36,186 bases of DNA from an uncultured Methylococcaceae bacterium. Its GTDB lineage: Bacteria; Pseudomonadota; Gammaproteobacteria; Methylococcales; Methylomonadaceae. Location: positions 1 through 36,186 of the forward strand of contig CAIYOW010000129.1 of NCBI GenBank assembly GCA_903927955.1. The letters run 5' to 3'. Under the pieces are notes generated by a model. The model had not been told where the DNA came from, did no database searches, and saw only the letters and a list, made by a program, of their open reading frames with translations. Of this stretch, positions 1-36,186 are shown one piece after another (the first letter of the stretch is position 1; every line of letters begins with the position of its first letter). The position numbers and the translations under genes were made by a program.

Positions 1-1
1 C

Positions 2-145
2 ATGGCCATTGCCGAAAAGGTTTCTGCATTAAAAACTGAAGCCTATTTCTGTGAGCGGCATTCTCGAGCAGATACCGATGCTTTTGATGTTTGGCTCAAC
101 GCCAGCCCTGATGCCCAACCGATGAATGGTGACGAGCTAATTTGA
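2..145 (+). CDS. 3' end of a small gene of unknown function
   Basis: An open frame runs from the left edge to a TGA at 143-145. It contains an ATG at base 2, but the true start may lie outside the window. The 47 visible residues are charged and end in a DGxE-like tail (MNGDELI). The layout loosely resembles C-termini of small antitoxin or regulator proteins, but I recognise no family. It converges on the minus-strand gene ending at 178. Confidence 0.4.
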   Translation: MAIAEKVSALKTEAYFCERHSRADTDAFDVWLNASPDAQPMNGDELI

Positions 146-177
146 GCTGAATCGGCATTGATAAACTTTTCCGCTTA

Positions 178-678
178 TCAACCCCGATATTGTTCCATGC
201 TTGCCAATTGCGCCATAGCGGCTTTGATAACCGCTTCGGCTTCTGGATTAAGGTCTTTGTTTGTATAGACTTTGTCCAGTAATCCTTCAGATACCAAGGC
301 ATCTTTTATCCAGCGCTTAGTAAACCGGTAATTACTGCTTATGCTGGCCACTTCGCCCGATAACGGGTCGCGCACAGTAGCTTTTGCCAAGGTTTGCGCT
401 ACTGGGGGCTTGACCGAAGAAGGGGCAGGGACGGGCGTTTTGGCTTTTGCTTTTGTGGGGCTCGGCTTTTTGGCTTTAACCATGGTGGCGGGTTGCTTGG
501 GCTTTATTTGAGTTATCGCGGCAGCTATAGGTGCGGACGCTTGCACTATAGGTTCGGCTGTTTCGGGTTTGGCAGGCGGGGGAAATGATGAAGCGTTATT
601 TTGAGAACTGTTGTAAACAGAATGTGCCACATAAGCCACAAATATAATCGACATTACAAATAATATTTCAGTCATCAC
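178..678 (-). CDS. Membrane-anchored protein with Pro/Ala/Lys-rich linker, unknown function
   Basis: A 166-residue protein. Residues 1-20 are a hydrophobic segment without an obvious cleavage site, so it is probably an N-terminal anchor. Residues 30-95 form a low-complexity stretch rich in Pro, Ala, Lys and Thr, with repeated PKAK/AKAKTP-like pieces, resembling TonB-type periplasm-spanning linkers. The last 60 residues form a compact conserved-looking domain (FTKRWIKDALVSEGLLDKVY). No catalytic motif is visible. The architecture suggests a small domain held away from the inner membrane. I do not recognise the family, and function is unknown. Confidence 0.75.
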   Translation of the reverse strand: MMTEILFVMSIIFVAYVAHSVYNSSQNNASSFPPPAKPETAEPIVQASAPIAAAITQIKPKQPATMVKAKKPSPTKAKAKTPVPAPSSVKPPVAQTLAKATVRDPLSGEVASISSNYRFTKRWIKDALVSEGLLDKVYTNKDLNPEAEAVIKAAMAQLASMEQYRG

Positions 679-891
679 TTCCCCTTAGCTCTTAAAGTCT
701 AATAGTTGTTATTGGCGGCGCGGTGTTATTTCATAAGTTGTTTAATGATAACCCGAACTGAGGTTCTCGACGCAACAGTTTGTCATCCCGTCGTGTAATA
801 ACGGGTAGTGGTTGCGGCGTGACTGTTGATGTTTGATTGATCATTCAGGCAATCCCTGCCTGAATCCAGTTTACCGGAATGCAATGTCGTT

Positions 892-1117
892 TTAGACCAG
901 TTTTAACTCAACCACTACCGTGCTTGGCAAAGCCGACACAATAGCCCTTAGTGCGTTGTCCGCCGATTCAGAATGAGTGAAAACCATCGCCACATCAGCA
1001 TCTAAGGTGCTTATGACGCGCGGTTTTGTGCGGGCAAACCGGTTGGGTTTTGCCTTTGAATAATCAAAAGGGTATTCAGATTGCCTATCAGGGTCTAGTA
1101 TCTTCTTTGGTTTTCAT
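892..1117 (-). pseudogene. Frameshifted antitoxin-like small gene
   Basis: On the minus strand an ATG at 1117 opens MKTKEDTRP and hits TGA. Shifting frame by one base at about 1100 gives DRQSEYPFDYSKAKPNRFA, then VISTLDADVAMVFTHSESAD, ending in TAA at 892. The span is 226 nt, which is 3n+1 and consistent with one inserted base. The shape (YDYSKAKPNRFA, then a strand and VxTLDxDVAxVF helix) resembles small antitoxin-like proteins encoded behind toxin genes. The fragment just upstream (AFLVAYRKGYENQRRY, stop overlapping this start) could be the tail of a lost toxin gene. Family assignment is tentative, but the frameshift is visible. Confidence 0.45.
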
Positions 1118-1188
1118 AGCCTTTTCGGTAAGCGACAAGAAAGGCGATCTTTTCGCTATTCACTGATGTTACCAAGACGGTTGGTTGG

Positions 1189-1262
1189 GCGTAGCCGAAG
1201 CCATGCACGGCTATATAGTCCGATGGGGCGTTATGATCAGTGCTAACTCCCTTCGGCTACGC
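1189..1262. repeat. Inverted repeat of a dispersed GGCTTCGxCTACGC element
   Basis: GCGTAGCCGAAG at 1189-1200 is the exact reverse complement of CTTCGGCTACGC at 1251-1262. The arms extend to about 15 of 16 matches. Related single copies occur at about 1880 and 34803. It lies in the gap between the broken antitoxin-like gene and fdxA, and resembles a REP-type intergenic repeat. Confidence 0.6.
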
Positions 1263-1392
1263 TCAATGTCTGCTGCTCGCCTACGTTTTGCGGAGGCGTG
1301 GCGCAACATCACTTAGGCAACACGCTGTTTTGTCTGGGTTACCAAAGTGGGTCTGGATGAGGCAACGCGCACTCTACCGGTTTGTACGCCGC

Positions 1393-1716
1393 TTATTTTT
1401 CCAACAGCTCCAGCTTGCCTTCTTTGCCGTTCCATTCATCAGCATCCGGCAAGGCATCTTGCACATTGGTGATAATCGGCCAGTTCTTGGACAATTCGGC
1501 GTTTAGGGCGATGAAATTTTCTTGCCCTTCCGGCACTTCATCTTCGGCAAAAATGGCGTTGGCAGGGCATTCTGGCTCGCACAATGTGCAGTCGATACAT
1601 TCATCCGGGTCAATGACCAAAAAGTTAGGGCCTTCGTGGAAGCAGTCCACCGGACACACGTCGACACAATCAGTAAATTTACATTTAATACAATTTTCAG
1701 TGACTACAAACGCCAT
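1393..1716 (-). CDS. fdxA: 7Fe ferredoxin FdxA
   Basis: A 107-residue soluble electron carrier with two clusters. The N-terminal motif is C9-x7-C17-x3-C21-P, expected to bind a [3Fe-4S] cluster together with a Cys of the second motif. The second motif, [14 protein letters not shown] (about residues 38-51), supplies the CxxCxxCxxxCP [4Fe-4S] ligands. The length and acidic C-terminal extension fit the FdxA/Azotobacter ferredoxin I-like family. It starts MAFVVTENC, as most homologues do. It is a single gene, with no reductase partner beside it. Family assignment is secure, but its redox partner cannot be told from the sequence. Confidence 0.95.
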
Positions 1717-1923
1717 AATTATTACCGGAAAGGTTTAAAAGAAATCAAAATCAGGGAAGCATCTTAGCAGAAAGGCGCATATTGATGAATAGCTATGCTT
1801 GCAATGGCATTAATAATTTAATTGCTGTTAGGCAACGGGCAAGCCGTGACTGGTCGCGGGCATGGCTCTCTTTCCATGGGAGGACTGGCTTCGACTACGT
1901 CCGGCCAAGGTATTTCGCCTTGC

Positions 1924-2574
1924 TCAACCTGCTTCTTCCTTGGCTTTTTTCAGGGCGGCGCGGGCTTCTTCTTGCAGGCGGCTGTCGGTATAGGTGATTG
2001 CCGAGGTGGGTGCAGCACTCAGGGCGCGGGTAAAATATTTTTCAGCTTCTTTAGGGCGGTCGTTGGACAATAAAAAATCGCCGTAAAAATAATTGCTGTC
2101 AATGCCATTGGGGTTGATTTTTAAGGCGGTTTCCAAGAGTGCTTCGGCTTTGCTGGTATCGCCAAAGGCTATCGGCCATTTGGGGGTTTTGTAATAAAGC
2201 GTACCTAAAGTGACCAGTGCGGAACCGTGCAGCACGTTGGGGTCAATGGCGATGGCTTTTTCCAATAAGTCACGGGCATTTTGTATGGCACCCAAAGCCG
2301 CTAACGGGTCAAGGTGTTCGGCTTGGGTGGCCAAAGTGACGGCTTGCCAATAAATAAGGGCGGGCTGGTTGGGGTGCTGTTCGGATAACGCAGTTACCGT
2401 TGCCAATAGTTTGCCGTAAGCCACCGACTGCTTGGGTTTGGCGGTATCATAATAAATTGCCGCCCAGCGTTGTTCGATGGCATTGATGGAGTCCGCTATT
2501 GTGCCTACAAAGGATTCTGCCCAACATGACCCACAAAAAAGTAGCAATAATGCAACAAAAGTTGTTTTTTTCAT
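1924..2574 (-). CDS. Secreted TPR-repeat protein
   Basis: The start is set at the ATG at 2574, because MKKTTFVALLLLFCGSCWA is a clear signal peptide with a probable cut before ES. The frame stays open upstream to 2718, but that extension lacks protein-like character. The mature part of about 197 residues is made of helical TPR-type units, for example LLEKAIAIDPNVLHGSALVT, ALLETALKINPNGIDSNYFY and KYFTRALSAAPTSAIT. It ends in a charged helix (EEARAALKKAKEEAG). TPR proteins of this kind act as scaffolds in the periplasm, and no partner is evident nearby. Confidence 0.8.
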   Translation of the reverse strand: MKKTTFVALLLLFCGSCWAESFVGTIADSINAIEQRWAAIYYDTAKPKQSVAYGKLLATVTALSEQHPNQPALIYWQAVTLATQAEHLDPLAALGAIQNARDLLEKAIAIDPNVLHGSALVTLGTLYYKTPKWPIAFGDTSKAEALLETALKINPNGIDSNYFYGDFLLSNDRPKEAEKYFTRALSAAPTSAITYTDSRLQEEARAALKKAKEEAG

Positions 2575-2699
2575 ACAACTACTATAGTGCAAATCCAGTA
2601 TGATTTCAACAAGTGCGATGCTGAAAATCAAATGCGGTTTAATGCCCAACACCCTAAAACAAGCAAATCCCGACCCTATCGGCACAGGGCGGCGGCAGG

Positions 2700-3179
2700 T
2701 TAAGGCTGTTCCCGCCATTGCGAATACGGATAGCGTATCAGGTTGTTGTTGTAATAGCGCAAATCATCGGTCACTTCTTGCCCTAGCCAAGGCGGTTTGG
2801 GAAAGTCTTCGCCCACTTCGGAAAGCTCTATTTCTGCCACCAGCAAACCTTTATTGTCGCCTTCAAATTCATCTATTTCCCAAATATAGCCTTGATAATT
2901 GACAAAATGGCGGGTTTTTTCAATCAGTGGGCGCTGGCACAGGTTGGCGATCATCTCATCGGCATCTTGCACGGGGATTTCGTATTCATATTCGTGGCGA
3001 TGGGTGCCAATCACCGCGCTTTTGATATTCAACCAAGCTTGGCTGCCGCTTACCCTAATGCGTATTGAGGTGGTGGGCAGAGCACTCAGGTAGCCTTGCC
3101 GATAATGGCAAGAATGGCTGGCTTGCTCGCGCCAATCTGGGCTGGCAAGCAAAAATTTATGTTCTATTTCAACAGCCAT
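2700..3179 (-). CDS. CYTH-domain protein, probable inorganic triphosphatase
   Basis: A 159-residue protein that is a single CYTH (CyaB-thiamine triphosphatase) domain. The signature ExExK appears at the very N-terminus (EIEHK, residues 4-8). Further charged strands typical of the triphosphate tunnel follow: RIRVSG, KSAVIG, EYEYEI, IEKTRHFV, EIDEFEG and VAEIELS. Small bacterial CYTH proteins of this length hydrolyse inorganic triphosphate or, less often, act as class IV adenylate cyclases. Length and the WEIDEFxGxxxGLxxAEIEL pattern favour the triphosphatase group. It is transcribed alone. Confidence 0.88.
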   Translation of the reverse strand: MAVEIEHKFLLASPDWREQASHSCHYRQGYLSALPTTSIRIRVSGSQAWLNIKSAVIGTHRHEYEYEIPVQDADEMIANLCQRPLIEKTRHFVNYQGYIWEIDEFEGDNKGLLVAEIELSEVGEDFPKPPWLGQEVTDDLRYYNNNLIRYPYSQWREQP

Positions 3180-3249
3180 AGCATTAATAGCATTAGTTGA
3201 TGATGGGCAAAAAATGAGTATAAAAAAAAGCCGTAGTTAAGATGAGCCG

Positions 3250-3540
3250 TCATAACAACTTCACCAAAGCCGCCAATATACCGATTGACAGAGCCATAAC
3301 CCCACCCATCTTAATAATCAAGCGTTGCTCAACCTGAATCAGATGAGCATCGACTTGTGCCAAGCGGGCATCTAAACGAGATTCCGTTTCGGATAACCGA
3401 TGGTCAAGCGATTGGTTGGTCACTAATGTTTCTTGGGCATCCGCAATCACACGAACAACCACTTCTGCTTGTTCACGGGGAATGCCGGCAGCTTCGAGGC
3501 GTTGTACAAAATTCAGCGTATCAAAAGTGATCGTAGCCAT
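3250..3540 (-). CDS. Coiled-coil protein with C-terminal membrane anchor (DUF1640/CCDC90-like)
   Basis: A 96-residue protein. The N-terminus (TFDTLNFVQRLEAAGIPREQAEVVVRVI) is the pattern seen in DUF1640/CCDC90-type proteins. It is followed by a heptad-rich helix, residues 38-75, with repeated LxxRLxxxExRL and QVDAHLIQVEQRL. One hydrophobic C-terminal helix (GGVMALSIGILAALVKLL) anchors it. Molecular role in bacteria is unknown. The gene lies downstream of the tRNA-Cys terminator. Confidence 0.75.
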   Translation of the reverse strand: MATITFDTLNFVQRLEAAGIPREQAEVVVRVIADAQETLVTNQSLDHRLSETESRLDARLAQVDAHLIQVEQRLIIKMGGVMALSIGILAALVKLL

Positions 3541-3710
3541 GTCATTTCCTCGGCGGTTATTTTGTCCAGTTTATCAAGAGTGGCATGTGAATGGAACAGC
3601 GCCTCGCTTTGAACACTTAAGGCATTGATATAGTTAACGCCATCTGCTCGAAATCGGCACCCGCATGGGTAGCTATAAAATTATGCACTAATACACAAAA
3701 AACGGGCATA

Positions 3711-3737
3711 AAAAAACCGCATTTAAGCGGTTTTTTT
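3711..3737. terminator. Bidirectional intrinsic terminator after tRNA-Cys
   Basis: Hairpin AAAAAACCGC / GCGGTTTTTT with loop ATTTAA. It has A and T tracts on both sides, so it can stop transcription of the minus-strand tRNA-Cys. Confidence 0.8.
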
Positions 3738-3748
3738 ATTGCTTCTTA

Positions 3749-3822
3749 TGGAGGCTGCGTCCGGAGTCGAACCGGACTAGATGGCTTTGCAGGCCACTGC
3801 ATAACCGCTTTGCTACGCAGCC
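3749..3822 (-). tRNA. tRNA-Cys (GCA)
   Basis: Full cloverleaf on the minus strand. The acceptor GGCTGCG pairs with CGCAGCC, anticodon GCA lies in the loop CCTGCAAAG, and GGTTCGACTCC is the T arm. An encoded CCA (3749-3751) follows discriminator T. Followed by its own terminator. Confidence 0.95.
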
Positions 3823-3845
3823 TTTGTACTGAAAAATGTGTAGTG

Positions 3846-3877
3846 AAAAAAAAAGCCGCGATTATCGCGGCTTTTTT
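3846..3877. terminator. Bidirectional intrinsic terminator after tRNA-Gly
   Basis: Perfect stem AAAAAAGCCGCG / CGCGGCTTTTTT with loop ATTAT. It separates tRNA-Gly from tRNA-Cys, so on this evidence the two tRNAs are not a simple cotranscript. Confidence 0.8.
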
Positions 3878-3885
3878 GTACTCGT

Positions 3886-3960
3886 TGGAGCGGGAAACGA
3901 GATTCGAACTCGCGACCCCAACCTTGGCAAGGTTGTGCTCTACCACTGAGCTATTCCCGC
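3886..3960 (-). tRNA. tRNA-Gly (GCC)
   Basis: The minus-strand cloverleaf begins GCGGGAATAGCTCAGTGGTA and has anticodon GCC in CTTGCCAAG. The T arm is GAGTTCGAATCTC and the acceptor end TTCCCGC is followed by T and an encoded CCA (3886-3888). Confidence 0.95.
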
Positions 3961-4025
3961 TTAATTGATTTGTTTATTTTAAGTATTTCTTATCAGGCGG
4001 TCAAGCTTTTTTTTCGGAACATTAT

Positions 4026-4544
4026 TTACTGGACATCTATGCCCAAAGCCCAGCCGTCCCGGCCTTTGCAGTCGCCTTCATCCATTTGCACTTTAGCAAA
4101 CGCATTTTTTTTGCCGTACATGTCTTGCAGAGCCAAAATAGTAACGGGTGTGCCTTGTGCAATATGTTGGCAAGAGCTGCTTCTGTCTGCTTCTTCGGTG
4201 TCGTCATAAGCTTCCATAGCACCAGGAACGGGTACTAAGCGCACAGTTGCCGCTGGATCGTAAGCATTGGCACTTTTTAAAACGTATTTTTGTCCCACCA
4301 CCAAGTTTTTCATCACTGGCCCTTGCAGCTCACCTTTGTCACCGCCACCGCTGACCATCACAATAACCAGCAAAGCCACAACCCCACCTACCGCGCCAAA
4401 AAAAACTTTAGGATTTTTTTCTTTCAGCGCCAGCAGCGAAGACAGGAAATTTGCACCGGCGGTTTTGGCATCATTCGCAGGTGCGGCAGTTGCTGTAGCC
4501 GACACGGCTTCTTCAGTTTGGTTGCTGTTTTCTTCATTGCTCAT
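4026..4544 (-). CDS. Single-pass membrane protein of unknown function
   Basis: A 172-residue protein. Residues 1-45 are a cytoplasm-like tail rich in Ser, Glu, Thr and Ala. Residues 48-66 (VFFGAVGGVVALLVIVMVSG) form one transmembrane helix. The rest would be periplasmic and has an SH3-like flavour (GQKYVLKSANAYDPAATVRL, GTPVTILALQDMYGKKNAFA, GRDGWALGIDV). Two Cys residues (in SSSCQH and EGDCKG) could form a disulfide. The GTPVxIL...AxVQ...GxxGWA layout resembles bacterial SH3-type domains that bind cell-wall or metal partners, but this is a structural guess. No operon partner. Confidence 0.7.
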   Translation of the reverse strand: MSNEENSNQTEEAVSATATAAPANDAKTAGANFLSSLLALKEKNPKVFFGAVGGVVALLVIVMVSGGGDKGELQGPVMKNLVVGQKYVLKSANAYDPAATVRLVPVPGAMEAYDDTEEADRSSSCQHIAQGTPVTILALQDMYGKKNAFAKVQMDEGDCKGRDGWALGIDVQ

Positions 4545-4946
4545 CTTATGTCCTCACCATAAATAGTTTTAATTTTTATTGTTTCAAACTTTTCTTACCG
4601 GCAGGCCGTGCCGTACTCAATGGCAACAGGCCAAGCCTTTTGGGCTACATCATCTTGCGGTACTATTATTAAGCGGGCATTTTGTTATGACCCACCGAAT
4701 TATTCAAGTTACCACGACTTAGAATCTTTTCAAGTATTTCATGCAATTTATGGCAATTTAATGGTTTGCCTATAAAAACCATATACAGGCAAGCTATAAG
4801 CGGCAAGTGCCGGGGGTGTTTTCAAGTTATGCCTAACAGCTTGAGTCAGCAAAGCCCCCATGGTTTATTGATGGTACAGTGATGCTTGCCAATAGCAACG
4901 AATGGAACGGAAACCGTCCGACAATAACACAATGCATTGAAAAATT
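4545..4946. other. Intergenic region, 402 bp
   Basis: No convincing reading frame on either strand. It contains small inverted repeats (AGCC...GGCT near 4634 and TTGCCT...AGGCAA near 4768-4792) and AT-rich sequence that probably holds the promoter of the minus-strand membrane protein ending at 4026. Nothing else is supported. Confidence 0.5.
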
Positions 4947-5023
4947 TGGCGTCCCGAAGACGATTCGAACGTCCGACCTGTCCCTTAGGAGGGGACCGCT
5001 CTATCCTGCTGAGCTATCGGGAC
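4947..5023 (-). tRNA. tRNA-Arg (CCT)
   Basis: Minus-strand cloverleaf starting GTCCCGATAGCTCAGCAGGA. The anticodon loop CTCCTAA gives anticodon CCT, the T arm is ACGTTCGAATCGT, and the acceptor TCGGGAC is followed by G and an encoded CCA. Confidence 0.94.
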
Positions 5024-5106
5024 ACATTGCAAAGGTTCATTCTACCACAAGTCATAACGACAAAAGCCCTGCATTTTGCTAGTCTGCCAGAGGCAAAGGC
5101 GGCCCA

Positions 5107-5445
5107 TTAAGGGTAGATGACTTTAGGCTTGAAGTAAGCGGCTGGATATTTTGGGTCAGCCTCATCTTGTGCTGTTTCTGGCTCCGGGGAGGAACTGGCC
5201 TGTTTGTGTCCGGCTAGGTCTTGGTCGAAATAAACCACTTTGGGTTGGAAATGGGCGGCTGGATATTTTGCGTCGAATTCGCTGGCTGCTGCAACAGGCT
5301 CGGCACTGGCAGTGGCGTCCTTGTCGATATAAATTACGCTGGGTTCAAAATCGGCGGCGGGGTATTTTGCGTCTACGGCGGCTTGGGCGACCAAGGTTTG
5401 GGTCAGGGTGGCAATTGCCAAGCCAAAAATCAGAGTATTTTTCAT
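5107..5445 (-). CDS. Secreted protein with three KYPAAxFxPxVxY repeats
   Basis: A 112-residue protein with signal peptide MKNTLIFGLAIATLTQTLVAQA. The mature chain is three imperfect copies of one unit: DAKYPAADFEPSVIYIDKD, DAKYPAAHFQPKVVYFDQD and DPKYPAAYFKPKVIYP. Linkers rich in Ala, Ser, Glu and Pro separate them. A strong ribosome-binding site (AGGAGGAA about 9 nt before ATG) supports the start. Short regularly spaced aromatic/proline repeats suggest a binding or surface-associating peptide. I do not recognise a family and can assign no function. Confidence 0.75.
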   Translation of the reverse strand: MKNTLIFGLAIATLTQTLVAQAAVDAKYPAADFEPSVIYIDKDATASAEPVAAASEFDAKYPAAHFQPKVVYFDQDLAGHKQASSSPEPETAQDEADPKYPAAYFKPKVIYP

Positions 5446-5618
5446 TATTGTTGTTCCTCCTGAGGATGATTTAAGGTGTTGTTCATCGAGTAATCATAGG
5501 GATGGCTATTTTTAGCAAGGCCCAAGTGTCAAATAAGCGTCAAAACAGTGGCAAAGTATCGAATATTTTGCTTGATTTGGCAATTGCTTTCCTAGTCGGG
5601 AAGCGGGACACGCCCGCC

Positions 5619-6365
5619 TTAAAGCAAGTTTTTAATACCAGCGTGTTGGGTTAGCAAGTGCTGCCTAAAAGTTTCTATTTTTTCATCAAGATGGCGTTGG
5701 TTTCTGGGCAGGGTAACAGGGATTTCGCTAACAATTTGCATCGGAGCGGAAGACGTGAACACCAACCGGTCGGCAAGGGCAATCGCCTCGCGCAGGTCGT
5801 GGGTGACAAACAGCACGGTATGCGGGCGTTGTTGCCAGAGCGACAACAGCAATTCCCGCACCTGCCTCGCGGTCGGTGCGTCCAATGACACAAACGGCTC
5901 ATCCATCAGCAACAGGTCCGGGGTCGCGGCAAAGGCGCGGATAATGGCGACTCGCCGACTCATGCCTAGCGACAAGCGTTCAGGATAGCTATGCCGGAAC
6001 GCGGTCAATTGCATGGCGGCAAGCAGCGTGTCAATAACGTGCAAATCTGGCGTGTGCTGTGCGAGTTCAAGATTTTCTTGCACGGTACGCCACGGCAGCA
6101 AGCGCGGGTTTTGGAACACATAGCCGATCTTGGGTGCGCGCGCCGCCGGGCCGGTTTGAATGCTGCCTTGGTAATCAGGGTCAAGCCCCGCCAAAATATT
6201 CAGCAATGTGGTTTTGCCACAGCCCGACGGCCCCACCAAGCAGACAAATTCACCGGATTGTAGATGTAGGTTTAAATTGGCAATCGCTTGGTGTGCCAGG
6301 TTTGCCCCCGATGCGGGATAACTTTTGTCGGCGATATGCAGGTGTATAGGAGTCATCGGCGCCAT
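5619..6365 (-). CDS. ABC importer ATP-binding subunit (SsuB/TauB/NrtD-like)
   Basis: A 248-residue ATPase. Walker A is GPSGCGKTT (about residues 44-52), the Q-loop region is YVFQNPRLLPWRTV, Walker B is LLLMDEPF and the H-loop is LFVTHDLREA. The signature is LSLGMSRRVAI, departing from the usual LSGGQ. It is the last gene of the operon and its start overlaps the permease stop by 13 nt, so the two are translationally coupled. The overall type is that of nitrate/sulfonate/taurine/bicarbonate importers. The substrate cannot be inferred. Confidence 0.9.
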   Translation of the reverse strand: MAPMTPIHLHIADKSYPASGANLAHQAIANLNLHLQSGEFVCLVGPSGCGKTTLLNILAGLDPDYQGSIQTGPAARAPKIGYVFQNPRLLPWRTVQENLELAQHTPDLHVIDTLLAAMQLTAFRHSYPERLSLGMSRRVAIIRAFAATPDLLLMDEPFVSLDAPTARQVRELLLSLWQQRPHTVLFVTHDLREAIALADRLVFTSSAPMQIVSEIPVTLPRNQRHLDEKIETFRQHLLTQHAGIKNLL

Positions 6366-7099
6366 TGTTGGGCGGTTTGCTCCAAAGGCTTAAGGATTAA
6401 CTCCTCAATCAGTTGCATGACCACTATAAAGGCGATGGTATAGGCGAGGATGCTGGCGACGTCAAATAACTGAAAATACAAATGCAATTGGTAGCCCATG
6501 CCGTTACTACGCCCAAGCAGCTCGACAATCAGGATTATTTTCCAAATCAAAGCCAAACCGGCGCGCGTCGCGCTCATAACAAACGGGTACAGTTGTGGCC
6601 AGATGACATGGATTAAAGTTTTGCGGGCGCCAAATTGGTAGCAATGCGCCATCTCCAACAAGTCCTTGTCAAGCACCCGCGCACCTTCGCGGATAGTGAC
6701 GATCACGTTCGGCAACTTATTGACAACCACGGCAAAAATAGCCGCTGATTCCACTAAGCCGAACCACACATAACATAAAATAATAGTGACCAGTGCCGGA
6801 ACATTAAGCAGCATGACCAGCCAATGGCTGAAAAAAGCATCCGCCTTGGCATTGCGTCCCAGCAAGATACCCGCAGCGCAACCTAGCGGCATGGCAATGC
6901 TAAAACTAGCCACCAGCCTTAGTAGGGTCGCCCCCAAATGGTATGGCAATTGCCCCGACACCGTTTCCCGCCATAGCACTTGCGCCACTTGATACGGCGC
7001 GGGCAGGTTGCTGCTGTCCAACCATAAGGCCAGACCCTGCCAGAAGCCCAGCAATGTCAGCAACGAGGCGATGGGCAAAAGCTTCTGTAAACGGGCCAT
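6353..7099 (-). CDS. ABC importer permease subunit
   Basis: A 248-residue protein of the binding-protein-dependent permease family, with about six hydrophobic segments. The EAA loop that contacts the ATPase is visible around residues 150-185 (EMAHCYQFGARKTLIHVIWP then LALIWKIILIVELLG). It is the partner of the overlapping ATPase and of the binding protein 100 nt upstream. It belongs with the SsuC/TauC group by length and layout. Confidence 0.9.
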   Translation of the reverse strand: MARLQKLLPIASLLTLLGFWQGLALWLDSSNLPAPYQVAQVLWRETVSGQLPYHLGATLLRLVASFSIAMPLGCAAGILLGRNAKADAFFSHWLVMLLNVPALVTIILCYVWFGLVESAAIFAVVVNKLPNVIVTIREGARVLDKDLLEMAHCYQFGARKTLIHVIWPQLYPFVMSATRAGLALIWKIILIVELLGRSNGMGYQLHLYFQLFDVASILAYTIAFIVVMQLIEELILKPLEQTAQQWRR

Positions 7100-7142
7100 T
7101 AGATAGGGCGCACAATAAATTTTGGCAAAGGTATCATTAGGC

Positions 7143-7164
7143 TTGTCCAGCTAATCTTGGACAA
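7143..7164. repeat. Small inverted repeat in the binding-protein/permease gap
   Basis: TTGTCCA at 7143-7149 and TGGACAA at 7158-7164 form a 7-bp perfect stem with an 8-nt loop. It lies between the first and second genes of the ABC operon. It could be an RNA-stability or attenuation hairpin that sets the higher level of the binding protein, or an operator. No T tract is present. Confidence 0.4.
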
Positions 7165-7198
7165 AACCCCATAAGGAACAAAACAACATCGGCAGCCA

Positions 7199-8152
7199 CT
7201 ATTCCGCCGCCCAAAATGTGCCTGGTTGCAAGCTAGGGCTACCCGCCTCCGGCTGTTGACCCGACACACCCAGTAATGGGTACAGACGGGCGGCGGCTTG
7301 TTGCTCGCCTGCCCCCCAGCTTACCACAATGCCCTCACAATAGCGTTGCCGCAATATCTTGAGTATGGCAGGGTCGGTTTCTTTGGTTAATGGCTGAATG
7401 TTGTGCCAAGCGGCAGCGTCAGTACACAGTTGATTTTTAGCTAGGCTGCTTGCTTTAAAAAAGTCCGATAGCACGGCTTTATGGCTGTCTGCCCAGCTTT
7501 GCTTAAACACAAAGCCTAAGAACGGAATAGTCTCGGTTACGCCTATGGCTTTTAACAAGCCTTTTCCGTCAATAATTTGCCGATAACCTTGGGCTTCCAG
7601 CTTGGCGGCAAAATGCCAATAAGTAAGCACGGCATCAACGCGGCCTTGTTTGATTTGCTCGCTAATCAGCGGCGGGGCAGCAAAGGTTTTTTCAACACCC
7701 GAAGACAGATCGATGTGTTGCTGTTTGGCAGCCGCTTGTAACAGCAGCCAGTTTTTGTCCAATGCACCGCCAGCAATGCCCAAGCGCTTGCCCTTTAAGT
7801 CCGCAAGCGTATGGATAGGGCTGTCCGCCGCCACCATCAATGCCCCCGAAGCGCTTGAATAAGGGTAAAAACTGAGTGCCATGCCCGATTCCCGCATAGC
7901 CGAAACCCATAGCCAATCAGAAACAATAATGTCAACCGCCCCCGCTTGCAGAGCTATCTTGCCTGCTTCTGCATTGGCCAGCAGGTGGGGCTGTATCTGG
8001 AAACGGGTGCCGGGCGGTTGTTTTAGTTGGGACAGCTCCCATTCCAATGTGCCCAGCGCTTGAATGCCGATGCGTAACATCGGAGCAGTGTCCGCCATGC
8101 TGCAAAAAGAAAATAACCAGCAGATCAGTAAAGACAAGCAACTAGGTTTCAT
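7199..8152 (-). CDS. ABC importer substrate-binding protein (NMT1/THI5-like)
   Basis: A 317-residue periplasmic protein. Residues 1-20 are a signal peptide (MKPSCLSLLICWLFSFCSMA). The NMT1/SsuA-like fold shows in LRIGIQALGTLEWEL at the start, the segment GALMVAADSPIHTLADLKGK and RLGIAGGALDKNWLL, and GRVDAVLTYWHFAAKLEAQG. It is the first gene of the three-gene operon and captures the ligand for the permease. The ligand is unknown. The family includes binders of sulfonates, nitrate, bicarbonate and pyrimidine precursors. Confidence 0.88.
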   Translation of the reverse strand: MKPSCLSLLICWLFSFCSMADTAPMLRIGIQALGTLEWELSQLKQPPGTRFQIQPHLLANAEAGKIALQAGAVDIIVSDWLWVSAMRESGMALSFYPYSSASGALMVAADSPIHTLADLKGKRLGIAGGALDKNWLLLQAAAKQQHIDLSSGVEKTFAAPPLISEQIKQGRVDAVLTYWHFAAKLEAQGYRQIIDGKGLLKAIGVTETIPFLGFVFKQSWADSHKAVLSDFFKASSLAKNQLCTDAAAWHNIQPLTKETDPAILKILRQRYCEGIVVSWGAGEQQAAARLYPLLGVSGQQPEAGSPSLQPGTFWAAE

Positions 8153-8368
8153 GTGTGGCCTTTGGCAGTGGGTGATAACAGGCTATTTTAGCTGTGTGGC
8201 ACTGCTAAGGGCAATGTTTCTGATGCAGTGCGAAGCGCTAGGCAGCCAGACAAATCCAATGGCTTGTAAATTGTGCGAGTGCGTTCAGCTTGCGTTAAGA
8301 ATGAAGGGCGCAAAATTCAAAAACAGACTGATTAGCTATGCATTGTACAAGTTTTGTATAGATATACC

Positions 8369-8397
8369 TTGACAAGGCGTGAGCGCATTGTTACACT
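8369..8397 (+). promoter_or_regulatory. Candidate sigma-70 promoter for the sigma-factor gene
   Basis: Perfect -35 TTGACA at 8369-8374, a 17-nt spacer and -10 TACACT at 8392-8397. A second possible pair is TTGTTA at 8388 with TTATAT at 8411, also 17 nt apart. Either would leave a leader of over 150 nt before the ATG at 8573. Confidence 0.5.
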
Positions 8398-8438
8398 AAC
8401 CAGAAATAAATTATATACAGATTGGGTTTAAATGGCTG

Positions 8439-8457
8439 TCTGGACTAGCGGTCCAGA
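8439..8457 (+). promoter_or_regulatory. Leader hairpin upstream of sigma factor
   Basis: TCTGGAC - TAGCG - GTCCAGA, a perfect 7-bp stem. It lies within the predicted 5' leader and overlaps the first short leader ORF. It has no T tract, so it is more likely a structured leader or operator than a terminator. Confidence 0.4.
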
Positions 8458-8572
8458 AAGCTTTGTATCGTGGTTCCAATGCCATTGACTATTGATGATG
8501 TCGGCAAGCCGGTTTCGTATTTGAGTGGTGGCTAAATTTTTTGGTGGTTTCTGTTTACGGGGATATAAGGAA

Positions 8573-9988
8573 ATGGCTTATCTAACTGAATATTTTTCAA
8601 AGCAAAGCGTGGTAATTGCCGATAAAAACAGCAGCAATGTCAAAGCACTGGCTGTGCCAGCTGATGAGGTGGGGGCGGAAGTGCCCGAGCATGGCAATGT
8701 TCTGGTGGCGCGACAGCTTAGTGATGAAAGAGACCGACTAGTCCAGTCATTGTGTTGCTTCCCTATGGTTGCGTTATGGTTGATGAACGAGTATGACACG
8801 GGAGCTGATAGCGACGATGCGGACAGGGATAACGAAGCTGCGTTGCCATCAGACCAAGCCGCGATCCTGAACAGGATTAAAAAAAGCTATTTATTGGCCA
8901 GCCAAGAGTTGTCCAACAATGCCGCCAGCGACCCTGCTTATTTGGCTGCCAAGCACAACCTGAGCATTGCCATGCGCCAGTTTGCATTTGGTTTTGAAGA
9001 CCTGACGCGCTTGGTTGAAGTGATCGTTTATGCCTACAAATACCGGGGGTTGTCGGTACAACCCGGGCACTTGGACTCGCCCAAGCAGCGCGACATCGTT
9101 TTCAAGAGGTTGGAAGGCTTGCATCGGCGTAACCGTTTGGCAGGTGCCAACCTGGCTGATTTGTTTAAATCTATTGATCTCAGTGGCCATGATGAGCAGT
9201 TCTTGTTTTTGTCCGGCATGGACATGCAAAAACATTTCATGGACATTGTGTTGGCGGAGCACCGTTGGCTAAGTTTACGCCAAGAGCTTGCCTCGGCTAA
9301 CTCACGGCTGGTGATGTTCATTGCCAACCAATACAAGGCGGGGTTTTTAGATTTTGAAGACCTTGTCCAAGAAGGGCAGGCGGGGCTATTAAAGGCGGTT
9401 GACCGTTTTGACCACCGCATGGGCTTTCAGTTTTCCACTTATGCAGGCTATTGGATCAGGCAGGCCATTTCCAGAGCCTTGTCGCGATGCGAACGCGTGG
9501 TGCGGGTGCCTTGTGGGCAGGTTGCCAACATCAATAAAATTTACCGGCTAAGGGAGCAGTATATTTTAGAGCATGGCAGAGACCCATCAATGGAGCGTTT
9601 GGCGGAATATGCAAACATGAGTTGTGAAGAGGTTGATGCTTTACTGTCCATTTCGCAGACCTCGTTGTCGCTGGAAGCCGCTGATGATGATGGCGAAGCG
9701 GCATTTGCCCCGATTGATTTTCTGGAGCAAAAAGTATTTACGCCGGCCTTTAGGGAAATAGCCCAAACCGATCTGCAAAGACTATTGGGCGAGGCCATTG
9801 AAGGTTTGAATCCGCGCGAGGCACAGGTCATACGCGGGCATTTTGGGGTGGGCGCGGAGCATGAAAAAACTTTACAGGAAATAGGCGTTGAACTGAATTT
9901 GACCCGCGAACGCGTCCGGCAAATCCAAGTTATCGCGCTTAATAAGATAAAGCAAAACTTGGGTCAAGAACTAGCCAGTTTTTTATAG
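8573..9988 (+). CDS. RpoD-like sigma-70 family sigma factor with divergent N-terminus
   Basis: A 471-residue sigma factor when started at the ATG at 8573, which follows AAGGA. The frame is also open from GTG at 8525. Region 2 is clear at about residues 240-305: LVMFIANQYKAGFLDFEDLV, then FQFSTYAGYWIRQAISRAL (-10 recognition). Region 3 follows (DPSMERLAEYANMSCEEVDA), and region 4 is at about 405-465 with helix-turn-helix TLQEIGVELNLTRERVRQIQ. The first 235 residues match RpoD only loosely (ERDRLVQSLCCFP, like the non-conserved region), and I do not see a normal region 1.2. It is therefore a paralogue or alternative factor, not the housekeeping RpoD. ftsH follows 188 nt downstream on the same strand. 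Confidence 0.85.
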   Translation: MAYLTEYFSKQSVVIADKNSSNVKALAVPADEVGAEVPEHGNVLVARQLSDERDRLVQSLCCFPMVALWLMNEYDTGADSDDADRDNEAALPSDQAAILNRIKKSYLLASQELSNNAASDPAYLAAKHNLSIAMRQFAFGFEDLTRLVEVIVYAYKYRGLSVQPGHLDSPKQRDIVFKRLEGLHRRNRLAGANLADLFKSIDLSGHDEQFLFLSGMDMQKHFMDIVLAEHRWLSLRQELASANSRLVMFIANQYKAGFLDFEDLVQEGQAGLLKAVDRFDHRMGFQFSTYAGYWIRQAISRALSRCERVVRVPCGQVANINKIYRLREQYILEHGRDPSMERLAEYANMSCEEVDALLSISQTSLSLEAADDDGEAAFAPIDFLEQKVFTPAFREIAQTDLQRLLGEAIEGLNPREAQVIRGHFGVGAEHEKTLQEIGVELNLTRERVRQIQVIALNKIKQNLGQELASFL

Positions 9989-10176
9989 ATACACCATCCC
10001 TGTTAAATGAATATTAAGATGTTGTTGTCATTGACCCAATTTCTGTTATTTTGGACATGACCAACAACAATATAAAAAGGGCGGCGGAGGCGTCGAATTT
10101 TGAGTGGTACAAATCGTTCTAAATTACCGCAACGCTAAATAAAAACGGCCGTGATGAATGGTCAGGAGATGAAAGC

Positions 10177-12102
10177 ATGAAAAAAATAATATTGAACACA
10201 TTGCTTTGGAGCATCGTGTTGACCGGTGCGTTTATGATATATAACAGGGTCAACATGGAACCTCCCATGCAGGATTCGCTGGCCTATTCCGAATTTATAG
10301 CCAAAGTCAAAAATGGCCAAGTATCGCGGGTGGAAATAAGCGGGCAATTAATAAAGATACGTACCAACGAAGGGCTTAATTTTGAGACTTTCAACCCCGG
10401 CGACCAGCATCTGATTGATGACTTGTTAGGGGCCAACGTACAAATCAGGACAGTGCCGCCTGTCCAACAATCCCTGTTCATGCAAGTCTTTATATCTTGG
10501 TTCCCTATGTTGTTGCTGATCGCGGTGTGGATAATCTACATGCGTAAAATGCAACAAGGTGGCATGGGCGGCAGCAACGGGTTTGGCAAAAGCAAAGCCA
10601 AAATGTTGGAAGAAGACAAAATGACCGTCAAATTTGCCGACGTGGCAGGTTGTGAAGAAGCCAAAGAAGAGGTTGAAGAGCTGGTGGACTTCTTGTCTGA
10701 CCCGCTTAAATTCCAAAAACTGGGTGGCAAAATACCCCGTGGTATCCTCATGGTAGGCCCTCCAGGTACTGGTAAAACCTTGTTGGCTCGCGCCATTGCA
10801 GGAGAAGCCGGGGTCAAGTTTTTCACCATATCCGGTTCCGACTTTGTAGAAATGTTCGTGGGTGTCGGTGCTTCACGGGTTAGGGATATGTTCACCCAAG
10901 CTAAAGAACACGCCCCTTGCATTATATTCATCGACGAAATAGATGCGGTCGGTCGTCAGCGCGGCGGCGCCAACTTTGGTGGCGGCAACGACGAACGCGA
11001 GCAAACCCTGAACCAGTTGCTAGTTGAAATGGACGGTTTCAATGGTAATGAAGGCGTTATTGTGATTGCAGCGACCAACCGTGCCGACGTACTCGACAAA
11101 GCCTTGTTAAGGCCGGGCCGTTTCGACCGCCAAGTCAACGTAGGTTTGCCCGATGTGCGTGGTCGTGAACAGATACTTAACGTACATATCAAAAAAGTGC
11201 CCGTTGCCGCCGATGTTGAACTGAAATATATAGCCAGAGGCACCCCGGGCTTTTCCGGTGCTGAGTTAGCCAACGTGATCAACGAAGCCGCCTTGTTTGC
11301 CGCCCGTGCCAACAAAAAAGAAGTGTGCATGAGCGACCTTGAAAAAGCCAAAGATAAAATCTTGATGGGCGCTGAAAGGCACACTATGGTGATGAGCGAG
11401 GACGACAAATTGCTGACCGCCTACCACGAAGCGGGACATTGTATCGTCGGCCAGCTGTCACCTGATCATGACCCTGTCTATAAAGTCAGCATCATGCCAA
11501 GAGGCCGCGCATTAGGCATCACCATGTTCTTGCCCGAGCAAGACCAATACAGTGCCAGCAAACGCAAACTGGAAAGCCAAATTGCCAGCTTGTTTGGCGG
11601 GCGTATTGCCGAACTGATGATTTACGGCGGTGATCGTGTCACCACCGGCGCTTCCAACGACATCGAGCGCGCCACCGAACTGGCGCGGAACATGGTTACC
11701 CGCTGGGGCTTTTCGGACAAGTTAGGGCCATTGGTGTACGGCGAAGAAAATGGTCAACCCATGATGGGCTACCCTGGTTCACAAGGCAGCAAAGTATCCA
11801 GCAACGTTGCCCATCAGATTGATGAAGAAATCCGCGCTGTGATAGACCGCAACTACCAACGGGCAGAAGCCCTGTTGCAAGACAACATCAGCATTCTGCA
11901 TAAAATGGCCGATGCGCTGATGAAATGGGAAACCATCGATAAAGATCAAATTGAAGATTTAATGGCGGGTAAAGACCCAATGCCGCCAATGGATGATGGC
12001 ATTTTGCCCAGCAAGCCATTGGTTGTAGTAAAGCAGGAAAAAGTTGAAGTAAAAGAAATTAAAACCAACATCAACAAAAACAGGCCTGCTGGACAAGTTT
12101 GA
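10177..12102 (+). CDS. ftsH: ATP-dependent zinc metalloprotease FtsH
   Basis: A 641-residue inner-membrane AAA+ protease. Transmembrane helices lie near residues 4-22 and 103-122. Walker A GPPGTGKT is at 194-201, Walker B IIFIDEID at 249-256, the second region of homology follows ([19 protein letters not shown]), and the zinc site HEAGH is at 417-421. All catalytic parts are intact and the length is usual. It degrades membrane proteins and regulators such as RpoH in other bacteria. It follows a divergent sigma-factor gene instead of the rrmJ/folP setting common in gammaproteobacteria, so it may be a second copy. A strong terminator closes it. Its regulators hflK/hflC lie about 14 kb away. Confidence 0.97.
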
Positions 12103-12116
12103 GGTGCGCTCATTCA

Positions 12117-12153
12117 GGGGGGAAGTGCGGAATATCGCACTTCCCCTTTTTTT
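12117..12153 (+). terminator. Intrinsic terminator of ftsH
   Basis: Perfect 11-bp stem GGGGAAGTGCG / CGCACTTCCCC, 6-nt loop, followed by seven T. It marks the left edge of the accessory island. Confidence 0.92.
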
Positions 12154-12376
12154 ATGCCGATTAATAACTGATGTTACGCAACCCCATCCCAAAAAGCGTA
12201 CCATTCCGTGCTGGAAAATGAAAAACAGAACGCTAAACCGACCACCTAAATCAGCAACCAAGGCTTCTCCGATTGGCTGAATAAACCTATTGCCGACTAA
12301 ATATAGCAACACGCCACACAGGACAGCGGCAACATGGTTGCGCTGAGCCCCCCCACAATCCTTAGCGGGATAATTT

Positions 12377-12505
12377 ATGCAAACCGTAGAAATCAGTGAC
12401 CAAACCGCCCAACAATTACATGATTTGGCGGTGCAAGAGCGGTTGTCCGGCAGTAAACTAATCCAGCGGCTGGTAAAAAAATACCGCGATGAGTTCGTAA
12501 ATTAA
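12377..12505 (+). CDS. Small ribbon-helix-helix-like protein (antitoxin-like)
   Basis: A 42-codon frame from ATG 12377 to TAA 12505: QTVEISDQTAQQLHDLAVQE then a basic helix SKLIQRLVKKYRDEF. A short strand with alternating hydrophobics followed by two amphipathic helices is the outline of CopG/Arc-type DNA-binding antitoxins. GGGA lies 6 nt before the ATG. No toxin gene is seen next to it. It may be a leftover of the island. Confidence 0.5.
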   Translation: MQTVEISDQTAQQLHDLAVQERLSGSKLIQRLVKKYRDEFVN

Positions 12506-12544
12506 AAGTATTTTTCAAGCCTTATCTGTAATGGCGGTCGCGTG

Positions 12545-12597
12545 ATTTTTGCCGCTTGTTGGGGCTGGGATGCCCCTAAACAAGCTTTCGCAAAAAT
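12545..12597. repeat. Long interrupted palindrome
   Basis: The arms are ATTTTTGC, GCTTGTT and GGGGC on the left and GCCCC, AACAAGC and GCAAAAAT on the right, about 20 bp of perfect pairing in three blocks. The blocks are broken by small bulges (c; ta; tttc) around the loop TGGGAT. It lies just upstream of the truncated integrase. It could be a recombination or folding site, or a mobile hairpin element. Confidence 0.6.
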
Positions 12598-12632
12598 AGC
12601 GACTCCCCCGCTGTGCTAAGTTTGGAAAATGA

Positions 12633-13160
12633 GAAAGCCAAAGGTACTTACTACTGTTGCTGCATACAGGGCTAAAGGATCAGGATGTCCGCTATTCAGA
12701 ATGGAAAGATGTCGATTTCAAAAACGATTGCTTTATTGCCAGGGACACCAAAAACCATACCGATTTTACCGCCTATATTGCGCCACAAATCAAACCCTAT
12801 TTCAGAGGCTTGCAAGCATTAACCGGCGATAACCGTTTTGTTTTCCCTGGCGATTCTAAAGATGGTGTGATGAATATACCTAGGAAACCTATTGCGGAAA
12901 TTTGCAAGAAAACGGGCATTGAATTTTCAAGCCACGACCTAAAACGAACCTTTTTAACCATTGGCGAAGCGGCAATGATACCGTTCTCTTTATTAAAAGC
13001 GCTGGCAAACCACAAAACGGATAACGACGTGACTGGCGGCTACATCAACCCCGAAGCCAAAACGCTTAAGGCGGCAACGTGGAAAATTGCCGATTATATC
13101 CAGTCCCATGCGGCGGCAACCGGAGACAATGTTCATTTTTTGTTAAAAGCGAGTGGATAA
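12633..13160 (+). pseudogene. 3' fragment of a tyrosine-recombinase (phage-type integrase) gene
   Basis: The frame is open after a TGA at 12630-12632 and has no good start. It reads YLLLLLHTGLKDQDVRYSEW, then the C-terminal catalytic boxes: SSHDLKRTF (HxxR type), LANHKTDNDVTGGYI (late His and the nucleophile Tyr region). The N-terminal arm-binding and core-binding domains are missing, and the first catalytic box reads TGLKD where TGLR is expected. About 176 residues remain of a usual 350-400. It is a dead integrase marking the history of the island. Confidence 0.75.
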
Positions 13161-13625
13161 TAAGCAACAATACCAGATCAAAGATGCCATCGTATTGCTA
13201 GCCAAGCCACATTGAAAATAGCGATGAAATTGAATCACCAATGCACTTTGATGGGTAAAATCTATGGCGCACAGCTAAATCGTAAGTAGCCCCCGATTTT
13301 CTTGAAAGATACCCAGCGTTTCCTTGCTATGAGTTTTTCGTAGTTATGCTAAATTTTAAAACGACTCTGACTATAACCTGCAAAAGCTGTAATACCTGTA
13401 ATAGCCCCCTTTGCCGACTATCAGGAATATTTTCTGAATGACGGTACGTTAGTGAAATGGACATTTAAAAAGGTTACGCGCTTGTCACGGTGGTCTAGTC
13501 GTTGAAGCTATCCAGATCAGGTTCTCATGCCAAAAGCGTATGTTTTTATGCTATCCTGTTTATGACTATAAGGATTTTAGGCGGAGATTACCCTTGACGT
13601 TAACCCTAAGAGATAGACTGAATCA
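13161..13625. other. 465-bp intergenic region upstream of the reverse transcriptases
   Basis: No gene recognised. Becomes AT-rich toward 13540. It presumably holds the promoter of the reverse-transcriptase operon, but no -35/-10 pair is convincing enough to list. No ACACAC tract occurs here, in contrast to the region after the second gene. Confidence 0.4.
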
Positions 13626-13664
13626 ATGCTGAAACAGGTTTTTGATAGAGAGCAACTTTCAAAA
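13626..13664 (+). other. Probable true start of drt3a, in a different frame
   Basis: ATG at 13626 opens MLKQVFDREQLSK in one frame. From the AAAA run at 13661-13664, the frame one base back reads SITSSDVWQWGLLSGYGDVE and continues into the reverse transcriptase. Joining the two gives a plausible N-terminus. Five A instead of four would make one continuous gene. Confidence 0.55.
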
Positions 13665-13699
13665 GCATTACATCATCAGATGTTTGGCAATGGGGTTTA

Positions 13700-14806
13700 T
13701 TGTCTGGTTATGGCGATGTCGAAACAGCCGTAAATCACACCGTTCAATATTGGAAGACACATAACATTACTTTATCATCATTGGAGACAAGGACAGTAAA
13801 GAGCAAGCCAGTCTTTATCCCGGCAAAAATGGAAGATGATTTTGCAATCAAGCTACTGGATCGGTTTATTCGACGAATTTATAAGGTCAGACAGTCAGAT
13901 CGCAATCGTATAGTCAGACAGCTAATAACGCTACTAAAAGATTCTGGCAACTATCATGTTCTTCGATTAGATGTTAAAGATTGTTACGAAACCATAAAGT
14001 TTGAATATCTTATCGATAAATTCGAAGATGAGCTGATTCTCTCCCCTGAATGTATCAAGCTACTTAATGGAATTCATAGTGATCTTTGCTGTAATCATGG
14101 TATGCATGGTTTGCCCAGAGGGTTGTCAATAAGCCCTACACTTGCAGAGCTTTATTTAGAATCGTTAGATAAGAAGGTGGCAACCCATCCTGACGTGATA
14201 TATAGCGCAAGATATGTTGACGATATCATTGTTATAGCTCCAGCAGGTAAGGAAAGTGGCTTACAAACTTATGTTGAAGGCCTCATGAATGAAATGGGGC
14301 TCAGTCTCAATAAAAATCCTGATAAGTATTACAGTAAGCTTTCAAACTTAGCAGAGTTTGATTACCTGGGTTATTCGATCAAGGTTGAGCCTAAAAATAA
14401 TAAGCCAAACCAAGTAACTTTGAAAATATCTCGATCAAAGTTAAATAAACTTAAATCTCGAATAGCAATTAGTTTTTGTGATCATAAAAAACAAAACAAT
14501 ATATCCCTTCTAAAAAGAAGGCTTGAATATCTTTGTATGCTGAAAAGAGTACGAAAGGGTAAAAACGGAGATTTGTTAGCAGGCCTTGCTCATAACTATC
14601 AGTATGTGACTGATGGTTTTGAGTGCTTAAAATCTCTTGATGGTTTTCTCTGTAAACAATTGGCCAACCCCCGATTTGGGCTCAATCAACAAGAACAAGA
14701 CAAAATTAAAAAAGTATCAATATTTGGAAACGCAAGAAAACGGAATATAGGGAAATTTAGCAAGAAGCAAACAGTTCAAATAATGCGGGTTTGGCAAAAT
14801 GCCTGA
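13700..14806 (+). CDS. drt3a: Reverse transcriptase of defence system DRT type 3, first subunit (UG3, Drt3a)
   Basis: 368 residues from a TTG at 13700. The real start is probably ATG 13626, split off by a one-base frameshift at 13661-13664, which would give about 393 residues. Reverse-transcriptase motifs are intact: motif A RLDVKDCYETI (catalytic Asp 91), GLPRGLSISPTLAELYL (137-153) and YVDD (172-175, in SARYVDDIIVIA), then the LDYLGYSI-like thumb entry (EFDYLGYSIKV). There is no maturase or endonuclease domain, so it is not a group II intron protein. Its stop overlaps the next reverse-transcriptase gene by 8 nt. The pair of unlike, adjacent reverse transcriptases is the known UG3-UG8 layout of DRT3 anti-phage systems. 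The coding sequence is visibly AT-rich against its neighbours, pointing to transfer. Confidence 0.85.
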   Translation: MSGYGDVETAVNHTVQYWKTHNITLSSLETRTVKSKPVFIPAKMEDDFAIKLLDRFIRRIYKVRQSDRNRIVRQLITLLKDSGNYHVLRLDVKDCYETIKFEYLIDKFEDELILSPECIKLLNGIHSDLCCNHGMHGLPRGLSISPTLAELYLESLDKKVATHPDVIYSARYVDDIIVIAPAGKESGLQTYVEGLMNEMGLSLNKNPDKYYSKLSNLAEFDYLGYSIKVEPKNNKPNQVTLKISRSKLNKLKSRIAISFCDHKKQNNISLLKRRLEYLCMLKRVRKGKNGDLLAGLAHNYQYVTDGFECLKSLDGFLCKQLANPRFGLNQQEQDKIKKVSIFGNARKRNIGKFSKKQTVQIMRVWQNA

Positions 14807-16742
14807 TATTATTAAAGTAGACACTAATGACAAGTTAAGAACTTTGCTAACCGATGTTCTTCCCTATGAACTACCGTTATGGTTCTCTAACTTCACAATG
14901 TATCAACGGTTCAGTACACCAAAGCATGCTAATGCGTATAGGAATATTTCGGGGCTAGAATTTGAAAGTGAAACTGGTGTCTATATTCCTTTGGATTACC
15001 TTATAAGTAGAGGTGGTAACAATACATCACGCGCAATATCGATCATGCATCCAGCAGCTCAGCTAAAAGTTTGTGATTTTTATAATGAATACAATGATCT
15101 AATTGAATATTACTGTACAAAATCTAAATACTCTTTAAGACACCCTTATAGAAAATCTACTAAGTTTTATGGTAAAACCCAAGAAGGATCAAAGCTAATT
15201 GATGGCGTTGAAAGCGCAGACGAAGAACGAATTGTTTCAAGCTCATATTTTAAATACAAAAAGTATCCTTTTTTATATCGTTTTTTCGAGTCTTATGAGT
15301 ATCACAAACTGGAAAAGCAGTTTCACAGCATGCTTCAGGTTGATATATCCAAGTGCTTTCCCAGTATCTATACCCATTCAATTGGTTGGGCTGTAAAAAA
15401 TAAGCGATTGGCTAAAGCTAAGCCAAGGGCTCATGGAAATTTTGATGGAGAATTCGATAACTTAATGCAGCTCACAAATTATCGCGAGACTAATGGCATT
15501 ATCGTAGGGCCTGAAGTAAGTCGGATTTTTGCAGAAATTATTTTACAGAAAATCGATTTAAACCTAGTCAATAAAATGATCAAAAATAATTATCAAATTT
15601 CGAAAGACTATGATTTTAGACGCTATGTAGATGATTATTTTGTTTTCTTTCGCTCTGAAGCAGTGAAAATAGCTTTCATAAAAGCACTAGCATCATGTCT
15701 ATTGGAATATAAGATGTATTTGAATGAGGCGAAAACAACAATAGCATCAAGGCCTTTTGCAACTGACATATCTTTGGCTAAACATGCATTAAGCTATGCT
15801 GTAGGTGAATACTTCAATTCACGTTATAAGGGAAAAGACACAGATTTAGAATCCATTGCTCAACTAACAAAACCAAGTTCTAAAGCCAATAAGACAATTT
15901 CTGAAATCAAAATGGCTTTGGCTAATCATAAAGTTGAGTACAACTCAATTTCTAACTATTTGTTTAGTGCAATTACAAAGCGAATGCTTACGTACTTGTC
16001 AAAGGTAGCAGAAATTGATGCAAAAGAAGAATTTCACTTAAACTGGCTGTTAGTTGATTTAGATGTGCTGTTTTTTGTTCATGCAATGGATATTCGGATA
16101 AGACCAACAGATAGATTGGCGCGTTTAATTCACGATCTCCTTAAAAGAATTTCCGATTGGCCGGAAATCCATAAAGAAATAATTCACAAGAAAATTTTCG
16201 ACCATGTTAAGCAAGCAATAAATATATTTATTAATCATGCAAATGACATGATTGGGCTTGAGACATTGAACTTATTGATTATCTTGACAATGCTACCATC
16301 AAAATATCAGCTGCCGGAGAATAAACTGAAAGAGTATTTTGGTAGCTTGGAGGAGCATTCGGAAACCAATGATTTCTATTTTCGTTGGATAACATTCATG
16401 CTATACATAGAGGGGAAACAAGAGTATAAGCAACTACGGGATGAGCTGATTAAAGCAGCTGATCATTACTTCTTGAATAGCGATGATATGTTTATATCAT
16501 CCGAATACTTTATGTTCTATTTTGATTATCTGGCTTGTCCATACATCGATGAGCCAGTGAGAAAAAAGATGATAGAAGAAGTTAAAAAAATCACCTTAGA
16601 TAGCAAACAAAATTCTGTACAATTCAACGTGAATACTCAAAGTCAAATAGTGCTTAATAAAGACTTTATTGTTAGCTGGAGGGATCCAGAATATTTAAAA
16701 AATAGCTTAGAGAAAAAAGAGTATATTTTTTCATACAACTAG
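14799..16742 (+). CDS. drt3b: Reverse transcriptase of defence system DRT type 3, second subunit (UG8, Drt3b)
   Basis: A 647-residue protein starting inside the end of drt3a, so the two are translationally coupled. The palm motifs are motif A LQVDISKCFPSIYTHSI (Asp 182), NGIIVGPEVSRIFAEIIL (232-249, the motif after the fingers) and YVDD (276-279, in RRYVDDYFVFF). About 350 residues follow with no known motif, mostly long charged helices, unlike retron or intron reverse transcriptases. The N-terminal 170 residues are also specific to this type. It matches UG8 in being much longer than its UG3 partner and lying directly downstream. A structured ACACACAC-bearing element begins 9 nt after its stop. 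All catalytic residues are present, so it looks functional. Confidence 0.86.
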   Translation: MPDIIKVDTNDKLRTLLTDVLPYELPLWFSNFTMYQRFSTPKHANAYRNISGLEFESETGVYIPLDYLISRGGNNTSRAISIMHPAAQLKVCDFYNEYNDLIEYYCTKSKYSLRHPYRKSTKFYGKTQEGSKLIDGVESADEERIVSSSYFKYKKYPFLYRFFESYEYHKLEKQFHSMLQVDISKCFPSIYTHSIGWAVKNKRLAKAKPRAHGNFDGEFDNLMQLTNYRETNGIIVGPEVSRIFAEIILQKIDLNLVNKMIKNNYQISKDYDFRRYVDDYFVFFRSEAVKIAFIKALASCLLEYKMYLNEAKTTIASRPFATDISLAKHALSYAVGEYFNSRYKGKDTDLESIAQLTKPSSKANKTISEIKMALANHKVEYNSISNYLFSAITKRMLTYLSKVAEIDAKEEFHLNWLLVDLDVLFFVHAMDIRIRPTDRLARLIHDLLKRISDWPEIHKEIIHKKIFDHVKQAINIFINHANDMIGLETLNLLIILTMLPSKYQLPENKLKEYFGSLEEHSETNDFYFRWITFMLYIEGKQEYKQLRDELIKAADHYFLNSDDMFISSEYFMFYFDYLACPYIDEPVRKKMIEEVKKITLDSKQNSVQFNVNTQSQIVLNKDFIVSWRDPEYLKNSLEKKEYIFSYN

Positions 16743-16750
16743 TTTATGTC

Positions 16751-16860
16751 GGCTACCTCCGTAAGTTTCTGCACCCACTACGGTGTTTGTACGGGCTTTG
16801 GGAAACCTTAGCCACACACACGGTGGGAGGTAGGCGGCGCCCAATAATAGTGGCGAAAAC
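16751..16860 (+). ncRNA. Candidate DRT3 non-coding RNA with ACACACAC template
   Basis: CTACCTCC (16753-16760) pairs exactly with GGAGGTAG (16826-16833), enclosing a domain. Inside is a hairpin GGCT-tt-GG / CC-tt-AGCC (16794-16813) closed by a GAAA tetraloop. Directly after it ACACACAC (16814-16821) lies unpaired before the 3' arm. CCCAC (16774-16778) can alternatively pair with GTGGG (16823-16827). A downstream GGCGC (16836-16840) could pair with GCGCC (16881-16885), so the RNA may extend past 16860. The ends are guesses. From what I recall of recent work, DRT3 RNAs carry an ACACAC template that Drt3a copies into GT-repeat DNA, which fits the sense of this strand. No protein frame explains this segment. 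Confidence 0.7.
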
Positions 16861-17004
16861 CCTAAAACAGCCGCTTAATTGCGCCCTGCTGACAGGCCTT
16901 GTTAAGTCTTTTCTTTGCGGGCTTTAATCCATCTTTTCTAAAAAGATTGCAAGCTTACAGAGACATCCTTTCCTAAATACTAGCGCAGCGCTTAAGGTAG
17001 GTTT

Positions 17005-18656
17005 CTAAGTTAGCTTGGTATTAGTGGAACGATAGCGATAGGCGGCTCTTGGCCGATTTGTGCCACATAAACAAAAATAGTTCGCACCACAACTAACCCC
17101 ATCCGCACTCAAACTCTCCGCCTGCTCCAATACCAGTTGCACGACTTCTTCCTGTTTTCCTGGCGGGTATTTGTATTTGCGTAGTATCCGTTTCACCATC
17201 AGCCGTAAGCTGGCCCTTACGCTTTCGCGCACCGACCAATCGACGCTGACATTTTTGCGTAAATTCTCAGCCAGTTCATGGGCGATTTTTTTCAGGGTTT
17301 CGTCGCCGAGTACACGGACGGATTCTTCGTTATTCGCCAACGCATGGTAAAAGGCCAGTTCATCATTGTTAAGCCCCAAGTCAGTGCCGCGCTCCGCTGC
17401 TTCCTTGAACTTTTTCGCCATCTGGATTAGCTCTTCAATCACTTGGGCGGTTTCAATGGAGCGGTTCTGGTAACGGAGGATGACATTGCTGAGCAATTCC
17501 GAGAATTTATGTTGCTGGACGATATTGCTGGCGAACCGGGCTTTTATTTCGCCTTCCAGCAAGCGTTCCAGCAATTCCACGGCAAGGTTGCGTTCAGGCA
17601 GGTTGCGGACGTCGTTGAGAAAATCTTGGTCAAGAATGCCGATATTGGGTTTATCCAAGCCAACGGCGTTGAAAATATCCACGACTTCTTCTGAGACGAC
17701 CGCCGAGCCGATGATCTGGCGGATAGCCAGCTCGCGTTCTTCATTGGCTTTCTTTTTGCCGCTGATTTCTTTCTTAGTCAGCAACACCTTAACGGCTTGG
17801 AAAAAAGCCACTTCTTCCCGCTCAGCCTTGGCTTCATCCAAGGTGCAGCATAACATGAAGGCTTTGGACATCGCCAAGGCGGTATCGCAAAAACGTTTTT
17901 TGCCCTCTTTGATGCCCAGCACATGGTTGGCGGGTTTCGACTTGCACGGGTTGTTCGCGCAATAATCCTGTGCCAAGGAAAATACGCCGAACAACTGCCC
18001 GTCCAAATCGTTGCGGTCGGTAATGACCACAATCGTCGGGTTTTCCATTTCCGGTTCGCGCATCACGCGGGCGGCAAAGCAGGTCATGGTGATGCTCTTG
18101 CCCGAACCTTGGGTATGCCAGACCACGCCGCCTTTGTGCGAACCGCCCGGACGCGAGGCCGCAATCACTTGGGCAATCGCAGTCCGCACCGCATGGAACT
18201 GATGATACCCAGCGATTTTCTTAACTAACGTGCCGTCATCTTCAAACAACACAAAATAACGCAGGAAATCCAACAGATAAACCGGAGCCAATACCCCACG
18301 CACCAGCGTTTCCAATTCATTAAACTGCCCCAGCGGACAATGGTAACGCCGTCTATGGTGCGCCGCGCCATAAAACGCCCAGTATCCGCCGACAACGAAC
18401 CCATCCGCGCTTCCGTACCGTCCGAAATCACCAGCACTTCGTTATACTCGAAGACATCAGGGATTTGCTCTTTATAGGTTTGCAGTTGGTCAAACGCTTT
18501 CCAAATATCGGCGTTCTCATCAGCCGGATTTTTCAGCTCCAGCAACACCAAGGGCAAGCCGTTTAAAAATAAGATAATGTCAGGGCGGCGGGAATATTTT
18601 GCCCCTTTGATGGCAAACTGGTTGATTAACAGACCACGACCCGCAACCGCTGGCAT
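17005..18656 (-). pseudogene. hsdR: Type I restriction enzyme R subunit (hsdR), truncated and deleted
   Basis: Three lesions are visible. The 5' end is missing: a TAG lies in frame just before the ATG at 18656. The N-terminal PD-(D/E)xK nuclease part is present (RRPDIILFLNGLPLVLLELK). Near 18336-18341 a one-base loss shifts the frame, since the continuation PLGQFNELETLVRG is in the next frame. Walker A (VVWHTQGSGKS) and TDRNDLDGQLFG follow. The chain then jumps after FSLAQDY straight to C-terminal sequence (CKSKPANHVLGIKEGKKRFC), losing helicase motifs from DEAH onward in an in-frame deletion. The C-terminal helical region (FFQAVKVLLTKKE to EEVVQLVLEQAESLSAD) remains with an abnormal tail. 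No hsdM or hsdS is visible. It is non-functional as a motor. Confidence 0.85.
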
Positions 18657-18680
18657 AGGCTATCAACCCTGTTAACAACT

Positions 18681-18774
18681 TGTGGGTAACCCGACCCCGC
18701 AAAAATGCCCGCCACCTATCCACAGCTTGCCCACAGCCTTAACCAGAGCTTTGCCCACAGCTTGCATCATGCAA
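18681..18774. repeat. Cluster of DnaA-box-like nonamers and a small palindrome
   Basis: Nonamers close to TTATCCACA: TTACCCACA on the minus strand (18681-18689), CTATCCACA (18716-18724) and TTGCCCACA twice (18727-18735, 18751-18759). CCACAGCTTGC is repeated directly at 18720 and 18755. TTGCATCATGCAA (18762-18774) is a perfect odd palindrome. It lies between dead hsdR and tRNA-Asn. Confidence 0.4.
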
Positions 18775-18852
18775 CTGACCGCGCCCCCCTAGCCAGCCGT
18801 TTCGCCCAGACCAGCGCCCAGACCAAAACGGCAATCCTTGCATCACAGGCAT

Positions 18853-18883
18853 AAAAAAAGCCCTAGAAAAAACCTAAGGCTTT
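18853..18883 (-). terminator. Terminator after tRNA-Asn
   Basis: On the minus strand AAAGCC...TAG / CTA...GGCTTT forms an imperfect hairpin followed by a T tract (18853-18859). It ends the tRNA-Arg/tRNA-Asn transcript. Confidence 0.65.
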
Positions 18884-18891
18884 GATTTACT

Positions 18892-18967
18892 TGGCTCCCC
18901 CGGACGGGCTCGAACCGCCGACCTAGTGATTAACAGTCACCCGCTCTACCGACTGAGCTACAGGGGA
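18892..18967 (-). tRNA. tRNA-Asn (GTT)
   Basis: Minus-strand cloverleaf starting TCCCCTGTAGCTCAGTCGGT with anticodon GTT in GACTGTTAATC. The acceptor CGGGGGA is followed by G and an encoded CCA. It is 14 nt downstream of tRNA-Arg(ACG). Confidence 0.95.
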
Positions 18968-18981
18968 TTAAACTTTCTAAT

Positions 18982-19058
18982 TGGCGCGCCCGGAGAGATT
19001 CGAACTCCCGACCGATCGGTTCGTAGCCGATTACTCTATCCAGCTGAGCTACGGGCGC
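18982..19058 (-). tRNA. tRNA-Arg (ACG)
   Basis: Minus-strand cloverleaf starting GCGCCCGTAGCTCAGCTGGA. The anticodon loop CTACGAA gives ACG, the T arm is GAGTTCGAATCTC, and the acceptor CGGGCGC is followed by G and an encoded CCA. First gene of a two-tRNA unit. Confidence 0.95.
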
Positions 19059-19352
19059 TTAATTTAGCCAAACATTGTATTTTTTTTGTTTTACTCTGTC
19101 AATGTTTATTTTTAAATAAAGACCCAAATTTGAAATATGGCGTTGAAAAAAGTTTTCCACGCCTAATCGAGGCTTAATCTATAATTATTGTATATCATGG
19201 TTTCCAATTTGTACAGATGTTATGTTTTTATTGCCCATTACATTGAATAAGCCCATCATCTTAGCAAAAGGTGTTTTTATCCGTTCATTACAGGGACGGG
19301 GGCGGGATGCCGCTGATTTTATATGCTCCTTTGCCCCATAACAGTCCTGTTG

Positions 19353-20300
19353 TCAGGCCGTTAGCCCCGTATATTCCTCTTTAAATCCTGCCATTTTAAC
19401 GCCATAGCAGTTTTGCCGTTGGCGGATATCAACAGCCCAGCGTTGGTGGGTGGCCACTTCGCACATGGCACCGTGCATTTTGAACACGGCAGGCGCATCC
19501 TTGGCACATAGGCTAGCTGCCATTTGGGCATCGTCGCTATCGACCGCGTAAGCCGCTTCAATAAACGGCACTTGGCTGGGGTGAATAGCAGTTTTGCCAG
19601 TTAGCCCGTAGGCCAAATCCTGTCGGATTTCTTTATGCAAGGTGGCGGTATCGTCCAAGTATTCAAACACCGGTGCCGCCAAAGCAAAGCCATACGGCCG
19701 GAATATTGCCAACAATTGCGCGATCACCGGCCCCAAGGGTGTTTCATACAAGGTCATGCCCCGCGGCCGTCTAATACCCAGCAGATTCATCAAGTCATTA
19801 CCGCCAATGCGTAACAAGGTGATGCGCGGCAAAATGCTAGCTTGCAAAAATGCCCCACGCAATTCACACATCGCGCCATAATCAAACACTTCTTGGGTTT
19901 CCAAGGTGGGCATAATCTTAAACGGAGTGCCGCTTAACTGGTCAAAATAGGCGTTAAAATTGGCCAAGGTCAGTTTTGGCAAGACAAAGCCATCAATGTT
20001 GCCGATAGCCGGTTTGGCCAGCAATCGCGCCAAAATATCGGGGTTGCGGGCCCGGATAAATCGGTATTTGCCGGAGACAGGCCGAAAATTTTGCATACAT
20101 AAGTCCAAATGGCGCAAGCTGCTGTCCACTTCGTCATGGCTGACGGCATCCTCGGTACAAAAAATCATCGACCGCAAAAACGGCAATTTGTCGCCATTGG
20201 CGCAGTCAATCAGGTCAAGGCGATGGGCGGGCATGTACAGTGGCGCGCCCAGTTGCCACGGCGAAAAGTCCGCAGTTGGCGTGGCGGGAAAAAGTGTCAT
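19353..20300 (-). CDS. CitE/HpcH-HpaI-like aldolase/lyase of a Ter-associated type operon
   Basis: 315 residues with the features of the CitE-like (HpcH/HpaI) TIM-barrel family: MIFCTEDAVSHDEV (metal-binding EDAV box), YRFIRARNP (the RxRxN-like strand), GFVLPKL, PTLETQEV, LLRIGGNDLMNLLGIRRPRG and GLTGKTAIHPSQV near the end. Such enzymes cleave or join acyl or keto acids at a metal site. It is the last gene of the four-gene operon; its ATG overlaps the previous stop as ATGA. In tellurite-resistance-type clusters this CitE-like protein appears with the same three partners. Its exact substrate is unknown. Confidence 0.85.
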   Translation of the reverse strand: MTLFPATPTADFSPWQLGAPLYMPAHRLDLIDCANGDKLPFLRSMIFCTEDAVSHDEVDSSLRHLDLCMQNFRPVSGKYRFIRARNPDILARLLAKPAIGNIDGFVLPKLTLANFNAYFDQLSGTPFKIMPTLETQEVFDYGAMCELRGAFLQASILPRITLLRIGGNDLMNLLGIRRPRGMTLYETPLGPVIAQLLAIFRPYGFALAAPVFEYLDDTATLHKEIRQDLAYGLTGKTAIHPSQVPFIEAAYAVDSDDAQMAASLCAKDAPAVFKMHGAMCEVATHQRWAVDIRQRQNCYGVKMAGFKEEYTGLTA

Positions 20301-21391
20301 AAGGGAATCTCTTTAATTAAGGCGACCGCCCGATAAGGCAAATCACCAATGATAGTTATGGGGATGGCTTTGGCTTCTGCCAACCACCGCAAGTGTCGGG
20401 TGGCTTCGGCATCGGCATCTTGCAACAGCAATAGCCGTGCTTCGCGGCGCAACAGCACACGGGTTGATTCACCAATGCCGGGCTTTATGTAATGGGGATG
20501 TTTGACGCCATAACGCTCAATAAGAGCGTCCAGCCATTTTGCTGAGGTGTCCCGTAATTGCGCGGCAGAGGATTTATGGGCAACCGCTGTCGGGTGTTGC
20601 CAAGCGTACTGAATGTGTGCCAATAAGGCGTCAATAAAATAACGGGACACGTCGTAAGGTGCCAAGTGTCGGTAAAAAACGCAGCCGTGAAAATCACCGG
20701 CTTGGGCATTATCCTTATTATAAACCGAACGGCTGACCAAGCCAGACACGGTGGCATTTAAAATGCACGAGGGTATCAGGTAATCGTCATTGGATGCTGC
20801 CACTTTGGCGCTGCCCGATAAATCTGTCAATACATACAATTCGGCAGCAATGGCGACACCGTCCGAATCCGCAAATGCCGCCAAACTACTTGCCAATTGC
20901 CGCGCTATCACTCCTTTGCCCGTCCAGCCATCCACAAAAACTAAGGTTTCTGGGCGGTGCTGCTGCAAGATATAACGCAATGCGTTATAGTCCAGACCCA
21001 CATCACGGACAATCGACACAGAATAGTGGCTGACATCCTGTTGAAAATAGCGTTTCAATACCTGCTTAAGCAACACGCCAACCGGCGTACCCGCGCGCGC
21101 CAAAGATACCAGGGTAATACCTTGCGGGCGGGTAGCGACAATCTGTGCCGCCAACGCCAGTATATGCCCAGCCATACGCGGGCCGTTTGCCGCCAACGCT
21201 TGGTGGAATAAGTCGGTATACGCCTCGGCTGGCGCTTGTTCATGGGTCAATAGTTGCGAATAATGGCTCTGACCGGATTGGATTAGGATTTCCTTGTCTG
21301 TAATTGGGGTGTCCGGCAACTGCAACGGGGTCAATAAAAAATTCACCTCATCGACGGCGTAACTGCCGCTGAACGCAGCTCTTGTGGTCAT
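20297..21391 (-). CDS. StiP-family phosphoribosyltransferase with PELOTA-like C-terminal domain
   Basis: 364 residues. The N-terminus (FSGSYAVDEVNFLLTPLQL, then EILIQSGQSHYSQLLTHE) matches the family often labelled 'cysteine protease StiP'. The middle is a phosphoribosyltransferase-type Rossmann domain: ITLVSLARAGTPVGVLLKQV, SIVRDVGLDYNALRYILQQH and the PRPP loop LVFVDGWTGKG. The last 90 residues (YIKPGIGESTRVLLRREARL onward) match the PELOTA-type RNA-binding tail described for these proteins. The protease label is probably misleading, and a nucleotide-sugar transfer reaction is more likely. ATGA overlaps join it to both the HAD gene before and the CitE-like gene after it. Confidence 0.85.
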   Translation of the reverse strand: MTTRAAFSGSYAVDEVNFLLTPLQLPDTPITDKEILIQSGQSHYSQLLTHEQAPAEAYTDLFHQALAANGPRMAGHILALAAQIVATRPQGITLVSLARAGTPVGVLLKQVLKRYFQQDVSHYSVSIVRDVGLDYNALRYILQQHRPETLVFVDGWTGKGVIARQLASSLAAFADSDGVAIAAELYVLTDLSGSAKVAASNDDYLIPSCILNATVSGLVSRSVYNKDNAQAGDFHGCVFYRHLAPYDVSRYFIDALLAHIQYAWQHPTAVAHKSSAAQLRDTSAKWLDALIERYGVKHPHYIKPGIGESTRVLLRREARLLLLQDADAEATRHLRWLAEAKAIPITIIGDLPYRAVALIKEIPL

Positions 21392-22143
21392 TGGCGGGCC
21401 ATTAAGCGTTGGTGCAATTGGGTGTTTTTAGGGATTAATGCGTAGTCGCACAAAGCCATAAACGGCGCGTCGGTATGGCTATCACCTGCTGCAAAGGTGA
21501 ACAGCTCGGGATGTTGCTGCCGGTAACGCGCCAATAGGTGGCTCACAGCCCGTTCTTTATTGATAATGGCTGGTAGCACGGCAAGGTTATTGCCGTTCAG
21601 ATGCCAATACAGGCTGCCATCTTGCAGGTGCGGATGGTACTTGATCAGTTTGTCCAGCACTATCCGCAAAGCGGCTTCTTTACCTTCGCTGTGCTTGATC
21701 ACGCCGTACCAAGTAATACCAAACTCATTGACCAAGCGCGGGTTATAACCTTGATCGCGCAAGGCAGGGGTGTCAATGGTTTGCCAAACTGCCAATAATT
21801 TTTGCTGGTAGGCGGGTAGTTCCGCTTGCATTTGCGCCAGCCACTGGGGGTCTGCTTGACCTTGCTGGTCCAAAATGACCGCGCCGTGGATAATAACGGC
21901 TTCTTCAGCAAAGGGCAGTTGCACCCGCGCAAATTCACCGGCATCCCGTCCTGTCACCGGTACTATTTTAAAATCTTGGGCAAACCAATCCCACAGCCAT
22001 TGTTGTTGGTAGGTGGCGTAAGAGTTGGCGGAGCCATCCGCCAGCATGGCCCGGACTTGTAGCCGTGGGTCGCTGGCATCGGGGCATTTTCTTAAGGTTT
22101 GGAACAGGGTGTCGTCAAGGTCTAAAAAAATGTAGCGTTGCAT
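21388..22143 (-). CDS. HAD-superfamily hydrolase (phosphatase) of the same operon
   Basis: 251 residues from ATG 22143; the open frame extends further upstream but overlaps the previous gene. Motif I is IFLDLDDTLFQT (DxDxT), motif II is VPVTGRD, and the C-terminal acidic motif is FAAGDSHTDAPFM (GDSxxD) with the preceding Lys in INKERAV. This is a Cof/sucrose-phosphatase-like HAD phosphatase, probably removing a phosphate from a pathway intermediate. The start lies 29 nt inside the upstream phosphoribosyltransferase gene and the stop overlaps the StiP gene start. Confidence 0.85.
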   Translation of the reverse strand: MQRYIFLDLDDTLFQTLRKCPDASDPRLQVRAMLADGSANSYATYQQQWLWDWFAQDFKIVPVTGRDAGEFARVQLPFAEEAVIIHGAVILDQQGQADPQWLAQMQAELPAYQQKLLAVWQTIDTPALRDQGYNPRLVNEFGITWYGVIKHSEGKEAALRIVLDKLIKYHPHLQDGSLYWHLNGNNLAVLPAIINKERAVSHLLARYRQQHPELFTFAAGDSHTDAPFMALCDYALIPKNTQLHQRLMARQ

Positions 22144-23326
22144 GATGGTTGTCTTGGCAAAGTTCAAATTTCGCGCTAATCGCCTGCCAATCGTGCAAAA
22201 GTGACAATAGTGGCGGGCATAGCGGTGTTTCGTGGCAAATGATGATCTGGCGGTATTGTTCCGGCGCCATGTTATAAATAAAGTTGGCGATGCCATCCTC
22301 GTAATTGTCTTCAAATTGGCATACCGAAGCGATATCATTGCCGATATGTATGGGCGATCGGGTGGTGCTTTGCACTTTTACATTAACGCCGTGTTTTGTC
22401 AAAATAGCACCCAACAAGAAAGCCGGGGCGTTACATTCGCCCGTGCCCAGCACTAGCACTGGACGCGGGTCTGGATGGTCTAAATCAGAGTTATTCAAAC
22501 CGGCGCTAATCTGGCTTAACCGAGCCAGCATATCTTCGCTTAAAGTGATCGGCGCGCGGATACCTAAGCGTCCTGGCCAAGCAAGCAAATGCCTTTTACA
22601 GGCATTGTTACTGGAAACATTGACGGAAATATTGTCCAATGCGGTATTTTCGGCACTGTCAAAAGCCAACCAGCCTTCCCTTAGACAAACCCATTCCACG
22701 GCTATATTGGCTCCCTGTTGTACACGCTGGCGGTCATCGGCACTGGCAAAATTGACCAAGCTGACAATCAGCACCCGCTGTAAATGCGGGTTAACCGCTT
22801 GGTAGGCATTAATCAAGCGTAAAAATGTCCGCCCCGTGCTAATTTCGTCATCAATCAGAACCAAGGTTTGCGCGCTTAAAAAAGTTAGCCGTTCTGGCTC
22901 ATGCTCAGGATAATACAGAAAAAAGTCAGTCGCATGACTATGGGCCTCATCAAAAGCCAGCCGTTGTAAGCCTGCCAAATGGTAACGTGTGGTTTGCATA
23001 AACAGGCTGTTGTCCAAGCCTTCGCCATAAGCAGCGGAAAACACGCCATAACCCAAACCGGTCGCTGTCTCCGCCATGCCTATCCACAGCGAGGGCCCAC
23101 TGATGCCGCACTGTAAGGCTTGCCGCGCCAATGCCCGATAAGACCAAGCCATTAATTTGGGCGACACCGGATAATGCTTGCCCAGCACTTTGCTGACCAA
23201 CAAAAATTTGCGTTTGCTGCTGATACGGGCAGCAAAGCCCAGCAACCGGCGTAGCGGGATTTTGCCTGGGTTTAAATGGATGTGCAGCTTCCCAGTGGCT
23301 AGAGTGATAGTATGTGCTTGGAGCAT
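22115..23326 (-). CDS. Phosphoribosyltransferase with TRSP-type C-terminal domain
   Basis: 403 residues, first gene of the operon. The N-terminal half holds an orotate-phosphoribosyltransferase-like domain: LWIGMAETATGLGYGVFSAA, and the PRPP-binding loop LVLIDDEISTGRTFLRLINA (about residues 155-174). The C-terminal half has a second domain with PVLVLGTGECNAPAFLLGAI, then VQSTTRSPIHIGNDI and FEDNYEDGIANFIYNM, as in the TRSP domain of Ter-linked phosphoribosyltransferases. Together with the following three genes it forms the core predicted to build a nucleoside-like compound. A divergent promoter region separates it from the YgfX-like gene. Confidence 0.85.
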   Translation of the reverse strand: MLQAHTITLATGKLHIHLNPGKIPLRRLLGFAARISSKRKFLLVSKVLGKHYPVSPKLMAWSYRALARQALQCGISGPSLWIGMAETATGLGYGVFSAAYGEGLDNSLFMQTTRYHLAGLQRLAFDEAHSHATDFFLYYPEHEPERLTFLSAQTLVLIDDEISTGRTFLRLINAYQAVNPHLQRVLIVSLVNFASADDRQRVQQGANIAVEWVCLREGWLAFDSAENTALDNISVNVSSNNACKRHLLAWPGRLGIRAPITLSEDMLARLSQISAGLNNSDLDHPDPRPVLVLGTGECNAPAFLLGAILTKHGVNVKVQSTTRSPIHIGNDIASVCQFEDNYEDGIANFIYNMAPEQYRQIIICHETPLCPPLLSLLHDWQAISAKFELCQDNHHATLHFFRP

Positions 23327-23636
23327 AATAATTGCTTGATGCGCTGGAGTTGAAAGGGACTGCTAGGGGCAAGGCGTTCTGTTTACGGTTACCAAAGCGG
23401 CTGCTGCTGAATTTAAATGCACACTAGCGGTCAAGATGCCGACATTTGACCTGTATTTTGGGGCGTAATGGGTAACAGCTTATACACCATACCAATACTT
23501 ATTGCGCGTAATATACCCAAGTTAGCTTGTTTACAACACCCAAACATCCGTTATATTGTCTATTATGCTTGCGGACAAACTTTTTATGGCGTGTAGCTAT
23601 CCAACTAAATTAAACTTTTTATTCTTGGGTCAGATA
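23327..23636. other. 310-bp divergent intergenic region
   Basis: Separates the four-gene minus-strand operon from the plus-strand YgfX-like gene. Contains the promoter at 23530-23557. I see no reading frame with protein character. The minus-strand operon promoter must also lie here, but I cannot place it. Confidence 0.5.
23530..23557 (+). promoter_or_regulatory. Candidate sigma-70 promoter of the YgfX-like gene
   Basis: TTTACA (23530-23535), a 16-nt spacer and TATATT (23552-23557). A start of transcription near 23564 favours translation from the ATG at 23637, not from the one at 23565. Confidence 0.5.
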
Positions 23637-24083
23637 ATGGCAAATGATTCAAAGCCGATGGAGGCGGACTTGCGGCTAACCGCCCAGGCTTCCCAATGGC
23701 TAATTGGCATCACCTTGCTGGCCCATCTGCTGGCATTGCTGGCCTGCGCGGCCAATGCCTTGCCCTTAGCCGTTAAGATAGTAATGGTGTCTACCGTTGC
23801 TGGCAATGGCTGGGCTGTGGTCAGGTATTTGCAAGCCCAACAGCTCGCCATCACACATAGCACCCGTTCCGGCTGGGCTGTCAACGGGCAAGCCGTCACT
23901 GTGTTGGCAGCCACTACGGTGAGCCAGTTTGCCATTTTTTTGCAGTTTGCCGTACAAAATAATAAACGTGCTGCCCGCCATTCTGCCATTATTTGCGGTG
24001 ACGCGCTGGACAAGGATGATTTCCGCCAATTGTTGGCCCGCTTAAAAACCACTGTCCCTGAGCAAGGCAGTACGTTTACCTGA
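23637..24083 (+). CDS. YgfX-like small membrane protein
   Basis: 148 residues from ATG 23637. Two hydrophobic helices lie near residues 23-40 and 44-62 (WLIGITLLAHLLALLACA, LPLAVKIVMVSTVAGNGW). A soluble part follows, with one more apolar stretch and the closing pattern GDALDKDDFRQLLARLKT, like the D-L-xxDxFRxLRxxLR end of YgfX/CptA-type proteins. These are small membrane proteins, some studied as toxins or as partners of SdhE. No sdhE is next to it here. Family assignment rests on layout and the C-terminal motif. Confidence 0.6.
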   Translation: MANDSKPMEADLRLTAQASQWLIGITLLAHLLALLACAANALPLAVKIVMVSTVAGNGWAVVRYLQAQQLAITHSTRSGWAVNGQAVTVLAATTVSQFAIFLQFAVQNNKRAARHSAIICGDALDKDDFRQLLARLKTTVPEQGSTFT

Positions 24084-24183
24084 TCCACATTTAAGCGCCC
24101 TGAGCGTAGCCAGGGAGCTGTTACCAATCAAGATGACGAAGAAGCAATGGCACTGATTCGCGTAGGCTTTGGCCGTGCTCAGC

Positions 24184-24216
24184 CAGCATGTTTCGGTAAC
24201 GCAGGACAACATGCTG
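24184..24216. repeat. Hairpin upstream of hfq
   Basis: CAGCATGTT (24184-24192) and AACATGCTG (24208-24216), a 9-bp perfect stem with a 15-nt loop, followed by CCTTTT. It may end the YgfX-like transcript or be a dispersed element; GTAGGC/GTGCTCAGCC beside it recalls the repeats elsewhere in the window. Confidence 0.45.
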
Positions 24217-24246
24217 CCTTTTCGTAGATAATCATTTGTATTGGCT

Positions 24247-24252
24247 TATAAT
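24247..24252 (+). promoter_or_regulatory. Candidate -10 element of hfq
   Basis: A perfect TATAAT lies 54 nt before the hfq start. No good -35 is visible at 16-18 nt, so it may be activator-dependent or only apparent. Confidence 0.35.
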
Positions 24253-24305
24253 TGCAGTTATCTTAAGCAACAATTTAAAAAAAATAATATTTAAGGAGAA
24301 ATAGG

Positions 24306-24548
24306 ATGTCTAAAGGTCAAAATTTACAGGACAACTTTCTAAATTCGCTTAGAAAAGAACATACCCCTGTGTCCATCTTTCTTGTCAACGGTATTAAGCT
24401 ACAAGGAAAAGTGGATTCCTTCGACCAATATGTGATCATGCTTAAAAATACCGTCAGCCAGATGGTTTATAAGCACGCCATTTCCACTATCGTGCCCAGC
24501 AAGGCAGTCAAAATAACCCGTGATGAAGAGGCCAGCATTGAAGAGTAA
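24306..24548 (+). CDS. hfq: RNA chaperone Hfq
   Basis: 80 residues, an LSm-fold protein that pairs small RNAs with mRNAs as a hexamer. The Sm1 motif region reads [20 protein letters not shown], and the Sm2 signature [10 protein letters not shown] carries the family's YKHAIST residues. The distal and proximal site residues (Q8, Q41-like, K56, H57) appear in place. The C-terminal tail is short ([15 protein letters not shown]). AAGGAG about 8 nt upstream of ATG. First gene of the hfq-hflX-hflK-hflC-hisZ-purA series. Confidence 0.98.
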
Positions 24549-24643
24549 GCAGAGCAAGTTGCATAACCCACCAATGCCCACCTCGTATCCCTATCGCCTG
24601 ATGATTCTGCCGAAAGATTGTTTATTGGCTGGAGGAATGGGCA

Positions 24644-25915
24644 TTGTTTGACCGCCCAGGCTCCTCTGGTGAACGTGCCGTTTTGGTGCATATCACCTTC
24701 CGCCACGACCAAGAAGACCTTGCAGAACTCAAGGAGCTAGCCAAATCGGCAGGCACCGATCCCATCGAGGTTATCACCGGCAGCCGAAAGGCTCCGGATT
24801 CCAAATATTTTATCGGCACTGGCAAGCTGGAAGAACTAAAGGCTGCCGTGGCCCACCAGTCAGCCGACGTAGTGCTGTTCAACCACTCACTAAGCCCCAG
24901 CCAAGAGCGCAACTTGGAGACTTTTCTCGGCGTGCGCGTGGTTGACCGCAATGGGCTGATTTTGGATATATTTGCCCAGCGCGCCCAGTCCTTTGAAGGT
25001 AAGCTGCAAGTCGAACTGGCACAGTTAAAACACCTGTCAACACGGCTGGTGCGTGGCTGGACGCATTTGGAAAGGCAAAAAGGCGGCATTGGCTTGCGTG
25101 GCCCAGGCGAGACCCAGTTGGAAACAGACCGGCGCTTGCTGGCATTACGCATCAAACAAATCCAGCAGCGGTTAGCTAAAGTGGACAAGCAACGCCACCA
25201 AAGCCGCAGCAAACGCAAAAAAGCGGACATTGCCACGGTGTCGTTAGTGGGTTATACCAATGCCGGAAAATCGACCTTGTTCAATCAACTGACCGGCGCG
25301 GACATTTATACCGCCGACCAATTATTCGCCACCTTAGACCCTACCTTACGCAACTGCCAGCTTTCTGAAAACAACGATATTGTGTTAGCGGATACGGTGG
25401 GCTTTATCCGCCATTTGCCGCATGAATTGGTGGCGGCGTTTAAATCCACCTTGCAAGAAGCCAGTGACGCTGATTTATTGCTGCATGTGGTGGATGCCCA
25501 TAGCGATGAGCGTGACGAGATTATGGTGCAAGTCAACCACGTATTGGATGACATTGATGCCGGCCAGATCAGGCAGCTTGAGGTGTTCAACAAAATCGAC
25601 CTGCTCGACAATATTCCGGCGCACATAGACCGTGACGACCAAGGCAAGCCAGTTCGTGTCTGGCTGTCTGCGGCTAGCGGTGAAGGTATAGGGTTGCTTA
25701 AGCAAGCTCTGGCAGAACTGTTCGCATCCAACAGCAAAGTGAAAAAACACTGTTATTTGTCCGCCGACCAAGCGGATATCCGCGCCAAATTATTTTCTTG
25801 CGCAAAAATAATAGACGAGCATATTGACGACCAAGGCGGCTGCGAATTGGTCATTGAAATAGATGTCAAGCATTTGGGGCTATTAAAGACGGTCACAACT
25901 GAAGCAGCGGCTTGA
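24644..25915 (+). CDS. hflX: GTPase HflX
   Basis: 423 residues. The start is a TTG at 24644 giving MFDRPGSSGERAVLV, supported by GGAGG at 24631-24635 with 8-nt spacing. The N-terminal HflX domain (KYFIGTGKLEELKAAVAHQS, ADVVLFNHSLSPSQERNLET) is followed by a coiled linker with GGIGLRGPGETQLETDRRLL. The G domain has G1 GYTNAGKSTLF, G3 DTVGFI and G4 NKID. HflX binds 50S subunits and rescues or splits ribosomes, often under heat stress. Lies between hfq and hflK as in most gammaproteobacteria. Confidence 0.97.
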   Translation: MFDRPGSSGERAVLVHITFRHDQEDLAELKELAKSAGTDPIEVITGSRKAPDSKYFIGTGKLEELKAAVAHQSADVVLFNHSLSPSQERNLETFLGVRVVDRNGLILDIFAQRAQSFEGKLQVELAQLKHLSTRLVRGWTHLERQKGGIGLRGPGETQLETDRRLLALRIKQIQQRLAKVDKQRHQSRSKRKKADIATVSLVGYTNAGKSTLFNQLTGADIYTADQLFATLDPTLRNCQLSENNDIVLADTVGFIRHLPHELVAAFKSTLQEASDADLLLHVVDAHSDERDEIMVQVNHVLDDIDAGQIRQLEVFNKIDLLDNIPAHIDRDDQGKPVRVWLSAASGEGIGLLKQALAELFASNSKVKKHCYLSADQADIRAKLFSCAKIIDEHIDDQGGCELVIEIDVKHLGLLKTVTTEAAA

Positions 25916-26008
25916 TTCACGGGTTTTACCACAGCCGATTGCGTCTGTTTTCCGTAAACTGCGTAGAATCTTTTTTATTTACGATAGAATAGCGGCAATA
26001 ACAAAGTT

Positions 26009-26038
26009 AGCGGCACACTTTACATAAGTGCCAACGCT
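26009..26038 (+). promoter_or_regulatory. Hairpin in the hflK leader
   Basis: AGCG-GCACACTT-tacat-AAG-TGCC-aa-CGCT forms an imperfect stem in the 176-bp hflX-hflK gap, about 55 nt before the hflK start. It may be a leader structure or a weak terminator for hflX; there is no clear T tract. Confidence 0.35.
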
Positions 26039-26091
26039 GTCCCGTCAGGGAAAATAATAATCATCCAATTTATCCAATACGGAGAGCAACT

Positions 26092-27345
26092 ATGTCGTGG
26101 AACGAGCCAGGCGGCGATAAGAATGACCCTTGGAGTGGGCGAGGAGACCAAAACGGGCCTCCTGACCTTGATGAAGCCATTAAATCATTGCAGGAAAAAT
26201 TCACCAAATTATTCGGTGGCGGGGGTGGCGGCGGCGATAACAACAGCACCGGCACTGGGCCGTCATTTGGCAACCCCATAGTTGGCCTGGGCTATATTGC
26301 GGCGGGGGCGCTGGTGCTATGGGGCTTTAGTGGTTTTTATATCGTCGATGAAGGCAATAATGGTGTCGAAACCCGCTTTGGCTCTTATATTAACACCACC
26401 CAGTCGGGTCTGAACTGGCATTTGCCAGCACCGATAGAAAGCGTGGAAGTGGTCAATGTCAAGCAAAACCGCTCCATTGAAGTGGGCTACCGCAGTGGTA
26501 GCGAACAAGCCGTAGGCTCAGTGTTGAACGAAGCTTTAATGCTCACTAAAGACGAAAACTACGTTGACATCCGTTTGGCAGTGCAATACGAAGTGAAAGA
26601 TGCCCGCCAATTCTTGTTCAATATCGTCAATCCTGCCGCCACCTTAAAGCAAGTCACCGAAAGTGCTCAGCGCGGGGTGATTGGTGGTAACACCATGGAT
26701 TATGTGCTGACCGAAGGCCGTGGCGAGATTGTCGCGCAGATCAAAAAAGAAATTCAGGAGGTGATGGATAGTTACCAGTCAGGCATACATATCACCAGCG
26801 TAAACCTGCAAGATGCCCAGCCGCCTGAACAGGTACAAAACGCATTTGCCGATGCCATTAAAGCCCGCGAAGACCAGCAACGGCTGATCAACGAAGCGGA
26901 AGCCTATTCCAATGATGTAGTGCCTAAAGCCCGTGGTGCAGCCGCGAGAAAAATCCAAGAAGCTGAAGGCTATAAAGAACAAGTCATTGCCCAAGCCGAA
27001 GGTGAAACCAGCCGTTTCAGCAAGTTGCTGGCCGAATACAGCAAAGCCCCAGCGGTGACCCGCAAACGGATTTATATCGAAGCTATGGAGTCGGTGTTAT
27101 CAGATGCCAATACACTAATGATAGACGTAAAAAGTGGCAACAATTTATTGTATCTGCCCTTGGATAAACTGATGCAACCCACCAGTCCTGCCGCCATGCC
27201 ATCATTGGGTGGCTCAGCGACCGGCAGCGCCGAGCCGCAAAACGCCATTCAGCAACCGCCGCAAAACGCCGCCCAGCGGTTTATTGCGGAAGATCATGTG
27301 GACCATTCAGCCCTTCGTGGGCGCGATGCAAGGGGACGCCAATAA
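26092..27345 (+). CDS. hflK: FtsH regulator HflK
   Basis: 417 residues, an SPFH/prohibitin-type inner-membrane protein. The N-terminal 70 residues are Gly/Asp/Asn-rich with a GGGGGGGD run, then a transmembrane helix (VGLGYIAAGALVLWGFSGFY, about residues 64-83). The SPFH domain (VDEGNNGVETRFG onward) and a long Ala/Glu-rich coiled coil follow (RKIQEAEGYKEQVIAQAEGE). The C-terminal tail is Pro/Gln-rich. HflK and HflC form a large cage around FtsH and limit its access to membrane substrates. The last base of its stop codon is the first base of hflC ATG. AGAG precedes the ATG. Confidence 0.97.
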   Translation: MSWNEPGGDKNDPWSGRGDQNGPPDLDEAIKSLQEKFTKLFGGGGGGGDNNSTGTGPSFGNPIVGLGYIAAGALVLWGFSGFYIVDEGNNGVETRFGSYINTTQSGLNWHLPAPIESVEVVNVKQNRSIEVGYRSGSEQAVGSVLNEALMLTKDENYVDIRLAVQYEVKDARQFLFNIVNPAATLKQVTESAQRGVIGGNTMDYVLTEGRGEIVAQIKKEIQEVMDSYQSGIHITSVNLQDAQPPEQVQNAFADAIKAREDQQRLINEAEAYSNDVVPKARGAAARKIQEAEGYKEQVIAQAEGETSRFSKLLAEYSKAPAVTRKRIYIEAMESVLSDANTLMIDVKSGNNLLYLPLDKLMQPTSPAAMPSLGGSATGSAEPQNAIQQPPQNAAQRFIAEDHVDHSALRGRDARGRQ

Positions 27346-28214
27346 TGTCAATCATGCAAAATAAAACACTACTGGCCATCATTTTTTTGGTGCTGTTGCT
27401 GCTTGCCAACTTGTCTTTTTTTACGGTGCAGCAAACCGAAAAAGCCATTAAGTTCCGCTTCGGCGAAATTGTCAAAGCGGATTATGAACCTGGCCTGCAT
27501 ATCAAATGGCCCATCATCAACAACGTCAAGCTGTTCGATGCCCGCATCCAAACCATGTCCTCCCGTCCGGAACGTTTTTTGACCGCCGAAAAGAAAAATG
27601 TGGTGGTTGATTCGTTTGTAAAATGGCGTATAGGCGATGTCACCAAATTTTACACCGTGGTGTCGGGTTCTATCGACCAGGCCAATATGCGTCTCGATCA
27701 AATCATTAAAGATGCGTTCCGTGGCGAATTCAGCAAACGCAATATCAAACAACTGGTTTCCACTGACCGTAGCGTCATACGTGAAATCTTAATCAAAAAC
27801 TCCAAGATTGCCGCCGCAGAATTGGGCATGGAAATTATTGACGTGCAAGTGATGCGAATCGACTTGCCCGAAGAAGTCAGTAGTTCCGTGTTCCGCCGCA
27901 TGGAAGCAGAACGCGAACGGGTTGCCCGTGAATTCCGCTCGCAGGGCGCAGAAGCGGCAGAACGTATCCGTGCCGATGCCGATCGCCAACGGGTCATCAC
28001 CCTTGCCAACGCCTATCGCGATGCCGAAATAATGCGTGGCGAAGGCGATGCCAGAGCCGCTGAAATTTATGCCCAAGCTTATGGGCAAGACACTGAGTTT
28101 TTTACCTTTTACCGTAGCCTGAACGCGTATAAAAAGACCTTCTCAAACGGCAACACGCTGGTACTTGACCCGCAGTCGGACTTTTTTCAATATTTTAAGA
28201 AACAGACCCCGTAA
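27345..28214 (+). CDS. hflC: FtsH regulator HflC
   Basis: 289 residues, partner of HflK. It has an N-terminal transmembrane helix (LLAIIFLVLLLLANLSFFTV) and an SPFH domain beginning QQTEKAIKFRFGEIVKADYE. The signature LPEEVSSSVFRRMEAERERV is followed by a coiled coil rich in RADADRQRV. It overlaps hflK by one base, giving coupled translation. A hairpin terminator follows at 28247. Confidence 0.97.
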   Translation: MSIMQNKTLLAIIFLVLLLLANLSFFTVQQTEKAIKFRFGEIVKADYEPGLHIKWPIINNVKLFDARIQTMSSRPERFLTAEKKNVVVDSFVKWRIGDVTKFYTVVSGSIDQANMRLDQIIKDAFRGEFSKRNIKQLVSTDRSVIREILIKNSKIAAAELGMEIIDVQVMRIDLPEEVSSSVFRRMEAERERVAREFRSQGAEAAERIRADADRQRVITLANAYRDAEIMRGEGDARAAEIYAQAYGQDTEFFTFYRSLNAYKKTFSNGNTLVLDPQSDFFQYFKKQTP

Positions 28215-28246
28215 ATTAAGGTATTATTTATAGCTTTATAACCCTG

Positions 28247-28276
28247 CAAAACGCTCCATTCTGGGGCGTTTTGTTT
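28247..28276 (+). terminator. Intrinsic terminator after hflC
   Basis: AAAACGCTCC / GGGGCGTTTT, a 10-bp stem with one G-T pair and loop ATTCT, followed by TTTTGTTT. hisZ begins only 20 nt later, so some readthrough or a nested promoter is likely. Confidence 0.75.
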
Positions 28277-28295
28277 GAGTGGGACTCTGTTAAAC

Positions 28296-30790
<2,495 letters not shown>

Positions 30791-30797
30791 ACGGAAA

Positions 30798-30829
30798 GCA
30801 TTGTTAATTTAATACTAAATTAACAATGC
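30798..30829. repeat. Perfect 14-bp palindrome between purA and yigZ
   Basis: GCATTGTTAATTTA, loop ATAC, TAAATTAACAATGC. It lies eight bases after the purA stop, between convergent genes. It is symmetric and so could stop transcription in both directions, but no long T tract follows. Confidence 0.65.
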
Positions 30830-30879
30830 CATTGGCTGCGGATTGTTCCGCACTGATAAAAACACCCCGCCAGAAAAGC

Positions 30880-31452
30880 TTAACGCACCGCTCCCGAAAA
30901 AGCACTATTCAAGTCAGCAACGCCACTGGCGGGCAATTGCACGGTCAAGCGGATTTGTTCGGCAAACTCCTGCCGTATTATGATGCCGTGCAGTTTTTTC
31001 AGTTGGTATTCAAACAGCTGCATTTGTGCATAATCCAGCGTCACGTTGAGGGTTGCCATTTCGATATACGGGTAAAGCGTCGCTGCATCTAGTGCTTGTT
31101 TGGCGGTATTGCTGTAAGCCCGCGTCAATCCACCAGCACCCAACTTAATGCCGCCATAATAGCGGATGACCAACACCAACACATTAATGATGTCATGGCC
31201 TTCCAAGTGCTGGTAAATGGGCTTGCCTGCCGTGCCGGTCGGCTCGCCTGCATCATGGAAGCGGTAAACGATACCCTGCGCAGTTTTAAGCCGATAGGCA
31301 AAGGCTATATGGGTGGCGTTGGGATGTTTCTCGTGCTGTTGCTTAAGATTGTGCAAGACTTCGCGTTCATCGGCGCAAGGCATAATAATGCCGATGAAAC
31401 GCGATTTTTTAATCAATGCCTCTATGGTTTGGCAAGTTTTAACAAGGTTCAT
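30880..31452 (-). CDS. yigZ: YigZ/IMPACT family protein
   Basis: 190 residues. The N-terminal UPF0029/IMPACT domain has KKSRFIG, THIAFAYRL, DAGEPTGTAGKPIY and the family signature VIRYYGGIKLGAGGL. A short C-terminal ferredoxin-like (DUF1949) domain follows. Members act near translation in eukaryotes; in bacteria the role is unsettled and links to proline peptidase or RNA binding have been proposed. It converges on purA and lies 61 bp after the aminotransferase on the same strand. Confidence 0.93.
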   Translation of the reverse strand: MNLVKTCQTIEALIKKSRFIGIIMPCADEREVLHNLKQQHEKHPNATHIAFAYRLKTAQGIVYRFHDAGEPTGTAGKPIYQHLEGHDIINVLVLVIRYYGGIKLGAGGLTRAYSNTAKQALDAATLYPYIEMATLNVTLDYAQMQLFEYQLKKLHGIIIRQEFAEQIRLTVQLPASGVADLNSAFSGAVR

Positions 31453-31513
31453 GCCTGTTTTTCGCGGTATGGGCTACGGGTTTACCTGCCTCGCCTGAAA
31501 AACCAATTACCGC

Positions 31514-32698
31514 TTAAGCCACCGCTTTTTTAATCCGCTCCAAGGCGTTCTGCAAATTGACCATGCTGGTGGCAATGGATATGCGCACATGGCCTTCACA
31601 GCCAAAAGCAGAACCCGGCACCAAAGCCACACCGGCTTTTTCAATCAGGTAATCGGAAAATTCAAGATCATTGTTGATGCCCTCCATTTTTGCGATCAAC
31701 CCAGCAACGCTAGGGAAAACATAAAATGTGCCGTCAGTTGGCAAACATTCCACGCCATCGATGCTGTTCAGCTCGGCAACTACATAATCATGGCGTTTTT
31801 TAAACTCTTCGCACATGTAGGCAATAAAACTTTGGTCGCCGGTCAGAGCCGCTTCGGCGGCATATTGGGAAATAGAAGTGGGGTTGGATGTGCTTTGCGA
31901 TTGGATGGTACACATGGCCTCAATCAAATCGGCTGGGCCCGCTGCATAGCCAATACGCCAGCCAGTCATTGAATAGGCTTTAGAAACACCGTTCATGACC
32001 ACTGTACGCGCATAAAACTCCGGATGGGCGTTGAGTATGTTGACAAATGTGCCTGGCTGCCAAAGCACCTGCTCGTACATATCATCGGTGGCTATGATAA
32101 TGTCCGGGAAATCCGCCAACACATCGCCCAATGCGGTCAGCTCTGCCAAAGTGTACGCCACGCCCGATGGGTTGGAGGGGCTGTTGATGAAGATCAGACG
32201 AGTTTTGTCGGTAATGGCGGCGCGTAATTGCGCAGGGGACATTTTAAAATTTTGCGCTTGGGTGGTTTCCACTATAACCGGCACACCATCCGCCAACAAC
32301 ACCATATCGGGGTAAGACACCCAAAACGGCGCGGGAATGATCACTTCGTCACCTTTGTTAAGCAAAGCCTGAGCCAAATTGAACGAGCTTTGTTTGCCGC
32401 CACACGAGACCAAAATCTGTTTAGGCGTGTAATCAAGACCATTATCTTTTTTAAACTTGTCAATCACGGCTTTTTTCAAGCTTGCCGTGCCATCCACTGC
32501 GGTGTATTTGGTGAATCCTTTATCCAACGCGGCAATAGCGGCGGCTTTAATAAAGTCTGGGGTGTCAAAATCCGGCTCACCCGCACCAAGACCAATAATA
32601 TCTTTTCCGGCGGCGCGCATTTGTGCAGCACGGGCAGTAATAGCCAAGGTAGGGGAAGGTTTGACGGATTGGACGCGCTCAGATAGTTGGATGCTCAT
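31514..32698 (-). CDS. Aspartate aminotransferase (class I, PLP-dependent)
   Basis: 394 residues, fold type I aminotransferase of the Igamma/Ibeta type. Visible are IIGLGAGEPDFDTPDFIKAA near the N-terminus, FTKYTAVDGT, the cofactor-phosphate segment VSCGGKQSSFNLAQAL, INSPSNPSG (substrate-Arg region neighbour), DDMYEQVLW and the PLP lysine in NGVSKAYSMTGWRIGY. A conserved C-terminal arginine lies in GHVRISIA. It makes aspartate from oxaloacetate and glutamate. It is divergent from uvrB, a pairing seen in many gammaproteobacteria. Confidence 0.94.
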   Translation of the reverse strand: MSIQLSERVQSVKPSPTLAITARAAQMRAAGKDIIGLGAGEPDFDTPDFIKAAAIAALDKGFTKYTAVDGTASLKKAVIDKFKKDNGLDYTPKQILVSCGGKQSSFNLAQALLNKGDEVIIPAPFWVSYPDMVLLADGVPVIVETTQAQNFKMSPAQLRAAITDKTRLIFINSPSNPSGVAYTLAELTALGDVLADFPDIIIATDDMYEQVLWQPGTFVNILNAHPEFYARTVVMNGVSKAYSMTGWRIGYAAGPADLIEAMCTIQSQSTSNPTSISQYAAEAALTGDQSFIAYMCEEFKKRHDYVVAELNSIDGVECLPTDGTFYVFPSVAGLIAKMEGINNDLEFSDYLIEKAGVALVPGSAFGCEGHVRISIATSMVNLQNALERIKKAVA

Positions 32699-32783
32699 GG
32701 TTTGCCGTGTAAAATCAAAGTATGAAATATTTTAATTATACGCTATGCGCCCTATCTTGCTAACAACCTTATATTAAAAAACA

Positions 32784-34784
32784 GTGAAAAAAACCTTTAA
32801 TCTACATAGCCGTTTCCAACCGGCTGGCGACCAACCGGCTGCCATCCAAGCGTTGGTGGAAGGGCTAGACAATGGCGAAGTGCATCAGACCTTATTAGGT
32901 GTCACCGGTTCTGGCAAAACCTTCACCATTGCCAATGTCATTCAAACAGCACAACGTCCCGCCATGATTATGGCACCCAACAAAACCCTTGCTGCACAAC
33001 TTTATGGCGAAATGAAGGAGTTTTTTCCTGAAAACAGCGTTGAATATTTTGTATCGTATTATGATTACTACCAGCCAGAAGCTTATGTGCCCGCCTCGGA
33101 CACCTTTATAGACAAGGATGCCTCGCTTAACGAGCATATTGAACAAATGCGTTTGTCCGCCACTAAAGCCCTGATTGAACGCCCCGACACTATTGTGGTG
33201 GCCACCGTTTCAGCCATTTACGGTTTGGGTGAACCTGCTTCTTACTTCGAAATGGTATTGCATTTGGTCAAGGGTGACATGATTGAACAACGGGCCATTT
33301 TGCGGCGTTTAGCAGAAATGCAATATACCCGTAACGATATGGACTTGCGGCGTGCCACCTATCGGGTACGCGGGGAAGTGATTGATGTATTTCCTGCCGA
33401 ATCTGACAGCGAGGCACTGCGTATTGAATTGTTTGACAATGAAGTGGAACGTTTGTCACTGTTCGACCCGCTGACCGGTGAGGTGCTAAGGCGCATCGCC
33501 CGTTATACCGTTTACCCAAAAAACCATTATGTCACGCCACGGGAGCAACTGTTATCAGCGGTCGATGCCATAAAAATTGAGCTAAAAGAACGCTTGGATT
33601 ATTTCCATTCGGTGAACAAATTGGTTGAAGCGCAACGGCTGGAACAACGCACTTTATTTGATATTGAAATGATTTTGGAAGTGGGCTATTGCTCTGGAAT
33701 TGAAAATTATTCCCGGCATTTGGCGGGCACGGCGGCAGGTGAGCCGCCCGCTACCATGTTCGATTATTTGCCTGATGATGCTTTGGTTATTCTTGACGAA
33801 AGCCACGTGACCGTGCCACAAATCGGCGCCATGTACAAAGGCGACCGCTCCCGTAAAGAAACATTGGTGAATTATGGCTTTAGGCTGCCATCTGCACTGG
33901 ACAACCGCCCGCTGACGTTTGAAGAATTTGCCGCCAAATCACCCCAGCGCATTTATGTCTCTGCCACGCCTGGCCCTTATGAGCGCGGCCTGTCTGGTGT
34001 GTTTGCCGAACAAGTAGTGCGCCCGACCGGGCTGTTGGACCCGCAGGTGGAAGTGCGGCCTGCAACCACCCAAGTGGATGATTTGTTGTCTGAAATCAAC
34101 AAGCGCGTCGCCTTGAAGGAACGCGTGTTAGTGACTACGCTAACCAAGCGCATGGCGGAAGACCTAAGCGAATATTTGTCTGAACATGACGTTAAAGTCC
34201 GCTACCTGCATTCTGATATTGACACGGTGGAGCGTGTGGAAATCATACGGGATTTGCGCTTAGGGCAGTTTGATGTGCTGGTGGGCATCAACTTACTGCG
34301 TGAAGGCTTGGATATTCCTGAAGTGTCGCTGGTAGCCATTTTGGATGCCGACAAAGAAGGCTTTTTGCGTTCGGTAGTGTCTTTAGTGCAAACTATTGGC
34401 AGGGCGGCGCGTAACATTAATGGTAGGGCCATTTTGTACGGTGACCGCATCACCCGCTCGATGCAGCAAGCAATTGATGAAACAGAACGTCGGCGTGACA
34501 AGCAGCGGGCTTTTAACTTGGAGCATGGCATAGAACCCACAGGCATATTCAAATCGGTGCTAGATATTATGCAAGCTTCCATTCCTGGCTCGGGTGGCAA
34601 GCCCAGTCGGGCGGCAAGCCTTGTTGCCGAAACTAGGGCGGACTACACTATAATGCCCCCGAAAGATTTAGCCAAAAAGCTTAAGCAAATGGAGGATGCC
34701 ATGTACCAACATGCGAAAAACTTAGAATTTGAGCAAGCTGCAAAGCTCAGGGATGAAATCAGGTTAATGCGGGCTATTATTTAG
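32784..34784 (+). CDS. uvrB: Excinuclease ABC subunit UvrB
   Basis: 666 residues from a GTG start ([20 protein letters not shown]). Damage recognition in nucleotide excision repair with UvrA, then UvrC loading. Walker A is [10 protein letters not shown]; the beta-hairpin region follows ([20 protein letters not shown]). Walker B is VILDESH. Helicase motifs V and VI are [16 protein letters not shown] and QTIGRAARN. The C-terminal UvrC-contact (UVR) motif is [20 protein letters not shown]. Complete length, no lesions. Confidence 0.98.
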
Positions 34785-34802
34785 ATGCCCTGCTGTGGTT
34801 AT

Positions 34803-34832
34803 GGCTTCGACTACGCTCAGCCAACGGGCTTT
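34803..34832. repeat. Copy of the dispersed GGCTTCGACTACGC element
   Basis: GGCTTCGACTACGCTCAGCC in the 105-bp uvrB-ispB convergent gap, related to the copies at 1189-1262 and about 1880. Probably a REP-like intergenic element. Confidence 0.5.
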
Positions 34833-34889
34833 AACTACCTTCACAGCTAACGTATTTCGACCATACTCAGGCAGAACACTGGATAGCCT

Positions 34890-35906
34890 CTAATAACTGC
34901 GTTGCACAGAAAATTGAGCCAATTGTATTAATGCGTCCTTATATTCAGAAGCGGGCAATACCGCTAAGGCATCAATAGCTTTTTGGGCTTCTGCGGCGGC
35001 GCATTGCTCTGTATACGCAATTGCCTCTGTCCTTTGCACAACCGCATAGACTTCGTTAAAAGCATCACGGTTGCCATTCTGGATAGCCTCTACAATAATC
35101 GCCGCTTCTTGCTCGGTGCCGTTTTGGATGGCATAGATCAATGGCAAGGTCGGTTTGCCTTCCGCCAGATCATCACCCAAATTTTTGCCCAGCTCATCGG
35201 TGGTCGCCTTATAGTCCAAGGCATCATCAATCAATTGGAAAGCAATGCCCAAATGCTGACCGTAACGGGCAAGCTCGTCCTCAAGATTTAGGCTTTGTTC
35301 CGTATCAGTCACCACCGCTGCCAGGCGAGTGGCGGCACTAAATAATATGGCCGTTTTTCTGGCAATCACTTCAAGGTATTTGGCCTCCGTAGTCTCAGGA
35401 TTGTTGCAGTTTAGCAGTTGCAACACTTCGCCTTCGGCTATCGCGGTAGTAGTACTGGACAGAATCTCCATAACCCGTAAGTTTCCTGTCCTAACCATCA
35501 TTTTAAAGGCACTGGAATACAAATAATCGCCCACCAATACGCTAGCGGCATTACCCCAAACAGCATTAGCTGATTCTTTGCCGCGCCTTAACTGGGATTC
35601 GTCAACCACATCATCATGCAGCAACGTGGCTGTATGGATAAATTCAATTACTGCAGCCAACAGAAGATGGTTAGTGTTGACCTTGCCCAGTGCCTTGGCA
35701 ACCAATAACAACAACATCGGTCGTAAGCGCTTGCCGCCACTGCCGACTATATAATGCCCCATTTGGTTAATCAACAACACATCGGAACTGAGTTCATCGA
35801 CAATTAGGCCGTCTACCGCTTTAGCTTCTTCCTGAGTCAAATCCTTTATGGAATCAAAGTTAATAGCCGTTTTTTCAGCCAACGGATTTTGTAGATATGC
35901 TGCCAT
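34890..35906 (-). CDS. ispB: Polyprenyl (octaprenyl) diphosphate synthase IspB
   Basis: 338 residues, trans-prenyltransferase that makes the ubiquinone side chain. The first aspartate-rich motif is LLHDDVVDESQLRRGK (DDxxD type) and the second is FQLIDDALDYKA. SGGKRLRPML binds the diphosphate and GEVLQLLN is typical of long-chain enzymes. The first 15 residues are unlike usual IspB starts and could be non-native; a later start is possible. The upstream neighbour is a ribosomal RNA operon on the same strand. Confidence 0.93.
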   Translation of the reverse strand: MAAYLQNPLAEKTAINFDSIKDLTQEEAKAVDGLIVDELSSDVLLINQMGHYIVGSGGKRLRPMLLLLVAKALGKVNTNHLLLAAVIEFIHTATLLHDDVVDESQLRRGKESANAVWGNAASVLVGDYLYSSAFKMMVRTGNLRVMEILSSTTTAIAEGEVLQLLNCNNPETTEAKYLEVIARKTAILFSAATRLAAVVTDTEQSLNLEDELARYGQHLGIAFQLIDDALDYKATTDELGKNLGDDLAEGKPTLPLIYAIQNGTEQEAAIIVEAIQNGNRDAFNEVYAVVQRTEAIAYTEQCAAAEAQKAIDALAVLPASEYKDALIQLAQFSVQRSY

Positions 35907-36048
35907 TTGATTAAACTTCGAGTAAAAATTAACTATTTGTTATTTGATGATTATAACTCATTAAGCGGAAGATCGCCCATACATTGATAGTATGAGCAAG
36001 CCAATACGCGTTTGACATAAAAAAGCTGGTGTTGTCGCTGGACACGGC

Positions 36049-36087
36049 AAAAAAAAGCCCCGTGCACAGTGGAGTGCATGGGGCTTT
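36049..36087 (-). terminator. Terminator of the rRNA operon
   Basis: AAAGCCCCgTGCAC / GTGCAtGGGGCTTT with a 6-nt loop; on the minus strand it is followed by a T tract (A run at 36049-36056). Placed 10 nt after the 5S rRNA end. Confidence 0.88.
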
Positions 36088-36097
36088 GTTTATAAGC

Positions 36098-36186
36098 GCT
36101 TGGCGATTCCCTACTTTCGCATGGCAAAGTGCCACACTATCATCGGCGCTAAGCGGTTTCACTTCCGAGTTCGGGATGGGGTCGGG
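36098..36186 (-). rRNA. rrf: 5S rRNA, 3' part
   Basis: The minus strand carries CCCATCCCGAACTCGGAAGT near the window edge and ends with AGTAGGGAATCGCCAAGC, the usual 5S 3' end. The 5' start lies outside the window, as would 23S and 16S upstream. Confidence 0.93.

Follow-up and report, generated by a model that had tools for sequence, protein, structure and literature searches.

A DRT3 reverse transcriptase locus with a broken first gene in the Methylomonas family

Two adjacent reverse transcriptase (RT) genes and a downstream RNA in an uncultured Methylococcaceae bacterium are, on sequence grounds, as good as certain to derive from a DRT3 anti-phage system. They lie in the stretch of DNA analysed here (the window; 36,186 nucleotides, positions 1 to 36,186 of contig CAIYOW010000129.1, assembly GCA_903927955.1). 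The reading that we favour, with reasonable though not full confidence, is that this is a horizontally acquired DRT3 locus whose copy is disabled by a break in Drt3a, with Drt3b and the RNA remaining. Family, gene order, key residues, template and break can all be seen in the sequence, and function has probably been lost from the window copy. We take the locus for an ordinary further example of a published system, with its first gene probably disabled.

DRT types were reportedly described by Gao et al. in 2020, and the E. coli DRT3 of PDB entries 9z6y and 9z6z is said to be the work of Deng et al. in 2026.

The DRT3 mechanism is described in a bioRxiv preprint (Wang et al., PMC13174585) and a review (PMC13314766). 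According to these, Drt3a copies the RNA sequence 5'-ACACAC-3' into poly(dTdG), and Drt3b makes poly(dCdA), primed on Y666, its E22 and R241 determining which nucleotides are used; RecBCD holds down the resulting double-stranded DNA until the phage protein Gam blocks RecBCD. By homology, an intact relative of the window locus would use its (AC)n RNA loop for poly(dTdG) synthesis by Drt3a, and its Drt3b would start on its own penultimate tyrosine and make poly(dCdA) with side chains substituting for a template. The two strands would pair into double-stranded DNA that host RecBCD removes; when a phage blocks RecBCD, the DNA would build up and the infected cell would be stopped. The host genome has a recC match above the family cut-off in a profile search (recC being the one RecBCD subunit searched). 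In the window copy, with the Drt3a frame broken at about residue 15, Drt3b and the RNA would be what remains of this scheme.

In the list of open reading frames (ORFs), the drt3a RT ORF (13700–14806, plus strand) and the drt3b RT ORF (14799–16742) overlap by 8 nt, at 14799–14806. Each has a match to Pfam RVT_1 that exceeds the Pfam cut-off, and each carries the motif A Asp and the YVDD that the initial annotation had described. Searched against PADLOC-DB, the first RT is matched best by Drt3a (PDLC02174; 393 bits, 3.9e-118, profile positions 30–402 of 403) and the second by Drt3b (PDLC02176; 671 bits, 6.6e-202), the next families other than Drt3a and Drt3b scoring 115 bits (8.7e-34) and 166 bits (3.7e-49), respectively. 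Sequence matches to solved structures point the same way: the first RT matches Drt3a of 9z6y (3.9e-29), and Drt3b (14799–16742, plus strand; 647 amino acids, frame intact) matches 26cz (6e-101) and 9z6y (6.6e-82).

The gene pair recurs in relatives. We compared 88 Drt3b loci, comprising the window, 80 loci from a genome scan (the best 80 of 282 relatives) and seven plasmid loci; because this set includes near-identical loci, counts over it are not independent. In 82 of the 88, an upstream partner with 340 or more open codons ends at the drt3b start; two others are too near a contig edge, and four have a shorter partner (L018, L025, L062 and L093), L062 lying near the edge of its contig. Profiles, solved-structure matches, key residues, gene order and the RNA template all agree, and we therefore uphold the original proposal of a UG3 plus UG8 pair in the DRT3 layout: the Drt3 models score best for both proteins, rather than any family outside the UG group, and the paired arrangement is present in related loci. 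That the two genes are instead another RT pair, of retron, group II-like or Abi type, is scarcely credible: weaker matches to such RTs exist, as they do for RTs generally, but the Drt3a model is 278 bits and the Drt3b model 505 bits ahead of the next family, and both gene order and RNA template agree with DRT3.

PDB 26cz is probably the Drt3b of EcoDRT3 (PMC13174585), as its 775 residues fit 667 amino acids plus a tag of 108. EcoDRT3 shares with the window the gene order, an RNA downstream that contains an AC template, and the penultimate tyrosine; it differs in its distant protein sequence (6e-101 over Drt3b) and in that the Drt3a frame is broken in the window. Counted along the printed alignment, E24, R78, D182, F187, R242 and YVDD of the window Drt3b stand opposite E22, R71, D182, F187, R241 and YVDD of EcoDRT3 (26cz). 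Y646, also penultimate, falls one position beyond the printed end of the 26cz alignment, where Y666 is expected. Across the 88 aligned Drt3b proteins, the R242 column holds R in all 88, the E24 column E in 83 and D in 3, the R78 column R in 85 and the Y646 column Y in 86. By alignment, the window Drt3b keeps the published nucleotide-selecting and priming residues (E24, R78, R242 and Y646). In three loci (L004, L059 and L080), Asp replaces the A-gating Glu of Drt3b and AC repeats are still found downstream; an E22D variant is partly active according to the preprint (PMC13174585).

The E. coli system of 9z6y and 9z6z resembles the window in sequence matches to both Drt3a and Drt3b, although its Drt3b is more distant than 26cz (6.6e-82) and its Drt3a has 426 amino acids compared with 393 in the nearest relative of the window. 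Structure prediction gave a fair model for Drt3a (from the intact L015 protein; mean pLDDT 82.4) and a poor one for Drt3b (mean pLDDT 69.7). No DRT3 entry occurs among the 50 structure matches listed per protein (library up to 8 April 2026). Among those listed, group II-like, DRT9, retron, DGR and DRT2 RTs lead for Drt3a, and UG15, DRT4, DRT6, AbiP2 and AbiK lead for Drt3b; among the best 25 matches of Drt3b, no TM-score to the query is above 0.29.

Directly after the RT genes, where a structured RNA candidate had been noticed, an alignment of 11 close loci together with pair counts and folding defines a DRT3 noncoding RNA at 16743–16845 (plus strand, ends approximate), with an outer helix (16749–16760 with 16826–16837) and hairpins at 16761–16772 and 16794–16813. 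A predicted (AC)4 template for poly(dTdG) lies at 16814–16821, its role taken from the preprint (PMC13174585), and CACACACG, which covers the second half of the template and the next base, is invariant in all 11 aligned loci. The fold has a z-score of −2.40, with 5 of 200 shuffles folding at least as well. The alignment supports 20 pairs in three helices, with 93.8% of cells paired and changes on both sides in 9 of the 20 pairs; four of five pairing measures are higher than in any of 500 shuffles, the fifth (further pair types) is equalled or surpassed in 19 of these and every slid version scores lower, all of these values being favoured by a structure derived from the very alignment used to score it. 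This fold and its covariation bear out the RNA candidate.

Three or more AC or CA units lie in the first 330 nt downstream of drt3b in 83 of the 88 loci. Over 400 nt the count is 84 of 88, compared with 90 of 1,299 control stretches of that length taken from these loci. Two of the five misses at 330 nt (L025 and L089) have a Drt3b that is cut short, so that the search fell outside their actual downstream region. In the other three, L046 (Colwellia), L050 (Prevotella pallens) and L070 (Snodgrassella), Drt3b looks whole and keeps its key residues without three AC or CA units in 330 nt; a shorter ACAC or CACAC lies downstream in L046 and L050, and none was seen in L070. The templates of these three loci are possibly short or of another sequence, or their RNA may lie in another place.

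The first gene had been read as intact from 13626 and the locus as complete-looking, and neither description holds. The ATG and first 15 residues of Drt3a (13626–13670, plus strand) match residues 1–15 of the intact L015 protein at 100%, in a frame that is open only from 13617 to a stop ending at 13733. The remainder, with all RT motifs, is in another frame (13661–14806, plus strand; 88% match to residues 13–393 of L015), which is open from 13649 to 14806 and whose first ATG, GTG or TTG is the TTG at 13700, giving 368 amino acids. In Methylomonas sp. WSC-7 (L015), both halves are joined in a single 393-amino-acid ORF, and at the break the window and L015 DNA differ in length by other than a whole number of codons. 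As the sequence stands, Drt3a is therefore not a complete frame, and because the frame breaks at about residue 15, full-length Drt3a should not be made. The break lowers the claim of a complete copy, not that of DRT3 descent. We considered a programmed frameshift common to the family and rejected it, as the nine other aligned Drt3a genes are single frames. The window itself passes the upstream-partner length test, with 368 codons, so such counts miss breaks near the gene start, and further broken Drt3a genes may lie among the other 81 loci that pass. Separately, Drt3a is also broken in the DRT3 locus of Limnobacter sp. 130 (L018, 3826–5008), where it is split into two parts, of 164 and 174 amino acids.

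A shortened Drt3a, some 25 residues fewer and starting at TTG 13700, or a little full-length protein made by ribosome slippage, would let the system work. Every RT motif does lie 3' of that TTG, and the structure prediction for the first 30 residues of Drt3a has low confidence (mean pLDDT 51–57 by block). We nevertheless regard this as improbable: the N terminus MLKQ is found in all nine other aligned Drt3a proteins, which also have several further N-terminal positions in common, the alignment of the 9z6y Drt3a with the intact relative starts at residue 6 of the latter and, by eye, no classical slippery site was seen.

More serious, though still a minority view on our part, is the reading that the break is a sequencing or assembly error in an intact, working DRT3 locus. 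The genome is a draft (2,941,556 bases in 162 contigs), and the two halves of Drt3a are otherwise well conserved. Of the codon changes derived on the window branch, 12 in Drt3a (counted from 13700) are nonsynonymous and 19 synonymous, the Drt3b figures being 15 and 38; on the WSC-7 branch they number 14 and 14 in Drt3a, and 26 and 16 in Drt3b. The window branch is thus no more relaxed than that of WSC-7, which means that the break is either recent or an assembly error. A real mutation is favoured because the other large ORFs in the window are open while neighbours in the same island have decayed. The RNA also argues against an error, being altered in the window at paired and shared positions whereas the three nearest relatives have no such changes.

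These alterations comprise two broken pairs (alignment columns 14–158 and 26–31) and, immediately 3' of the template region, a G at 16823 (plus strand; column 147) in place of the A of the other 10 aligned RNAs. The three nearest rows (L015, L016 and L017) have no unpaired cell and no lone departure from shared bases, and among the four nearest rows the window has six changes of its own, compared with four, four and one. The changes hint at weakened constraint. Against a disabled copy, distant loci that look intact also have unpaired RNA pairs (three in L020, one in L021, four in L022, two in L023 and one in L024), and L018, L020, L022 and L023 likewise depart where the other 10 rows agree; moreover, decay is invisible beyond the break and these few RNA changes, selection is not relaxed and the drt3b frame is intact. 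We give very little credence to a further possibility, a working locus in which the overlapping frames limit Drt3a through slippage or re-initiation, the RNA is altered just 3' of the template and the protein-templated strand would exceed the RNA-templated one. A copy disabled by a real break in drt3a remains our preferred reading.

The nearest relative that we found is the DRT3 of Methylomonas sp. WSC-7 (L015, L002 and L008), a genome (G056) of the same family as that of the window and of another genus. It shares 91% DNA identity with the window from 13552 to 16849 and its Drt3b is 90–91% identical; it differs in its intact Drt3a and in that about 190 bp after the RNA are inverted relative to the window. 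This post-RNA stretch (16846–17027 in the window, 7037–7232 in L015) is 80% identical in opposite orientation at the same place and, among 101 genomes, occurs in the window genome and WSC-7 only. The idea that it is an integron attC site was dropped: the pattern occurred downstream in 0 of 88 loci and in 1 of 1,121 controls, and it missed even the L017 candidate from which the idea came, which makes the test too strict to be decisive.

Full Drt3b is present in 2 of the 101 genomes searched, the window genome included; three have a match, namely the window genome, WSC-7 (91%) and G060 (partial, 36%). A tree was built from 48 of the 88 Drt3b proteins. In it WSC-7 is the sister of the window (100/98) and Oceanospirillum joins next (99/86), whereas the Bathymodiolus methanotroph symbiont falls outside the surrounding nine-row group, a pattern not expected from the species tree. 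Beside the WSC-7 locus are ORFs that we took, on inspection by eye, for the conjugation genes of an integrative element. Because of these conjugation-like neighbours, the scarcity of full Drt3b and the tree, the locus was probably gained horizontally. In viral contigs, seven stretches fit a search pattern and none is related to Drt3b by tblastn; phage records gave six partial RT matches, all of them covering less than 80% of Drt3b. Genome G009, with an FtsH that is 99% identical, has the region in common no further than 12165, with other genes beyond, so this comparison yielded no clean empty site.

The surroundings match the initial description of an AT-rich locus between dead mobile and restriction genes. 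GC content is 34–37% in 1-kb windows over the RT genes and about 43–55% in windows clear of them. Upstream lies a tyrosine integrase fragment (12657–13160, plus strand; 167 amino acids, PF00589 at 27.4 bits against a cut-off of 27.1, profile positions 31–168 of 172), and downstream are hsdR remnants (17005–18656, minus strand), which the ORF list and Pfam and PADLOC searches resolve into two ORFs in different frames with the middle of the protein missing. Scans of the locus found no excess of promoters (13; shuffle mean 13.3) or terminators (3; 2.4 in shuffles), and Rfam gave nothing at gathering scores; an RNase_MRP match inside drt3a at a loose threshold was below gathering and was taken as chance. 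A short repeat at 12530–12608, palindromic by eye, has 11 matches in its own genome; of 41 genomes searched, 23 have it, including 19 of the 20 from its own genus. It occurs as well on one Methylobacter and one Methylomonas plasmid, the Methylomonas record having it in eight places; it is perhaps a small mobile or REP-like element.

DRT3 is the published case of protein-templated DNA synthesis, and the window places it in the Methylomonas family; judged by titles, none of the papers listed by our searches deals with DRT3 in methanotrophs. The locus also carries a warning, as both catalytic motifs and the RNA can be present and yet a locus can be broken at its start. The DRT3 module seems to pass between distant gammaproteobacteria.
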